Source of the DNA: Oscillospiraceae bacterium
GTDB lineage: Bacteria > Bacillota > Clostridia > Oscillospirales > Ruminococcaceae
DNA: 64,000 bases
Assembly (NCBI GenBank): GCA_028720105.1
Contig: JAQYLI010000040.1
Coordinates: 62,001 to 126,000, forward strand
Reading direction: 5' to 3'
Numbering within the stretch: the first letter of the stretch is position 1; every line of letters begins with the position of its first letter. The notes under the pieces are model-generated. The model was not told where the DNA came from, ran no database searches, and saw only the letters and a program-made list of their open reading frames with translations. Shown here one piece after another: positions 1 to 64,000 of this stretch. A program made the position numbers and the translations under genes.

Positions 1-597
1 ATTGACGGTTTCAGACTGGCTGTCAGAACCGAAAAGCTGAACACTGAGGATAAATATCATTTCGTTGTAAAGTCAAAGGCTCTCTCCGAGGTTTCCAAGC
101 TTCTGAGGGACGATGACGAGAAGCCTGTTAATATGTACGTTTCAAGAAAGCACATTGCTTTCGATATAAGCGGATATACCGTTATTTCAAGACTGCTGGA
201 GGGAGAGTTCCATAATTACAAGGGCTCCATACCTCAGAACCATACTACCGAAATTATCCTTAACACTAAGGACCTTATCGCAAGCCTTGAAAGATGTTCA
301 CTGCTTATTGTGGAGCAGACTAAGGCTCCCGTTAAATGCTCCTTTGGGGACAGTATGGTCAAGATAAGCTGCTCCACCTCTCTCGGTAAGCTTTCTGACG
401 TTTTCAACGTTGACGTTACGGGAAATAAGGTGGATATAGGATTTAACTGCAAGTACCTCCTTGACGCTTTGAAGGCTTCCGAGTCGGATAAGGTGAAGCT
501 GCTGTTAAACGGCGGTCTTTCGCCTATGAAGATGGTGCCTGTGGACGGGGACGCTTTTACGTTCCTCGTGCTGCCGGTAAGATTAAAGGCAGAGTAA
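1..597 (+). CDS. dnaN: DNA polymerase III beta clamp, C-terminal part (5' end outside window)
   Basis: Frame 1 is open from base 1 (IDGFRLAVRTEKLN...); ends ...FLVLPVRLKAE, typical DnaN C-terminus; followed by S4, recF and gyrB. Confidence 0.95.
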   Translation: MDGFRLAVRTEKLNTEDKYHFVVKSKALSEVSKLLRDDDEKPVNMYVSRKHIAFDISGYTVISRLLEGEFHNYKGSIPQNHTTEIILNTKDLIASLERCSLLIVEQTKAPVKCSFGDSMVKISCSTSLGKLSDVFNVDVTGNKVDIGFNCKYLLDALKASESDKVKLLLNGGLSPMKMVPVDGDAFTFLVLPVRLKAE

Positions 598-630
598 AAC
601 AAAGATAAGCAAAATTCAACGAAAGGTCGA

Positions 631-867
631 ATGAATATGGAAGTTCAGACCGAACAGATAAAAATTACCACCGAGTTCATCAAGCTCCAGCAGCTCCTTA
701 AATTCTCCGGGGCGGCTGATATCGGCTCGGAGGCTAAGGATATGATTGCTTCGGGTATCGTTAAGGTAAACGGGGAAGTCTGCACTATGAGAGGCAAAAA
801 GCTTCGTCCCGGTGATATTGCCGAGATAAACGCCGAGGATATTATTCTCAGGCTCGAGGTCATCTGA
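631..867 (+). CDS. yaaA: S4-domain RNA-binding protein, YaaA type
   Basis: 78 aa S4 domain between dnaN and recF. Confidence 0.9.
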   Translation: MNMEVQTEQIKITTEFIKLQQLLKFSGAADIGSEAKDMIASGIVKVNGEVCTMRGKKLRPGDIAEINAEDIILRLEVI

Positions 868-1991
868 TGATAATCACCCACGTTTGCGCAGACGGATATA
901 AAAACCTTTCCGGAGCGGATATTTATCCTCACGAGAAAATGAATATCCTCTGGGGGGATAACGCTCAGGGGAAAACCAATTTTATCGAGGCTGTGTGGCT
1001 TATGACGGGATGCCGCTCCTTTCGTGGTACGAGGGACAGGGATTTTATCGGCTTTGAAAAGGATAAGGCGAAGATATCACTTGAGTTTAAAGACTCTTTT
1101 CGTTCTCAGAAAATTGATTTTGAGGTGAAGAAAAGCTCGGTGAAGGATAAGAGCATTGCCCTTAATGGGGTGAAAATCCCACTGCTGTCAAGGCTTTTCG
1201 GTAATCTGAAATGCGTGGTTTTTACTCCCGAGGATCTGGCGCTGGCAAAGGGCTCTCCCGACAACAGGAGAAGCTTTATTGACCTTTCCGCTTCACAGCT
1301 GAAAAAATCCTTCGTTTATGCTCTTAACAAGTATGACGGGCTGCTGGGTCAGAGAAATGCTCTTATCAAGGACATTGCTTTCGGCAGGGCGGACAAGAGT
1401 ATGCTTGATGTTTGGGACGTTCAGCTTGCTAAGACGGGGGCGTATATATCCGTTATTCGCGATACTTATTGTAATAATCTGAATAGTTATACTGAGAGTT
1501 TATATAATAAAATTACAGATGGTAATGAAATTTTAAAATTATACTATCAGTCAACTATATATAAAAGACTTGAGGGCAGGACAGACCACGAGGGTGAGCT
1601 TTTTGAGATATATCTTCAGAAGCTCAGAAGCGGTGCCGATGATGATATCAGGGCAGGCTACACCCTTTGCGGCATTCATCGTGACGATGTGTGCGCCACA
1701 ATAAACGGGCTTCCCGTAAGGGAGTTCGGCTCTCAGGGGCAGCAGAGAAGCACTGCGCTGGCTATGAAAATTGCTCAGGCTAAGATAATCAAGGACCAGA
1801 CGGGCGAGGCTCCCGTTATGCTCCTTGACGATGTTCTCAGCGAGCTTGACACGGGCAGGCAGAGGTTCATTCTGGAAAATATCGAGGGTATGCAGGTCTT
1901 TATCACCTGCTGCGACAGGAGAGTTATCGGAAATTCCGACGGGAAAATTTTTTCCGTTAAGGGTGGAACGATATTGGAGCTGAAAGGGTGA
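867..1991 (+). CDS. recF: DNA replication/repair protein RecF
   Basis: Walker A GDNAQGKTNF, signature FGSQGQQRS, Walker B VMLLDDVLSELD. Confidence 0.96.
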   Translation: MIITHVCADGYKNLSGADIYPHEKMNILWGDNAQGKTNFIEAVWLMTGCRSFRGTRDRDFIGFEKDKAKISLEFKDSFRSQKIDFEVKKSSVKDKSIALNGVKIPLLSRLFGNLKCVVFTPEDLALAKGSPDNRRSFIDLSASQLKKSFVYALNKYDGLLGQRNALIKDIAFGRADKSMLDVWDVQLAKTGAYISVIRDTYCNNLNSYTESLYNKITDGNEILKLYYQSTIYKRLEGRTDHEGELFEIYLQKLRSGADDDIRAGYTLCGIHRDDVCATINGLPVREFGSQGQQRSTALAMKIAQAKIIKDQTGEAPVMLLDDVLSELDTGRQRFILENIEGMQVFITCCDRRVIGNSDGKIFSVKGGTILELKG

Positions 1992-1995
1992 GGGA

Positions 1996-2241
1996 ATGTA
2001 TATACATCTTGGCAGCGATACGGTGGTGAGGGACTCGGATATTATCGGGGTCTTTGATATCGAAAATACCTCGGTGAGCAAGGTATCTAAGGAATATCTT
2101 GCCGCTTCGGGCAAGAGAAAATCTGCCGTTTCCGTCTCCTATGAAATGCCTAAGTCCTTTGTTATCGCTACGGTGGGGGGCAGGGAGAGAGTTTATATCT
2201 CAAACGTTTCCTCCGCTACCATTATGAAAAGATGCAGATAA
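1996..2241 (+). CDS. DUF370 / RemB-like extracellular matrix regulator
   Basis: MYIHLGSDTVVRDSDIIGVFDIENTSVSK, located between recF and gyrB. Confidence 0.85.
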   Translation: MYIHLGSDTVVRDSDIIGVFDIENTSVSKVSKEYLAASGKRKSAVSVSYEMPKSFVIATVGGRERVYISNVSSATIMKRCR

Positions 2242-2276
2242 TTATGTATAATTTATAGTATTTATACAGATAGTAA

Positions 2277-4301
<2,025 letters not shown>

Positions 4302-4323
4302 TTTTTTTACAAAGGAATGATAT

Positions 4324-4992
4324 ATGTTGTCGGTTTTGGACGATGATATTTACGATGACGGCAGGAGGTCCTTCGAGGAGCTTCTTGCCAAGGGTGAATA
4401 CAAAAGCTGCAAAGAGGATATCCTGAAAGGCTTTAAGCTGTTTCAGAAAAAATATGTTTTTAAAAGCGTTTGTATTCAGATGCTTATAGTTATTCTGGGA
4501 CTTGTTTCCCAGATTCTTACCATTGCTTCGGCGGGTGAAAATGAGGACGTTTCATTTTCTTATATGCTTATTGTGATGTGCGTGGTTCTCGGAGGATATT
4601 TCCTTATCCGTCCCAAGAATACTTTCAGAAAGCTTGAAAACAGTCTCGGTGAGCTTGAGGGTACGGTCTATGAGGCTGAAATTTATACGGATAAGATAAA
4701 AATATCAACTTTATACGACCCGTATATTTCAGAAGAGGCTGAGAAAGAGGCAGAGGAAAATAATGATGATACACAGGAGGAAAATGACCCCGAAAATGAC
4801 CTTCCTCCCGCTACTATCATACATCTTGACAACGCTGCTGTTGAAATTGTTGAAAGTTCCGAGCTTTTCGTTGTTTACATCAAGAAATTAAACGTGTTCG
4901 TTATACCTAAGTCGGCTTTTAAGCCCTATGAGGTAATGGAGATAAAAAACAGGCTTTCTAATATTATGGGTGTGAGATACAAGGGTGAGTGA
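4324..4992 (+). CDS. Membrane protein, YcxB-like
   Basis: Two TM segments followed by a YcxB-like domain; between gyrB and gyrA. Confidence 0.6.
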   Translation: MLSVLDDDIYDDGRRSFEELLAKGEYKSCKEDILKGFKLFQKKYVFKSVCIQMLIVILGLVSQILTIASAGENEDVSFSYMLIVMCVVLGGYFLIRPKNTFRKLENSLGELEGTVYEAEIYTDKIKISTLYDPYISEEAEKEAEENNDDTQEENDPENDLPPATIIHLDNAAVEIVESSELFVVYIKKLNVFVIPKSAFKPYEVMEIKNRLSNIMGVRYKGE

Positions 4993-5024
4993 CCCGTAAA
5001 AAAGCTTTTTATCCGTAAAAGGAG

Positions 5025-7619
5025 TTGTTGAATTTGTCAGATGAAGTTTTCAGTTTGAATAATAACAGGTTTATTAACAGGGATATCGAAAAGGAAATGA
5101 GAGAGTCTTTCCTTGCTTACTCTATGTCGGTTATTGTTTCACGTGCCCTGCCCGATGTAAGAGACGGTCTTAAGCCTGTTCACAGGCGTATACTTTACAC
5201 TATGTATGAAAACGGTCTTACTCCCGACAAGGAGTACCGTAAGTGCGCAGATACGGTTGGTGCCGTTCTGGGTCGTTATCACCCTCACGGCGACGCTTCC
5301 GTTTATGACGCTATGGTTAGACTTGCTCAGGATTTCTCTATGAGATATCCCCTTGTGGACGGTCACGGAAACTTCGGCTCACTTGACGGAGACCCCCCTG
5401 CTGCTTACCGATACACTGAGGCAAGAATGGAGAAAATGTCCCTTGAAATGCTTACGGACATTAACAAGGACACCATTGACTTTATGTCAAACTACGACGA
5501 CAGACTTAAAGAGCCTGTTGTTCTTCCCTCACGTTTTCCAAATCTGCTTGTTAACGGTTCGGTGGGTATTGCGGTTGGTATGGCTACTAATATCCCACCT
5601 CACAACCTTACCGAGACTATAGGCGCTGTTCAGACTCTTATCAAAAATCCCGACTGCACTCTTGACGAGCTTATGGAGCATATCAAGGGTCCCGATTTCC
5701 CCACAGGCGGCATTATTATGGGCCGTGCGGGCATAAGGGCGGCGTATGCTACGGGTCGAGGAAAAGTCACCCTCCGAGGCAGGACGAGAATTGAGGAAAT
5801 TAAGGGACGCAACTGTATTATCGTTGACGAAATTCCTTATATGGTCAACAAAAAGACCCTTATCGAAAGAATTGCCGAGCTTGCCAAGGACAAGAGAATT
5901 GACGGTATTTTCAACGTTCGTGACGAGTCGGACAAGGACAATGCTGTAAGAATTGTTATCGAGCTGAAAAAAGATGCCATTCCTCAGGTGGTACTCAATC
6001 ATCTGTTCCAGTTCACTCAGCTGCAGGATACGGTGGGAATTATTCTGCTGGCTCTGGTTAAGGGCGAGCCTAAAATACTGACACTCAAGCAGATGCTGAC
6101 AGAGTATATTGATTTCCAGGTTGAAGTTATCCGCAGAAGGACTCAGTTCGACCTTGACAAGGCTAAGGCAAGGGCGCATATCTTAGAGGGTATGGTCATT
6201 GCGGCGGATAATATTGACGAGGTCATCAAGATTTGCCGAACCTCCGAAAATATCGGAGAGATAAAGTCGAGACTTATGGAAAGATTTGCTCTTTCCGATG
6301 TTCAGGCTGAGGCTATCGCTCAGATGAGAATGTATCAGCTTTCCAATATGGAACGCAAGAAAATAGAGGATGAGCTTGCCGAACTTCACGCTAAGATAAA
6401 GGAGCTTACCGAAATTCTTGGGGACAATGAAAAGGTGCTTGCCATCATTTCCGACGAACTTGAGGAGATCAAGAAAAAGTACGGCGACGAGAGAAAGACC
6501 GATATTGAGAATGTCAGCGGTGAGGTTGACGTAGAAGATCTTATCCCCGTTGAGGACTGCGTTGTTACTCTTACGGATATCGGTTATATCAAACGCCAGC
6601 CTGTAAGCGAGTACAAAATTCAGAAGCGCGGCGGCAAGGGAGTCAGCGCCATCAAGCAGAGGGACGAGGACTTTATTCAGGAAATGTTTATTGCTTCCTC
6701 CCACGATGATGTGCTGTTTATTTCCAACAAGGGCATTATGTACAAGCTCCGCTGCTTTGAAATTGCAGAAGGCTCAAAGCAGTCAAGAGGAGTTAATGTT
6801 ATCAATATGCTTCCTCTTGCCGAGGACGAGAAGATTGCGGCTATGATAAAGACCTCCGATTATGACGAGGGCAAATTCATTATTATGGTCACCAAAAACG
6901 GCAAGATAAAGAGGACTCCCCTTTCCTCCTACAAGAATGTCCGCAAGAACGGTCTGAGGGCTGTGGGTCTTGACGAGGGTGACGAGATCGCAGGCGTAAG
7001 GCTCACCGACGGCAATGCTCAGGTCATTGTTGCTACAAGAAACGGCTTTGCTATTCGCATTGAGGAAACTCAGATGAGACCTATGAGCAGGACTGCTCAC
7101 GGCGTTAAGGCTATTAAGCTCAGAGAGGGCGACTATGTTGTTTCTATGGCGAGGGTAAGAGAGGGTGCTTCCGTTCTTACCGTTACCGACAAGGGTCTTG
7201 GCAGACGAGTAAAGCTTGAGGATTACCGTATTCAGCACAGAGGCGGCTATGGTATGCTGAGTTACAAGACTTCCGAGGAGAAGGGATATGTCTGCGGCAT
7301 CAAGATAGTTGACGAGGACGACGACATCATTATGATAGCTACAGACGGCGTTATCATCAGGATAAGAGCCTGCGATATCCGCATTATGGGCAGATATGCT
7401 ACGGGCGTTAAGCTTATGAGAGTAAGCGGCGAGGACAGAGTTGTTTCCTTCACCAGAGCCGAGCACGACGACAGCGCCGAGACGGAAAAGATAGAACAGC
7501 CCTCCGAGGAGGAGCTTCAGAAGGAGCTTGCCGAGGCTGCTGCGGAAGAGCAGAGTGAGGTAATTATTGACGAAGAGCCTGACGATGATGAAGAGGACGT
7601 AACAGAAGATACGGAATAA
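5025..7619 (+). CDS. gyrA: DNA gyrase subunit A
   Basis: [31 protein letters not shown]-like core, C-terminal beta-pinwheel repeats; TTG start (5025 or 5034). Confidence 0.97.
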
Positions 7620-7681
7620 TAATTTTTAACATAAGCAGGCGGTTTTTTTCCCGCCTGCTTGCTGTATAGCTGTATATATAG

Positions 7682-8602
7682 GTGATAGATTTGTTTTTTG
7701 AGAAAATAAGCTTTTTCGGGTTCAGTCTTTATGAGATGTGTCTGCTGTTTCTTATATGGTCTTTTATCGGCTGGGCTATTGAGGTGTGCGCCCACGCTCT
7801 GAAAATGGGAGAGTATTCAAACAGGGGGTTTCTGAGTATGCCCATATGTCCCATTTACGGGGTGGGTGTGCTTATTATCACTGTTATTTTAGGGCGGTTT
7901 ATGGATTATCCAATTGTGGTATTCCTGCTGTCCTCCCTTATATGCACCGCTTTTGAGCTGGCGGTGGGGGTGCTGATGAAGCTTATTTTTCACAATATGT
8001 GGTGGGATTATTCCGACGAGCATTTCAATTTCAGGGGATATATCTGCCTGAAAGTCAGCATTGAATGGGGTCTGGGCTGCCTTATTGTTGAATACTGCGC
8101 TGAACCGTGGATAGAGGGTATTATTCATATAATTCCCCGTATGATAGGCGTTATTGTTATAATCGTGATGGGTGTGCTTATTGTGATTGACTGCGTTAAT
8201 TCCGTTTCGGCGGTGTACAGGCTCAATCTCAGGCTTAAAGAGATTTCCGAGATATCCTCAAAAATGTACGACCATTCTCAGAAGCTCGGAAAGAAATTTG
8301 CGGACAAGGCTCTTGAAGCTGCGGACGCAGGAGCGGAAAAGGCTGCTGAATTTTACATTGCTTCCGAGGAGGCTTCCGAAGAGGCTGAGAGGATAAAGGA
8401 AGAGGCAAGAGAGAGAATGGACGAGCTTGAAGAGAAGCTTCGGAGCAGATATGACGCTCTTATCGCTTTTTCCGACAGGGAGGACAGGCGTGTTATCAGG
8501 CTTATAAATGCTTTCCCAAGCCTTAAATCGGCAGATCACGGCGAGGCTCTCGAAAAACTCAGAACAAGCGTGAGGGAAAAGCTTAACAAGAAAAGGACGT
8601 GA
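7682..8602 (+). CDS. Putative ABC-transporter type IV family membrane protein (PF06541-like)
   Basis: LFLIWSFIGWAIEVCAHALKMGEYSNRGFLSMPICPIYGVG motif; C-terminal coiled coil. Confidence 0.8.
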   Translation: MIDLFFEKISFFGFSLYEMCLLFLIWSFIGWAIEVCAHALKMGEYSNRGFLSMPICPIYGVGVLIITVILGRFMDYPIVVFLLSSLICTAFELAVGVLMKLIFHNMWWDYSDEHFNFRGYICLKVSIEWGLGCLIVEYCAEPWIEGIIHIIPRMIGVIVIIVMGVLIVIDCVNSVSAVYRLNLRLKEISEISSKMYDHSQKLGKKFADKALEAADAGAEKAAEFYIASEEASEEAERIKEEARERMDELEEKLRSRYDALIAFSDREDRRVIRLINAFPSLKSADHGEALEKLRTSVREKLNKKRT

Positions 8603-8606
8603 AAAT

Positions 8607-9395
8607 ATGATATCTGAACTTATGGCACTTATGGCGGCGGTAAATACGGAACTTTCAACATTTTTAAACAGAGATGCCCTAAGTTATAAAATATTTGACC
8701 ACAAGCCTTATTATATGACCTTTGAGGATAATTTTGAGGGGACGGAGCTTGACCTTTCCAAGTGGGAAAGATGTCCCGAACAGAGAAGGCAGGACCTTAA
8801 TAATTACTGGAAAGATGATATGTCCTATCTTGACGGTGAGGGGCATCTTGTTCTGGAAATGAGCTATGACGAGGAAACGGACAGATTTAACTCGGGGGCT
8901 GTCCGCACAAGAGGAATATTCGAGCAGACTTACGGTTATTTCGAGATAAGGTGTACTCTTAACAATGTTCCCGGGTACTGGACTGCTTTCTGGCTTATGG
9001 GCGACTCGGTAAACAGCGAGAAAAACGGCGGAAAAGACGGCACGGAAATTGATATTTACGAGTCTCCTTTTTACAATGAGAAAAAAATTCAGCATACTCT
9101 TAACTGGGACGGCTACGGTTCGGCACACAAGTCTGAGGGAAAGGTGGTAAATGCCAATGTTTATGACGGGGAATTTCACACCTTTGGGCTTCTCTGGACT
9201 GAGGACGAATATGTTTATTATATTGACGGCAGGGAGACCTGGAGGACTGACGCCCAAAAAGCAAAGGGAACCTGCGAGGTTCCCTTATTCCTAAAAATTT
9301 CTGCGGAAACGGGAGGCTGGACGGGTCTGCCCGACAAGGATATGCTTCCCGACAGGATATATGCGGATTATGTGAGGGTCTACTCGGCAAGATGA
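8607..9395 (+). CDS. Glycoside hydrolase family 16 protein
   Basis: Catalytic motif EIDIYE, YGYFEIRC, AFWLMG; no signal peptide visible. Confidence 0.88.
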   Translation: MISELMALMAAVNTELSTFLNRDALSYKIFDHKPYYMTFEDNFEGTELDLSKWERCPEQRRQDLNNYWKDDMSYLDGEGHLVLEMSYDEETDRFNSGAVRTRGIFEQTYGYFEIRCTLNNVPGYWTAFWLMGDSVNSEKNGGKDGTEIDIYESPFYNEKKIQHTLNWDGYGSAHKSEGKVVNANVYDGEFHTFGLLWTEDEYVYYIDGRETWRTDAQKAKGTCEVPLFLKISAETGGWTGLPDKDMLPDRIYADYVRVYSAR

Positions 9396-9628
9396 TCGGT
9401 TCTTACCAGTATTTTTCCCGTGTCCTCCTTGCGGAGGGCTATTACTGCTCCTCTGATAAGGTAGGCTATGGGGTCTCCTGCGGGGCTGCGGTGAAGACAG
9501 ATGACCCGTGTTCCCTCAATAAGCCCCATATCCATCAGACGGCGGCGCATATCTCCCGTACTGTTCATCTCCGTTACGGTGGCTGTGGTGCCCTCGGAGA
9601 GTGAGGATAATGTGGATATATTATTCAT
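9380..9628 (-). CDS. FeoA-domain protein
   Basis: MRRRLMDMGLIEGTRVICLHRSPAGDPIAYLIRGAVIALRKEDTGKILV. Confidence 0.88.
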   Translation of the reverse strand: MNNISTLSSLSEGTTATVTEMNSTGDMRRRLMDMGLIEGTRVICLHRSPAGDPIAYLIRGAVIALRKEDTGKILVRTDHLAE

Positions 9629-9739
9629 AAGTATTGCTTCCCTGTGTTATGAAATGTACAGGCTGTCTTTATAACAGGCTGTCATAGTTATATTATGCCC
9701 GTGATAGTGAGCGGGTGAATAAATTATAAGAGGTTTGAT

Positions 9740-10465
9740 ATGCCCAGATTTTTTATTGACGAGACCGCTCTTTGCGGCGATATTATTACGGTGAGGGGCG
9801 GCGACGCCGGTCACATAGGAAGATCCCTGAGAATGAAAACAGGCGACAGCATCACCTTCTGCAGGGAGGGTGTGGATTTTGTTTCGGTCATTGAGAAAAT
9901 GACCTCGGAGGAGGTTTTTTGCAGGGTGGTGGAAAGGATACCCTCCTCCTCCGAGCCGAATTTGCGGCTGACTATTTATCAGGCTCTCCCCAAGCAGGAC
10001 AAGCCCGAGCTTATCATTCAGAAATGCACCGAGCTGGGAGCGGCAAGGATAGTTTTCTTTATCTCAAAAAGATGCGTTTCACGTCCCGATGAAAAGTCGG
10101 CGGAGAAAAAGCTTACAAGGTGGAGAAAGGTTGCGGAAGAAGCGGCAAAGCAGTCGGGAAGAGGGAATATTCCCGAGATATGCGGCATTGTAAGCTTTGA
10201 CGAGGCTGTAAATGAGCTTTGCGGAAACGATATCTCCCTTTTATGCTACGAAAACGGCGGAGAGAGGCTTTCGGACATTGATTTTTCGGGAAAAAAGACC
10301 TGCGGCGTTATGATTGGCGCTGAGGGGGGATTTGACAGGTCGGAGGCGGACAAATGCTGTGAAAAGGGTGCTGTTCCCATATGGCTCGGAAAGCGTATTT
10401 TACGCTGCGAGACCTGCCCTATTGCGGTAACGGCTATGATTATGCTTTCGGCGGGTGAGGTTTAG
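9740..10465 (+). CDS. rsmE: 16S rRNA (uracil(1498)-N(3))-methyltransferase
   Basis: HIGRSLRMKTGD, IQKCTELGAARIVFF, IGAEGGFDRSE, LGKRILRCETCPIA. Confidence 0.93.
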   Translation: MPRFFIDETALCGDIITVRGGDAGHIGRSLRMKTGDSITFCREGVDFVSVIEKMTSEEVFCRVVERIPSSSEPNLRLTIYQALPKQDKPELIIQKCTELGAARIVFFISKRCVSRPDEKSAEKKLTRWRKVAEEAAKQSGRGNIPEICGIVSFDEAVNELCGNDISLLCYENGGERLSDIDFSGKKTCGVMIGAEGGFDRSEADKCCEKGAVPIWLGKRILRCETCPIAVTAMIMLSAGEV

Positions 10466-10519
10466 GCTGGATGAGACTGCAGACGCTCCTACAATACAAA
10501 CAAAAATTTTGAAAAACTA

Positions 10520-10548
10520 TTGCAATATTCAAAATGATATGTTATAAT
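10520..10548 (+). promoter_or_regulatory. Sigma-A-like promoter (TTGCAA-N17-TATAAT)
   Basis: Exact 17 bp spacing, 112 bp upstream of the SDR gene start. Confidence 0.7.
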
Positions 10549-10660
10549 AGCTATAGATTAATACCTGTGATGGGACAGTTTTTGTCATATATAACAATCG
10601 AAATTATTCTCAGAACAGGAAAAAGGATCTATTAAATTATTTTCATAAGGAGGAGCAAAA

Positions 10661-11461
10661 ATGGACAGATTAAAAGGCAAGGTTGCCATCGTAACAGGTT
10701 CTACAAGCGGTATCGGTGTTGGTATCGCTAAGCTTTTTGCGGCAGAAGGCGCAAAGGTAGTCATCTGCGGACGCCGTGAGGCAAAGGGTCAGGCTGTTGT
10801 TGACAGCATTGCTGCCGAGGGCGGAGAGGCTTTCTATCATTTTATGGATATCACCGTGCCCGAGAGCATTGACGAACTGCTTGCAGACACCGTGAAGAAA
10901 TACGGAAAGATCGACATTCTGGTGAATAACGCCGCTAACGTAGGATTGAAGGACGGACGTGTGGACGAGCTTACTCTTGAAATGTGGGATAACATTTTCC
11001 AGAGCGATATCCGCGGTACCTTCTATGCTATCAAGAGCGTTCTTCCTTATATGAAGGAAAACAAAGGCGGTTCTATCATAAATATCGGCTCTATGGCTTC
11101 CTGCGGCGGCGATCTCGGCTCTACCGCTTATGCCTGCGCTAAGGCAGGGGTTGATATGCTCACAAAGTCTACCGCTCTTCAGTACGGCAAGGACAATATC
11201 CGCTGCAACTGTGTTCGCCCCGGTCTTATCGTTACTCCCGAGAACGAGGCTTATGTACCTCAGGCGCTTAAAGATGTTTTCCTCAATAACATTATGGTAA
11301 ACCGTTACGGCGCTCCTGCTGATATTGCAAATATGTGCCTTTATCTTGCGTCCGATGAGAGCGAATACTTCACGGGTCAGGTCGTTACTGTTGACGGCGG
11401 CCTCAATGCTCACGTTTCTACTGTGGGCGAGTTCAAGAAGCTTAATTCCCGTACCTGGTAA
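10661..11461 (+). CDS. SDR family oxidoreductase
   Basis: VTGSTSGIGVGIA, LVNNAAN, YACAKAGVDMLTK; Rossmann SDR motifs. Confidence 0.92.
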   Translation: MDRLKGKVAIVTGSTSGIGVGIAKLFAAEGAKVVICGRREAKGQAVVDSIAAEGGEAFYHFMDITVPESIDELLADTVKKYGKIDILVNNAANVGLKDGRVDELTLEMWDNIFQSDIRGTFYAIKSVLPYMKENKGGSIINIGSMASCGGDLGSTAYACAKAGVDMLTKSTALQYGKDNIRCNCVRPGLIVTPENEAYVPQALKDVFLNNIMVNRYGAPADIANMCLYLASDESEYFTGQVVTVDGGLNAHVSTVGEFKKLNSRTW

Positions 11462-11482
11462 ATAATTCTTATAATACATAAC

Positions 11483-11518
11483 TGCGGGGGCTGTTTTTGG
11501 CAGCCCTCGATTTTTTAT
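11483..11518 (+). terminator. Rho-independent terminator
   Basis: GGGGGCTG-tttttgg-CAGCCCTC followed by a T-run. Confidence 0.7.
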
Positions 11519-11655
11519 TTAATAAAAAAATTTCTTTCAAAAGTCAAAAAGTTAAAAAGTATATTGAATTTGTACAGAATATATGATATAATAAAAATTG
11601 AACATATATGACCTATGTTTTTGTTTATATAGACGAATAAACAGGGGGGAATTTT

Positions 11656-13854
11656 GTGAAAATGCCTTTGATCAAAAAAATAAAAGACGAGCTTTTAAAG
11701 GACGAGTTTGATGTACAGCATAAGCTTCTGAACATTCTGCTTGCGGTGAGCTTTGCTGTGGGCGGTATATCGGTCCTTATATCATTTATTTTAAATCACG
11801 GATTTGTAGGAAATATTGCCGTTCTGCTCATTGTGCTTTATACGGGAATAAATTTGTGGATATCCGTAAAAAAAGGAAATAAACGTCTTGCTGCCATACT
11901 TATCACTACCATAGGCGACCTTGTTCTTCTTCCTGTTTTTTTTATTACAAACGGAGGAACAAAGGACGGTATACAGCTATGGTATCTGTTTGGTCTTCTG
12001 ACGCCTCTCATTGCTCTCAGAGGTGTACCCTCGGTGATAATGTTTATTCTAAGCCTCCTTTCATGTGTGGGGTGTATGTTATTTGAAAAAATCTGTCCCG
12101 ATGCCATTATGCATTCGGAGAATGAACTCGCCCGATTTATTGTAATGTTCATATCCTTTGTGTTCTTTGCCATAATAATCGGCATTATGTTCAGGTATCA
12201 GGCTGATGTTTATGAAAGTCAGAGAGAGATAATGCTCCGCAAGGACGATGAGCTTGTCAAGGCTATGGAGGAGGCTCAGAGCGCAAATACCGCAAAGAGC
12301 AGATTTCTTGCCCATATGTCCCACGAAATAAGAACGCCTATAAACGCTGTTCTCGGAATGGACGAGATGATAATCAGAGAAAGCACCGACAAGGACATCA
12401 CCGCTTATGCCACAAATATCCGCAGCGCAGGAAATTCCCTGCTCACCATTATAAACGATATTCTGGATTTTTCAAAGATCGAGTCCAATAAAATGGAGAT
12501 CATTCCTGCCGAGTACGACCTTTCCCTGCTTCTCAAAGACTGCTACAATCTGGTTTTTATGAGGGCGGCAGACAAGGAACTGCGATTTACCTTTGAGACT
12601 GATGAAAATACTCCGAAAAATCTCATTGGTGACGAATTCCGCATAAGGCAGATAATCACAAATCTTCTTACCAATGCGGTGAAATATACTCTCAAAGGTT
12701 CTGTATCTCTGTCACTTTCTTTTGACAGGATAGATAATGACAGGATAATGCTGATAATTTCCGTTAAGGATACGGGTATGGGCATAAGCGACGATGACAA
12801 GGCAAAGCTTTTCGACTCTTTCAGAAGAATAAATGCATCTCAGACGAGAAATATCGAAGGAACGGGTCTGGGGCTTGCCATTACCAAGAAACTTGCGGAG
12901 CTTATGGACGGAACTGTTCTGGTTGAAAGCGAGTACGGCAAGGGAAGTGTTTTCACCGTCCGTATTCCTCAAAAGGTTGCGGACAGCGTAGTTATAGGCG
13001 TGTTTGATCCCCGTAAGACCGATGGTCCCGACAAGAAATACCGTGAAAGCTTCCACGCTCCCGAAGCAAGGATACTCGTGGTGGACGATGTAAAGATGAA
13101 CGTTGAGGTTATGAGGGGGCTTATCAAAAAGACCCTTATCCACTCTGACGCAGCCTGCAGCGGAGAGGAATGTCTCGCTCTTGCGGCTAAGGAAAAATAC
13201 GATATCATTTTTATGGACCATCTTATGCCCGAAATGGACGGCGTTGAGACCCTTAAACATCTCAAAGAAGATAATAACAACCCCAACAGGGACACCCCCG
13301 TTATCGCACTTACTGCCAATGTTATTGCAGGCGCCAAGGAAAGCTATATGTCTATGGGCTTTGCGGATTATCTTTCCAAGCCTGTGAAGGGCAGCGACCT
13401 GGAGGATATGCTTATTAAGTTCCTGCCTGCCGAAAAGGTGATGATCTATTCGGAAAGCGACAGTGAAAAATATCAGAGTGAAAATACAGACATTCCGGGA
13501 TTTTTAAATGCAAAGGCAGGCATTTCCTTCTGCTGCGGAGATGTTTCCTTCTACAAGGAAGTGCTCAGAGGCTTTGTTCACAGCGGTATTACCGAAAGGC
13601 TGGGCAAATATTATTCCGCAAGAGACTGGGAAAATTACAGCGTTTGTATACACAGCATTATGGGTACTGCTCTCAGTATCGGCGCGGAGGAGCTTGCTTC
13701 AAAGACTTTCGCTATGAAAAATGCTCTAAAAAACGACAATATTTCCTATGTAAAGGAACATCACAAGAGCTACTATGACAGCTGTAAAAAGCTCATTGAC
13801 CGGATATCCGAGTACCTGGACGAAGAGGAGGGAGCGGTAAGCAATGCTTTATAA
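11656..13854 (+). CDS. Membrane hybrid histidine kinase (TM sensor-HisKA-HATPase-REC-HPt)
   Basis: MSHEIRTPINAVLGMDE, GTGLGLAITKKLAELMDG, REC MDHLMPEMDG, HPt CIHSIMGTA. Confidence 0.93.
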   Translation: MKMPLIKKIKDELLKDEFDVQHKLLNILLAVSFAVGGISVLISFILNHGFVGNIAVLLIVLYTGINLWISVKKGNKRLAAILITTIGDLVLLPVFFITNGGTKDGIQLWYLFGLLTPLIALRGVPSVIMFILSLLSCVGCMLFEKICPDAIMHSENELARFIVMFISFVFFAIIIGIMFRYQADVYESQREIMLRKDDELVKAMEEAQSANTAKSRFLAHMSHEIRTPINAVLGMDEMIIRESTDKDITAYATNIRSAGNSLLTIINDILDFSKIESNKMEIIPAEYDLSLLLKDCYNLVFMRAADKELRFTFETDENTPKNLIGDEFRIRQIITNLLTNAVKYTLKGSVSLSLSFDRIDNDRIMLIISVKDTGMGISDDDKAKLFDSFRRINASQTRNIEGTGLGLAITKKLAELMDGTVLVESEYGKGSVFTVRIPQKVADSVVIGVFDPRKTDGPDKKYRESFHAPEARILVVDDVKMNVEVMRGLIKKTLIHSDAACSGEECLALAAKEKYDIIFMDHLMPEMDGVETLKHLKEDNNNPNRDTPVIALTANVIAGAKESYMSMGFADYLSKPVKGSDLEDMLIKFLPAEKVMIYSESDSEKYQSENTDIPGFLNAKAGISFCCGDVSFYKEVLRGFVHSGITERLGKYYSARDWENYSVCIHSIMGTALSIGAEELASKTFAMKNALKNDNISYVKEHHKSYYDSCKKLIDRISEYLDEEEGAVSNAL

Positions 13855-16564
13855 TATTTATTTTGAAGCGGCGGCTGTCTGCTTCCTGCTTATCCTTAAT
13901 ATTTATATCCGCCTTCAATACAACAGAACTTCAAAGCAGAACATTCTGTTTCAGAAGCTGGCGGTCTATCTGCTTATTGCGGTATCTCTTGATGTTCTGA
14001 CCGCCATCACCATAAGCTATGCGGCTCATATCCCCGTATGGGTGAACACCATTCTCAATCACGCATATAACGTTTCTGTGCTTGTCCTTGAATATCACTT
14101 CCTCTTATATTGTATAGAGGGTGTGTGCAGAAGAGAGAAAAAAGGAAAATTCTTTCAGGCGTGCCGATGGCTCAACATCATAGCAAACATTATCCTTGTT
14201 ATCAACCTGTTCACAGGCTGTGTGTTCAAATTTACTCCCGAGGGAGAGTATATTCACGGTCCTTTGTATTATATGACTTATTTAGTGTCATTGGTATTTA
14301 TATTTGCTGCTACAGGTACTCTGCTCAGCGAGGCACAGCGGTTTTCGAAAAATCAGAGGGTAACTATTATTCTGTACTGTGTTACCAGCCTTATGGGTCC
14401 TATGATACAGCTATTTTTCCCGAACCTGCTTTTATGTCTGTTTACAGTGTCTCTGGGCTTTATGATGCTGATGTTCTCAATGGAAACTCCCGATTATCAG
14501 CAGCTTACAAAGACTATGAATGAGCTTGCAAATACAAGAGACGAGGCGGAGGAGGCTATGGGTCTGGCTCAGGCGGCTAATCAGGCGAAAAGCGACTTTC
14601 TCTCCGCGATGTCCCACGAGCTGAGAACGCCTATCAACTCCATTCTCGGCTTTAACGAGATGATAATGCAGCAGACAAGTGACACAGAAATAAAAAAATG
14701 CACCGACAACGTTCAGACAGCGGGAATGAACCTGCTCTCCATTATCAACAATATTCTGGACTACACCGAGATAGAGGGCGGAAGGCTCAAAATTACAAAT
14801 GTTCCCTATTCCACCCGTTCTATGCTGAGAGATGTGCTTGCCTATGCGGAATACGGCACAGACAAGAGCCAGCTTGAGCTGAGAACGAATATTGATGAAA
14901 ATATCCCCTCAGAGCTTTCGGGCGATATTACAAGAGTTATACAGGTCTTTGACAATGTGATATCCAATGCGGTGAAATATACCTACAGAGGCTATGTAGA
15001 GATAGTCGTAAATTGGACGCCCGACAATGACGGCAGTGCGGGTGTGCTTTCCGCAAGGATAACCGACAGCGGCGTGGGCATCAAGAAGGAAGATCTTGCC
15101 CGTTTGTCGGAGAGCTTTACCCGTCTGGATATAAAGAAAAATCAAAATATCCAGGGCGTGGGTCTGGGTCTTTCCATTGTTACAAAGCTTTTGTACCTTA
15201 TGGGAGGAAAAATATCCATTGACAGCGAATATGAAAAGGGAACTATGGTTTCCTTTGAGCTTCGTCAGCAGGTGGTAAGCAGTATTCCCGCAGGAAAAAT
15301 ATCCCCTCTCGGTTCGGGTGACATAAGCACAGATGACGGCTACAAATTCTATATTCCCGATGCAAAAATCCTCACCGTTGACGACAACGGAATGAACAGA
15401 GAGCTTTTCAAGGGGCTTCTGAGAGACTCGGGAGCGGATATCGACGCCGTAAGCGGCGGAAGAGAAGCTGTTTCATTGCTTGAGAAAAAAAGCTTTGATA
15501 TTATTTTCCTCGACCATATGATGCCCGAGATGGACGGTATAGAGACTCTTCGTGTAATAAAGGACAGAAATCTCAGCGATGCGCCTGTTATTGTGCTTAC
15601 CGCAAATACCGTTGCAGGCGCAAGGGAAATGTATCTTTCCGAGGGCTTCGACGATTATCTTGCAAAGCCTGTTACGGGAAGAATGTTATACGGCGTACTG
15701 AAAAAATATCTTCCCCAAGAGATGATAAAGGAGCTGCCAGTAAATATTCCTGCTCCCGCTGATGAGAAAAACGCTCCAAGGCGGAAACGTACGGTTATGG
15801 AGCGGCTGGGAGAATTTCTCGATACGGCAACGGGTCTTACCTACTGCTGCGAGGACGAGGAATTTTACGTATCAATGCTTCAGACCTATCTTGAAAATTC
15901 CCGTCTTGAGGATATGAAGAATTTCTTTGAGGAAAGAGATTTCGACAACTACCGTATCACCGTTCATTCAATAAAGAGCACCTCGCTCACCATCGGAGCT
16001 GCAGAGCTTTCGGCAGAGGCAAAGAGCCTTGAAATGGCGCAGAAATCGGGAGAAATCGGCTATATTGAGGAAAATCATCAAAGGGTTTACGAGCAGTACG
16101 GCGAAATGCTTGAAAAAATAAAGGCTGTTCTTGACGATCCCGACGATATTCTGGGCGGTATGGAAGAGGAAGAAGAAAGAATATCAAAAATTCTGATAGT
16201 TGATGACGACCCCTCCTGCCTTGCCATTGCAAAACGTACTCTTGAGACGAGATTTGAAGTCATAACTTCTCTTTCGGGAGAAGAGGCTCTGGGAATAATT
16301 GAAAAAACCGTTCCCGACCTTGCGGTGCTGGATATTTATATGCCCGAGATGGACGGCTTTGAACTGATGAAGCGGATAAGGGAGAAAAGCGGTATTCCCG
16401 TGGTGTTCCTTACTGCGGACTCGGACAAAGCCCTTGAGGAAAGGAGCTTCAGGGAGGGCGCTATGGACTTTATAACCAAGCCCGTAACAAGCACTATCCT
16501 TATCAACAGACTGAGCAGAGTTATTGAGCTTGACGATCTGAAAAAGAGAGTTTCCTGCGGATAA
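13844..16564 (+). CDS. Membrane hybrid histidine kinase (TM sensor-HisKA-HATPase-REC-HPt-REC)
   Basis: MSHELRTPINSILGF, GVGLGLSIVTK, REC LDHMMPEMDG, HPt VHSIKSTSL, second REC VLDIYMPEMDGFELMK. Confidence 0.93.
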   Translation: MLYNIYFEAAAVCFLLILNIYIRLQYNRTSKQNILFQKLAVYLLIAVSLDVLTAITISYAAHIPVWVNTILNHAYNVSVLVLEYHFLLYCIEGVCRREKKGKFFQACRWLNIIANIILVINLFTGCVFKFTPEGEYIHGPLYYMTYLVSLVFIFAATGTLLSEAQRFSKNQRVTIILYCVTSLMGPMIQLFFPNLLLCLFTVSLGFMMLMFSMETPDYQQLTKTMNELANTRDEAEEAMGLAQAANQAKSDFLSAMSHELRTPINSILGFNEMIMQQTSDTEIKKCTDNVQTAGMNLLSIINNILDYTEIEGGRLKITNVPYSTRSMLRDVLAYAEYGTDKSQLELRTNIDENIPSELSGDITRVIQVFDNVISNAVKYTYRGYVEIVVNWTPDNDGSAGVLSARITDSGVGIKKEDLARLSESFTRLDIKKNQNIQGVGLGLSIVTKLLYLMGGKISIDSEYEKGTMVSFELRQQVVSSIPAGKISPLGSGDISTDDGYKFYIPDAKILTVDDNGMNRELFKGLLRDSGADIDAVSGGREAVSLLEKKSFDIIFLDHMMPEMDGIETLRVIKDRNLSDAPVIVLTANTVAGAREMYLSEGFDDYLAKPVTGRMLYGVLKKYLPQEMIKELPVNIPAPADEKNAPRRKRTVMERLGEFLDTATGLTYCCEDEEFYVSMLQTYLENSRLEDMKNFFEERDFDNYRITVHSIKSTSLTIGAAELSAEAKSLEMAQKSGEIGYIEENHQRVYEQYGEMLEKIKAVLDDPDDILGGMEEEEERISKILIVDDDPSCLAIAKRTLETRFEVITSLSGEEALGIIEKTVPDLAVLDIYMPEMDGFELMKRIREKSGIPVVFLTADSDKALEERSFREGAMDFITKPVTSTILINRLSRVIELDDLKKRVSCG

Positions 16565-16580
16565 AATCACATAACAAACA

Positions 16581-16612
16581 GGGCTTCTGCACATTCGGCA
16601 GAAGCCCTTGTT
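16581..16612 (+). terminator. Rho-independent terminator
   Basis: GGGCTTCTGC-7 nt-GCAGAAGCCC perfect 10 bp stem + TTGTT. Confidence 0.8.
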
Positions 16613-16669
16613 ATACTAATTCTTAATCGTTCTGTCGGCTTTGTCTATGGGTTGATTAAGAATTAGTAT
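16613..16669. repeat. Perfect 16 bp inverted repeat with 25 nt loop
   Basis: ATACTAATTCTTAATC ... GATTAAGAATTAGTAT. Confidence 0.9.
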
Positions 16670-16687
16670 TAATATTCGGTTTTGGGT

Positions 16688-17125
16688 TCAGCCCTGATGT
16701 CTGCACACATTAAGTCTGAGACAATCGCTTATAAGGGCGATAAGCTCGGAATTTGTGGGTTTTGAGCCGTGAAAATCTATTTTGCAGTGAAGCTTGTCCT
16801 CGATATATGCAACGTCACCGTCTCCCCTGTCCCAAGCCGAAGAAATTGCGTGTCTGATAGCTCTTTCCACACGGGTGGGGGTGGTGCCGTTGGTGCGTGC
16901 CACCGCAGGATAAAGCTCCTTTGTTATGCTGTCAAGGATAGTCATATCCTCCACAGCAAGCATTACAGCGTTTCTGAGATATCTGTAACCTTTTATATTT
17001 GCGGGTATGCCTATTCGCTGGATTATTTCGGTAACTACAGGTTCCATACTGTTTGTTCTTTCGGGAATATGACCGCCCCAGGGCAATTTGCCAAAGTTCT
17101 GTTCGCTTGAATACATTGTTGACAT
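16688..17125 (-). CDS. Stand-alone Spo0A C-terminal DNA-binding domain protein (no receiver domain)
   Basis: GTTPTRVERAIRHAISSAWDRGD and HGSKPTNSELIALISDCLRL match the Spo0A effector domain; 145 aa. Confidence 0.9.
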   Translation of the reverse strand: MSTMYSSEQNFGKLPWGGHIPERTNSMEPVVTEIIQRIGIPANIKGYRYLRNAVMLAVEDMTILDSITKELYPAVARTNGTTPTRVERAIRHAISSAWDRGDGDVAYIEDKLHCKIDFHGSKPTNSELIALISDCLRLNVCRHQG

Positions 17126-17593
17126 AAAATCTATCCTCCTGCTTACTAATAGGGTAAATTTTTTAATGTTATATTCTTTCTCTCTCTGTAATTTTCCGCT
17201 TTATTTTTCCTGATGGATAGCATATGCTTTATGTGCTAATAATAACACTTACTTCACGATATGTCAACACTTTTTGCGTGGAAACTTTCGACATCTTCAA
17301 AATCTTGTTAATATTTATAATTTCCTCAAAGTGTGTTGAAATATGTGGTATTATCTTTACCATTTATGAATTACACTTGCGGGGGTGCAAACAGGTTACT
17401 GTTAGATCTATTGATCATATGGCGGTAATCCGCGATTTATTGGTTATTGTGCAGATTTTCGGGATATTATTGTAATAACAATCAAATTAACAAATATATT
17501 TATATTTATTGCTAAATAATAAACATCTTAACGGGTGTTTAGCAAAATATATCAAGTTAATCCGAAATAAATAATACACTATATGTTAATATG

Positions 17594-17618
17594 AAAGTGT
17601 CTGCAAGGTTGACACTTT
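17594..17618. promoter_or_regulatory. Inverted repeat AAAGTGTC-N9-GACACTTT in the divergent intergenic region
   Basis: Perfect 8 bp arms. Confidence 0.6.
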
Positions 17619-17794
17619 ACAAAATATTTACACTACAAATTACATAGGATATATCAAAAAAATAAGAATATATCACTATGACTTTCTGCTATCTGACGAT
17701 TTATTACACATAATTAAATAAAAAGACATAATTATATAGTATAATGAAAATATGTATATTTTAATTTATAATATTTTTGGGAGGTAACTTTAAA

Positions 17795-18235
17795 ATGGCA
17801 GAGAAAAAAGGCTTGATAGCAGAGTTCAAGGAATTTATCGCAAAGGGAAATGTTATGAATTTAGCAGTGGGCGTTATCATCGGTGCAGCTTTTCAGAACA
17901 TAGTTTCAGCCCTTACAAACAGCTTTATCAATCCCCTTATCGCACTTGTTACAGGCGGCTGTGAGAGGGACGAGGCAGGAAACCTTATCCTTGTGGGCGG
18001 ACAGTTCACCATAAACGGCGTTTCCTTCGATTACGGCTCATTTATTTCCGCAGTTCTCAATTTCCTTATTATGGCTGTTATACTTTTTACTATGGTAAAG
18101 GCTGTTAACAAGCTTATGTCCGTGGGCAAGAAGAAAGAGGAGGAAGAGGAGCCCGAGCCTCCCGCAGAGCCCGAGCCTACAGCAGAGGAGCTTCTCCTTA
18201 CCGAGATCAGAGACATTCTCAAGGATAAAAACTGA
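17795..18235 (+). CDS. mscL: Large-conductance mechanosensitive channel
   Basis: EFIAKGNVMNLAVGVIIGAAFQNIVSALTNSFINPLI. Confidence 0.95.
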   Translation: MAEKKGLIAEFKEFIAKGNVMNLAVGVIIGAAFQNIVSALTNSFINPLIALVTGGCERDEAGNLILVGGQFTINGVSFDYGSFISAVLNFLIMAVILFTMVKAVNKLMSVGKKKEEEEEPEPPAEPEPTAEELLLTEIRDILKDKN

Positions 18236-18360
18236 GAAAGACAAATTGCACAAAAAATTCTTTTGCGAACATTACATATTCTAACTGCAAATTTTATATT
18301 CCCACTTGAAATCGGGGGCTGTTTGTAGTAAAATATAAAAAATACCTATATGAATAATAA

Positions 18361-19863
<1,503 letters not shown>

Positions 19864-19878
19864 AAGGAGACTTTTACT

Positions 19879-20100
19879 ATGGATATCAAGGCGAAGATAG
19901 AAGAAATCGTCACAAAAATCAAGGCTGACCCCGACTTTCTGAAAGAATTTCAGGCAGACCCCGTTAAGGCTGTTGAGAAGATCACAGGCACAGACCTGCC
20001 CGATGATGTGTTAAACCCCATCATTGACGGCGTTAAGGCTAAAATTACGGCGGATAACGTCAAGGGTATGCTTGGCGGTATCTTTGGCGCAAAGAAATAA
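19879..20100 (+). CDS. Small 73 aa protein resembling NHLP/Nif11-type leader helices
   Basis: PDFLKEFQADPVKAVEKITGTDLPDDVLNPIIDGVKAKI + Gly-rich tail; RBS aaggag. Confidence 0.75.
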   Translation: MDIKAKIEEIVTKIKADPDFLKEFQADPVKAVEKITGTDLPDDVLNPIIDGVKAKITADNVKGMLGGIFGAKK

Positions 20101-20107
20101 AATTATG

Positions 20108-20138
20108 CGGAGCGGAGATGTTTCTTCGCTCCGTTTTT
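20108..20138 (+). terminator. Rho-independent terminator
   Basis: CGGAGCG ... CGCTCCG TTTTT. Confidence 0.85.
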
Positions 20139-20287
20139 AAAAAGTTTGGCTATTCCATATTGTTGAATATATTAAAATAATTACATATAGTATAATACTA
20201 TTAGTATTACTTAAAATAAAAGTACATATTGTTATATTGTAATATTATTATAAATATATACAAATTGTATAGAAAGGGAGTATTATT

Positions 20288-20956
20288 ATGAGATTTACGG
20301 AAAATCCTATGGAACGTATTTCTAAAGAAGCAGAGGGAATGATAAAGGAAATAGAGTCACTTGAGCCTGTGAGTCTTTCAGCGTTTGACAGCGGCAGCAC
20401 AATGGCTGTTTTTGTTGATATAATCAACGGATTTATAAACGAGGGAGCAATGGCTTCGGAAAGGGTGGGAGACATTATTCCCCCAAATGCAAAGCTTCTG
20501 AAAATGTGCAATGAAACAGGTATCCTCACCGCCGCATTTGCCGACTGCCACGAGAAAAACGCCGCCGAATTTGCTTCATTTCCCCCACACTGCGTCAAGG
20601 ACACACGTGAGTCGGAAATCGTGGACGAATTAAAGGAGCAGGGGGGATATATCCTCATTCCCAAAAACTCCACAAACGGCTTCAACGAGCAGAAATTCAA
20701 GGACCTCATTGAATGTCACCCCGAGATATGCACCTTTATCGTTACGGGAGACTGCGCCGATATTTGCGTACTGCAGTTCTGCCTTGGGCTGAAAACATTT
20801 TTCACCGCACAGGACAAGCAGATAAAGATAATCGTTCCGATTTCCTGCGTGGAGACCTATGACGCGCCTTTCCACAGCAGCGATTTTGCAAATCTTGCGG
20901 CTTACAAGCTTTTAAAGGACAGCGGTATCACTTTTGTGAGCGGTATTGAGGAATAA
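20288..20956 (+). CDS. Isochorismatase-family cysteine hydrolase (nicotinamidase-like)
   Basis: FVDIINGFINEGAM, IPKNSTNGF, TGDCADICVLQF catalytic Cys region. Confidence 0.85.
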   Translation: MRFTENPMERISKEAEGMIKEIESLEPVSLSAFDSGSTMAVFVDIINGFINEGAMASERVGDIIPPNAKLLKMCNETGILTAAFADCHEKNAAEFASFPPHCVKDTRESEIVDELKEQGGYILIPKNSTNGFNEQKFKDLIECHPEICTFIVTGDCADICVLQFCLGLKTFFTAQDKQIKIIVPISCVETYDAPFHSSDFANLAAYKLLKDSGITFVSGIEE

Positions 20957-20967
20957 GAGGTGATGTT

Positions 20968-21435
20968 ATGGGATATTCGGAAATGAACTGCCCCCACTGC
21001 GGTAAAATGAACAGGGAAAGCTGCAATGCGCATATGTACGGCAGTCCCATACGGGTGTGCAAAAGCTGCGGAAAGAAATATGTTGACAGCAGATATACCG
21101 AGCCTGCTCTTACAGGCTTTGACAGAAAATCAACAGACCCCTCTGTATATGCAAAGGGTGCTGCTATTTTCGGTGCGGGTTTTGTAATCACTCTCGGGTG
21201 GGTGATATTCACAATAACTACAAGGGGCAGCTATTCGATAAAAATGGCAGGAACGTCCGTTATTTGTTTAATAGGTCTGATAATGTGCGCCGTTATGCTT
21301 ATAAGAATAAAGTCGGGCATTGCGGACAAAGAAAATCAGAAATTCCTTGAGGAATCTGAAAATCGGCTTGCGGATAAGGAATATGTGAGGGAGCTTATTG
21401 ATAACGGGATAGATGTTCCCGAGAAGTATCGGTAA
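20968..21435 (+). CDS. Zinc-ribbon membrane protein
   Basis: CPHCGKMN...CKSCGKKY and two TM segments. Confidence 0.7.
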   Translation: MGYSEMNCPHCGKMNRESCNAHMYGSPIRVCKSCGKKYVDSRYTEPALTGFDRKSTDPSVYAKGAAIFGAGFVITLGWVIFTITTRGSYSIKMAGTSVICLIGLIMCAVMLIRIKSGIADKENQKFLEESENRLADKEYVRELIDNGIDVPEKYR

Positions 21436-21673
21436 TATTTACAATTATTGTGACATATTTTGCACCGTTGATTGTTTTACTATTATATAAAGACATAAAA
21501 ATGGAGGAATTTCAAGGACATAAAAATATCGGCGCAGTGGTATTCGTGTAATGAGTGCGCAGGCGGTTTTCACGTATGTATATAGAAAGCCGAGACGAAT
21601 ACAAGGAATTGTTGCAGAGGAAAATGCGTATGACGCTCATATTTGATAAATAACTTTGAAAGGACGATAAAAA

Positions 21674-23107
21674 ATGAACGAAAGAAATCTCACGCTCCTT
21701 ACCGATTTTTACGAGCTGACAATGGGAAACGGCTACCTTGAAAACGGTATTGGTGACAACATCTGCTGCTTTGACCTTTATTTCAGAAAGGTTCCCGACA
21801 ACGGCGGCTTTGCGGTGATGTGCGGTCTGGAGCAGGCTATCGACTACATCAAAAATCTCCGCTTTTCCGAGGAGGATATTGAATTTTTAAGGGAAAAGAA
21901 GATTTTTTCCGAAAGATTTCTCGATTATCTTAAGAATTTTAAATTCACCTGCGATATATGGGCTGTTCCCGAGGGAACTCCCGTATTCCCCAATGAGCCG
22001 CTTATTATTGTTAAGGGTCCCGCAATCCAGGCTCAGCTTGTGGAAACTATGCTGCTTTTGTGCATAAATCATCAGAGCCTTATTGCCACAAAGGCGGCAA
22101 GGATAGTCAAGGCAGCTGACGGCAGACCCGTTATGGAATTCGGCTCAAGGCGTGCACAGGGCTTTGACGGCGCAGTTTACGGCGCAAGAGCTGCATATAT
22201 CGGCGGCTGCTGCGGAACTGCCTGCACCATTTCCGACAAGGAGATGGGCACTCCCGCTCTCGGCACTATGGCTCACAGCTGGGTGCAGATGTTCGACTCG
22301 GAGCTTGAGGCGTTCAGAGCATATGCCAAGTGCTATCCCGACTCCTGCACGCTTCTTGTGGACACATATAATGTGTTAAAATCGGGAATACCCAATGCTA
22401 TAACCGTATTTAACGAGCTAAAGGCAGCCGGTCACAAGCCCGCGGGAATACGCATTGACAGCGGAGATATCACATATCTTACCAAAAAGGCAAGGAAAAT
22501 GCTGGACGAAGCAGGTTTCCCCGAAGCGAAGATATGCATTTCCAACTCTCTTGACGAATACATCATACAAGACATTTTAAGGCAGGGTGCGAAAATTGAC
22601 AGCTTCGGTGTGGGAGAGCGGCTTATCACATCACGGAGCGAGCCTGTTTTCGGCGGCGTCTACAAGCTTACCGCCGCAGAGAAAAACGGGGAGCTTATCC
22701 CGAAGATAAAGCTTTCGGAGAATGTGACCAAAATAACCACCCCCGATTTCAAGGAGCTGTGGAGATTTTACGACAAGTCCACAGGCAAGGCTATGGCAGA
22801 CCTTATCACCTGCTACGGCGAGGAGATAGACGACAGTAAGCCCATAACCATTTTCGACCCCGACCACCCCTACAAGAAAAAGACCCTTACGGATTTCACC
22901 GCACAAAAGCTTCACATAAAGATATTTGACAAGGGCGAGTGCGTCTACACCTCCCCCACCGCCACCGAGATAAGAAGCTTTTGCGTCGCACAGCTTGACA
23001 CCCTCTGGGACGAGGTGAAGCGTTTTGAAAATCCCCACGAGTATTATGTTGACCTGTCGAAGAAGCTTTGGGACAAGAAGAACGAGCTTTTGAATGAGAT
23101 GGGGTAA
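21674..23107 (+). CDS. pncB: Nicotinate phosphoribosyltransferase
   Basis: LLTDFYELTMGNGYLEN, EFGSRRAQGFDGAVYGARAAYIGG, IRIDSGDITYL. Confidence 0.95.
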   Translation: MNERNLTLLTDFYELTMGNGYLENGIGDNICCFDLYFRKVPDNGGFAVMCGLEQAIDYIKNLRFSEEDIEFLREKKIFSERFLDYLKNFKFTCDIWAVPEGTPVFPNEPLIIVKGPAIQAQLVETMLLLCINHQSLIATKAARIVKAADGRPVMEFGSRRAQGFDGAVYGARAAYIGGCCGTACTISDKEMGTPALGTMAHSWVQMFDSELEAFRAYAKCYPDSCTLLVDTYNVLKSGIPNAITVFNELKAAGHKPAGIRIDSGDITYLTKKARKMLDEAGFPEAKICISNSLDEYIIQDILRQGAKIDSFGVGERLITSRSEPVFGGVYKLTAAEKNGELIPKIKLSENVTKITTPDFKELWRFYDKSTGKAMADLITCYGEEIDDSKPITIFDPDHPYKKKTLTDFTAQKLHIKIFDKGECVYTSPTATEIRSFCVAQLDTLWDEVKRFENPHEYYVDLSKKLWDKKNELLNEMG

Positions 23108-23126
23108 ATATATAAGATAATTTGTT

Positions 23127-23161
23127 ATTCCTCGGAGCAGATCGTTCCGAGGAATTTTTTA
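23127..23161 (+). terminator. Rho-independent terminator
   Basis: ATTCCTCGG ... CCGAGGAAT TTTTTT. Confidence 0.85.
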
Positions 23162-23400
23162 TTACAAAACGTATATTATTTTATTATATATACTATCTGT
23201 AACTATATTTATACAATCCGTAAAATTACAAATCAGTTACACATAAAGTTGAATTGGTTACAATGTAGTAACAACGTACAAATCAAAGGTTACAAAATCG
23301 TTACAATGCCTATTGAAAATGATATTATTTTGTAATATAATAAAATAAATAGAAGTCTTATGACGATAAAACGTATAATAAAGAAATAAAAAAGGAGACG

Positions 23401-24294
23401 ATGAGAATGAAAAAAACAAAACTTCTTACCGCAGGCATAGTGGCGTTATCGGCTGTTTCGGCAGTGAGCGCAGGGGCATATGCAGCAGACGTGGTGGATT
23501 TTGAAGACGGCAAATATTCCTTTGTAAGTATGAAGACCGACGATGGCGGAGACCCTTCCAACCTTTCCGTAGTTGATTTCGGCGGCTCAAAGCAGCTCAA
23601 GGTCGATGTTACCGACTGCGCAAACGTGCCCAAAGTATATTTTGACCTTAATTCAATGCTGAATGCCGATGATTTTGAGAAGGTAAAGGTCATTGAGATG
23701 GACGTTACCTTCGAGTCCAAGGACGGAGTTACGGCTCCCGGCTGGGCGGGCGGCGCAATAGGCACACAGGGTGGCGAAGCAAAGACTCCTGCCTGGGCAC
23801 AGACCGCCTGGGAATGTGGCGAATATGACAAGGCAGTTTCCGACCCTATTACCATTCAGAGAAAATTCCTTCTCTATTCCGAAAGATTGGTAAACGGCAC
23901 CGAGGGCACTCATATGATACTTATGAGATGGGGCTCCGAGGTGGATTACAATATGTATGTGGACAATATAAAGTTCCTGGACGCCGACGGAAAGGCGATC
24001 CCGCTTGAGCTGAAGGCTTCCGCAGCACCTGTTCAGACAACAGCAGCTCCCGAAGAAACAGCTGAGCCTGAGCCTGAGGATATCCCCGAGGAAACAGAAG
24101 CTCCTGCCGAGACTGAGGCAGTTCCCGAGGAGACCGAAGCTCCCGAGACTGTTTCCGAACCCGAAGAGACCAATCCCGAGAGTGATAACGAGACGACATC
24201 TTCCACTACAGGCAACCTTTCGGCATTTGCGGCAGCCAGCGCAGTGGTTCTTTCGGGCTATGCTGTTGCAATGACGCGCAGAAAGAGAAAGTAA
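23401..24294 (+). CDS. Secreted CBM-like protein with TGN sorting-like C-terminus
   Basis: Signal peptide; Trp-rich beta-domain; E/A/P/T-rich linker; SSTTGN + hydrophobic segment + RRKRK. Confidence 0.8.
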   Translation: MRMKKTKLLTAGIVALSAVSAVSAGAYAADVVDFEDGKYSFVSMKTDDGGDPSNLSVVDFGGSKQLKVDVTDCANVPKVYFDLNSMLNADDFEKVKVIEMDVTFESKDGVTAPGWAGGAIGTQGGEAKTPAWAQTAWECGEYDKAVSDPITIQRKFLLYSERLVNGTEGTHMILMRWGSEVDYNMYVDNIKFLDADGKAIPLELKASAAPVQTTAAPEETAEPEPEDIPEETEAPAETEAVPEETEAPETVSEPEETNPESDNETTSSTTGNLSAFAAASAVVLSGYAVAMTRRKRK

Positions 24295-24355
24295 ATTTGT
24301 GCAGGTTTGTAAAATATCAACAAAGCTTGCATATCATAATTGTTTAAAAAACAAA

Positions 24356-24384
24356 TTGCAACTTTTGCGAGTAAATGCTATAAT
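24356..24384 (+). promoter_or_regulatory. Sigma-A-like promoter (TTGCAA-N17-TATAAT)
   Basis: Exact 17 bp spacing upstream of the 24456 gene. Confidence 0.7.
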
Positions 24385-24455
24385 ATACCTATAATTTGCG
24401 TAACTATATTCAAGAGACAATATAAACGCGATTAAAATATGGAGGAGAAATAATT

Positions 24456-25253
24456 ATGAAAAAGCATCTTTCAAGCCTTGCTGCAATCACAGCAGCCGCA
24501 GCTCTTTGCACAACAGTATCCGCTACAGCTTCTGCAGCTGACTGGTCCCAGACCGGCTATGCAGATGGCGATCCCGCTACTGTAAACATCATTTCCACAT
24601 CTGCTGACGGCGTTGTATTCACACAGACAACCGACGGCGTAGCAGCAAAGGCTCGTATTACACTCGATCAGATCCTCGCAGATCCCGCAGACGTTTCCAA
24701 GGTTTATTCCGGTTCCTGGACAATTGTATATCACGGCCTTGCAGGCTCTGATATCCAGGGCGTAGGCGGCGGCTGCTATGCAGCTACCTGCAACTCTACT
24801 ACATACTGGATCAGCCCTGAGTTCAACGAGGACGGCACAGTAACTTGGGAAGACGAGGTTACAGTTGAGGATTCCTTCAAGTGGCTCCTTCCTTCTCAGG
24901 TTCCCACAGACGCTTCCCAGGCTGAGTTCGTATTTATGGACTGGGCAAACGCAAACCTCGTTTCCAACAATGTAACTATCGAGATCAAGGACTTCAAGAT
25001 CTTCGATAAGGACGGCAACGAGATCGCTCAGAAGGAATACAGCGCATCCGGCGCAGCAGCTGAAGAGGCTCCTGCTGAAGAAGCTCCCGCAGAGGAAGCA
25101 CCTGCAGCTGAAGAGGCTACCGCTGAGACAGAGGCAGCTCCCGCAGCTGACACAACTACTCCCGTTGCAGCAACAGGCAACACCGCAGCAGCTTCTATTG
25201 CAGCAGTAATGGCAGTAGCAGGCGCAGCAGCTCTTATTTCTAAGAGAAAGTAA
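24456..25253 (+). CDS. Secreted protein with TGN sorting-like C-terminus
   Basis: Signal peptide; EEAPAEEAPAEE linker; PVAATGN + TM + SKRK. Confidence 0.8.
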   Translation: MKKHLSSLAAITAAAALCTTVSATASAADWSQTGYADGDPATVNIISTSADGVVFTQTTDGVAAKARITLDQILADPADVSKVYSGSWTIVYHGLAGSDIQGVGGGCYAATCNSTTYWISPEFNEDGTVTWEDEVTVEDSFKWLLPSQVPTDASQAEFVFMDWANANLVSNNVTIEIKDFKIFDKDGNEIAQKEYSASGAAAEEAPAEEAPAEEAPAAEEATAETEAAPAADTTTPVAATGNTAAASIAAVMAVAGAAALISKRK

Positions 25254-25277
25254 TCTAAGATCAAAGTTAATATTTAT

Positions 25278-25333
25278 GCAGAGAATACTTTATTGGGTGA
25301 TCTCTGCATAATTCTGTTTATTTACAGAATTAT
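25278..25333 (+). repeat. Two directly abutting stem-loops between paralogous surface genes
   Basis: GCAGAGA..TCTCTGC (25278-25307) and ATAATTCTGT-ttattt-ACAGAATTAT (25308-25333). Confidence 0.75.
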
Positions 25334-25350
25334 GAAAGGAAGTTTTCACA

Positions 25351-26589
25351 ATGAATTTCAAGAAAATTGTAGCAACATTTGCAGCTGCAGCTCTTTCCGT
25401 TTCAGCTCTTTCCGTTTCGGCAATGGCTCTTTCCACAAAGGACTATCTCAAGGACGGCGTTGTATACATTAACGCTGATAAGCCCGAAGATCCTACCTGG
25501 GCAATCGACGCAGGCGTGGCTCAGACAGATGTTTACGGCGTTACATTCCACGTAACATTCGAGGGCAATGATGAATGGTACGGCGGCGGAATTGGTGCGA
25601 ACTCCAACTCCACAGGCTGGAAGTCCATTGAGTGGGGAACTAACTCCAAGGAGATCACCGCTGACGTTGAGAACAACACTATCACTTGGCTTTCCGATGC
25701 TCCCGTATTTGCAGAGACTGATGAGTATGCTCAGCTTTGGCTCCAGACCTGGACCGGTAAGGTCACAGTTAACAGTGCAGACGTTCTCGGCAAGGACGGC
25801 GTGATCCTTTCTACAGATGACGCTCCTGCAGAGACAGAGGCGCCTGCAGAGACTGAAACAGAGGCTCCCGCTGAGGAGGCTGAGGCTGAAACAGAAGCAC
25901 CCGCAGAGGAGACAGAAGCTGAAACAGAGGCTCCTGCAGAGGAGACCGAGGCTGCTCCCGTTGAGGAGACTGCAGCAGTTGATTACTCCGCTCTCACAGG
26001 CGAAGTTATCACCGATACAGAAGCAACATCTGCAGGCGCTTGGGGACAGGCTATCACCCTCACAACAGTAAAGAACGAAAACGGCGTGTTCGACCCTGCT
26101 GTTCTTACTCCCGACAAGGCTGTAGTAGTTTACTACGAGGCTGAAACAGCTCCCGAGGTTGTTCTCCAGTCATGGAGCGGCGGCGAAGGCTGGGCAAAGG
26201 TTCCCGCAAACGAGGAATTCTCCACCGACGGCGTTGCAGTATTCACATACGATTATATGACCGCTATGTACCAGAGCGAGGATTTCGTTTCTACTCTTGA
26301 TGCATTCATCGTAGGCGACACAGGTTCCGAGCTTACAGTATCCAAGGTTCTTCTCGTTGACGCAGCTTCCCTCACAGCAGGCGCTGAGTCCGATGAGGAG
26401 GTTATCGAGGACGCTGCTCCCGCTGATGTAGAGGTTGTAGAAGAGGCTCCCGCCGAGGAAGCTGTAACTGAGGCTCCCGTAGCTGATACAACAACTCCCG
26501 TTGCTTCCACAGGCAATACCGCAGCAGCTTCCATCGCAGCAGTAATGGCACTTGCAGGCGCAGCTGCTCTCATTTCCAAGAGAAAGTAA
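25351..26589 (+). CDS. Secreted two-domain CBM-like protein with TGN sorting-like C-terminus
   Basis: Signal peptide; WYGGGIGANSNSTGWKSIEWG domain, ETEAPAEE linker, second WSGGEGW domain; PVASTGN + TM + SKRK. Confidence 0.82.
   Translation: MNFKKIVATFAAAALSVSALSVSAMALSTKDYLKDGVVYINADKPEDPTWAIDAGVAQTDVYGVTFHVTFEGNDEWYGGGIGANSNSTGWKSIEWGTNSKEITADVENNTITWLSDAPVFAETDEYAQLWLQTWTGKVTVNSADVLGKDGVILSTDDAPAETEAPAETETEAPAEEAEAETEAPAEETEAETEAPAEETEAAPVEETAAVDYSALTGEVITDTEATSAGAWGQAITLTTVKNENGVFDPAVLTPDKAVVVYYEAETAPEVVLQSWSGGEGWAKVPANEEFSTDGVAVFTYDYMTAMYQSEDFVSTLDAFIVGDTGSELTVSKVLLVDAASLTAGAESDEEVIEDAAPADVEVVEEAPAEEAVTEAPVADTTTPVASTGNTAAASIAAVMALAGAAALISKRK
25819..25975 (+). repeat. Coding repeat encoding ETEAPAEE-type linker
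   Basis: Imperfect tandem repeats of gagacagaggctcctgcagag. Confidence 0.8.
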
Positions 26590-26609
26590 TTTTCTAAAAA
26601 TGCAAAATC

Positions 26610-26642
26610 AAAGCCGTTTTCTTCGGAAAGCGGCTTTTTTGT
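26610..26642 (+). terminator. Rho-independent terminator
   Basis: AAAGCCG ... CGGCTTTTTTG. Confidence 0.8.
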
Positions 26643-26776
26643 TTTATGTGTTTAAATGTGCCAAGAATGACGAATGATTATTTGTGCATTATTTACATTG
26701 AAATAAGCAAACAATAATGATATAATAATACTGCAAATAAAATTTGACGTAAATAACGTCAAGGAGGAGAATTAAA

Positions 26777-27589
26777 ATGAAATTAAAGAAAATTTTAGCA
26801 GGCTTTGTAGCTGCTGCAATGGCAGTTACAACAATGGCTGTAAGCGCATTCGCTTCTACAGTAACACTTGACAGCGAGTATGTTGGTTCCTGGGGTGCAG
26901 GTCTCTGCATTCCTAAGACTGAGCTTGAGGCTATCGGCAGTGATGTAAAGGTTACTCTCGACATCGAGACCCGCAACCTTGCAAATACTGCAGACCAGTT
27001 CCTTCTCGCTCCTATGGACTACGACAACAGCTGGACAAGAGTTACAGATCAGCTCACAAGTGACACAATGGTTGCTAAGCCTGATGGCTTTGTAGTCGTT
27101 AAGGAAGGTCAGACATCTGTTGAGTTCGTAATCACAGCTGATACAATTGCTTCTCTCGGTGACAGCGGACTTGGTTTCCAGGTTCAGAACGTTATCGTTA
27201 AGTCTGCAAACCTCGAGGCAGGTTCTCCTGAGGGCGCATACACCATCATCGAAGAGGCTGACGTAAAGGACTACTGTTTCACACCCGCTGAGGATACAGC
27301 TGCTGCTGAGGAAACAGAGGCTCCCGCTGAGGAATCTGCAGAAGAGACCGAGGCTGAGGCTGTAGAGGAAACAGCTGAAGAGGTTGAGGAGACTGAGGCT
27401 GTTGAAGAGACAGTTGAAGAGACCGAAGCTGCTCCTGCTGAGACCGAGGCTGCTCCTGCTGAGACCGAGGCTGCTCCCGCTGCTGATACAACAACAGCTC
27501 CCGCTGCTACAGGCAACACCGCTGCTGCTGCAATCGCAGTTGTAATGGTTGCTGCAGGCGCTGCTGCTCTCGTTTCCAAGAGAAAGTAA
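26777..27589 (+). CDS. Secreted protein with TGN sorting-like C-terminus
   Basis: Signal peptide; acidic ETEAAPAE repeats; APAATGN + TM + SKRK. Confidence 0.8.
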   Translation: MKLKKILAGFVAAAMAVTTMAVSAFASTVTLDSEYVGSWGAGLCIPKTELEAIGSDVKVTLDIETRNLANTADQFLLAPMDYDNSWTRVTDQLTSDTMVAKPDGFVVVKEGQTSVEFVITADTIASLGDSGLGFQVQNVIVKSANLEAGSPEGAYTIIEEADVKDYCFTPAEDTAAAEETEAPAEESAEETEAEAVEETAEEVEETEAVEETVEETEAAPAETEAAPAETEAAPAADTTTAPAATGNTAAAAIAVVMVAAGAAALVSKRK

Positions 27590-27608
27590 TCAGTACATAA
27601 AGCAAGTT

Positions 27609-27644
27609 CAGAGACGTTGTGCAATGCACAGCGTCTCTTTTTTT
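27609..27644 (+). terminator. Rho-independent terminator
   Basis: AGAGACG..CGTCTCTTTTTTT. Confidence 0.85.
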
Positions 27645-27715
27645 ACGAATAGGTAGATTTTTTTGTAAAAGTATGGTATAATAAAGAAAACTCCCGGGAA
27701 AGGAAGGTCACCAAA

Positions 27716-27937
27716 TTGGAAAACAGGCTTGAAGCCTTTGAGGAAATGCTTTCGGCGGTGATACGGAAATACACCGATACATCCGAAAAGCTTGACGCTT
27801 TAAAAGCGCAGGGCAAAAACAAGACTGCCGCATTTCGCGAGCTTCTGGGAGACAAGCTGACCTGCCGCTATATGCTTTCGCTTTATGAGCAGTATGGTCT
27901 GATAGAAAAAAACTCATTTAAGGAGAGGTCGGAATGA
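27716..27937 (+). CDS. Small hypothetical protein (73 aa, TTG start)
   Basis: RBS-like ggaaaggaagg; stop overlaps next ATG (ATGA). Confidence 0.6.
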   Translation: MENRLEAFEEMLSAVIRKYTDTSEKLDALKAQGKNKTAAFRELLGDKLTCRYMLSLYEQYGLIEKNSFKERSE

Positions 27938-28077
27938 ACTATATTTATCCCCTGATGTCACAGATACCTGCCACAGGAAATGTGGAGCAGAAAACCTATA
28001 TTATCGTCCTTGTCATAGCGGCGGTTCTGATTTTGGGAGCAATTATCGCAGGGATATTCACCAAGAAAAAAAAATAA
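27934..28077 (+). CDS. 47 aa mini-protein: short N-terminus + IPATGN + TM + KKKK
   Basis: Own translation: MNYIYPLMSQIPATGNVEQKTYIIVLVIAAVLILGAIIAGIFTKKKK; ggagagg RBS; 4 nt overlap with upstream ORF; absent from supplied ORF track. Confidence 0.75.
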   Translation: MNYIYPLMSQIPATGNVEQKTYIIVLVIAAVLILGAIIAGIFTKKKK

Positions 28078-28166
28078 TAAAATATTATTGCATTTAATCA
28101 AAATATATGATACAATATTATTAACAATTCTGCGCCAAGAGCAGAGAAAAAACGGAGGTAATTATT

Positions 28167-29432
28167 ATGGGACTTATCACAGCAGCAGTATCATCAATTT
28201 CAGGTTCTCTTGCGGACTCGTGGAAGGAAGTTATCGAGCCTGACGATATGACCGACAGCACTCTGCTTGTAAAGGGAGTAGCAATAAAACAAGGCTCCAA
28301 CAAGCGTGGAACGGAAAATGTTGTTTCCAACGGCTCCGTGATACACGTTTTCCCCAACACCCTTATGCTCCTTATTGACGGCGGCAAGATCGTTGACTAC
28401 AGCGCTCAGGAGGGCTATTATATTGTAAATAACTCCTCCTCCCCCTCTCTCTTCAACGGCGAGCTGAGCGAGACTCTGAAGGACACCTGGGAGCGCTTCA
28501 AATTTGGCGGCGCACCCTCTCAGAGACAGTATGTTTACTACATAAACACTGCCGAGATCAAGGGCATAAAGTTCGGCACACGCCAGCCCGTAAACTATTT
28601 CGACAATTTCTATAATGCAGAGCTGTTCCTCAGAGCCCACGGCTCCTACTCCATAAAGATCACCGACCCCATCAAGTTCTTTACCGAGTTTGCACCCAAG
28701 GGCACTGACAGGATCGAGATAAAGGACCTCTCCGAGCAGCTTTTCAACGAGTTTATGGACGCTCTCCAGTCCGCCATCAACCAGATGTCCGTTGACGGCG
28801 TAAGAATATCCGCAATAACATCAAAATCCAGAGAGCTTTCCAAGTATATGGCAAATACCCTTGATGCCGACTGGACAGAGCTTCGCGGAATAGAGGTCTG
28901 CTCCGTAGGAATAGCAAGCCTTTCCTACGACGACGAGAGCAAGGCTCTTATCAATATGAGAAACAAGGGCGCAATGATGTCCGACCCCACTATCAGAGAG
29001 GGCTTTGTACAGTCCTCCGTGGCACAGGGACTCCAGAGCGCAGGCTCCAACACATCAGGCGCAGGAAATGCATTTATGGCAATGAATATGGGTATGGGCG
29101 GAGCAGGCGGATTTATGAACGCCGCTTCTCAGGCAAATGCCGCTCAGATGCAGATGCAGGCACAGCAAGCACAAGTACAGCAGGCTCAGCAGGCAGCTGC
29201 AAACACCTGGAAATGCTCCTGCGGCGCAGAGAATACAGGCAATTTCTGTAATAACTGCGGCTCAAAGAAGCCTGCTCCCGCCGGCGAATGGACCTGTTCC
29301 TGCGGAACAAAGAATACAGGAAAATTCTGCGGAAACTGCGGAGCAAAAAATCCCAACGAGGAATGGACCTGCTCCTGCGGTGCAGTGAACAAGGGCAATT
29401 TCTGCAATAACTGCGGTTCCAAGAGACCATAA
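28167..29432 (+). CDS. SPFH-domain (YdjI/virion-core-like) protein with three C-terminal zinc ribbons
   Basis: SPFH-type N-terminus; three copies of W.CSCG..N.G.FC.NCG.K.P. Confidence 0.85.
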   Translation: MGLITAAVSSISGSLADSWKEVIEPDDMTDSTLLVKGVAIKQGSNKRGTENVVSNGSVIHVFPNTLMLLIDGGKIVDYSAQEGYYIVNNSSSPSLFNGELSETLKDTWERFKFGGAPSQRQYVYYINTAEIKGIKFGTRQPVNYFDNFYNAELFLRAHGSYSIKITDPIKFFTEFAPKGTDRIEIKDLSEQLFNEFMDALQSAINQMSVDGVRISAITSKSRELSKYMANTLDADWTELRGIEVCSVGIASLSYDDESKALINMRNKGAMMSDPTIREGFVQSSVAQGLQSAGSNTSGAGNAFMAMNMGMGGAGGFMNAASQANAAQMQMQAQQAQVQQAQQAAANTWKCSCGAENTGNFCNNCGSKKPAPAGEWTCSCGTKNTGKFCGNCGAKNPNEEWTCSCGAVNKGNFCNNCGSKRP

Positions 29433-29433
29433 G

Positions 29434-29521
29434 CGGGTGACGACCCACAGCGAGGTCGCGCTGTGAATTTGTACAGACCGGCAGTTTTGTCTCCGCGCCG
29501 ACAGATTTTGCGTGAGTTTGA
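29434..29521 (+). repeat. GC-rich 3' element, copy A
   Basis: CGGGTGACGACCC...CGCGCTGTGAATTT...CCGGCAG...TTTTGTCTCCGCGC; starts 1 nt after TAA. Confidence 0.75.
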
Positions 29522-29603
29522 CAGATTCGTAATTATCGGCTATACAAATTTCTTTTATTTGCCAAACCTCTGTTTTATAACGGGATATTAAATTAAAAAA
29601 GGA

Positions 29604-29645
29604 GCGGTCATCATTTGTGAAAACATTCTGATGACCGCTTTTTGA
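29604..29645 (+). terminator. Rho-independent terminator
   Basis: AGCGGTCATC ... GATGACCGCT TTTT. Confidence 0.8.
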
Positions 29646-29659
29646 AACGGGGTATAAAA

Positions 29660-30109
29660 ATGAAAGGGAAATATGAGTCTCAAAGTAAAACAGCGGGAAT
29701 AATAGTTTTAATAATAAATCTGATAATTCTTTTTCTGATAATTGACCGGCATATTCTCGTAATAATGCTGATAATAATTCCGATAGAAATATTTGGGATT
29801 TTACTTACATTTGACAAAAACGGCAGCTTTGAAGCCGATGAAAAGACAGTCAGATTTAAAAGCCGCTTTGATGATGATACTATTCTGCTATCGGATATTA
29901 TTTCCGCCGAATGTACCCCGAAGGTCGAGCATAACAGGTATCAGTCCCACGTAAGGCTTGAGCTTGAAATAGAGACAGCCTCGGGTGAAAGCTATACCTA
30001 CAGCGCAATGTCCTCGGAACTCATTGATGATATACTCATAAATTCGGATTTACTGAAAACCGAGCCGTTAATGCAGCTGTGCGAATATATAAACTGCCGC
30101 ATAGCTTGA
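29660..30109 (+). CDS. Small membrane protein, hypothetical
   Basis: Two N-terminal TM segments, RBS acgggg. Confidence 0.65.
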   Translation: MKGKYESQSKTAGIIVLIINLIILFLIIDRHILVIMLIIIPIEIFGILLTFDKNGSFEADEKTVRFKSRFDDDTILLSDIISAECTPKVEHNRYQSHVRLELEIETASGESYTYSAMSSELIDDILINSDLLKTEPLMQLCEYINCRIA

Positions 30110-30142
30110 TAGTCCGTCCATTTCCATAAAAACTAACGCAAA

Positions 30143-30178
30143 AAAGCTGCCTTTGACGCATTGGTCAAAAGCAGCTTT
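30143..30178 (-). terminator. Rho-independent terminator of lysS
   Basis: AAAGCTGC..TTTGAC..GTCAAA..GCAGCTTT with T-run on minus strand. Confidence 0.75.
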
Positions 30179-30209
30179 AATATTTTTACCGTTTCAAAGA
30201 AAAAACTTC

Positions 30210-31802
30210 TCAGTCAAGGCTCTTCATTGTGGGGAACAGCAGAACATCTCTGATAGCGCTGCTGTTTGTAAGGAGCATAACAAGCCTGTCAATACCGAAA
30301 CCAATACCGCCTGTGGGGGGCATACCGATCTCGAGAGCGCGGAGGAAATCCTCGTCAATGCTGTTTGCTTCTTCGTCGCCCAGACGCTTCATCTCTTCCT
30401 GAGCCTCAAATCTTCTGCGCTGATCAACAGGGTCATTCAGCTCAGAGTATGCATTAGCCATCTCTCTGCCCGTGATGAAAAGCTCGAAACGCTCGGTGTA
30501 TTCGGGATTTTCGGGCTTCATCTTTGTAAGAGGAGAAATGTCCGTAGGGTGATCCATAATGAATGTGGGCTGGATAAGATGCTCCTCAACAAATTCGTCA
30601 AAGAAAAGATTAAGGATATCGCCCTTCTTGTGGCGCTTTTCATACTCAATGTGATGAGCGTCCGCAGCAGCTCTCGCCTCTTCAATAGTGTGTATCTCGT
30701 TAAAGTCAACGCCCGAGTATTTCTTCACAGCGTCCACCATAGTAAGCCTCTCAAAAGGCTTGCCGAGATCTATTTCAACGTCACCATACATTATCTTTGT
30801 GGTGCCACATACTTCTTCGGCGCAGTGACGATAAAGATTTTCCGCCAGATCCATCATACCGTGATAATCGGTGTATGCCTGATAAAGCTCCATAAGAGTA
30901 AACTCGGGATTGTGCTTAGTGTCAACGCCCTCGTTGCGGAAAACTCTGCCTATCTCGTAAACTCTGTCCAGACCGCCTACAATAAGTCTCTTGAGATAAA
31001 GCTCAAGTGAAATTCTGAGCCTTACGTCTTCGTTCAGCGCATTGTAATGAGTCTCAAAGGGACGTGCGGAAGCTCCGCCCGCATTTGCCACCAGCATAGG
31101 AGTCTCAACCTCAATGAAGCCCTGAGCGTCAAGATAGCGCCTGATAGCCGCAATAATGCGTGAACGCTTTCTGAATGTCTCAGCAACATCGGGATTAACG
31201 ATAAGGTCAACATATCTCTGACGGTAGCGAGCGTCCTGGTCCTTCAAGCCGTGCCACTTTTCGGGAAGGGGCAGCAGTGACTTTGTGAGCAGAGTGATCT
31301 TCTGAGCGTGAACGGTAACTTCACCGGTCCTTGTCTTGAAAACAAAGCCCTCAACGCCAACGATATCGCCCATATCCCAGGTCTTGAACTCCTTGAACGC
31401 CTCCTCACCGATGTCGTTCATACGTACATAGACTTGCATACGGTCAGTGCTGTCGCGAACGTCAATGAAGTTAGCCTTGCCCATATTGCGCCAGGTCATA
31501 ATTCTGCCTGCGATCTTAACGTTTATCCTGTTATTTTCAAGAGCAGCCTTCAGAGCCTCCTCGTCGCCGTTAGCTTCAGCGGTAAGGCGCTCCTCAAGCT
31601 CAGCGTACTGCTTTCTAATCTCGGAATTTTTGATATTGTAGTCAAACTTGGTTATCTCAAAGGGGTTTTTGCCCTGAGCCTTGAGATTGTCAAGCTTTTC
31701 CATTCTGACCTTTTTTAATATGTGGATATCTTCTTCGGTCTGCTCCGCCTCTTCCGCAGGTGAGGAGTTTTCCTTCAGCTGTTCATCTGCCATTTTTTTC
31801 AT
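30210..31802 (-). CDS. lysS: Lysyl-tRNA synthetase (class II)
   Basis: GRIMTWRNMGKANFIDVRD, RVFRNEGVDTKHNPEFTLMELYQAY, GIGFGIDRLVMLLT; probable start MADEQ at ~31793. Confidence 0.97.
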   Translation of the reverse strand: MKKMADEQLKENSSPAEEAEQTEEDIHILKKVRMEKLDNLKAQGKNPFEITKFDYNIKNSEIRKQYAELEERLTAEANGDEEALKAALENNRINVKIAGRIMTWRNMGKANFIDVRDSTDRMQVYVRMNDIGEEAFKEFKTWDMGDIVGVEGFVFKTRTGEVTVHAQKITLLTKSLLPLPEKWHGLKDQDARYRQRYVDLIVNPDVAETFRKRSRIIAAIRRYLDAQGFIEVETPMLVANAGGASARPFETHYNALNEDVRLRISLELYLKRLIVGGLDRVYEIGRVFRNEGVDTKHNPEFTLMELYQAYTDYHGMMDLAENLYRHCAEEVCGTTKIMYGDVEIDLGKPFERLTMVDAVKKYSGVDFNEIHTIEEARAAADAHHIEYEKRHKKGDILNLFFDEFVEEHLIQPTFIMDHPTDISPLTKMKPENPEYTERFELFITGREMANAYSELNDPVDQRRRFEAQEEMKRLGDEEANSIDEDFLRALEIGMPPTGGIGFGIDRLVMLLTNSSAIRDVLLFPTMKSLD

Positions 31803-31844
31803 TCCTTTGCAATATTTTAGTGCGTGATATTATTTAGTAAAAAA

Positions 31845-31932
31845 GCCAAATCTCATAAATTCTGCCTGCGCGGACATAAAACCCGCTGCCGGCATAAATT
31901 AACAGCGCGGCCCCGCTTCGGGTCGTCACCCG
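31845..31932 (-). repeat. GC-rich 3' element, copy B
   Basis: Reverse complement reads CGGGTGACGACCC...CCGCGCTGTTAATTT...CCGGCAG...TTTTATGTCCGCGC; starts 1 nt after TGA of greA. Confidence 0.75.
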
Positions 31933-31933
31933 A

Positions 31934-32410
31934 TCACTTGCTTATCTCCAGAACTTCCATCTTGATAATGCCCATAGGAGCCTCTACCTCGATAATATCG
32001 CCCACTTTTTTCTTGAGAGCGGCAATACCGATAGGTGCGTCATCGGAGATCTTGTTGTTTTCGGGGTCAGCCTCGGTGGAGCCGACTATCTGTATTTCAA
32101 GGATCTCGTCAAATTCAAGATCTTTAAGCTTAACAAAAGAACCGATGTCTATCTCGTCAGTGGAAAGGTCCTCATCGTTAACGACCTCGGCATTGCTGAT
32201 CTTCATTTCAATGTCAACGATCTCAGCCTCCAGGATAGCCTGCTCATTCTTAGCCTCATCGTACTCGGCGTTCTCGGAAAGGTCTCCGAAGGAACGAGCT
32301 TCCTTGAGCTTCTGAGCAACCTCTGCTCTGCGGACATTTTTGAGGTATTCGAGATGTTTTTCCAGATCCTTCAAACCTTCCGCGGACATTCTGATTTTCT
32401 TGACTGCCAT
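31934..32410 (-). CDS. greA: Transcription elongation factor GreA
   Basis: MAVKKIRMSAEGLKDLEKHLEYLKNVRR..., GDLSENAEYDEAKNEQ. Confidence 0.95.
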   Translation of the reverse strand: MAVKKIRMSAEGLKDLEKHLEYLKNVRRAEVAQKLKEARSFGDLSENAEYDEAKNEQAILEAEIVDIEMKISNAEVVNDEDLSTDEIDIGSFVKLKDLEFDEILEIQIVGSTEADPENNKISDDAPIGIAALKKKVGDIIEVEAPMGIIKMEVLEISK

Positions 32411-32545
32411 AATATATAACCATCCTTTCAAGTGACTTCGGATATAATTACCTAAGTTTATATTATATAACAAATCCTGATTTATGTCAAGGGATTTTAT
32501 GTAACCTAAATGCTAATTTCCGAAAATCGAAAAAACTGAGATAAA

Positions 32546-33664
32546 TTATACTGTCACAATTCCCAAATTTCCCTCTGAAATAAATCCGCACCCCTCCCCG
32601 AAGGAGAAAACATTATCAGCGGTGATTTCGCCGAAAGCGCCGTTTAAAGCCGAAAGCCCCTTTCGCGCCTTGTCTCTTCCGCGCTCTGAGGATATTTCGG
32701 GGAGCAGGAATTTTACCTGTCCGTCCTCATATAAAACACCGATGCCGCAGCTTACGGAAAATATTTTAACAGGCTTTCTGTCCTCGCCGCAGAGCTGATA
32801 TTTACCTGCGGTCTCGCAGTTTTTCCGTTTTATCTCCGTCTTGATAATTCCGTATCCGCCCGAAAGCCTGCACAGATAATAAGCAAAGCTGCCGAAAACG
32901 CAGACATCAATGATATTTTCATAAGTTTTTTCAAAGCTTACAAAATCGTCCTCGTCCTTATGCATAATGTAGGAATTGCCCTCTGCGGAAAGGACGGCAA
33001 AAAGTCCCGATTTTCCCAAAGGGAGCAGCTTTTTAACGCTTACCCTCGCCGCCGTGAAGCTGCTGTCCGAGTCCTCCGCGTCGCATATGTCGCTGCCAGT
33101 TATCTCTATCATCGCCCCCAGACTTACGGTCTTTTCAATCTCGCCGTCGGGAGTGCAGATGTACAGCAGGGAGTCGGAAAAAACGTAAAATCTCCCCTCA
33201 TAATAAGCCGCATATTCGGGAGCGGTAAGAGCACATAACACAGGCTCCTTATCGGGGTCATTGTAAACAAAAACGCCGCCCCTCTCGGTAATGAACATAA
33301 CGCAGTCCTCACCGAGAGCCGCCCCCGATATTCCCACGGGACACCGCACCTCGGCAATATTTCCCTCAAAGTCCGCCCTGAAAACCGTGTGCCTGCCCTC
33401 CGAGCCGAAAACGGCAACAATTCCTTTGTCGCTGTGGGAATAGACCGCCGACAAAGGCTTGTCCGTGCCGAAATCGAGAGCCTTTATATCAGCCGTAACG
33501 GGCTGCGTATCGGCAGCGCTTCGTCTTTCGGGAGCTTTTGACGCAGTCCTTGCTTTAGGAGCAGCTTTAGCCTTTTGGGGCTTGCTGTTTGCCGCAGCAA
33601 TGCCTGCCGCCGCTCCTGCCCCTGCCGCAGCAGTGCATAATAAAGCTATGTCCTTGGCTTTCAT
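32546..33664 (-). CDS. Hypothetical protein with N-terminal hydrophobic segment, beta-propeller-like body
   Basis: Ala-rich N-terminus; repeated short beta-strand pattern; directly follows YceG-like gene. Confidence 0.6.
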   Translation of the reverse strand: MKAKDIALLCTAAAGAGAAAGIAAANSKPQKAKAAPKARTASKAPERRSAADTQPVTADIKALDFGTDKPLSAVYSHSDKGIVAVFGSEGRHTVFRADFEGNIAEVRCPVGISGAALGEDCVMFITERGGVFVYNDPDKEPVLCALTAPEYAAYYEGRFYVFSDSLLYICTPDGEIEKTVSLGAMIEITGSDICDAEDSDSSFTAARVSVKKLLPLGKSGLFAVLSAEGNSYIMHKDEDDFVSFEKTYENIIDVCVFGSFAYYLCRLSGGYGIIKTEIKRKNCETAGKYQLCGEDRKPVKIFSVSCGIGVLYEDGQVKFLLPEISSERGRDKARKGLSALNGAFGEITADNVFSFGEGCGFISEGNLGIVTV

Positions 33665-35958
33665 TTTATTTCACCCTTTCCGTTTACTTGTTTTTTTCCG
33701 AATATCCTCTTGAAAATGGATTTTTTCGGGTCAGCCGTCCGCTTGCTCAGATCGGGTATCTGTAAATCGAACATATACTCACCCGTCTCCATACAGTTAA
33801 TGACCCCGTTGTTATAATATTTCTCCGCGCTCTGATATCCCGTAGGAACATAAAATGCCACATCAAATCCCAGCTTGCTCAGAAACGCAAGGAGTATGCT
33901 GTCCGCCCGAGAAATGACATTCTCCCCCGTTGCGATATAAATGACCTTGGGATTTACCGCCGTAAAATCGAATTTCTGAATAAGCCGCAGAATATCGCTG
34001 CTCATATTAAGAGCAATATGAATTATCCTGTATTCCAGACCGCCCGTTTTCTGATCCTTTATCACATTAGCCTCAAGAAATGCGGACAGCTTATCCAGAA
34101 TGTAGTCCTGAGTTTCCTCCTTGAGAAAGCCATAGCCGTAATTCTTGTGAGCCTTCACAGCCGACTTGTTCAGCCTGCCGTTTTTCATAAAGCCCACCGC
34201 ATATTCGCAGGAGCCTTCCTCGTTTGTAATAGGCTCGCCCTTGAAAATAAGTGTGTTGTCGGGAAAAGCAATTGCCATATCGTGAAGCTCGTTCCAGTAT
34301 CTGGGCAGGTCCTTGTCCTTGACTCCCGAAATTTTCGCCATAATAACGGGAATGTTCACCACGTCCCCCGAAACGCTGAAATTGGGTCTGAATTTCAGTT
34401 CGGAAGCCCATAGCATAGGGATCTCCTCGTACATCGTTTTAAGAACTACCGCATTTGCCTTTGCGTATTGATGACTGCGGAAAATGCCCGTGTCGGTGTA
34501 CATCATACTGTCAAGCTCACGCTCCGCATAGTACGCCACCGTACCGAGAGAAGCGTCTCCCCCCTCTCTGGGGAATTTCTCCGCAGGCAGCGACTCCGTA
34601 AAATTCCGCTCATACATAAGGTCATCATACAGCTCGCATTTGCCTCCAAGCTCGGGTCTGAGTATTAAAACGTCCGCAGGACAGCGGGCTATCATCTTCA
34701 CAAACATAGCCTCCGAAGCGCTTCTGCAGCCGCCGAAAATGATAAGACAGGGAAATCCCTTTCTGCCGCCGCCGAAAAGCTCCTTCTGATATCTTTTCAG
34801 CCAGCACAGCAGGAACACCGCCTTGGAAATACCCTTTCTCATATCGTTCCCGTCCGCAAAGTACATATCCATGACCGCCCCGAAAGCGTTTCGCATAATG
34901 CCCTGTAATTTCGGGTCGGAGTGAACGATGTTCTGTGAAAGCGCAGCAGTCATATCTGCGGGAGTTCTGTAATTTCCCCGAGATACAGAATTTATCTCCT
35001 CATTTGAAGGCGGCTCTATAGCCTTGTCAATAACCAAAGGGACTCTCGTCTCTCTCAGCTTCATATAAAAGCTGTACAGGTCGCTGAGATATGTTGTCTT
35101 GTTCTCCGCACCGTTTATCCTCGCATAGCAGGTGTAATATGTGTCAGGCTCGCTTCCTCTTGCGGCAGGCTCGGTGAGAATGTCCGCATAAATATTTCCC
35201 GATATCCACGCATTAACGCAGAAGCCGCCGTTTTTTCGTGCAGGGTTCAAACTGCCTGCCGGTACTGCCGCCGCATTTTTCCGCTTGTCATCGGCTTTTT
35301 TTCTGATATCCGCAAGAGTAAATCCCGAGGGAAAATCCACTCCCTCCGAAACATCTATAAGCACCGCCGTTTTTTCACATTCGGGCAGCTTGTCAAAATA
35401 ACCGCTGCCGTCATATTCCGCAATAAGCACATCACAGCCTGCCCTTGCCGCCGCATTCAGCATCATCATTTCGTGACGGGAAATGCCGCCCCTGCACAGT
35501 ATCTTCGGGGGATATTTCTCCTTTGAGGGAGCAAGTGCCCTTGCAATATCCCGTCTCAGCCAGCACATAAATTTGATAAAGGTGTTTTTTAAAATGCTGT
35601 CATTCTTGCCCTCGCTTTTGAGCCGTGAGAGGGACTCAAAAAAGCAGTCCGACAATGTCCTTACAGCGTCCTCCGAAGCATTGCAGCACTTCCTCGCCGC
35701 CGCCTTTATAAATTCCCTGTCAAGCTTAAAATCCGAAGCGCAGGAGCTTTCAAAATAAGCGATATCACCTGCAGTGGGATTAGCCATACCCTTTTCGAGA
35801 AAAGCCCCGCGCCTTACCGCCATAGCGAAAAAGCGCAGAAGAAGCTCCTCGGTATCGGGGCAGTATTTATTTATCCTCAGAAAATGACCTCCTGCGGAAA
35901 GCTGTTCCGACAGAAGCTCCGGGGGTATGGAAATGTTCATACTCAAACCATCTTTCAT
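33661..35958 (-). CDS. YceG-family protein (toxic-anion/Ter-associated)
   Basis: CWLRRDIARAL...PPKILCRGGISRHEMMMLNAAARAGCDVLI and DLPRYWNELHDMAIAF...LIFKGEPIT segments. Confidence 0.75.
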   Translation of the reverse strand: MKDGLSMNISIPPELLSEQLSAGGHFLRINKYCPDTEELLLRFFAMAVRRGAFLEKGMANPTAGDIAYFESSCASDFKLDREFIKAAARKCCNASEDAVRTLSDCFFESLSRLKSEGKNDSILKNTFIKFMCWLRRDIARALAPSKEKYPPKILCRGGISRHEMMMLNAAARAGCDVLIAEYDGSGYFDKLPECEKTAVLIDVSEGVDFPSGFTLADIRKKADDKRKNAAAVPAGSLNPARKNGGFCVNAWISGNIYADILTEPAARGSEPDTYYTCYARINGAENKTTYLSDLYSFYMKLRETRVPLVIDKAIEPPSNEEINSVSRGNYRTPADMTAALSQNIVHSDPKLQGIMRNAFGAVMDMYFADGNDMRKGISKAVFLLCWLKRYQKELFGGGRKGFPCLIIFGGCRSASEAMFVKMIARCPADVLILRPELGGKCELYDDLMYERNFTESLPAEKFPREGGDASLGTVAYYAERELDSMMYTDTGIFRSHQYAKANAVVLKTMYEEIPMLWASELKFRPNFSVSGDVVNIPVIMAKISGVKDKDLPRYWNELHDMAIAFPDNTLIFKGEPITNEEGSCEYAVGFMKNGRLNKSAVKAHKNYGYGFLKEETQDYILDKLSAFLEANVIKDQKTGGLEYRIIHIALNMSSDILRLIQKFDFTAVNPKVIYIATGENVISRADSILLAFLSKLGFDVAFYVPTGYQSAEKYYNNGVINCMETGEYMFDLQIPDLSKRTADPKKSIFKRIFGKKQVNGKGEIK

Positions 35959-37364
35959 TGATCTCTAAGATTGCCGATAAAGGGGATAATGTCCTTGTAG
36001 CTCACCGCAAGATTAAGGTTCTGACCCTTGCTGAAGCCTGCGGTGCTGATGCCGATGACCTCCCCGTGCATATTAAGGAGAGCGCCCCCCGAGCTGCCGC
36101 CCGAAATGGGAGCGGTAAACTGTATCATATCAACGCCGTTTATCTCCCGAAAGCCCGAAATGATTCCGTCGGAAACGCTGTTAAAAAGCCCAAGGGGACT
36201 GCCTATAGCCACCACCTTCTGACCTCGCCTCAGCTCCTCTCTGCCGCTGTAGAACCGCATAGGAGTAAGCTGCCTGTCAATTCGGAGAATTGCCAGATCA
36301 AGGTTCGGGTGATATTTGATTATCTCATTAGTGCGGTAAATGTTCTCATCATTTTCCAGCTGAACGGAGAATGATCTTGCGCCTCCCGCCACGTGGAAAT
36401 TGGTGAGTATGTAGCCGCCTCTGCCAATAATAATGCCCGAGCCCGAGCCGATGACCTTTCCCCTGCTGTTGTGAAGATTTATCATCACCACCGATGAAGC
36501 AAGAGTTGCAAGCTCCTCAAAGGACATCTCGCCGCTCTGCGCAGCACTTTCTCTGACGGGAGATACTGCAGACGTGCTTACCGCAGGTGTTCTCACAGGC
36601 GATGTGGGAACGTTAAGAGGGATATGATTTCCCGAAACTGCCGGAACAGCAGCCTTTGCCGCCTTTGCCCCCACCTTTGACGCAATAGGGGTGGTGTCCG
36701 ATTTTTCCGTCCTTGCAGGCTGATACTCGGGGAGAGTAAATTCCCTGTTTTCCCCCAGCCTTATAAGCTCTTCTCTCCGCTCCATTCCCTCGGGGAGAGA
36801 CGGTTCGCCTGAGGGAACGAGAAGCAGCACGTCTATCCCCATAAGCGCCGCCATAAGGCAGAAAAGATATTCCTTGCAGCCAGCCTTACCCGAGCATACC
36901 AGCTTGGGACATTTTCCTCCCTCGCAGAAAAGCCCGGGGAGGAGCCTGTCAGCGCGGAACATAAGCATAGCCGCAAGATTTTTTTCTATGGAAGGATTTA
37001 TATTTTTCCGAGCCGAGCGGTAAAGCGAGCATACCTCTTTCAGAGCCGTCTCCATTTCGGGAGAAAGCACCTTTTCGCCGCTGCAAAGCCTGTCCCATTT
37101 GCCGCCGTATTCCGCCGCTTCTTTGACGCCGGGCATAGGAAACGAAGTCACTCTGCGGTAAATGCATCTCTCATCAGCGGACAGCCTGCGGTCGAGCTTC
37201 CCGATATCCTCCGAAAGACCCGGGTAATATCCTGCTGCCATAACAAAATAAACGCTTCTTACCCCTGCCGCTGTCCGTCCTCTCACGTCTCCAAAGGCTT
37301 CAATTCCTGTTATTTTCATTGGATTGAACCGAATTTCCATTATCCCATAACTCCATTTTGACAA
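35955..37364 (-). CDS. S1C trypsin-like serine protease with YceG-like N-terminal segment
   Basis: GSGSGIIIGRGGYILTNFHVA, NLDLAILRID, ISGGSSGGALLN catalytic motifs; N-terminal CPKLVCSGKAGCKEYLFCLMAALMGIDVLLL. Confidence 0.85.
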   Translation of the reverse strand: MSKWSYGIMEIRFNPMKITGIEAFGDVRGRTAAGVRSVYFVMAAGYYPGLSEDIGKLDRRLSADERCIYRRVTSFPMPGVKEAAEYGGKWDRLCSGEKVLSPEMETALKEVCSLYRSARKNINPSIEKNLAAMLMFRADRLLPGLFCEGGKCPKLVCSGKAGCKEYLFCLMAALMGIDVLLLVPSGEPSLPEGMERREELIRLGENREFTLPEYQPARTEKSDTTPIASKVGAKAAKAAVPAVSGNHIPLNVPTSPVRTPAVSTSAVSPVRESAAQSGEMSFEELATLASSVVMINLHNSRGKVIGSGSGIIIGRGGYILTNFHVAGGARSFSVQLENDENIYRTNEIIKYHPNLDLAILRIDRQLTPMRFYSGREELRRGQKVVAIGSPLGLFNSVSDGIISGFREINGVDMIQFTAPISGGSSGGALLNMHGEVIGISTAGFSKGQNLNLAVSYKDIIPFIGNLRDQ

Positions 37365-37564
37365 AAGCTGTTTAAGACAAATTAACCGTAATTATATTAT
37401 ACAACATATCATAAAAAAAATCAACGGGTGAACCATACTGTAAACCCATATTACTATTATAGCACAAAAGTTCTCAAATGTCAATACCCCCGGCAGACTA
37501 TTTGTGAAAAACGCCGATAAAAAATTTCCCCTTATCGGCAGGAACTTTTTATCGGCGCGAAGTA

Positions 37565-37693
37565 TTATAAATTGGAAATCTCTCTGTCTCCCATTTCCTG
37601 TGCAGCCTCGCTGAGAGAAAAGCATTTTCTGTGAAAAGCGGTGCAGTTGAAGCGAAAGAGGGGATTTTCCTCGCAGCTTGACAACACAGGCAT
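37565..37693 (-). CDS. Candidate 42 aa Cys-containing small protein
   Basis: Own translation MPVLSSCEENPLFRFNCTAFHRKCFSLSEAAQEMGDREISNL; gggagagg RBS; 17 nt after upstream stop; terminator hairpin follows. Confidence 0.5.
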   Translation of the reverse strand: MPVLSSCEENPLFRFNCTAFHRKCFSLSEAAQEMGDREISNL

Positions 37694-37709
37694 AAATACA
37701 CCTCTCCCA

Positions 37710-38204
37710 TCATATTTTTTCTGACCGATTTATTTTATCCCAAAAGTCATACCCGCGCTCCTCAAGATATTCGTAAACCTTTTTTCGGGCATAATATCTT
37801 GCCTGCCGCTCCTCACATACCTCTGACTTTTCCTCACCCGAAAGCCACTGATAATAATGGGTCAGCTCGTGGGCAAGGGAAGAAACGGTGCTGCAAAGAG
37901 CGTTAAATTCACCGTGCTTCTCCCGAAGCGCATAAAAATCTCCCACGGCTATTTTTATAAACGGCGTTCCCGACCTGTCAAACGGCGTGAATATGACTGC
38001 CGAAACATATTCCCCGTCCATAGCCCTTATCTGCTCTGTATTTTTCAGATAAACGTTCACCCTTACGGGAAATGCATATCGGGAGCGGAGCCATTTTACA
38101 AAATCAAGGAAAAAGCAGCGAAGCCTGCCGTCCATTCCATTGGCGCAGCGAAGCCATATGCCGCCCTCTGCACTGTCCGAACCGCGTTTTATCCATATCC
38201 TCAA
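37710..38204 (-). CDS. Putative zinc metallopeptidase-like protein (HExxH)
   Basis: STVSSLAHELTHYYQWLSGEE. Confidence 0.6.
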   Translation of the reverse strand: MRIWIKRGSDSAEGGIWLRCANGMDGRLRCFFLDFVKWLRSRYAFPVRVNVYLKNTEQIRAMDGEYVSAVIFTPFDRSGTPFIKIAVGDFYALREKHGEFNALCSTVSSLAHELTHYYQWLSGEEKSEVCEERQARYYARKKVYEYLEERGYDFWDKINRSEKI

Positions 38205-38358
38205 GCCGCCGCCCCCTTTTTTATTATTATATCCTCAGAGCAAAGGTCTGTCAAGAAAAGGAGTGTCCCCTTTGCCGCTTCGTTGGTTAGAATGTGAAGC
38301 GAGCAAAGTGTGTTGCACGGTACCGATAATTACTTCTTTATCGGTAGTACCCTAAAAT

Positions 38359-38390
38359 GCCGTTTCCCAAAAATGAGAAACGGCAATGCA
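38359..38390 (-). terminator. Rho-independent terminator-like hairpin
   Basis: GCCGTTTC..GAAACGGC downstream of the DUF134 gene. Confidence 0.6.
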
Positions 38391-38395
38391 AAATA

Positions 38396-39145
38396 TCAGT
38401 GACAGCTTCCTCCGCAGCTGTGTGAGCCGCAGGAATGACCCTCGCTGTGGCTGTGATGACTGCACATAACATTCGGGTCAAAGCTCAGACCGCCCTCTAA
38501 AAATGCCTTCACAGCCGCGTCCGCATTTCCGCTTGCGCCGCCGTAAAGTCTTATGCCCGCCTGAGCCAGAGCGTTCTGAGCGCCCCCGCCGATACCTCCG
38601 CAGATAAGCACGTCAGCGCCGTTTTCCTTCAGAAAGCCTGCCAGCGCCCCGTGACCGTTTTCGGGAGCGGCAATAACTTCCTCGCCCGTTATCCTGCCTT
38701 CCTCCGTGTCATAAAGCTTGAAAAAGCTTGTGTGACCGAAGTGCTGAAAAATTTCTCCGTTATCGTAGGTTACCGCAATTCTCATAATACCGTTTCCTTT
38801 CTTTTTTGCCATTCTGCTTTCCATAGCGCCCCGACGGCAGCCGCAGCATTTTCCGCCGCCGCACAGAGCATAGCTGCCTCCCGAAACAACGAGGGGTCTG
38901 CCGTTGACGATACACCGGGCTATCTTTTCGCGGGCGCAGTTGTAAATTTCCGTAGCGGTGGTGCGTGATATCTCCATAAGCTTTGCCGCCTGACTGTGCG
39001 TAAGCCTTTCAAGGTCAACCAGCCGTATGACCTCGTATTCGTCCACGGTCAGCACCACAGCGTCTCCCGAAGCCACACCTGCAGGGGAAAAGGAGCAGTA
39101 CTCGGGCTCCCTGCAAACCTTTCGGCACCTTTGGGGTCTTGGCAT
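38396..39145 (-). CDS. DUF134 HTH protein fused to NifX/NifB-type cofactor-binding domain
   Basis: MPRPQRCRKVCREPEYCSFSPAG (DUF134); C-terminal NifX-like domain with His/Cys tail. Confidence 0.88.
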   Translation of the reverse strand: MPRPQRCRKVCREPEYCSFSPAGVASGDAVVLTVDEYEVIRLVDLERLTHSQAAKLMEISRTTATEIYNCAREKIARCIVNGRPLVVSGGSYALCGGGKCCGCRRGAMESRMAKKKGNGIMRIAVTYDNGEIFQHFGHTSFFKLYDTEEGRITGEEVIAAPENGHGALAGFLKENGADVLICGGIGGGAQNALAQAGIRLYGGASGNADAAVKAFLEGGLSFDPNVMCSHHSHSEGHSCGSHSCGGSCH

Positions 39146-39304
39146 AAAAATCCCTCCTTGTTTCCGTCTATGGTCGATTATAACATATTTCTTTTTAAAA
39201 ATCAATAGGCAGAGGGAATTTTTCGCATAAACATCAAAAGCCGCTCATAAAGGGCGGCTTCTGATGTTTATATTATAGAATGAAGGGGGAGAAATGAAAC
39301 AGCG

Positions 39305-40705
39305 TTAATTTTTGGAGACCTCTGCTTCGGGCTTAATGTCCTCCTCGCCTGTGAGGGTGAGGGTAACGTCAATATTTCCGTCGGCTCTTGCAAGGGTGAG
39401 CACCATTGTATCGCCGATCTCCTTGCCCTTTTTGGCAGCGGTGAGTTCGTCCATTGAAGCGATATCCTTGCCGTCAGCGGCAACGATAACGTCACCTGCA
39501 CTTATGCCGGCGGCTTCTGCACCGCTGCCCTCGCTTACGGATACTACCATAACGCCCTTGTCAACAGGGAGATTATAGTATCTCATAATAGCGCTGTTGA
39601 TATCCGAACCTGTGATACCGATCTGGGGAGTGGTGTTGGTGACATAGCCCTTGTTCATAAGGTCGCTGATAAGGGGCATAGCGTCGGAAATGGGGATAGC
39701 GAAGCCAAGACCCTCAACAGAGTTATTGACAAGCTTTGAGGAGGTTATGCCTATTACCTGACCCTTGCCGTTGATAAGGGGACCGCCGGAGTTGCCGGGG
39801 TTGATGGCTGCGTCTGTCTGGATAAGGGTCATAGAAGCGGAGCCGCCCGATGAAAGCTCTACGTTAAGGGTGCGGTTAAGACCCGAAACGATGCCCTCGG
39901 AGGTGGAAAGACCCAGACCGAGAGGATATCCGATAGCAACAGCCTTGTCACCCATTGTGAGCTGGTTGGAGTCGCCGAATTCCGCAGGGATAAGGTCAAG
40001 ACCCTCAGCGTTTATTTTAAGTACGGCAAGATCGCTGTTCTCATCTGCGCCCACGATCTCGGCGTCATACTCGGTCTCGTCGTCGGTGGAGAGGACAATG
40101 GTAACGGAGTCAGCCTGCTTGAGCTTTGTCTGATAGCTGCCGCCGAAGCCGCCGTTTCCGAAGAAGTAGTCAAATATATCTCCGCTGCCACCGAAGGGGT
40201 TATTGTTGTAGTTACGGTTGTTGTTGGAAACATACTCGTTGACCTCGGTCTGAACAACGTGGGCGTTGGTGATGATATATCCGTCATCGCTGAGGATAAT
40301 GCCCGTACCTGTTCCCGTGCTTGTGCCCGACTGGGTCTTGAAGGAGGAATGAACGCCTACAACGGAGGGCGAAACCTTTTCAACGATCTGCTTTGTGGTG
40401 AGATTGCCGTCAGAGGAGCCTGTGTTAAGGAGCGTGTTTACCACATTTCCTGTGTTCTCGTTCTTTGATGAGCTTTCGGTCACTGCAGGGGTCTGTGTAT
40501 TCTCGGCGGAAACGGGTGCGGCAGGTTCGTCCTTTACAGCAATGCTGTTCTGAAGATATGCGCCGCCGAAGCCCGAAGCGCCGCCAACTATTGCGACTGC
40601 AAGGAGCATAGCAACGGTCTTGCCCACCTTGTTATCTGTTTTCTTTTCTTTTCCCTCTTCGGGAACATCAATATAATTGTAATTATTTTCGTACATATAG
40701 ATCAT
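39305..40705 (-). CDS. HtrA/DegP-like S1C protease with PDZ domain
   Basis: GTGTGIILSDDGYIITNAHVV, NSDLAVLKI, NPGNSGGPLIN, PDZ domain; N-terminal TM. Confidence 0.95.
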   Translation of the reverse strand: MIYMYENNYNYIDVPEEGKEKKTDNKVGKTVAMLLAVAIVGGASGFGGAYLQNSIAVKDEPAAPVSAENTQTPAVTESSSKNENTGNVVNTLLNTGSSDGNLTTKQIVEKVSPSVVGVHSSFKTQSGTSTGTGTGIILSDDGYIITNAHVVQTEVNEYVSNNNRNYNNNPFGGSGDIFDYFFGNGGFGGSYQTKLKQADSVTIVLSTDDETEYDAEIVGADENSDLAVLKINAEGLDLIPAEFGDSNQLTMGDKAVAIGYPLGLGLSTSEGIVSGLNRTLNVELSSGGSASMTLIQTDAAINPGNSGGPLINGKGQVIGITSSKLVNNSVEGLGFAIPISDAMPLISDLMNKGYVTNTTPQIGITGSDINSAIMRYYNLPVDKGVMVVSVSEGSGAEAAGISAGDVIVAADGKDIASMDELTAAKKGKEIGDTMVLTLARADGNIDVTLTLTGEEDIKPEAEVSKN

Positions 40706-40909
40706 CCTTTCGGCAATATATGAGCTTTTGTTCTTTTATTCGGGCTTATCCGCCCTTTTTTCTTTCTGTGATTATATAATAACGCCCAATTGTGTAAAAT
40801 ATGTGATATGTGAACGAAAAAAAATCAAAATGCGTGTGCAAATAAGCGCGGTGCCCTTTTCCTATGTATATGATTTATCATATCCCCTTAAACTATGTCA
40901 CGGATAAAA

Positions 40910-40951
40910 ATAACAGAGGGCACGGAAGTAACCCGCGTCCTCTGTTATCAA
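40910..40951 (-). terminator. Terminator-like hairpin
   Basis: ATAACAGAGG..CCTCTGTTAT just downstream of 40961 stop. Confidence 0.6.
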
Positions 40952-40960
40952 ATCGGATCA

Positions 40961-42166
40961 TTATCCTCCGTTATTTATTATCCCGGCATAAAAGTCGCAA
41001 AGCTCGGCGGCAGTCTCGGCGGCATAGCTTTCCACGCAGAGCATAACGCCCTTTCCCGTTCGGACGGGACGGATAGTGACCCTGCCGTTCTCCCCGTCGC
41101 CTATAACGCCGCTCTCCTCCATTCCGGGAACGCACAGCCTTTTGAGCAGCTCCGAGGGGCGGTCAACGGGAATGTATCTGCTGATGTCCGCATACTCTGG
41201 AAGCCCCTCCAGAGCCTCGCCAAGCGTTTTCTCCTCCGACCCCAGAATATCAAGGACTGTTGCCATAAGCGCCACAGCGTCATTTGTAAACATCTGCTCC
41301 GAAGCCGCCTTTCTTGCGGCAAGACATTTTTCCGAGGGGCTTTTCTCGCTTATGCACACCGCACCGCCGCAGCTTAAAATTTTCTTGCCGTAAAGTCCCG
41401 CCAGCTTTTCCAAAGCTCTCGGAGCCTTGCCGCATACCGCTGCGTCCTGTCCCCGCTCAAAAAGCCTGCGGCAGCAGAGCATAATAAGCTTGTCCCTGAA
41501 AACATATCCCGTTTCCTCGGAATATGCGGATATCCGCTTGCCGTCAGCGCTTATGCGGAAGGCGATGCGCTCCCCGTTTTTGTTTCCCTTTCCCTCAAGG
41601 ATACGCCCGCACACTCTCATCACCGAGGGGGAGGAGCTGTAAACGTCCGCATATACCCGTGTAAGCTCCGAGCGGATAAGTGCACCTATCCCTGCGGCAT
41701 AGATATCCTCCGCACCGGTGAAAATGCGTATGTCCCCGAAATGGCTGTAGGGCAGTTCCCTCGTCCCCCGAAGCTCCCGTTCCGCCGCCTCCTCAAAGCT
41801 GCGGTAAAGGGGAAGTCCGTCACCGGCAAAAAGCCCTAATGAAGCGGTTATCTCTGTCCTTACGTGACACCCCGCGGCACAGCCCAGCGCCCTTGCCGCA
41901 TATGCCGCCGCAGGAGCGCAGCAGTCCCCTGCGAATATGCACCTCGCTCCTGCCGCCGCAGCCCCCGAAGCAAAGGCATAGGAAAGTGCGTCTGCTCCCG
42001 TTCCCGCGCCGTGAGCCGCAAGCAGGGTATTGCCGCCTCTTTCCATAGCCGCAATGGCACAGGCGGCTCCTGCGGCAATGGCATCGGAGGGAGTGATATT
42101 CCCCGAAGCGGAGGCGATAAGTCGGCTCTCTTCCTCAAAATGGAGACGTTCATCAAAGCTTTTCAT
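40961..42166 (-). CDS. Phosphohexomutase-like protein with degenerate catalytic loops
   Basis: PGM-like fold pattern (NITPSDAIAAGAACA...GDCCAPAAAYAARALGCAAG... RVTIRPVRT) but no GRDTR-Ser, DGDADR or RPSGTEP. Confidence 0.65.
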   Translation of the reverse strand: MKSFDERLHFEEESRLIASASGNITPSDAIAAGAACAIAAMERGGNTLLAAHGAGTGADALSYAFASGAAAAGARCIFAGDCCAPAAAYAARALGCAAGCHVRTEITASLGLFAGDGLPLYRSFEEAAERELRGTRELPYSHFGDIRIFTGAEDIYAAGIGALIRSELTRVYADVYSSSPSVMRVCGRILEGKGNKNGERIAFRISADGKRISAYSEETGYVFRDKLIMLCCRRLFERGQDAAVCGKAPRALEKLAGLYGKKILSCGGAVCISEKSPSEKCLAARKAASEQMFTNDAVALMATVLDILGSEEKTLGEALEGLPEYADISRYIPVDRPSELLKRLCVPGMEESGVIGDGENGRVTIRPVRTGKGVMLCVESYAAETAAELCDFYAGIINNGG

Positions 42167-42397
42167 AAATATTTCCCCTTTCTGACAATATGTATTCCAT
42201 AATTTCTGAATATGCACAAGTCATTTCTATGTTATGATTGACAAATATTCGGGAAATAATTCAGCAAAATGCATATTTCAAAGGCTCGGCACAGAGAAAT
42301 ATACGTGTAAATTGCAATTGAAAAAAGGGGAAAAATGTGGTATAATTTCCTTAAATATATAATTGCGGAGCAGTCTCCGCAGAAGGAAGATATTTTT

Positions 42398-43849
42398 ATG
42401 GATAAGCATTATGACGTCATTATCGCAGGCACAGGGGTGGGCGGTCTTTACACCGCTCTGTGCCTGCCGGAAGGTATGAATATACTGGTCATCAGCAAGA
42501 GAGAGCTTGACCTGTGCAATTCCGCTCTGGCGCAGGGAGGAGTAGCCGCCGTATACAAGCCCGTGGACGATGATACCACCACTCTCCACACTAACGATAC
42601 CCTTATCGCAGGGGGCTTCAAGAACAACCCCGACTCCGTAAAGGTGCTTGTTACCGAGGCGGCAGGAGAGATACAGCACATTCTCGACATCGGCGTGGAC
42701 TTTGACAGGGACGAGAACGGCGAGCTGGACAGGACCCTTGAGGGCGGTCACAGCCGCAGACGTATTTTCCACCACAAGGACTCCACGGGAGCGGAGGTCA
42801 CAGCCAAGGTGCGTGAGGCGGTGCTCAAAAAGCCCAACATCACCGTGCTTGACAATGCTCTGCTCTGCCGTATGAAGAAGATAGGCGGGGGCTTTGCCGC
42901 AGATATCCTGAGAGACGGGGCACATACCACCGTTACCGCGCAGTTTGCGGTAATGGCTACAGGCGGCATAGGCAGAGTTTACGACTACACCACAAATTCC
43001 GCCATTGCCACAGGCGACGGCATTGCTATGGCATACGAGATGGGAGCGGAAATTCGCAATCTCTCCCTTATCCAGTTCCACCCCACAGCATATAACAACA
43101 AGGAGTCAAGAGAGTGCTTCCTTATTTCCGAGTCTGTCCGCGGCGAGGGAGCGTATCTTCTGAACTGTAATAAAGAGCGTTTTATGCACAACTATGATGA
43201 CCGCTTAGAGCTTGCTCCGAGAGACGTGGTATCACGCTCCATAATTCTTGAAAGCAGGAAAACGGGCAGCGACGAGTTCTATCTCGATATCCGCTACAAG
43301 GGCAAAGAGTATCTGAGCGGCCGCTTCCCGATGATATATGATTTCCTCAAAACTCAGGGCATAGATATGGGCGAGGACCTTATACCCATTTACCCCTGCC
43401 AGCACTACCTTATGGGCGGCATCAATGTAAACACCTCCGCCCAGACGGATATAAGCGGTCTTTACGCCGTGGGTGAATGTTCTCACACAGGCGTACACGG
43501 CAACAACCGCCTTGCCTCCAACTCGCTTCTTGAAGCTCTCGTTTTCGGTCACAGGGCAGCGCTGGACATAAGCGGAAAATTCGCTCCCGAAACAGAGTGC
43601 GAGGAATATGCTTTTTCGGAGCCTGAGAACGCTGTTCCCATTCCTCACGGCATAAGGACCGAGATAAGGCACATAATGCAGAAATCCTACTTTGTTATCC
43701 CCGACAAGCAGAAGGCTCTTGAGGGCTTTGAGAGAGTTTCCGAGATAAAGAAGATGCTGGAAAACGGCAGCTACATAATTGACAGGGATTTTGTTGAGGC
43801 TCACTCTCTGGCAACGGTGGCTTATCTGGTTCTTAAAGAGGTCATTTAA
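42398..43849 (+). CDS. nadB: L-aspartate oxidase
   Basis: DVIIAGTGVGGLYTAL, ALAQGGVAAV, HHKDSTGAEV, ATGGIGRVY, YPCQHYLMGGI, GVHGNNRLASNSLLEALVFG. Confidence 0.95.
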   Translation: MDKHYDVIIAGTGVGGLYTALCLPEGMNILVISKRELDLCNSALAQGGVAAVYKPVDDDTTTLHTNDTLIAGGFKNNPDSVKVLVTEAAGEIQHILDIGVDFDRDENGELDRTLEGGHSRRRIFHHKDSTGAEVTAKVREAVLKKPNITVLDNALLCRMKKIGGGFAADILRDGAHTTVTAQFAVMATGGIGRVYDYTTNSAIATGDGIAMAYEMGAEIRNLSLIQFHPTAYNNKESRECFLISESVRGEGAYLLNCNKERFMHNYDDRLELAPRDVVSRSIILESRKTGSDEFYLDIRYKGKEYLSGRFPMIYDFLKTQGIDMGEDLIPIYPCQHYLMGGINVNTSAQTDISGLYAVGECSHTGVHGNNRLASNSLLEALVFGHRAALDISGKFAPETECEEYAFSEPENAVPIPHGIRTEIRHIMQKSYFVIPDKQKALEGFERVSEIKKMLENGSYIIDRDFVEAHSLATVAYLVLKEVI

Positions 43850-43897
43850 GATTTGTTTTACAAGTAATATTTACAGTAAATGTAAATAAGCGGATAT

Positions 43898-43937
43898 CCC
43901 CGAAAATGCAGAAAATCACCTGACTGCATTTTCGGGG
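43898..43937 (+). terminator. Strong hairpin after nadB
   Basis: CCCCGAAAATGCAG ... CTGCATTTTCGGGG perfect 14 bp stem; weak T-run. Confidence 0.65.
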
Positions 43938-44091
43938 AGCATTTTGTCGCCCGGCTCATTCGGCGTTCGTATGCGGGGAAAATGACAAACTGTATTTGCG
44001 GTTTTTGGGGGGATACAAGCATTTGTTGTGTAAATTTTTTTATCTCTATTGACATCTCAATGCAAATATGATATAATGCTAAATGATAAAA

Positions 44092-44205
44092 CCTTATCAA
44101 GAGCGGCTGAGGTACTGGACCTGTGAAGCCCGGCAACCTGATTATGCTGATTTATGCGGCGTAAGTAAGGTGCTAATTCCTGCGGAAGTTTTCCGAGAGA
44201 TGAGG
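44092..44205 (+). promoter_or_regulatory. SAM-I (S-box) riboswitch
   Basis: CCTTATCAAGAGCGGCTGAGGTACTGGACCTGTGAAGCCCGGCAACC...AAGGTGCTAATTCCTGC...GAGAGATGAGG, upstream of metK. Confidence 0.96.
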
Positions 44206-44230
44206 AAATTACAAAATCCGACTTTTTTGT

Positions 44231-44260
44231 AAGGCACTCGTTTTTTCGGGTGCCTTTTTT
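44231..44260 (+). terminator. Riboswitch expression-platform terminator
   Basis: AAGGCACTCG-tttttt-CGGGTGCCTTTTTT. Confidence 0.9.
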
Positions 44261-44286
44261 GAGTTTAAATTATATGGAGGTATAAA

Positions 44287-45465
44287 ATGTCAAAGTTTCT
44301 TTTTACATCAGAATCCGTGACCGAGGGACATCCCGACAAGATCTGCGACCAGATCTCCGACGCTGTTCTCGACGAGATACTTAAAAACGACCCTGCGGGC
44401 AGAGTTGCCTGCGAGACCTGCACCACAACGGGTCTTGTAATGTGTATGGGCGAAATATCCACCACCTGCTATGTGGATATCCCCAAGATCGTGAGACAGG
44501 TAGTGATAGACATCGGCTATGACCGCGCAAAATACGGCTTTGACGGTCACACCTGCTCTGTTGTAACATCTATCGACGAGCAGTCTCCCGATATCGCTAT
44601 GGGCGTTGACGAGGCGCTTGAGTACAGAGACGGCTCCAAGAAGGACGATTTCGACACAGGCGCAGGAGATCAGGGTATGATGTTCGGATTTGCCTGCAAT
44701 GAAACTCCCGAGCTTATGCCTATGCCCATCTCCCTTGCCCACAAGCTTGCAAAGAAGCTTACCGAGGTGAGAAAAACAGGAGTCCTTCCCTATCTCCGTC
44801 CAGACGGCAAGACTCAGGTCACAGTTGAATACGAGGACAGCAAGCCCGTAAGAGTGGATACCGTTGTCGTATCCTCACAGCACGCTCCCGAGGTATCCCT
44901 TGACAAGATAAGAGCGGACATTATCGAAAAGGTGATAAAGCCCGTTATCCCTGCGGAGCTTCTTGTTGACACCAAATATTTTGTAAATCCCACAGGCAGA
45001 TTTGTTATCGGCGGTCCTCAGGGCGACAGCGGCCTTACGGGAAGAAAGATAATCGTTGACACCTACGGCGGATATTCCCGTCACGGCGGCGGAGCATTTT
45101 CCGGAAAGGACCCCACAAAGGTAGATCGCAGCGCAGCATATGCCGCAAGATATGTGGCTAAGAACATTGTTGCGGCAGGTCTTGCGGACAAGTGCGAGGT
45201 TGAGCTTGCATATGCCATCGGCGTTGCTGAGCCTGTTTCAATAATGGTAGACTCCTTCGGCACGGGCAAGGTCTCCGACGAAAAGCTGAGCGAGGCTGTA
45301 AGAAAGGTATTCGATCTCCGTCCCGCTGCTATCATCAAGACTCTTGAGCTGAGAAAGCCCCAGTACCGTCAGCTTGCGGCTTACGGTCATATGGGCCGTG
45401 AGGATCTGGGCGTTGCTTGGGAAAAGACTGACAGGACAGATGCTCTGCTTGAGGCTGTTAAGTAA
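44287..45465 (+). CDS. metK: S-adenosylmethionine synthetase
   Basis: [55 protein letters not shown]. Confidence 0.98.
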
Positions 45466-45527
45466 GATACAATAATATTTTGCCGCTTTTGACGATACTG
45501 TTAAAAGCGGCTTTTAATTTGACAAAA

Positions 45528-45571
45528 AAATCCTGTGGAGAAAGATTATCTTCTCCACAGGATTTTTTTGT
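45528..45571. terminator. Bidirectional terminator between metK and glyS
   Basis: AAATCCTGTGGAGAA..TTCTCCACAGGATTTTTTT. Confidence 0.85.
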
Positions 45572-45586
45572 ATTTATTATATCAGC

Positions 45587-46969
45587 TTAATATTCCAGCT
45601 TCTTGTCAATATAAGCGATAAGGTCGTCAATCTTGACTCTCTCCTGAGCCATAGTGTCTCTGTCACGAACGGTAACGCAGCCGTCCTCGAGAGTATCGAA
45701 ATCGTAGGTGATGCAGAAGGGTGTGCCGATCTCGTCCTGACGGCGGTAGCGCTTGCCTATCTGACCTGCCTCGTCATACTCAACGTTCCACTTCTTAGCA
45801 AGCTTGGTGTAAAGCTCGATCGCAGGCTCCTTGAGCTTCTTTGTGAGAGGAAGAATTGCAGCCTTTACGGGTGCAAGAGCAGGGTGGAGGTGCATAACGG
45901 TTCTTACATCGGACTTGTCTCCCTCGCCGATCTCCTCCTCATCGTATGCCTCGCAGACAATGGTGAGGAAAAGTCTCTCAACGCCGAGAGAAGGCTCGAT
46001 AACGTAGGGAACGTACTTCTCGTTGGTCTCGGGGTCGAAATATTCCATAGACTTGCCGCTTGTTTTCATATGCTGAGTGAGGTCATAGTCGGTTCTGTCC
46101 GCAATGCCCCACAGCTCGCCCCAGCCGAAGGGGAAGAGATACTCAAAGTCGGTAGTAGCCTTGGAGTAGAAGCAAAGCTCCTCGGGAGAGTGGTCGCGCA
46201 GTCTCAGATGCTCTTCCTTGATGCCCAGACCAAGGAGAAAGTCCTTGCAGTAGCTTCTCCAGTACTTAAACCACTCAAGGTCGGTGCCGGGCTTGCAGAA
46301 GAACTCAAGCTCCATCTGCTCGAACTCTCTTACACGGAAGATGAAGTTGCCGGGAGTGATCTCGTTTCTGAAAGACTTGCCCACCTGACCAACACCGAAG
46401 GGAACCTTTTTACGGGTAGTTCTCTGGATATTGTTGAAGTTTACGAAAATACCCTGAGCGGTCTCGGGACGGAGATAAAGCTCAGCCTTTGAGTCCTCGG
46501 TAACGCCCTGGAAGGTCTTGAACATCAGATTAAACTGACGGATATCGGTAAAGTTCTTCTTGCCGCACTGAGGGCAAACGATATTGTTCTTGTCGATGTA
46601 TTCAAGCATCTGTTCATTTGTCCAGCCTGCTACGTTTGTACCGTCAAAATCCTCAATGAGCTTATCTGCACGATGACGGGTCTTGCACTCCTTGCAGTCC
46701 ATAAGGGGGTCTGAGAAGCCGCCGATATGACCCGAAGCCACCCAGGTCTGGGGGTTCATAAGTATAGCGGAGTCGAGACCCACATTATAGGGGCTTTCCT
46801 GAACGAACTTCTTGAGCCACGCCTTTTTGATGTTGTTTTTAAGCTCAACGCCGAGAGGACCGTAGTCCCAGGTGTTTGCCAGACCGCCGTATATCTCGCT
46901 TCCGGGGTAAACGAAGCCTCTGCCCTTACAGAGAGCCACTATTTTATCCATTGTTTTTTCTGCTGCCAT
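45587..46969 (-). CDS. glyS: Glycyl-tRNA synthetase (single-chain)
   Basis: [54 protein letters not shown]. Confidence 0.97.
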
Positions 46970-47201
46970 AAAGCTATACCACCTTTTATACATTCTTGCC
47001 GCAATGCGGCAAATAATTTCAATAGTTATATTCTATTATATTCCATATCGGGGCTGTTGTCAAGTGATTTTGGACTATAATACCACATATCGTTTTATCT
47101 GTCCGAAATATCTGCTCTGTTCCTCTTCAAAGAACCGAAGCAGGCTTTCTGTATCGCCGTTTACCTGTGCTGTGTGCAGGGCATTGACTTTTTCAGCAGC
47201 A

Positions 47202-47870
47202 TTATGCTGTTTTCGGAGGGAGTGCAATAAGAAACTTTATCTTCTTTCCCTCACTCGCAAACATTCTCTCGTGCTCGGTTATAAGATTGTCGGGGAGATT
47301 TTCTGCGTGGAGGTCTCTTGTGATGTAGGTTATCTCCCAGCCGCACTCTTTAAAATATTCCACAGAGTCCTCGAAAAGCTCGTCATCATCGGTCTTGAAG
47401 CGAAGTTCGCCCTCGGGCTTTAAAAAGTTTTTGTACTGCTCAAGCTGTCTCGGGTGGGTAAGGCGGCGCTTGTTGTGTTTGCCCCTGTTCCAGGGGTTGC
47501 AGAAATTGATGTAAATGCGGTCAACGGTGTCATTCTCCGAAAAAAGCTGTGAGATGTTCACGATGTTCATTCTGAGAAGCATTATGTTGTCGTGGGCGCG
47601 CTCCACCGCACCGAACATATTCTCCACCGTTCTCCTGCCCACAGCAAGCATATCCGCCTTGATATCGGCGGCAATGATGTTTATATCGGGGTACTTGAGC
47701 GCGTGCTGAGCCGCAAAAACGCCCTTGCCGCAGCCAAGTTCAAGGTACAATGGACGGGAATTATCCGAAAATGCCTCGTGCCATTTTCCTTTCATCTCCT
47801 CGGCATCGTCTATGTAATAGGAACAAGCCTCCAGCTCGGGACGTGCCCACTTTTTTCTTCTTATTCTCAT
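47202..47870 (-). CDS. trmB: tRNA (guanine(46)-N7)-methyltransferase
   Basis: LELGCGKGVFAAQHA, INFCNPWNRGKHNKRRLTHPRQL. Confidence 0.95.
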   Translation of the reverse strand: MRIRRKKWARPELEACSYYIDDAEEMKGKWHEAFSDNSRPLYLELGCGKGVFAAQHALKYPDINIIAADIKADMLAVGRRTVENMFGAVERAHDNIMLLRMNIVNISQLFSENDTVDRIYINFCNPWNRGKHNKRRLTHPRQLEQYKNFLKPEGELRFKTDDDELFEDSVEYFKECGWEITYITRDLHAENLPDNLITEHERMFASEGKKIKFLIALPPKTA

Positions 47871-47882
47871 TTATTTTTCCTT

Positions 47883-48359
47883 TCACTTCTTTGTTATTTT
47901 TGCCTTTGCGCTTATCTCCGATACATCTATGGCACAGACGCAGACTCCCTCAAGGTCATTGTCCTCAAAGGAAAAATCCTTGCCTGTCAGGTGCTTCATA
48001 AGCAGTGAAAGAGCGTGCTTCTTTTCGACATTATCCGTAATTATCCTTGCTGTTCCCACTGCCATAACGCTTTTGTAGTCACAGCTCCAGCCGCAGGCTT
48101 TTTCTGCGGCAGTAAGCTCTCCGCCGTTGTCAATTTCCACGAACACATTGGGATTTTGACCGATAATCTCAAGCCGCTTTCCCTCTTTCGCACAATGGAA
48201 ATAGAAAATGAAGCCATTTTCCGTAAGTTCGTATCCGAAATTCAGTGGAGTCACGTAAGGTATATTGTCAAGGCACATTCCCAGCCGCATTACCTTACAT
48301 TCCCCGAGTATCTCCATAATGCTGTTTACATCTGTTATTTCACGATCTTTTCTTCTCAT
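47883..48359 (-). CDS. Pyridoxamine 5'-phosphate oxidase family flavoprotein
   Basis: MRRKDREITD...VTPLNFGYE...WSCDYKSVMAVGTARII. Confidence 0.88.
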   Translation of the reverse strand: MRRKDREITDVNSIMEILGECKVMRLGMCLDNIPYVTPLNFGYELTENGFIFYFHCAKEGKRLEIIGQNPNVFVEIDNGGELTAAEKACGWSCDYKSVMAVGTARIITDNVEKKHALSLLMKHLTGKDFSFEDNDLEGVCVCAIDVSEISAKAKITKK

Positions 48360-48360
48360 T

Positions 48361-49188
48361 TTACTTCAACCTCAATTCCCAGAAAGCCACTGCCCCTGCG
48401 GCGGCAACATTAAGTGAGTCAACGCCGTGAGACATTGGTATTTTTACGGTATAATCACAGCTTGCGATAGTTTCCTTTGCAAGCCCGTCTCCCTCTGCTC
48501 CAAGCACTATGGCAAGCCGTTCCTCCGATTTTAAAACGGGGTCGTCAATGCTTACGGAGTTGTCACTGAGAGCCATTGCGGCAGTCTTGAAGCCCAGTTC
48601 TCTGAGCCTGTCCGTTCCCCTCTCGCTCCAGTCGGAAGGCACATTTCCTATTCTCGTCCAAGGGACTTGCAAGATCGTTCCCATACTCACTCTTACAGCC
48701 CTTCGGCAAAGGGGGTCACAGCAGGAGGGAGTCACAAGAACCGCGTCCATATCAAGAGCCGCCGCCGAGCGGAATATGGCTCCGATGTTTGTGGAGTCCA
48801 TTATATTTTCAAGCACGGCAATGCGCCTTGCACCTTTGCAAATTTCCTCGGGTGAGGGAAGAAGGGGTCTTTTCATAGCGCAGAGAACGCCCCTTGTAAG
48901 CTCAAAGCCCGCAAGGCTTGCAAGTACGCTTCTTTCGGCGGTGTATACGGGGATATCGCCGCACCGCTCTATTATCTCCCTGCCCTGCCCCTCTATGTGC
49001 TTCGGCTCCATAAGCAGGGAAACAGGCTCATAGCCTTCGTTTAAGGCAAGGTCTATTACCTTGGGGCTTTCGGCTATGAATATGCCCTTTTCGGGCTCAA
49101 GGCGGTTTCTGAGCTGCGCTTCGGTGAGCTTTGAGAAAACGCTTACACCCTCCTCGGACAGATCGGTCACGTGAATTATATTTGGCAT
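48361..49188 (-). CDS. TrmH/SpoU family RNA methyltransferase
   Basis: NIMDSTNIGAIFRSAAALDMDAVLVTPSCCDP, VLGAEGDGL, KIPMSHGVDSLNVAAAGAV. Confidence 0.93.
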   Translation of the reverse strand: MPNIIHVTDLSEEGVSVFSKLTEAQLRNRLEPEKGIFIAESPKVIDLALNEGYEPVSLLMEPKHIEGQGREIIERCGDIPVYTAERSVLASLAGFELTRGVLCAMKRPLLPSPEEICKGARRIAVLENIMDSTNIGAIFRSAAALDMDAVLVTPSCCDPLCRRAVRVSMGTILQVPWTRIGNVPSDWSERGTDRLRELGFKTAAMALSDNSVSIDDPVLKSEERLAIVLGAEGDGLAKETIASCDYTVKIPMSHGVDSLNVAAAGAVAFWELRLK

Positions 49189-49397
49189 ATCCTTATCTCC
49201 TTATAAGTTATGAGACAGCTTTTCACGATAGTTATTATACCATATCAACAATAAAATTGCAAAATATTTTATGCGAATATTTTCAAAACCTGTTGAAATG
49301 CACAAATAAATATGTTATAATTATTTCATATATATGACTATTGATGTTTGCATAGCTTTTCTCAGGCTGTGCATCGTCTGAAAGGATCTTTGAAAAT

Positions 49398-50051
49398 ATG
49401 AGTTATAAAAACGAATTCATTAAATTTATGGCGGACTGCGGAGTGCTCACCTTCGGTGATTTCACTCTCAAGAGCGGCAGAAAGGCTCCCTATTTCATCA
49501 ATACGGGAAACTATAACACAGGCGCTCAGCTTGCCCGTCTGGGCGGTTTCTACGCCGACTGCATAAAGGAAAACGGAATTGAGGCAGAGTGTCTTTTCGG
49601 TCCCGCATACAAGGGAATACCCCTTGCCTCCTGTGCGGCTATGGCGCTTTCGCAGAAATATAATATGGACGTGGGCTTCTGCTTTGACCGCAAGGAAGCA
49701 AAGGATCACGGCGAGGGCGGTCTTTTCGTTGGCAGACAGCCGAAGAAGGGCGAAAAGGTGGTCATCATTGAGGACGTTATGACCTCGGGCAAGGCTCTGA
49801 AAGAGGTCTACCCCAAGCTAAAGGACGCCGCAGATGTTGACATCACCGCAATGGTAATTACCGTTGACAGAATGGAAAAGGCTCTCGACACAGACCTTTC
49901 CGCTGTACAGCAGGCATACAAGGACTACGGCATAAAGGTTTATTCCATCGTTAATATAGGCGACATCATCTCCGCCATTGAAGAGGGCGTTATCGAGGGT
50001 AAAGAATACCTTGAGAAGATGAAGGAATACCGCAGTACCTACGGAGTATAA
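49398..50051 (+). CDS. pyrE: Orotate phosphoribosyltransferase
   Basis: FTLKSGRKAPYFINTG, VVIIEDVMTSGKAL. Confidence 0.96.
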   Translation: MSYKNEFIKFMADCGVLTFGDFTLKSGRKAPYFINTGNYNTGAQLARLGGFYADCIKENGIEAECLFGPAYKGIPLASCAAMALSQKYNMDVGFCFDRKEAKDHGEGGLFVGRQPKKGEKVVIIEDVMTSGKALKEVYPKLKDAADVDITAMVITVDRMEKALDTDLSAVQQAYKDYGIKVYSIVNIGDIISAIEEGVIEGKEYLEKMKEYRSTYGV

Positions 50052-50095
50052 TTAAAGCTTATAATAAATAATTATCAGAAAGGACTGTCTTACCA

Positions 50096-51631
50096 ATGAG
50101 CGTACGTTTAGACCTTACCACAATCGCACCCGAGCTTATGGACGCAGTTATCTATATGGATAACTCCCCTGCCTATGCCGCATTCAAGGAGGAGATAGAA
50201 GCTATCCTTGCGGATTTCAACGCTACGGGACACCTTTCCTCAAGCTGGAAGGTGGACGAAAAGGAGCTTACCGCAAAGTCCGAGGACACTCTTAAAAATA
50301 TGCACCGCGCATACCTTATCTGGTCCTTCAGCGAGGAGAAGAAGAACGGCGCAGACCCCGACTGCTCCTGCCATACAATGGGCAAGCTTTTCTTCAAGTC
50401 CCAGGCAGAGGTCATCAAGGCTGTAAACGGCGGCGAGGAGACCTTTGCGGTGGGGAATGCTGTCAACGTTATCGAAGGCTTCAAATCGCAGATAAATTCC
50501 GATCCCGCTCTCTTTGAAAGCGTAAAGGATTTCTTTAAGAAATATGTTTACGGCTATTTCTTCAACTTCCTTTCCGAAGCAAAGATAATGAAGAAATACG
50601 CCGAAATGCTGGCATATCTGGGCGTAATGTCCAACAAGATACCCACAAGTGTTTCCGAGCAGCAGAAGATACTGCCCAAGATGGCAATTCTCCTTACAAA
50701 CGACCGCTTCAAGTATTTAAACGGCTTTGTTCCCAAGAGCCTTATGCTTGATATCATATTCGACAGGATAGAGTTTGCGACCCTTTCCGAAAAGGAAACC
50801 GCTCTTGTCAAGGAGAGGATAGTTACCTTTATCACAAAGAAGTACAGAACAGACAAGGAGGACGACATTGAGCTTCTGAGCGACGACGTTACCGCTTCCT
50901 TTGCTTCTGATTATTTCGCTAAATACATAAACGTTCCCGAGTTCTGCGAGGGGCTTTACCGCAAATGTGCAAGCGGCGTGAGAACATTCCTGGACTGCGA
51001 CCGGGACGATACCGGCGATTACAGCGCCGCAAAGCTTAACGAGCTTACAAGCGCAAAGTGCAGCATTGATTACAACAGCTTCTACACCACCGAAAAGGCT
51101 CCCTGCAACGACACCTCTCTGGGCGGCACAGAGCTTTGCTGGAAATATCCCATTATCTTCAAGGACGCTTCCGATTATTTCTTTGCTCCTGTTTATGAGG
51201 AGCTTGTATATCCTGTGCTTGACAAGGATATTTACAAGGTGGTTTCCGAGGGGGATATTCCCTACGGCATCTTCCCCTTTGCGGACGAGGCTTTCAGAAC
51301 AAATACCATTCGCACCGCCGCAGGCATTTCCGACACCTCCCTTTCTGTCAGAAAGGACAGACTTGCAGTTCTCGAACAGCTGGTACGTCTCAGCAGCGAC
51401 AGCTCTGCCTCTCCGAGAGACAGAAAAATGCTTATGCTTGAGCAGACCCTCTGCCTTGTTTCCGGAAACTGCAGCGAAGCAAAGTACAAGGCACTTATCA
51501 CCGAAAATGTTTTCGGCACCGACCTTTACGAGGAATATATCCGCTACAGAATGGACCTTCTTGTGGGCAGCGCGCTTACAAGCCTTGAAGCTAAGAAAGT
51601 CCTGCTTGATGAGGTGAATAAGATAGGCTGA
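50096..51631 (+). CDS. Hypothetical 511 aa protein, no recognisable domain
   Basis: Full-length ORF, RBS agaaagga, 45 nt after pyrE. Confidence 0.8.
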   Translation: MSVRLDLTTIAPELMDAVIYMDNSPAYAAFKEEIEAILADFNATGHLSSSWKVDEKELTAKSEDTLKNMHRAYLIWSFSEEKKNGADPDCSCHTMGKLFFKSQAEVIKAVNGGEETFAVGNAVNVIEGFKSQINSDPALFESVKDFFKKYVYGYFFNFLSEAKIMKKYAEMLAYLGVMSNKIPTSVSEQQKILPKMAILLTNDRFKYLNGFVPKSLMLDIIFDRIEFATLSEKETALVKERIVTFITKKYRTDKEDDIELLSDDVTASFASDYFAKYINVPEFCEGLYRKCASGVRTFLDCDRDDTGDYSAAKLNELTSAKCSIDYNSFYTTEKAPCNDTSLGGTELCWKYPIIFKDASDYFFAPVYEELVYPVLDKDIYKVVSEGDIPYGIFPFADEAFRTNTIRTAAGISDTSLSVRKDRLAVLEQLVRLSSDSSASPRDRKMLMLEQTLCLVSGNCSEAKYKALITENVFGTDLYEEYIRYRMDLLVGSALTSLEAKKVLLDEVNKIG

Positions 51632-51639
51632 GTTTTTGC

Positions 51640-51668
51640 TTGACATCGGCGGGATTTTCGGGTATAAT
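51640..51668 (+). promoter_or_regulatory. Perfect-consensus sigma-A promoter TTGACA-N17-TATAAT
   Basis: ttgaca tcggcgggattttcggg tataat. Confidence 0.88.
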
Positions 51669-51720
51669 GAATAATGAACGATGTTAAAAGCATTTCAAGG
51701 CTTATCTGAGCTGCTTGATC

Positions 51721-51753
51721 AATGGGGATAGGAAAAATGTTCTTATCCCCATT
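51721..51753 (+). promoter_or_regulatory. Leader hairpin in 5' UTR (14 bp stem, 5 nt loop)
   Basis: AATGGGGATAGGAA-aaatg-TTCTTATCCCCATT, one G-U pair. Confidence 0.75.
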
Positions 51754-51816
51754 TATTGTATCGAACACTGCAAAATATTTTTAATTTTTTTATCAAAGGA
51801 AAGGAATGATCTGTCA

Positions 51817-52362
51817 ATGTCCAAAACTATTCTCGTCACGGGAGGAGCGGCAAGCGGCAAATCAAGATGGGCTGTAACATACCTTGCTGCCTGTGATTAT
51901 GTTCTCTATCTTTCTGTTGCTGACAATGTGGATAACGATACTATGGGACGTATCGAGTACGGAAACAAGCATAACTACGTTGAGTGGGACATCAAAACCG
52001 GGGTAACTTCGGCTCCCGCAGAGTGCATAACCGACCACAAGTTTGTAATTTTCGACAACCTTGCCGCATATACTTCCCGGGTGATGAAGGAAATGTGCTC
52101 CGATATCGCCTCTATGAGCGAGGAAACCAAAAAAGCCATTGAAAAAAAGGTCATAGCCGATATTTCGGATATGTACGATAAAATTATGGTCATCGACGGC
52201 ACTATGATAACCGTTACTCTTGAAACAGGCTTCTCCGTGACCCCCGAAAACAAGGAACAAGCGGTTTTCAGAGAGGTACTCGGAAATGTAAATCAGCGTA
52301 TCGCCAATATGTCCAACGAGGTATATCTTTCCGCCAGCGGTATCCAATTTAAGATCAAGTAA
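51817..52362 (+). CDS. CobU-like adenosylcobinamide kinase/guanylyltransferase family protein
   Basis: ILVTGGAASGKSRWAVTYLA P-loop, VLYLSVADNVDNDTMGRIEYG. Confidence 0.78.
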   Translation: MSKTILVTGGAASGKSRWAVTYLAACDYVLYLSVADNVDNDTMGRIEYGNKHNYVEWDIKTGVTSAPAECITDHKFVIFDNLAAYTSRVMKEMCSDIASMSEETKKAIEKKVIADISDMYDKIMVIDGTMITVTLETGFSVTPENKEQAVFREVLGNVNQRIANMSNEVYLSASGIQFKIK

Positions 52363-52379
52363 GAAAGGATTGTTTTGAA

Positions 52380-53441
52380 ATGACCTTTGAAGAATTTATT
52401 CTGGAAGCCAGAGAAATGGGCGCTTCCGATATTCATCTTACAGTAGGTGCGCCTACCGTTGTCCGCATAAACGGAGAGCTGAGAAAATTCAAGGAGCTTT
52501 CCGATGTAGTTGTTAACCGCACCATTCTTTCCATTCTTAACGCCGAGCAGGAGCAGCTTCTCACCAAGGGAAATGACATCGACTTCAGCTTCCAGCTTGA
52601 AAACGGCGCAAGACAGAGAGTTAACGTGTTCAGACAGAGCGGCAGACTTGCCTGCGCTATAAGACTTTTAAATGACAATATCCCAACCCTTGAAGAACTT
52701 AGAATGCCCTCTGTCCTGACTGAGCTTGCAGAGAAAAAGCGCGGACTCATTCTTGTTACAGGTCCTACAGGCTCGGGAAAATCCACCACCCTTTCCGCAA
52801 TGGTAGATTACATAAACAAGCACCGTGCCTGCCATATCATAACCATTGAGGACCCTGTGGAATACAAATACGTTCAGGACAAGGCTACCATTCATCAGCG
52901 TGAGATAGGACGTGACGTTTCTTCTTTCAGCGACGCCCTGAGAAGCGCCCTCAGAGAGGACCCCGACGTTATCCTCGTGGGAGAAATGAGAGATTATGAG
53001 ACCGTTTCACTTGCAATGACTGCAGCAGAAACAGGACATCTTGTGCTTGCGACCCTCCACACCTCAGGTGCCGCTCAGACCATTGACCGTATTATCGACG
53101 CCTGCCCTCCCCACGCGCAGGAGCAGGTAAGAGCGCAGCTTGCAAATATGTTCCAGGGCGTAGTTTCCCAGACCCTCGTTCCCACCGCCGATGGCAAGGG
53201 ACGTGTTGCCGCTCTTGAGATACTCATCGGAACCGACGCCGTAAAGAGCCAGATAAGAGCAAACAAGATACCTCAGATGGAATCTGTAATGCAGGCAGGC
53301 GCACGTCAGGGAATGTGCACTCTCCAGGACAATCTTGTAAGACTTTACAAGAGAAACATCATTTCCTACGAGACCGCTATGGAATACTCTCCCGACAAGA
53401 CAGAAATGGAAAAGGCTCTGAATATGACCGCAGGCTTCTGA
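52380..53441 (+). CDS. pilT: Type IV pilus twitching motility ATPase
   Basis: GASDIHLTVGAPTVVRINGEL, GPTGSGKSTTLSAMVDYIN, ALREDPDVILVGEMRD, LVLATLHTSGAAQTIDRIID. Confidence 0.95.
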   Translation: MTFEEFILEAREMGASDIHLTVGAPTVVRINGELRKFKELSDVVVNRTILSILNAEQEQLLTKGNDIDFSFQLENGARQRVNVFRQSGRLACAIRLLNDNIPTLEELRMPSVLTELAEKKRGLILVTGPTGSGKSTTLSAMVDYINKHRACHIITIEDPVEYKYVQDKATIHQREIGRDVSSFSDALRSALREDPDVILVGEMRDYETVSLAMTAAETGHLVLATLHTSGAAQTIDRIIDACPPHAQEQVRAQLANMFQGVVSQTLVPTADGKGRVAALEILIGTDAVKSQIRANKIPQMESVMQAGARQGMCTLQDNLVRLYKRNIISYETAMEYSPDKTEMEKALNMTAGF

Positions 53442-53460
53442 TAAACAGAATATAAGTAAA

Positions 53461-53512
53461 CACCCGATGTATCAGGCAATTTTCTTTGACTGATATATCG
53501 GGTGTTTTTTAT
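53461..53512 (+). terminator. Rho-independent terminator
   Basis: ACACCCGATGTATCAG..CTGATATATCGGGTGTTTTTT. Confidence 0.85.
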
Positions 53513-53721
53513 ATCACCGGATAAACGCAAAACGTCTTAGGTTCACCGCACACGACCACATCTTTAATATCCTTTTTCCGGAAAGGCACGAAGCCGTCAA
53601 CAATTTTTTTAGAAACGGATCAAAGCATTTTTCATAGTCTATCTCGGCTATGAAAACTCCGTCGGGCAATGAGACTTTAAATATAATGCGTTTTGCATAT
53701 GCTTCGCGCCTTGAAGAATAA

Positions 53722-54183
53722 TTATATCATTTTAAGAAACTCAATAACCTTCGCCGCATTTGTATCGGGTTTGATCTTTGGCATAGCCTTGATGATAACG
53801 CCATTTTCGTCAATGACATAGCAGGTGCGGACAACGCCCATACTTACCTTGCCGTAATTCTTCTTTTCCTGCCATACGTCGTATGCCTTTATAGCTTCAA
53901 GCTCGGGGTCGGAGAGAAGTATAAAGGGCAGGGAGTATTTCTCAGCAAATTTAACGTGGGAGGCTGTGCTGTCCTTGCTTATGCCCACCACCTCTGCGCC
54001 CAGGGACTTTATTTCCTCATAAGCCCCGCCGAATGCCGCCGCCTGCCTTGAACAGCCGGGAGTGTTGTCCTTGGGGTAGAAATACAGCACCAGCTTCTTT
54101 CCCTTGAAATCCTCGAGGGTGTATTCCTTTCCGTCCTTGTCCTGTAATCTGAACTGTGGAGCTTTTACATTTTCTGTAAGCAT
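53722..54183 (-). CDS. bcp: Thioredoxin-dependent peroxiredoxin, BCP family
   Basis: APQFRLQDKDGKEYTLEDFKGKKLVLYFYPKDNTPGCSRQAAAF. Confidence 0.94.
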   Translation of the reverse strand: MLTENVKAPQFRLQDKDGKEYTLEDFKGKKLVLYFYPKDNTPGCSRQAAAFGGAYEEIKSLGAEVVGISKDSTASHVKFAEKYSLPFILLSDPELEAIKAYDVWQEKKNYGKVSMGVVRTCYVIDENGVIIKAMPKIKPDTNAAKVIEFLKMI

Positions 54184-54185
54184 TT

Positions 54186-56771
54186 TTAATCACCTTTCTT
54201 ATCAATTAGCTTTATTCCTCGGGTATTCCTGCCTTTTGCGGCATTATCCCCGATAATTTTTTGTATTTCTGCTTCCGCCGTCTTCACTTCCTCGTAAAAT
54301 TCCGAAGCGGACACACGATATGCCCCGTTTCCGAGGATTATGACCTGCTCCGCTCCGTCCGATGTGGCAACACGCACACGGAAATCCTTCGCCAGCTCGT
54401 GGGACACCTTTTCGATGTACATATCCGCCGTTTCTGCCTCCTTGGTGTATACAACAGAAATGCCGCCGACTTTTTCCACCTCCCGATGCTCGCCCTTCAC
54501 CTTGTAGGCGTCGAAAACTAAAATGACCTCACACTTTTTATATCCTCTGTAATTGCAGAGAAGCTGTATGAGCCTGCTTCTGGCAAGGTCAAGATTATCC
54601 GCCGCTAATTTTTTAAGCTCCTCCCAGGAGAAGATTATGTTGTATCCGTCCACAAGCAGATAGGTGGGACCTTTGGGCAGGGGCTTGGGCTTTGACTTTG
54701 CAGGCGGCTCATATTCACGTCTCATTGCCGCACGGGGATTTCGGTCAATTTTTCCGTAGGTGCGCTCAAATATCGCCATAAGCTCATCATCGTCCGCAGG
54801 CGTTGATGATATGGTTCGGGAAAACGCCCTCTCCTCTGTTGGCTCCTCGCTCTTGAAAGAAATGCCGCTTTCAAGGTGAGCGTAATTTTTCACCTCATCC
54901 CACTTCACCCCGAAGCCTGCTCCGTGAGCGCAGAAAACGCTGTCGGCGGTGTTTTCAAGGTCGCTGTCGGGGTCATAGCCCGTCTTTTCTATGACCTCAT
55001 CGGCATTGTGGCAGGGATAATACCCCTTGAATACGCAGCTTAGCTGCCCCTTGCCCTTGGTGTAGCCTGCGACAGCTGTGTGGTAATCCGCCATTTCGGA
55101 AACAGGGGAGCTGCCTTTGATGACCGTGTTTTCTCCCTCGTTTTCGGGTGAGGAAAATTCTGCGCACATCTGCTGAAGATCGTTTATCGCCCTGCCCGTA
55201 CATTCGCGGGGTATTCGCAGGGAAAAGCAGTAAAACGGCTCGAGCAGCACGCTTTCGGCGCACCGCAGACCCATTCGCACCGCTCTGTATGCCGCCTGTC
55301 TGAAATCTCCCCCCTCGGTATGCTTGAGATGAGCCTTTCCCGTTACAAGGGTTATTTTCATATCGGTCACGGGCGAGCCTGTGAGTACGCCTATGTGGGT
55401 CTTGTCGTGAAGATTTGAGAGAATAAGCCTTTGCCAATTCCTGTCAAGAACGTCCTCGGAACATTCGGAGCAGATGACCAGCCCGCTGCCCGCAGGCAAT
55501 GGCTCCATAAGCAGATGCACCTCCGCATAATGTCTCAGCGGCTCATAGTGCCCTATTCCCACAACGGGAGCGGCAATGGTTTCCCTGTAGGCGATACTGC
55601 CCCTGTCAAAGCCAATCTCCGTGCCGAAACGCTCTTTTATCACCGCCGTGAGAATTTCAAGCTGTATCTTGCCCATAAGGCTCACGTGTATCTCCCCGTA
55701 GCGTGAGTCGAAGCTTACGTGCAGGGTGGGGTCCTCCTCCTCAAGAAGCAGCATATTCTTATACATCGTGTGAACGTCAGTCCCCGCGGGGAGAACTAGC
55801 CTGTAGCTGAGAACGGGGGTGAGAAGCGGAGACGCTCCGTCCTGTTCTCTGCCTATACCCTGTCCCGCATAGGTCTTTGAAAGTCCTGCGGCGGCAACGA
55901 GAGAGCCTGCGTAGGCTGTATCGGGAGATGTGAATTTCGCTCCCGAATATATCCGAAGTGCAGTGACCTTTTCCCCGTCTATCTCTGAGCGGACTTTAAG
56001 GCTGCCCCCGGTTATCTTCATATGGGTAAGGCGGAGGTTATTTTCGGTGGTAATTTTGTATACCTTCGCCCCGAACTCACTGCCGTATTCGGGAGCTTTT
56101 GTATAAGCTGATATGCCCGAAAGCAGCTCTTTTATCCCCGCAAGCTTCAGCGCAGAGCCGAAATAACAGGGAAAAACATTTCTTCGTGAAACCGCTTCTC
56201 TGATAATTTCATCGGGTATCTTTCCCGTTTCAAGAAAGCTGTTCATCATATCTTCGTCAAGGTCGGCAAGGCTTTCGTAAAACGGGGACTTGTCCTCTCT
56301 CGGCGTAAAATCGGTTATCCTGTCCGAAAGCTTTGCTTTAAGCTCCGCAAGCAGAAAGTCCTTTCCCGTGACGGCAATGTCCGTTTTGTTCACGAAAATA
56401 AATACGGGGATATTGTATCTGCCGAGCAGCCGCCAGATAGTCTCCGTATGGCTCTGCACCCCGTCAATGCCGCTTATCACAAGTATGGCGCAGTCAAGGA
56501 CGGACAAGGCTCTTTCCGTTTCAGCGGAAAAATCCGTATGCCCGGGGGTGTCAAGGAGGGTGTATTCCGCCCCGTCCATACGCATAACCGCCTGCTTTGC
56601 AAAGACGGTTATGCCGCGGCTGCGCTCAATGGCGTGGGTGTCCAGAAAGGAATTTTGTTTATCTACCCGACCAAGCTTTCTCAGTTCGCCGCTTACATAC
56701 AGCATTGCTTCGGAAAGGGTGGTCTTTCCTGCGTCCACGTGGGCGGTCATTCCGATCACAAGTCGTTTCAT
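54186..56771 (-). CDS. TetM-like translational GTPase fused to C-terminal NYN (YacP/Rae1-like) nuclease domain
   Basis: G1 AHVDAGKTT, G3 DTPGH, G4 NKTD; C-terminal TYLLVDGYNIIFSWEEL...VILVFDAYKV...VVYTKEAETADMYIEK...VRVATSDGAEQVIILG. Confidence 0.93.
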   Translation of the reverse strand: MKRLVIGMTAHVDAGKTTLSEAMLYVSGELRKLGRVDKQNSFLDTHAIERSRGITVFAKQAVMRMDGAEYTLLDTPGHTDFSAETERALSVLDCAILVISGIDGVQSHTETIWRLLGRYNIPVFIFVNKTDIAVTGKDFLLAELKAKLSDRITDFTPREDKSPFYESLADLDEDMMNSFLETGKIPDEIIREAVSRRNVFPCYFGSALKLAGIKELLSGISAYTKAPEYGSEFGAKVYKITTENNLRLTHMKITGGSLKVRSEIDGEKVTALRIYSGAKFTSPDTAYAGSLVAAAGLSKTYAGQGIGREQDGASPLLTPVLSYRLVLPAGTDVHTMYKNMLLLEEEDPTLHVSFDSRYGEIHVSLMGKIQLEILTAVIKERFGTEIGFDRGSIAYRETIAAPVVGIGHYEPLRHYAEVHLLMEPLPAGSGLVICSECSEDVLDRNWQRLILSNLHDKTHIGVLTGSPVTDMKITLVTGKAHLKHTEGGDFRQAAYRAVRMGLRCAESVLLEPFYCFSLRIPRECTGRAINDLQQMCAEFSSPENEGENTVIKGSSPVSEMADYHTAVAGYTKGKGQLSCVFKGYYPCHNADEVIEKTGYDPDSDLENTADSVFCAHGAGFGVKWDEVKNYAHLESGISFKSEEPTEERAFSRTISSTPADDDELMAIFERTYGKIDRNPRAAMRREYEPPAKSKPKPLPKGPTYLLVDGYNIIFSWEELKKLAADNLDLARSRLIQLLCNYRGYKKCEVILVFDAYKVKGEHREVEKVGGISVVYTKEAETADMYIEKVSHELAKDFRVRVATSDGAEQVIILGNGAYRVSASEFYEEVKTAEAEIQKIIGDNAAKGRNTRGIKLIDKKGD

Positions 56772-56840
56772 TTTTTCATTCCTAAACTAATAATTTTGTT
56801 ATTATTATACCACGTAGGGAGATAATCGTCAAGCAAAAAA

Positions 56841-56868
56841 ACCGCCGCACAAAAATCTGTGCGGCGGT
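56841..56868 (-). terminator. Rho-independent terminator
   Basis: ACCGCCGCAC..GTGCGGCGGT with T-run on minus strand. Confidence 0.85.
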
Positions 56869-56888
56869 TATAATAAACAGTGAAAAAA

Positions 56889-58628
56889 TTACTTGAGAAC
56901 AACGAGGTAAGGACCGCCTGCGGTTACAGAGAATGTGCAGGAGCCGTCGGACTGAACCTTAGCCTTGGAAATGCCCTTGAGGGAGCTGGAGTTGGGATCG
57001 TAGCGGTAAACAACAGCTGTGCAGCCTTCGCGCTTGCTTGAGAACTTAACAGTAACGCTTGCCTTGGAGCCGAAGCTGTCGTAGTTGTTGGAGATACCGA
57101 TCTCAGCCTTTGCAACAGCGTCCTTTGCAGCCTTGCTTACGAGCTTGTCAGGAATGAAGTCGATGTTGTACTCGGTGTAAACGATCATATCCTGAGCCTT
57201 ATCAATGTCCTTGCCGTTTATAGTCCACTTAACTCCGCTGTCAAGAACGAATGTTACATTTACATTCTTGCCGTCGAGAGCTGTAAGAACGTCCTTGGCA
57301 ATGATATTTGCGCCGTTCATATCTACCTTGATGGTATCGCCCTTAGAAGCAGCGTTGATGTACTTGATGATAGTGCTCCAGCCTGCCTTGGTCTTTTTAC
57401 CGTAGATGTAAGGCTCGCCGTCCTCAGCTTCCTTGGCGGTGGTAGTGGTCTTGTTGCTGAGGCTGTTGCGGAGAGTGTAGTAAGGATCGATATAGCCGTA
57501 GGGGCTGTAATATCCGTAATATCCGTAGTAGTTGGTGTAAGCGTTGCCGTAGTAGTTATAGGGAACATAGGTGATATCTGTTCCGAGAGCGGTTCCGCCT
57601 GCAGCCTTTGCAGCCTCGAGAGTGCCGTAATATGTGCCGTTGTAGTAGTAATAGTAGCCTACTCTTTCGGTGTTGCCGTAGGGAGTGTAGTAAATATCAA
57701 CGCCAACTGTTCCGCCTGCGTCCTTAGCAGCCTGGAGAGAGGGATATGCAACGCCGTTGTAGTAGTACTTGTAAATGGAGCCAACAGCAGCGGAATCGGT
57801 ATTATAGAGATATCCTACAGCGGTAACATATGAAGCATTGCCGCCCGAAGCATTTACAGCAGCAGAATAGGTGCTGTAGTATCTGCCTGTGTAGGAGCTG
57901 TAGTAATAGCCGTTCTTGTAGTAATTGTTATAGTAATCTCCGACATAGGAAACATATGCGGAGTTGCCGTTGGAAGCGCTTAAAGCGTCAGAGTAAGAGT
58001 TGTAGTACTTACCTGTGTAGGAACTGTAGTACTTGCCATAGCCGTAATAATTATACCAGTAATCGCCGCCCATATAGGTTACATAGTTAGAATTACCTCT
58101 GGAAGCGTTAAGAGCCTCCTGGTAAGTGCTGTAGTAAAGACCTGTGTAGGAGCTGTAGTAACGGTTAGCGATTGCGGAAGAGCCAACGTATGTAACATAC
58201 TTTGCCCGACCGCCTGCTGCGGAAAGAGCATCGGCATAGGTCACATAATACTTGCCGTTAAGAGAGCAGTAATAGCCTGTGCCTGTTGTTGAATAGTTGG
58301 TATTGATGTAGTAAGAGCCAACGTAGATCTCAACGGGATTTGCAACGCCGTCAGACTTAGCTGCGTCTACGGAATCGTAATATTTCTTGTTAACAGAGTC
58401 ATAATACTTGAGGTCTGCGCTTGCAGGGATCTTACCGTAGGGAACAGACTCGTAAGCTCCCAGATTATTTCCTGCAGCAGCTGCTGCGTCCATAGGGCTG
58501 GAGTAGTAAATTCCATTATAATAGTAATAATAATCCTGAACTGCGGAAACGCTGAATGCCATTGCCTGAGTTGCCATCAGGAGAGCTGCGGCAGCGGCGG
58601 CTATAGACTTGGTCAGTTTCTTGCTCAT
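56889..58628 (-). CDS. Secreted Tyr-rich tandem repeat protein
   Basis: Signal peptide; about eight imperfect repeats YYSSYTGKYYNSYSDALSASNGNSAYVSYVG; separate C-terminal domain. Confidence 0.85.
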   Translation of the reverse strand: MSKKLTKSIAAAAAALLMATQAMAFSVSAVQDYYYYYNGIYYSSPMDAAAAAGNNLGAYESVPYGKIPASADLKYYDSVNKKYYDSVDAAKSDGVANPVEIYVGSYYINTNYSTTGTGYYCSLNGKYYVTYADALSAAGGRAKYVTYVGSSAIANRYYSSYTGLYYSTYQEALNASRGNSNYVTYMGGDYWYNYYGYGKYYSSYTGKYYNSYSDALSASNGNSAYVSYVGDYYNNYYKNGYYYSSYTGRYYSTYSAAVNASGGNASYVTAVGYLYNTDSAAVGSIYKYYYNGVAYPSLQAAKDAGGTVGVDIYYTPYGNTERVGYYYYYNGTYYGTLEAAKAAGGTALGTDITYVPYNYYGNAYTNYYGYYGYYSPYGYIDPYYTLRNSLSNKTTTTAKEAEDGEPYIYGKKTKAGWSTIIKYINAASKGDTIKVDMNGANIIAKDVLTALDGKNVNVTFVLDSGVKWTINGKDIDKAQDMIVYTEYNIDFIPDKLVSKAAKDAVAKAEIGISNNYDSFGSKASVTVKFSSKREGCTAVVYRYDPNSSSLKGISKAKVQSDGSCTFSVTAGGPYLVVLK

Positions 58629-58876
58629 TGTAAAATCTCCTTTGCATTTTTATAATAATATATTTTTGCATAATAAAATAGGTACAGAATGACCGTACTT
58701 ATCCTAATCCAAATACATTATAACACATAATTCTCTTATTGCCAATAGTTTTTTTAACAAAAATTATTACAATTTGGTTACAATTTATTGCCATATTGGT
58801 TATTTATCCCGTGAATAAGGGAATATATTATGATAAAAATATAATATATCAATATTTTCGGAAAGGCTGTGCAAAA

Positions 58877-59875
58877 ATGGAAAGGATCGCTTTTTTTGAT
58901 ACCAAGCCCTATGACAGGGAGCATTTCGACAAATTAAACAAAAACTTTGACATTCACTATTATGAGGACAAGCTCACCCGAGAAACAGCCGCTCTTGCCG
59001 AGGGCTGCAGAGCGGTGTGTGCCTTTGTGAACGACTGTCTTGACAGCAGGGTAATAGAAGAGCTGGTGAAAAGAGGAGTAAAGCTCCTGCTTATGCGCTG
59101 TGCGGGATATAACAACATTGACCTGAAATATGCTTCTGGCAGGCTGACCATACTCAGAGTGCCCGCATACTCTCCCTATGCTGTGGCGGAGCACGCAATG
59201 GCGCTGATACTGCTTCTTAACCGCAAGATACACAAATCCTACCTGCGGACCCGCGACTATAATTTCAGTATAAACGGGCTTACGGGCTTCGACCTTCACG
59301 GCAAGACCGCAGGCATTATCGGAACGGGAAAGATCGGGCAGGTGTTTATAGATATCTGCAAAGGCTTCGGAATGAAAGTGCTTGCCTACGACCCCTTTCC
59401 CAATGAAAAAGCCGCATTGGAAAAGGGCTTTGAATACACGGACAAGGACAGGCTTTTCTCCGAAAGCGATATTATTTCCCTTCATTGTCCTCTTACCAAG
59501 GACACACGGTATATAATCGACGAGGACAGCCTGCGGAAAATGAAGAACACCGCTTATATCGTGAACACCTCAAGAGGCAAGCTTATCGACAGCGAGGCTC
59601 TTCTCAGGGCGCTTAGGGAAAAGCGTATCGGCGCGGCAGGTCTGGACGTTTACGAGGAGGAGACGGACGTTTTCTACGAGGACCGCTCCGGGGATATCAT
59701 TGACGATGAGACCCTATCCCTGCTTATTTCTATGCCGAATGTGATAATAACCTCCCATCAGGCGTTTCTCACCGAGGAGGCTCTGAGCGCCATTGCACGG
59801 GTAACTCTGTCAAATGCCGAGGAATATTTTTCGGGTGCGGAAAAATTCACTAACGAAGTGGTTTACGGAATGTAA
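58877..59875 (+). CDS. ldhA: D-2-hydroxyacid dehydrogenase (D-lactate dehydrogenase-like)
   Basis: MRCAGYNNIDL, GKTAGIIGTGKIGQVFIDICKGFGM, SLHCPLTKDTRYIID, GLDVYEEE. Confidence 0.92.
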   Translation: MERIAFFDTKPYDREHFDKLNKNFDIHYYEDKLTRETAALAEGCRAVCAFVNDCLDSRVIEELVKRGVKLLLMRCAGYNNIDLKYASGRLTILRVPAYSPYAVAEHAMALILLLNRKIHKSYLRTRDYNFSINGLTGFDLHGKTAGIIGTGKIGQVFIDICKGFGMKVLAYDPFPNEKAALEKGFEYTDKDRLFSESDIISLHCPLTKDTRYIIDEDSLRKMKNTAYIVNTSRGKLIDSEALLRALREKRIGAAGLDVYEEETDVFYEDRSGDIIDDETLSLLISMPNVIITSHQAFLTEEALSAIARVTLSNAEEYFSGAEKFTNEVVYGM

Positions 59876-59884
59876 GTAAAAAAC

Positions 59885-59923
59885 GACCGTAAGGGACTGT
59901 GCATACAGCCGTCCCTTACGGTC
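59885..59923. terminator. Terminator hairpin between convergent genes
   Basis: GACCGTAAGGGAC..GTCCCTTACGGTC. Confidence 0.8.
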
Positions 59924-59932
59924 ATATTGTTT

Positions 59933-62080
59933 TTACAGCTTTGCCTCTATCTCTTTAAGCTTCTTCCGAGCCTCTTCCGTTACCGCCCTGTAATTTTCCA
60001 GAAGCAGGTCGATATCCGCGGAAATGGCGTCCATATTTCCCTCCTTGGCGGCAAACTCGTGGGAACGCGCTTCCTCGGAAAGAGAAACTGCGCCGATATT
60101 AAGAGAGGTGCTTTTTAAGGAGTGAGCGGCTATGCGGTAATTATTCATATCCTTTTGCTCATAGAAATCACGAAGCTTCTGTATGCGGTCCGCAAATTCC
60201 TCGCAGTAGGTCTGGAGGATTATCATATAAAGCTCCTCGCTGTCTCCGCAGTAGGTCATCGCCACGCTTTGGTCAATAAGCTCTGCGGCATTGTTATGGA
60301 CTGTTTCCTTTGCGTCTGCCGTTTCCTCGGGGGCGGCTTCATCGGTGATATGTACAAGCTCCGGGGGCAGCAGCTTTAAGAGCATTTTTTCAAGGCTGTT
60401 TCCCGAAATGGGCTTCGGAAGATAGTCCTCAAAGCCGTATTCAACATACATATCCCTTGCGCCGGAAACGGCGTTTGCTGTAAGGGCGACCACGGGAATA
60501 CCCGGGGCAAGATTTTCCTTTCGTATCTTTTTCAGAGTTTCCACGCCGTCCATTTCGGGCATCATATGGTCGAGGAGCAGTACATCGTATTTACTTGCTC
60601 TGAGACGGTTTATACATTCAAAACCGCTTGAAGCGCAGTCAACCTGTATTTTCGTGGGCTTTAAAAGTCCCTCCGCCACAAGAAGGTTTGACCTGTTGTC
60701 GTCGGTAATGAGAATACGGGCTTCGGGGGCTGTGAAGCTTACGCGGTATTTTCTGCGGTCGGGAGCGCTTTCGGTGCGGGTGCAGAATTCGCCCGAAGGC
60801 TCTGCGCTGATTATCTTCTGAGGCAGCTTTATTATAAATTCCGAGCCTTCGCCGTAAACGCTTTCTACCTCAATAGTGCCGTTCATCATAGTCACAAGGC
60901 GGGAGGTGATGGAAAGCCCCAGACCCGTTCCCTCGATATTTCTGTTTTTTTCCTGATCCACACGGGTAAAGCCGCAGAAAAGCTTTTCCCTGTCCTCTTC
61001 CTTAATGCCCCTGCCCGTGTCCTTTACCGAGAGAATGAGCAGAATGCTGTCCTCCGACTGCTTCTCAAAGCCTGCGGTAAGGGTGACTGAGCCTGAATCA
61101 GTGTATTTTACGGCATTTGTCATAATGTTTGTGAGTATCTGCCTGATACGCACCTCGTCTCCGAAAAGACAGCTTGGTATCTCGGGGTCGGCGTTTATTT
61201 TAAGCTCAAGCCCCTTTTCCTCAAAGCGGCGGTTAAGCATATTAACGGTATCGTTTACCACGGAGGTTATCTGATATCTTACGGGAATTATCTCCATCTT
61301 GCCCGACTCTATCTTTGAAAAATCAAGGATATCATTGATAAGGGACAAAAGTAGCTTTCCCGAGGTTTCAACGTTGCAGGCATAGCTTATAATGCTGTCG
61401 TCGTTTGCTTCGCGGAGGATAAGCTCATTCATACCCAGAACGGAGTTTAAGGGAGTTCGTATCTCGTGGGACATATTTGAAAGGAAATCCGATTTGCTCT
61501 TAGTTGCGGCTCTTGCCTCGTCGCACTTGTCCTCGACAATTTTCAGAAGGTCGTCAAGACTGCGCTCCTGCTCTCTGTTTCGGCGGTCGCGAAGCTCAAC
61601 GAATTTGATAACATTCCGACACATCCACTGAATGCCCATTACCGTTATGGCGCAGGCGATGTATTGAAGGGGGGGGGCCGCTCTTTGAAGTCCAATAACG
61701 GAGGGAATGCCAAAAACTATAAAAATGCCTGTCATCAGAATGCTTTGGAACCGCATAAAGCCCGAGTCCATATACATAAGCATTATTGCGCACTGCAAAG
61801 CCATAGTGCAGAAGAATATGGTGGTGCTTTCGAAAATGCACCCCAGCAATACGGCGATAAGCATAAAGGAAACGGTCTGTAATATCTGATAGGACAGCTT
61901 TTTTATCCTTTTCTGGAGAAAAACCAGCGTAAGAAATACCCCCAGCAGGAAAAAACCGCTTGCTGTGCGTAGGGGGAAGGAAGCCGACTTCATTATCGAC
62001 GCCGAGATAATAACTATTATTGCTCCCACAAAGAAGAAAAACAAGCCGTTGTTGCTTCCACGGTTAAAATCCTCATTCAT
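59933..62080 (-). CDS. Membrane hybrid histidine kinase (TM sensor-HisKA-HATPase-REC-HPt)
   Basis: MSHEIRTPLNSVLGMNEL, GTGLGLSITSR, REC LDHMMPEMDG, HPt AAHSLKSTSLNIG. Confidence 0.93.
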   Translation of the reverse strand: MNEDFNRGSNNGLFFFFVGAIIVIISASIMKSASFPLRTASGFFLLGVFLTLVFLQKRIKKLSYQILQTVSFMLIAVLLGCIFESTTIFFCTMALQCAIMLMYMDSGFMRFQSILMTGIFIVFGIPSVIGLQRAAPPLQYIACAITVMGIQWMCRNVIKFVELRDRRNREQERSLDDLLKIVEDKCDEARAATKSKSDFLSNMSHEIRTPLNSVLGMNELILREANDDSIISYACNVETSGKLLLSLINDILDFSKIESGKMEIIPVRYQITSVVNDTVNMLNRRFEEKGLELKINADPEIPSCLFGDEVRIRQILTNIMTNAVKYTDSGSVTLTAGFEKQSEDSILLILSVKDTGRGIKEEDREKLFCGFTRVDQEKNRNIEGTGLGLSITSRLVTMMNGTIEVESVYGEGSEFIIKLPQKIISAEPSGEFCTRTESAPDRRKYRVSFTAPEARILITDDNRSNLLVAEGLLKPTKIQVDCASSGFECINRLRASKYDVLLLDHMMPEMDGVETLKKIRKENLAPGIPVVALTANAVSGARDMYVEYGFEDYLPKPISGNSLEKMLLKLLPPELVHITDEAAPEETADAKETVHNNAAELIDQSVAMTYCGDSEELYMIILQTYCEEFADRIQKLRDFYEQKDMNNYRIAAHSLKSTSLNIGAVSLSEEARSHEFAAKEGNMDAISADIDLLLENYRAVTEEARKKLKEIEAKL

Positions 62081-63017
62081 TTATGCTGCCCCCTTCTGTT
62101 TCCTTTGGAACTGTTATTCCCTTCGGAACTACAAATTTCAAGCCCTTGCGAATGATCTCTGCTTCAAGGAAGGATATCCCGCTCTGCAGCTCGCCGTCGA
62201 AATTCAGCATAAAGGGAGAGCCGTCTGTACGGCGGATGCTGAACCGCTTAAATTCTCCGCAGTGGCATATCTTATGTGTGTAGTCCAGATCACGCTTGAT
62301 AAGGGCACCCATCATTTTTATTTCTTCGGCGGTATTAAGCTTCGGGGCGTTCAGATAGCCGCCTATGCCGTCAAAAACATTGTTTGATTCCGAAATATAC
62401 AGATTGCCGCCGAAGAAGTTGCCGTTTCCGAAGATGGTCTCGGCAGTTATATCCGAGATCATTTTTCCGTCTATCTCAATATCGTAGCTTAGCTGCTTTG
62501 CAAGGAGTATGGAGTGGATTATGGCTGCATTGTAGGGCAGGCTGTCGTTAAATATCTGCAGGGGGCGGTAATTGTCCGTAAACATTACCGTATTGGAGTC
62601 AAGTCCAAATGATACGGTGTTAAGGGCGTAGCCGCAGTTGGTTTTTATGTAGTCAACATTGATAACGTCGCCGTTTATCAGCTCTTCGATATCCTTGAAA
62701 CGCTCTGCGTCGCTGCCGAAAACTTTAAGGAAATCGTTGGTCATTCCGCAGGGGAAAAACGCCACCTCCGCTTCGGAAAGGTCATCAAAGCCGCAGAGCA
62801 TATTGCGCATAGTACCCGAGCCGCCGCAGCAGTAAAACCGCAGCTTCTCCCCCTGGAAAAAATGCAGCACCTTTCCCACCAGCGTTTTTTCATAGCCTGC
62901 ACATCTGGTATTGAACACGTAATAATTCAGACCGTTCATACGGCTTAGCTTGTCACGCAGGTCGTCTGCAAGACTGCTCTGACCCGAATAGGGATTGATT
63001 ATAAATATGTGTGTCAC
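62073..63017 (-). CDS. Diacylglycerol kinase-family lipid kinase homologue with variant motifs
   Basis: IINPYSGQSS, FYCCGGSGTMRNMLCG, VAFFPCGMTNDFLKVFG. Confidence 0.8.
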   Translation of the reverse strand: MTHIFIINPYSGQSSLADDLRDKLSRMNGLNYYVFNTRCAGYEKTLVGKVLHFFQGEKLRFYCCGGSGTMRNMLCGFDDLSEAEVAFFPCGMTNDFLKVFGSDAERFKDIEELINGDVINVDYIKTNCGYALNTVSFGLDSNTVMFTDNYRPLQIFNDSLPYNAAIIHSILLAKQLSYDIEIDGKMISDITAETIFGNGNFFGGNLYISESNNVFDGIGGYLNAPKLNTAEEIKMMGALIKRDLDYTHKICHCGEFKRFSIRRTDGSPFMLNFDGELQSGISFLEAEIIRKGLKFVVPKGITVPKETEGGSINE

Positions 63018-63071
63018 AAAAATCCCCCTAAGTTAATATTTATCATTATTCCGACAATTTCCGACATCGGC

Positions 63072-63102
63072 GGCAAAAACGGGAGGGCTTCCCGTTTTTG
63101 CC
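63072..63102. terminator. Hairpin terminator
   Basis: GGCAAAAACGGG..CCCGTTTTTGCC perfect 12 bp stem. Confidence 0.75.
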
Positions 63103-63107
63103 TGCGG

Positions 63108-64000
63108 TCAGTCAAGCTCAACTGTCATTATCTTGCCGAGATAGGTGTCAAAGTTTATGCCGTTTTCCGTTGCGGCAACGTATTGTAAGGTCTTGGGACC
63201 CGAAGCGCGGACGAATACGCAGGCTTTTTCATATACCACGTTCAGCCTGCACTTCTTCTTCATTACCTGCTCAATTGGCAGGGCATTGGAGACTGCCTCG
63301 GGGAGAGGGGTGTAGAAAATCTCAAAGGTGTCCTCGTCTGCGTCGGTAAAGTTGTACCAAACGTTGTAGTCGGGCTTGCCCGAAAGGGTCATAGGTGCGT
63401 TTTCGTCGGTGAGAATATTGAAGCAGCCTCGCTTATTAAAGCCGATGAAATACTTGAAGGGTATTTCTTCTTCCTTGGCGCTGAGAGCCTTGCGCTCGAT
63501 AACGCCGCCCTTGCGGCACATAATAAGACCGAATGCCACACCCGTTTTGCCTGTGGGACGCTCAAGACTGCCGCGGTGGGGGTCGATTCCGTTGCTTTCC
63601 ATAAGCCTGCAGGCTTCTTCCGTTCCCAGCGGCGGATAGAGGACAAATTCAAATTCCCTGTCGGTACCAAGAGCCTTGCGAAGCTTGTCTGCCCCCTCGG
63701 TGAACTTTTCCTTAAAAAGCTCTGAAACAAGCTTGTTTCTGCAGGAATTTCCCGCAAGCATAATGTTCATTCTGTCGGGAACAGAAGCGTTTGCGGCGGT
63801 ATAGGCAAGGCTCATTGAGGAGAAGAAATTGTCAATGCCTTTGCTGATATTGTCTTTAATAATGCCGACAAGCTTTTCCGAGGAGACTTCAAGCTCAAAT
63901 CTCGGGATAAGCTCGCCGTTTCTGTCGAAAAGGTCAACGCAGATAATGCCCCTTTGGAACTCGTCTGCAAAGCCCTCTGTATTTTCCCACAGAGGACGGA
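63108..64000 (-). CDS. Hsp70/actin-like ATPase, C-terminal part (N-terminus beyond window)
   Basis: Frame stays open to the window end (RPLWENTEGFADEFQRGIICVDLF...); MNIMLAGNSCRNKLVSELFKEKF resembles DnaK-type phosphate-2/adenosine region. Confidence 0.65.
   Translation of the reverse strand, partial: RPLWENTEGFADEFQRGIICVDLFDRNGELIPRFELEVSSEKLVGIIKDNISKGIDNFFSSMSLAYTAANASVPDRMNIMLAGNSCRNKLVSELFKEKFTEGADKLRKALGTDREFEFVLYPPLGTEEACRLMESNGIDPHRGSLERPTGKTGVAFGLIMCRKGGVIERKALSAKEEEIPFKYFIGFNKRGCFNILTDENAPMTLSGKPDYNVWYNFTDADEDTFEIFYTPLPEAVSNALPIEQVMKKKCRLNVVYEKACVFVRASGPKTLQYVAATENGINFDTYLGKIMTVELD

Follow-up and report, generated by a model that had tools for sequence, protein, structure and literature searches.

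The window, i.e. the whole 64-kb stretch of DNA that was analysed, contains four consecutive open reading frames on the plus strand, termed P1 to P4, which span positions 23401 to 27589. P1 (23401..24294, 297 aa) consists of a signal peptide, a head with a CBM28/22/16-like beta-sandwich, an acidic linker and an SSTTGN sorting-like tail. P2 (24456..25253, 265 aa) has a signal peptide, a head distantly homologous to that of P1, an acidic linker and a PVAATGN tail. In P3 (25351..26589, 412 aa) the signal peptide is followed by a Trp-rich N-terminal head, an acidic linker, a CBM65 (residues 223-333), a second acidic linker and a PVASTGN tail. P4 (26777..27589, 270 aa) combines a signal peptide, a small beta head, an acidic linker and an APAATGN tail.

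As judged by eye, all N-termini carry Lys or Arg and a hydrophobic stretch resembling a signal peptide. At the C-termini an acidic linker of the EAPAEE/ETEAP kind, made of Glu, Ala, Pro and Thr, leads to TGN, which is followed by some 20 hydrophobic residues and a basic (R)KRK end. All four translations thus display the general layout of a sortase-anchored surface protein with a signal peptide and a C-terminal motif, helix and basic tail. The sorting-like tails, again on the plus strand, are located at 24193..24294 in P1 (SSTTGN, helix, RRKRK), 25158..25253 in P2 (PVAATGN, helix, KRK), 26494..26589 in P3 (PVASTGN, helix, KRK) and 27494..27589 in P4 (APAATGN, helix, KRK). A DNA pattern of TGN codons plus a downstream GC dinucleotide matched exactly four times in the 64-kb window, once per gene (at 24208, 25173, 26509 and 27509), compared with 0.91 expected matches; 0 of 100 shuffles reached four. 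The reading frames, the tails and the pattern count therefore bear out the original prediction of four secreted proteins in a row that share a TGN tail. Its extent of 23401 to 28077 was right as to the start of the cluster, but the last reading frame ends at 27589 and the remainder, 27590 to 28077, is non-coding; an SPFH gene begins at 28167.

A consensus scan of the plus strand yielded promoter-like sites, i.e. pattern matches and not proof, before P1 (TTGAAA-17-TATAAT, 23313..23341, 11/12), P2 (TTGCAA-17-TATAAT with extended TG, 24356..24384, 10/12) and P4 (TTGAAA-17-TATAAT with extended TG, 26698..26726, 11/12). Terminator-like hairpins with a T run follow P3 (26610..26637, 12-pair stem) and P4 (27610..27638, 13-pair stem) on the same strand. 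Because of this arrangement of consensus matches P2 and P3 may form one transcription unit and P4 another.

Heads of the four proteins

Residues 223-333 of P3 matched CBM65_1 of Pfam with an E-value of 6.9e-24 and 84.6 bits at a cut-off of 25, while the match to the solved CBM65 of Cel5A was a weak sequence-profile match (E 0.007). CBM65 occurs in Cel5A of Eubacterium cellulosolvens and in endoglucanases of Ruminococcus albus (PMC4954948). There the module is appended to an endoglucanase, whereas in P3 it resides on an enzyme-free, putatively anchored protein. For the P1-family head an AF2 model with a pLDDT of 87.7 was obtained. Its best match in the PDB was the CBM28 1uww (E 1.6e-6, TM 0.63), followed by CBM22, CBM16 and others; gingipain adhesin domains were also among the matches. 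The P2 head is a distant homologue of the P1 head according to hhalign of the P1-family against the P2-family profile (probability 96%). The P4 head, modelled with a pLDDT of 91.5, gave only a weak fold match to SGBP-B, a surface protein that binds mixed-linkage glucan (E 5e-3, TM 0.53). Profile searches of PDB sequences with the heads of P1 and P2 and the N-terminal head of P3 returned nothing useful and that with the P4 head only chance-level matches; profile comparison of the N-terminal head of P3 and of the P4 head with CBM65 detected no homology.

The heads of P1 to P4 look glycan-binding-like, and from sequence and models we infer that they may bind plant-type beta-glycans. The original prediction had proposed carbohydrate-binding-like heads, for which the CBM65 of P3 and the fold of P1 speak, and fold prediction as a check, which led to CBM28/22/16 folds for P1 and only to the weak match for P4. 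The two Trp-rich motifs that it had assigned to N-terminal domains fared differently: WYGGGIGANSN is indeed part of the N-terminal head of P3, but WSGGEGW belongs to the second P3 domain, the CBM65. A scaffold role, suggested at the same time, was not borne out. The Pfam search of P1 to P4 revealed no domain beyond CBM65, neither cohesin nor dockerin, and an identity as scaffoldin of a cellulosome or amylosome was rejected on these grounds. A related case is that of Sca2 and Sca5 of Ruminococcus bromii, surface starch-binding proteins with sortase signals (PMC9112005, PMC5814915). The likeness is that gut ruminococci display polysaccharide-binding or similar proteins via sortase or sortase-like signals; yet Sca2 and Sca5 are cohesin-bearing amylosome scaffoldins, unlike P1 to P4 with CBM65 as their sole Pfam domain.

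When the window was compared with its two closest relatives, flanking genes were 95-97% identical and tails 92-100%. The P3 head, on the other hand, was 96% identical to that of L029 and 26% to that of L030, while the P4 head was 97% identical to that of L030 and 52% to that of L029. In the P3 protein of L030, the same CBM65 is preceded by a head of the P1 type. Judging by these alignments, the heads seem to be interchangeable units mounted on anchors that stay constant. Such an arrangement would offer a simple model of how these bacteria change their adhesion targets.

Head swaps between close relatives are also seen in adhesins under selection, and beta-sandwiches are common to adhesin domains, as the gingipain domains among the fold matches of P1 illustrate. 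The heads might accordingly have reused a CBM-like fold to bind host proteins or mucus instead of polysaccharides, and the P4 head has no close match. We regard this as unlikely, though worth keeping in mind: the CBM65 of P3 is a curated carbohydrate-binding family and the top fold matches of P1 are CBMs.

The TGN signal across the lineage

The original prediction implied that the motif would recur genome-wide, and ten TGN proteins were indeed found by profile in the genome of origin. A profile of the four tails identified five further TGN proteins, whose C-termini were read. A broader tail profile then gave the full ten, six of them beyond P1 to P4; these six were either outside the first profile or found by the second only. 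Among the set is a protein of 100 aa that consists almost entirely of linker and anchor. The tails of P2 to P4 (E 7.5e-29 to 5e-25) and of P1 (E 2.6e-20 to 7e-14 with different profiles) were part of the profiles and match by construction.

For the lineage we assembled 71 distinct tails from TGN genomes. Because a profile derived from TGN tails served to locate their loci, the sampling leans towards TGN; with this proviso T, G and N were invariant in 71/71 tails, while flanking positions varied. Positional entropy was 1.8-2.6 bits at the four positions before TGN and about 2 bits just after it. T, G and N were encoded by varying synonymous codons. Leu was never present at its LPXTG position (0/71); Pro occupied its own in 29 tails and was replaced there by Ala in 28. 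The first basic residue followed TGN at a distance of 20 residues in 54 tails and of 19 in the other 17. Thus TGN is the invariant part of a sortase-type tail, as had been predicted. The loss or alteration of Leu-Pro, part of the same prediction, holds for P1 to P4, but about 40% of the TGN tails elsewhere in the lineage keep Pro.

Two tail types with different helices were distinguished. Type I tails mostly read (N/S)PxTGN, have an AVIP-containing helix and contain Pro in 13 of 14 cases. Type II tails, among them those of P1 to P4, do so in 16 of 57. The lone type I tail of G116, a genome described below, suggests that type I may be the older type.

The tails resemble the LPXTG anchor (PF00746, Gram_pos_anchor) in the order of motif, hydrophobic helix and basic tail. 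Yet in profile searches PF00746 matched neither P1 to P4 nor any other protein of their genome, and its only match in the TGN genomes was a marginal one in G028. A canonical LPXTG identity of P1 to P4 was rejected for this reason and for the lack of Leu in the 71 tails. Because PF00746 does not find them, routine annotation probably overlooks surface proteins of this uncultured gut lineage.

Substrates of class B sortases carry NPXTG/NPQTN or (S/P)PXTG. With SSTTG, VAATG, VASTG and PAATG the tails of P1 to P4 depart from this motif; most type I tails comply, with Pro placed two positions ahead of Thr. There is precedent for a class B enzyme that does without Leu: SrtB of Clostridioides difficile cuts its (S/P)PXTG signals at the T-G bond (PMC4155245). 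The substrate residue four positions before the cut matters for this enzyme (PMC5118464). The C. difficile system and the lineage share class B enzymes, substrates without Leu in the motif, and the retention of Thr-Gly. They differ in that C. difficile has one sortase and Pro in most substrates, whereas the lineage has four paralogs in a row and has lost Pro in most type II tails. In addition, the C. difficile tails displayed in PMC4155245 continue as TGD, in contrast to the invariant Asn after Gly in the lineage. With the class B sortases of Staphylococcus aureus and Bacillus anthracis, which act on NPQTN/NPXTG, the lineage has in common the family TIGR03064 and, in type I tails, (N/S)PxTGN; however, their substrates serve heme uptake, while those of the lineage are glycan-binding-like families whose type II tails depart from NPxTG. 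The signal of P1 to P4 is probably a lineage-specific, relaxed class B signal with an invariant TGN. Searches of open-access papers for sortases in connection with Ruminococcaceae, Ruminococcus and class B turned up no description of a TGN signal, an absence that is not proof of novelty.

The invariance of TGN could also reflect one tail cassette copied among paralogs, in which case Asn and the loss of Pro would tell us nothing about enzyme specificity. The tails of P3 and P4 share 70-77% identity with the P2 tail, as copying would have it, and the sampling bias mentioned above works in the same direction. On the other hand, the C-terminal region of P1 is merely 32% identical to that of P2, the lineage contains two tail types with different helices, codons at T, G and N differ synonymously, and TGN spans six genera. 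We thus give copying a small chance of being the cause of the invariance.

Sortases and the proposed route to the cell wall

No Pfam sortase was found in the assembly of origin, which comprises 2.31 Mb in 51 contigs and is 86% complete. The original prediction had named the lack of a sortase in the genome as evidence against itself, and formally this is the state of the present assembly. In the genus, however, sortases were present in 19 of the 20 genomes searched, with the genome of origin (G000) as the sole exception, and both closest syntenic relatives, retrieved by P3, have four sortases each. In the usual locus of the genus a row of four sortases precedes a SpoIID-domain protein and what we take, from its sequence and not by profile, to be a pyrimidine phosphorylase. 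The row does not adjoin its presumed TGN substrates. The phosphorylase, too, was not found in the assembly of origin when searched with a query joined from two relatives, a search that ran without a positive control of its own. Given an assembly completeness of 86%, the parallel lack of the adjacent phosphorylase, and the presence of sortases in 19/20 genomes and both syntenic relatives, the absence of sortases is best explained by an assembly gap, with species-specific loss as the alternative. A sortase-free organism was rejected as a likely reading, considering also that relatives have the whole locus.

The original prediction had envisaged a sortase class of its own for the TGN proteins. 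This was rejected: the row sortases match the class B family TIGR03064, the four of G011 with E-values of 1.8e-49 to 2e-37, of which one scores above and three below the curated cut-off. The row sortases have LSTC motifs, and the active-site STC motif is present in all clustered domains. Among solved structures, the closest relative of the first row sortase is SrtB of B. anthracis (2oqw, E 1.9e-28). The TGN proteins thus represent a variant of class B sorting that is specific to the lineage, and not a new sortase class, although the set of four paralogs is peculiar to the lineage.

The link between tails and sortases was seen in a family sample of 120 genomes over 119 genera. A rich TGN repertoire, defined as a best E-value below 1e-11 plus at least six matches, was present in G000, G011, G028, G047, G118, G137 and G144. 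All of these except G000 possess the four-sortase row, which in G137 is split over two contigs. In G048, G055 and G135, which have at least four sortases and no TGN repertoire, the sortases lie on separate contigs or apart. In a tree of 71 sortase domains the row members formed four ortholog clades, each at 100/100, which contain TGN genomes only and span six genera. G116 has a three-sortase row that is placed beside the four clades, and a single NPKTGN protein. Another three-sortase row is found in G120, with SPDTGV- and NVDTGI-like tails. In an order sample of 297 genomes the tail profile (E ≤ 1e-6) matched only in the genome of origin, in G120 and in one other. The trait has a narrow distribution and is common to these genomes by descent, so that the roughly six related genera do not count as independent tests. 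By sequence comparison, the four sortases appear to be a co-inherited row of class B paralogs tied to the TGN repertoire.

We favor the view, with a probability of roughly 0.75, that P1 to P4 are cell-wall-anchored surface proteins of a gut Oscillospiraceae lineage whose sortase row is encoded elsewhere and that their heads bind beta-glycans. After export via the signal peptide, the proteins would be retained by the hydrophobic helix and the basic residues at their C-termini. Probably a class B sortase then cuts x-x-x-T|GN between T and G and joins the protein to peptidoglycan, and the acidic linker would project the head away from the cell. There the heads, with CBM65 and CBM28/22/16-like folds, could bind plant-type beta-glycans. 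The sortases would be the four class B paralogs inherited together as a row, located elsewhere in the genome and missing from the incomplete assembly.

As to specificity, we tentatively suggest that in this lineage it may have shifted from Asn/Leu-Pro in the N-terminal part of the motif to Thr-Gly-Asn at and directly after the cut, an idea we hold with less than even confidence, the four paralogs sharing or acting in turn on type I tails with Pro and the mostly Pro-free type II tails. To our knowledge there is no biochemical proof of a class B sortase that accepts signals with neither Leu/Asn nor Pro. A role of the Asn after Gly in sorting is plausible by analogy, because residues outside the pentapeptide also matter for SrtB of B. 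anthracis (PMC11987632). If the shift is real, Leu/Asn and Pro, which are thought to set sortase specificity, would be dispensable and the Asn after the cut fixed, and a conserved set of four class B enzymes would be dedicated to this sorting code.

The lack of a sortase in the assembly of origin and of the canonical Leu-Pro in P1 to P4 would equally suit a plain C-terminal membrane anchor, in which the TGN-helix-KRK tail is never cut and the proteins stay membrane-anchored at the surface. Such an anchor needs neither a TGN that is invariant in otherwise variable tails nor the fixed spacing of 19-20 residues, and the four-sortase row accompanies TGN in the other TGN genomes, which makes an uncut tail highly improbable. 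Still less probable is a row that polymerises TGN proteins into a pilus-like fibre instead of attaching them singly to the wall: the row does resemble multi-sortase assembly loci, and type I mini-proteins and large proteins have the same signal triplet within each genome, but Pfam detects no pilin or isopeptide (FctA-like) domain in P1 to P4, and a distinct pilus-like locus exists in the genus, equipped with a class B sortase of its own, a signal peptidase and an FctA-domain protein with VPTGI tails.

Exchange of heads in P3 and P4

The N-terminal glycan-binding-like domains (heads) of P3 and P4, two of the four consecutive secreted TGN proteins, were swapped among close relatives, as seen when window 25351-27589 was compared with its two closest syntenic relatives (L029 and L030). 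Despite these swaps the tails of both proteins and the neighbouring genes were conserved. A gene for an SPFH/Band 7 protein (window 28167-29432, + strand) followed immediately 3' of the TGN cluster, in the window as well as in the loci L029, L030, L033 and L034 of related genomes. This SPFH/Band 7 protein carried zinc-ribbon-like repeats.

Paired type I TGN proteins and sortase loci in relatives

Type I TGN proteins, whose tails mostly read (N/S)PxTGN, came in two sizes, an acidic mini-protein of 100-130 aa and a large protein of 500-650 aa. Proteins of this type were found at L024 2441-2743 (- strand) and in L076, L077, L078, L088, L094, L095 and other loci. Within each genome the triplet preceding TGN was identical in the mini- and the large protein (SPK/SPK, NPT/NPT, NPA/NPA and SPA/SPA). 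A Pfam search with the large protein gave no match.

In every locus read (L011-L016 and L019) the row of four class B sortase paralogs was followed by a SpoIID-like protein; the Pfam check covered one of these loci. The genus also harbored a separate pilus-like locus (L017 3562-9420; L018 3887-9042). Besides signal peptidase I and a class B sortase, this locus encoded an FctA/DUF7601-domain protein whose tail had the motif VPTGI.

Other genes of the window

Tyr-rich repeats of the form YYxSYTGxYYxS were numerous in a secreted-looking protein of 579 aa (window 56889-58628, - strand), which lacked a C-terminal anchor and had no match in Pfam. A glycoside hydrolase family 16 protein (window 8607-9395, + strand; E 2.5e-19) started without an obvious signal peptide. 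Finally, three large hybrid histidine kinase-like proteins, the first of which was searched against Pfam, were located at window 11656-16564 (+ strand) and 59933-62080 (- strand); two of them adjoined each other.
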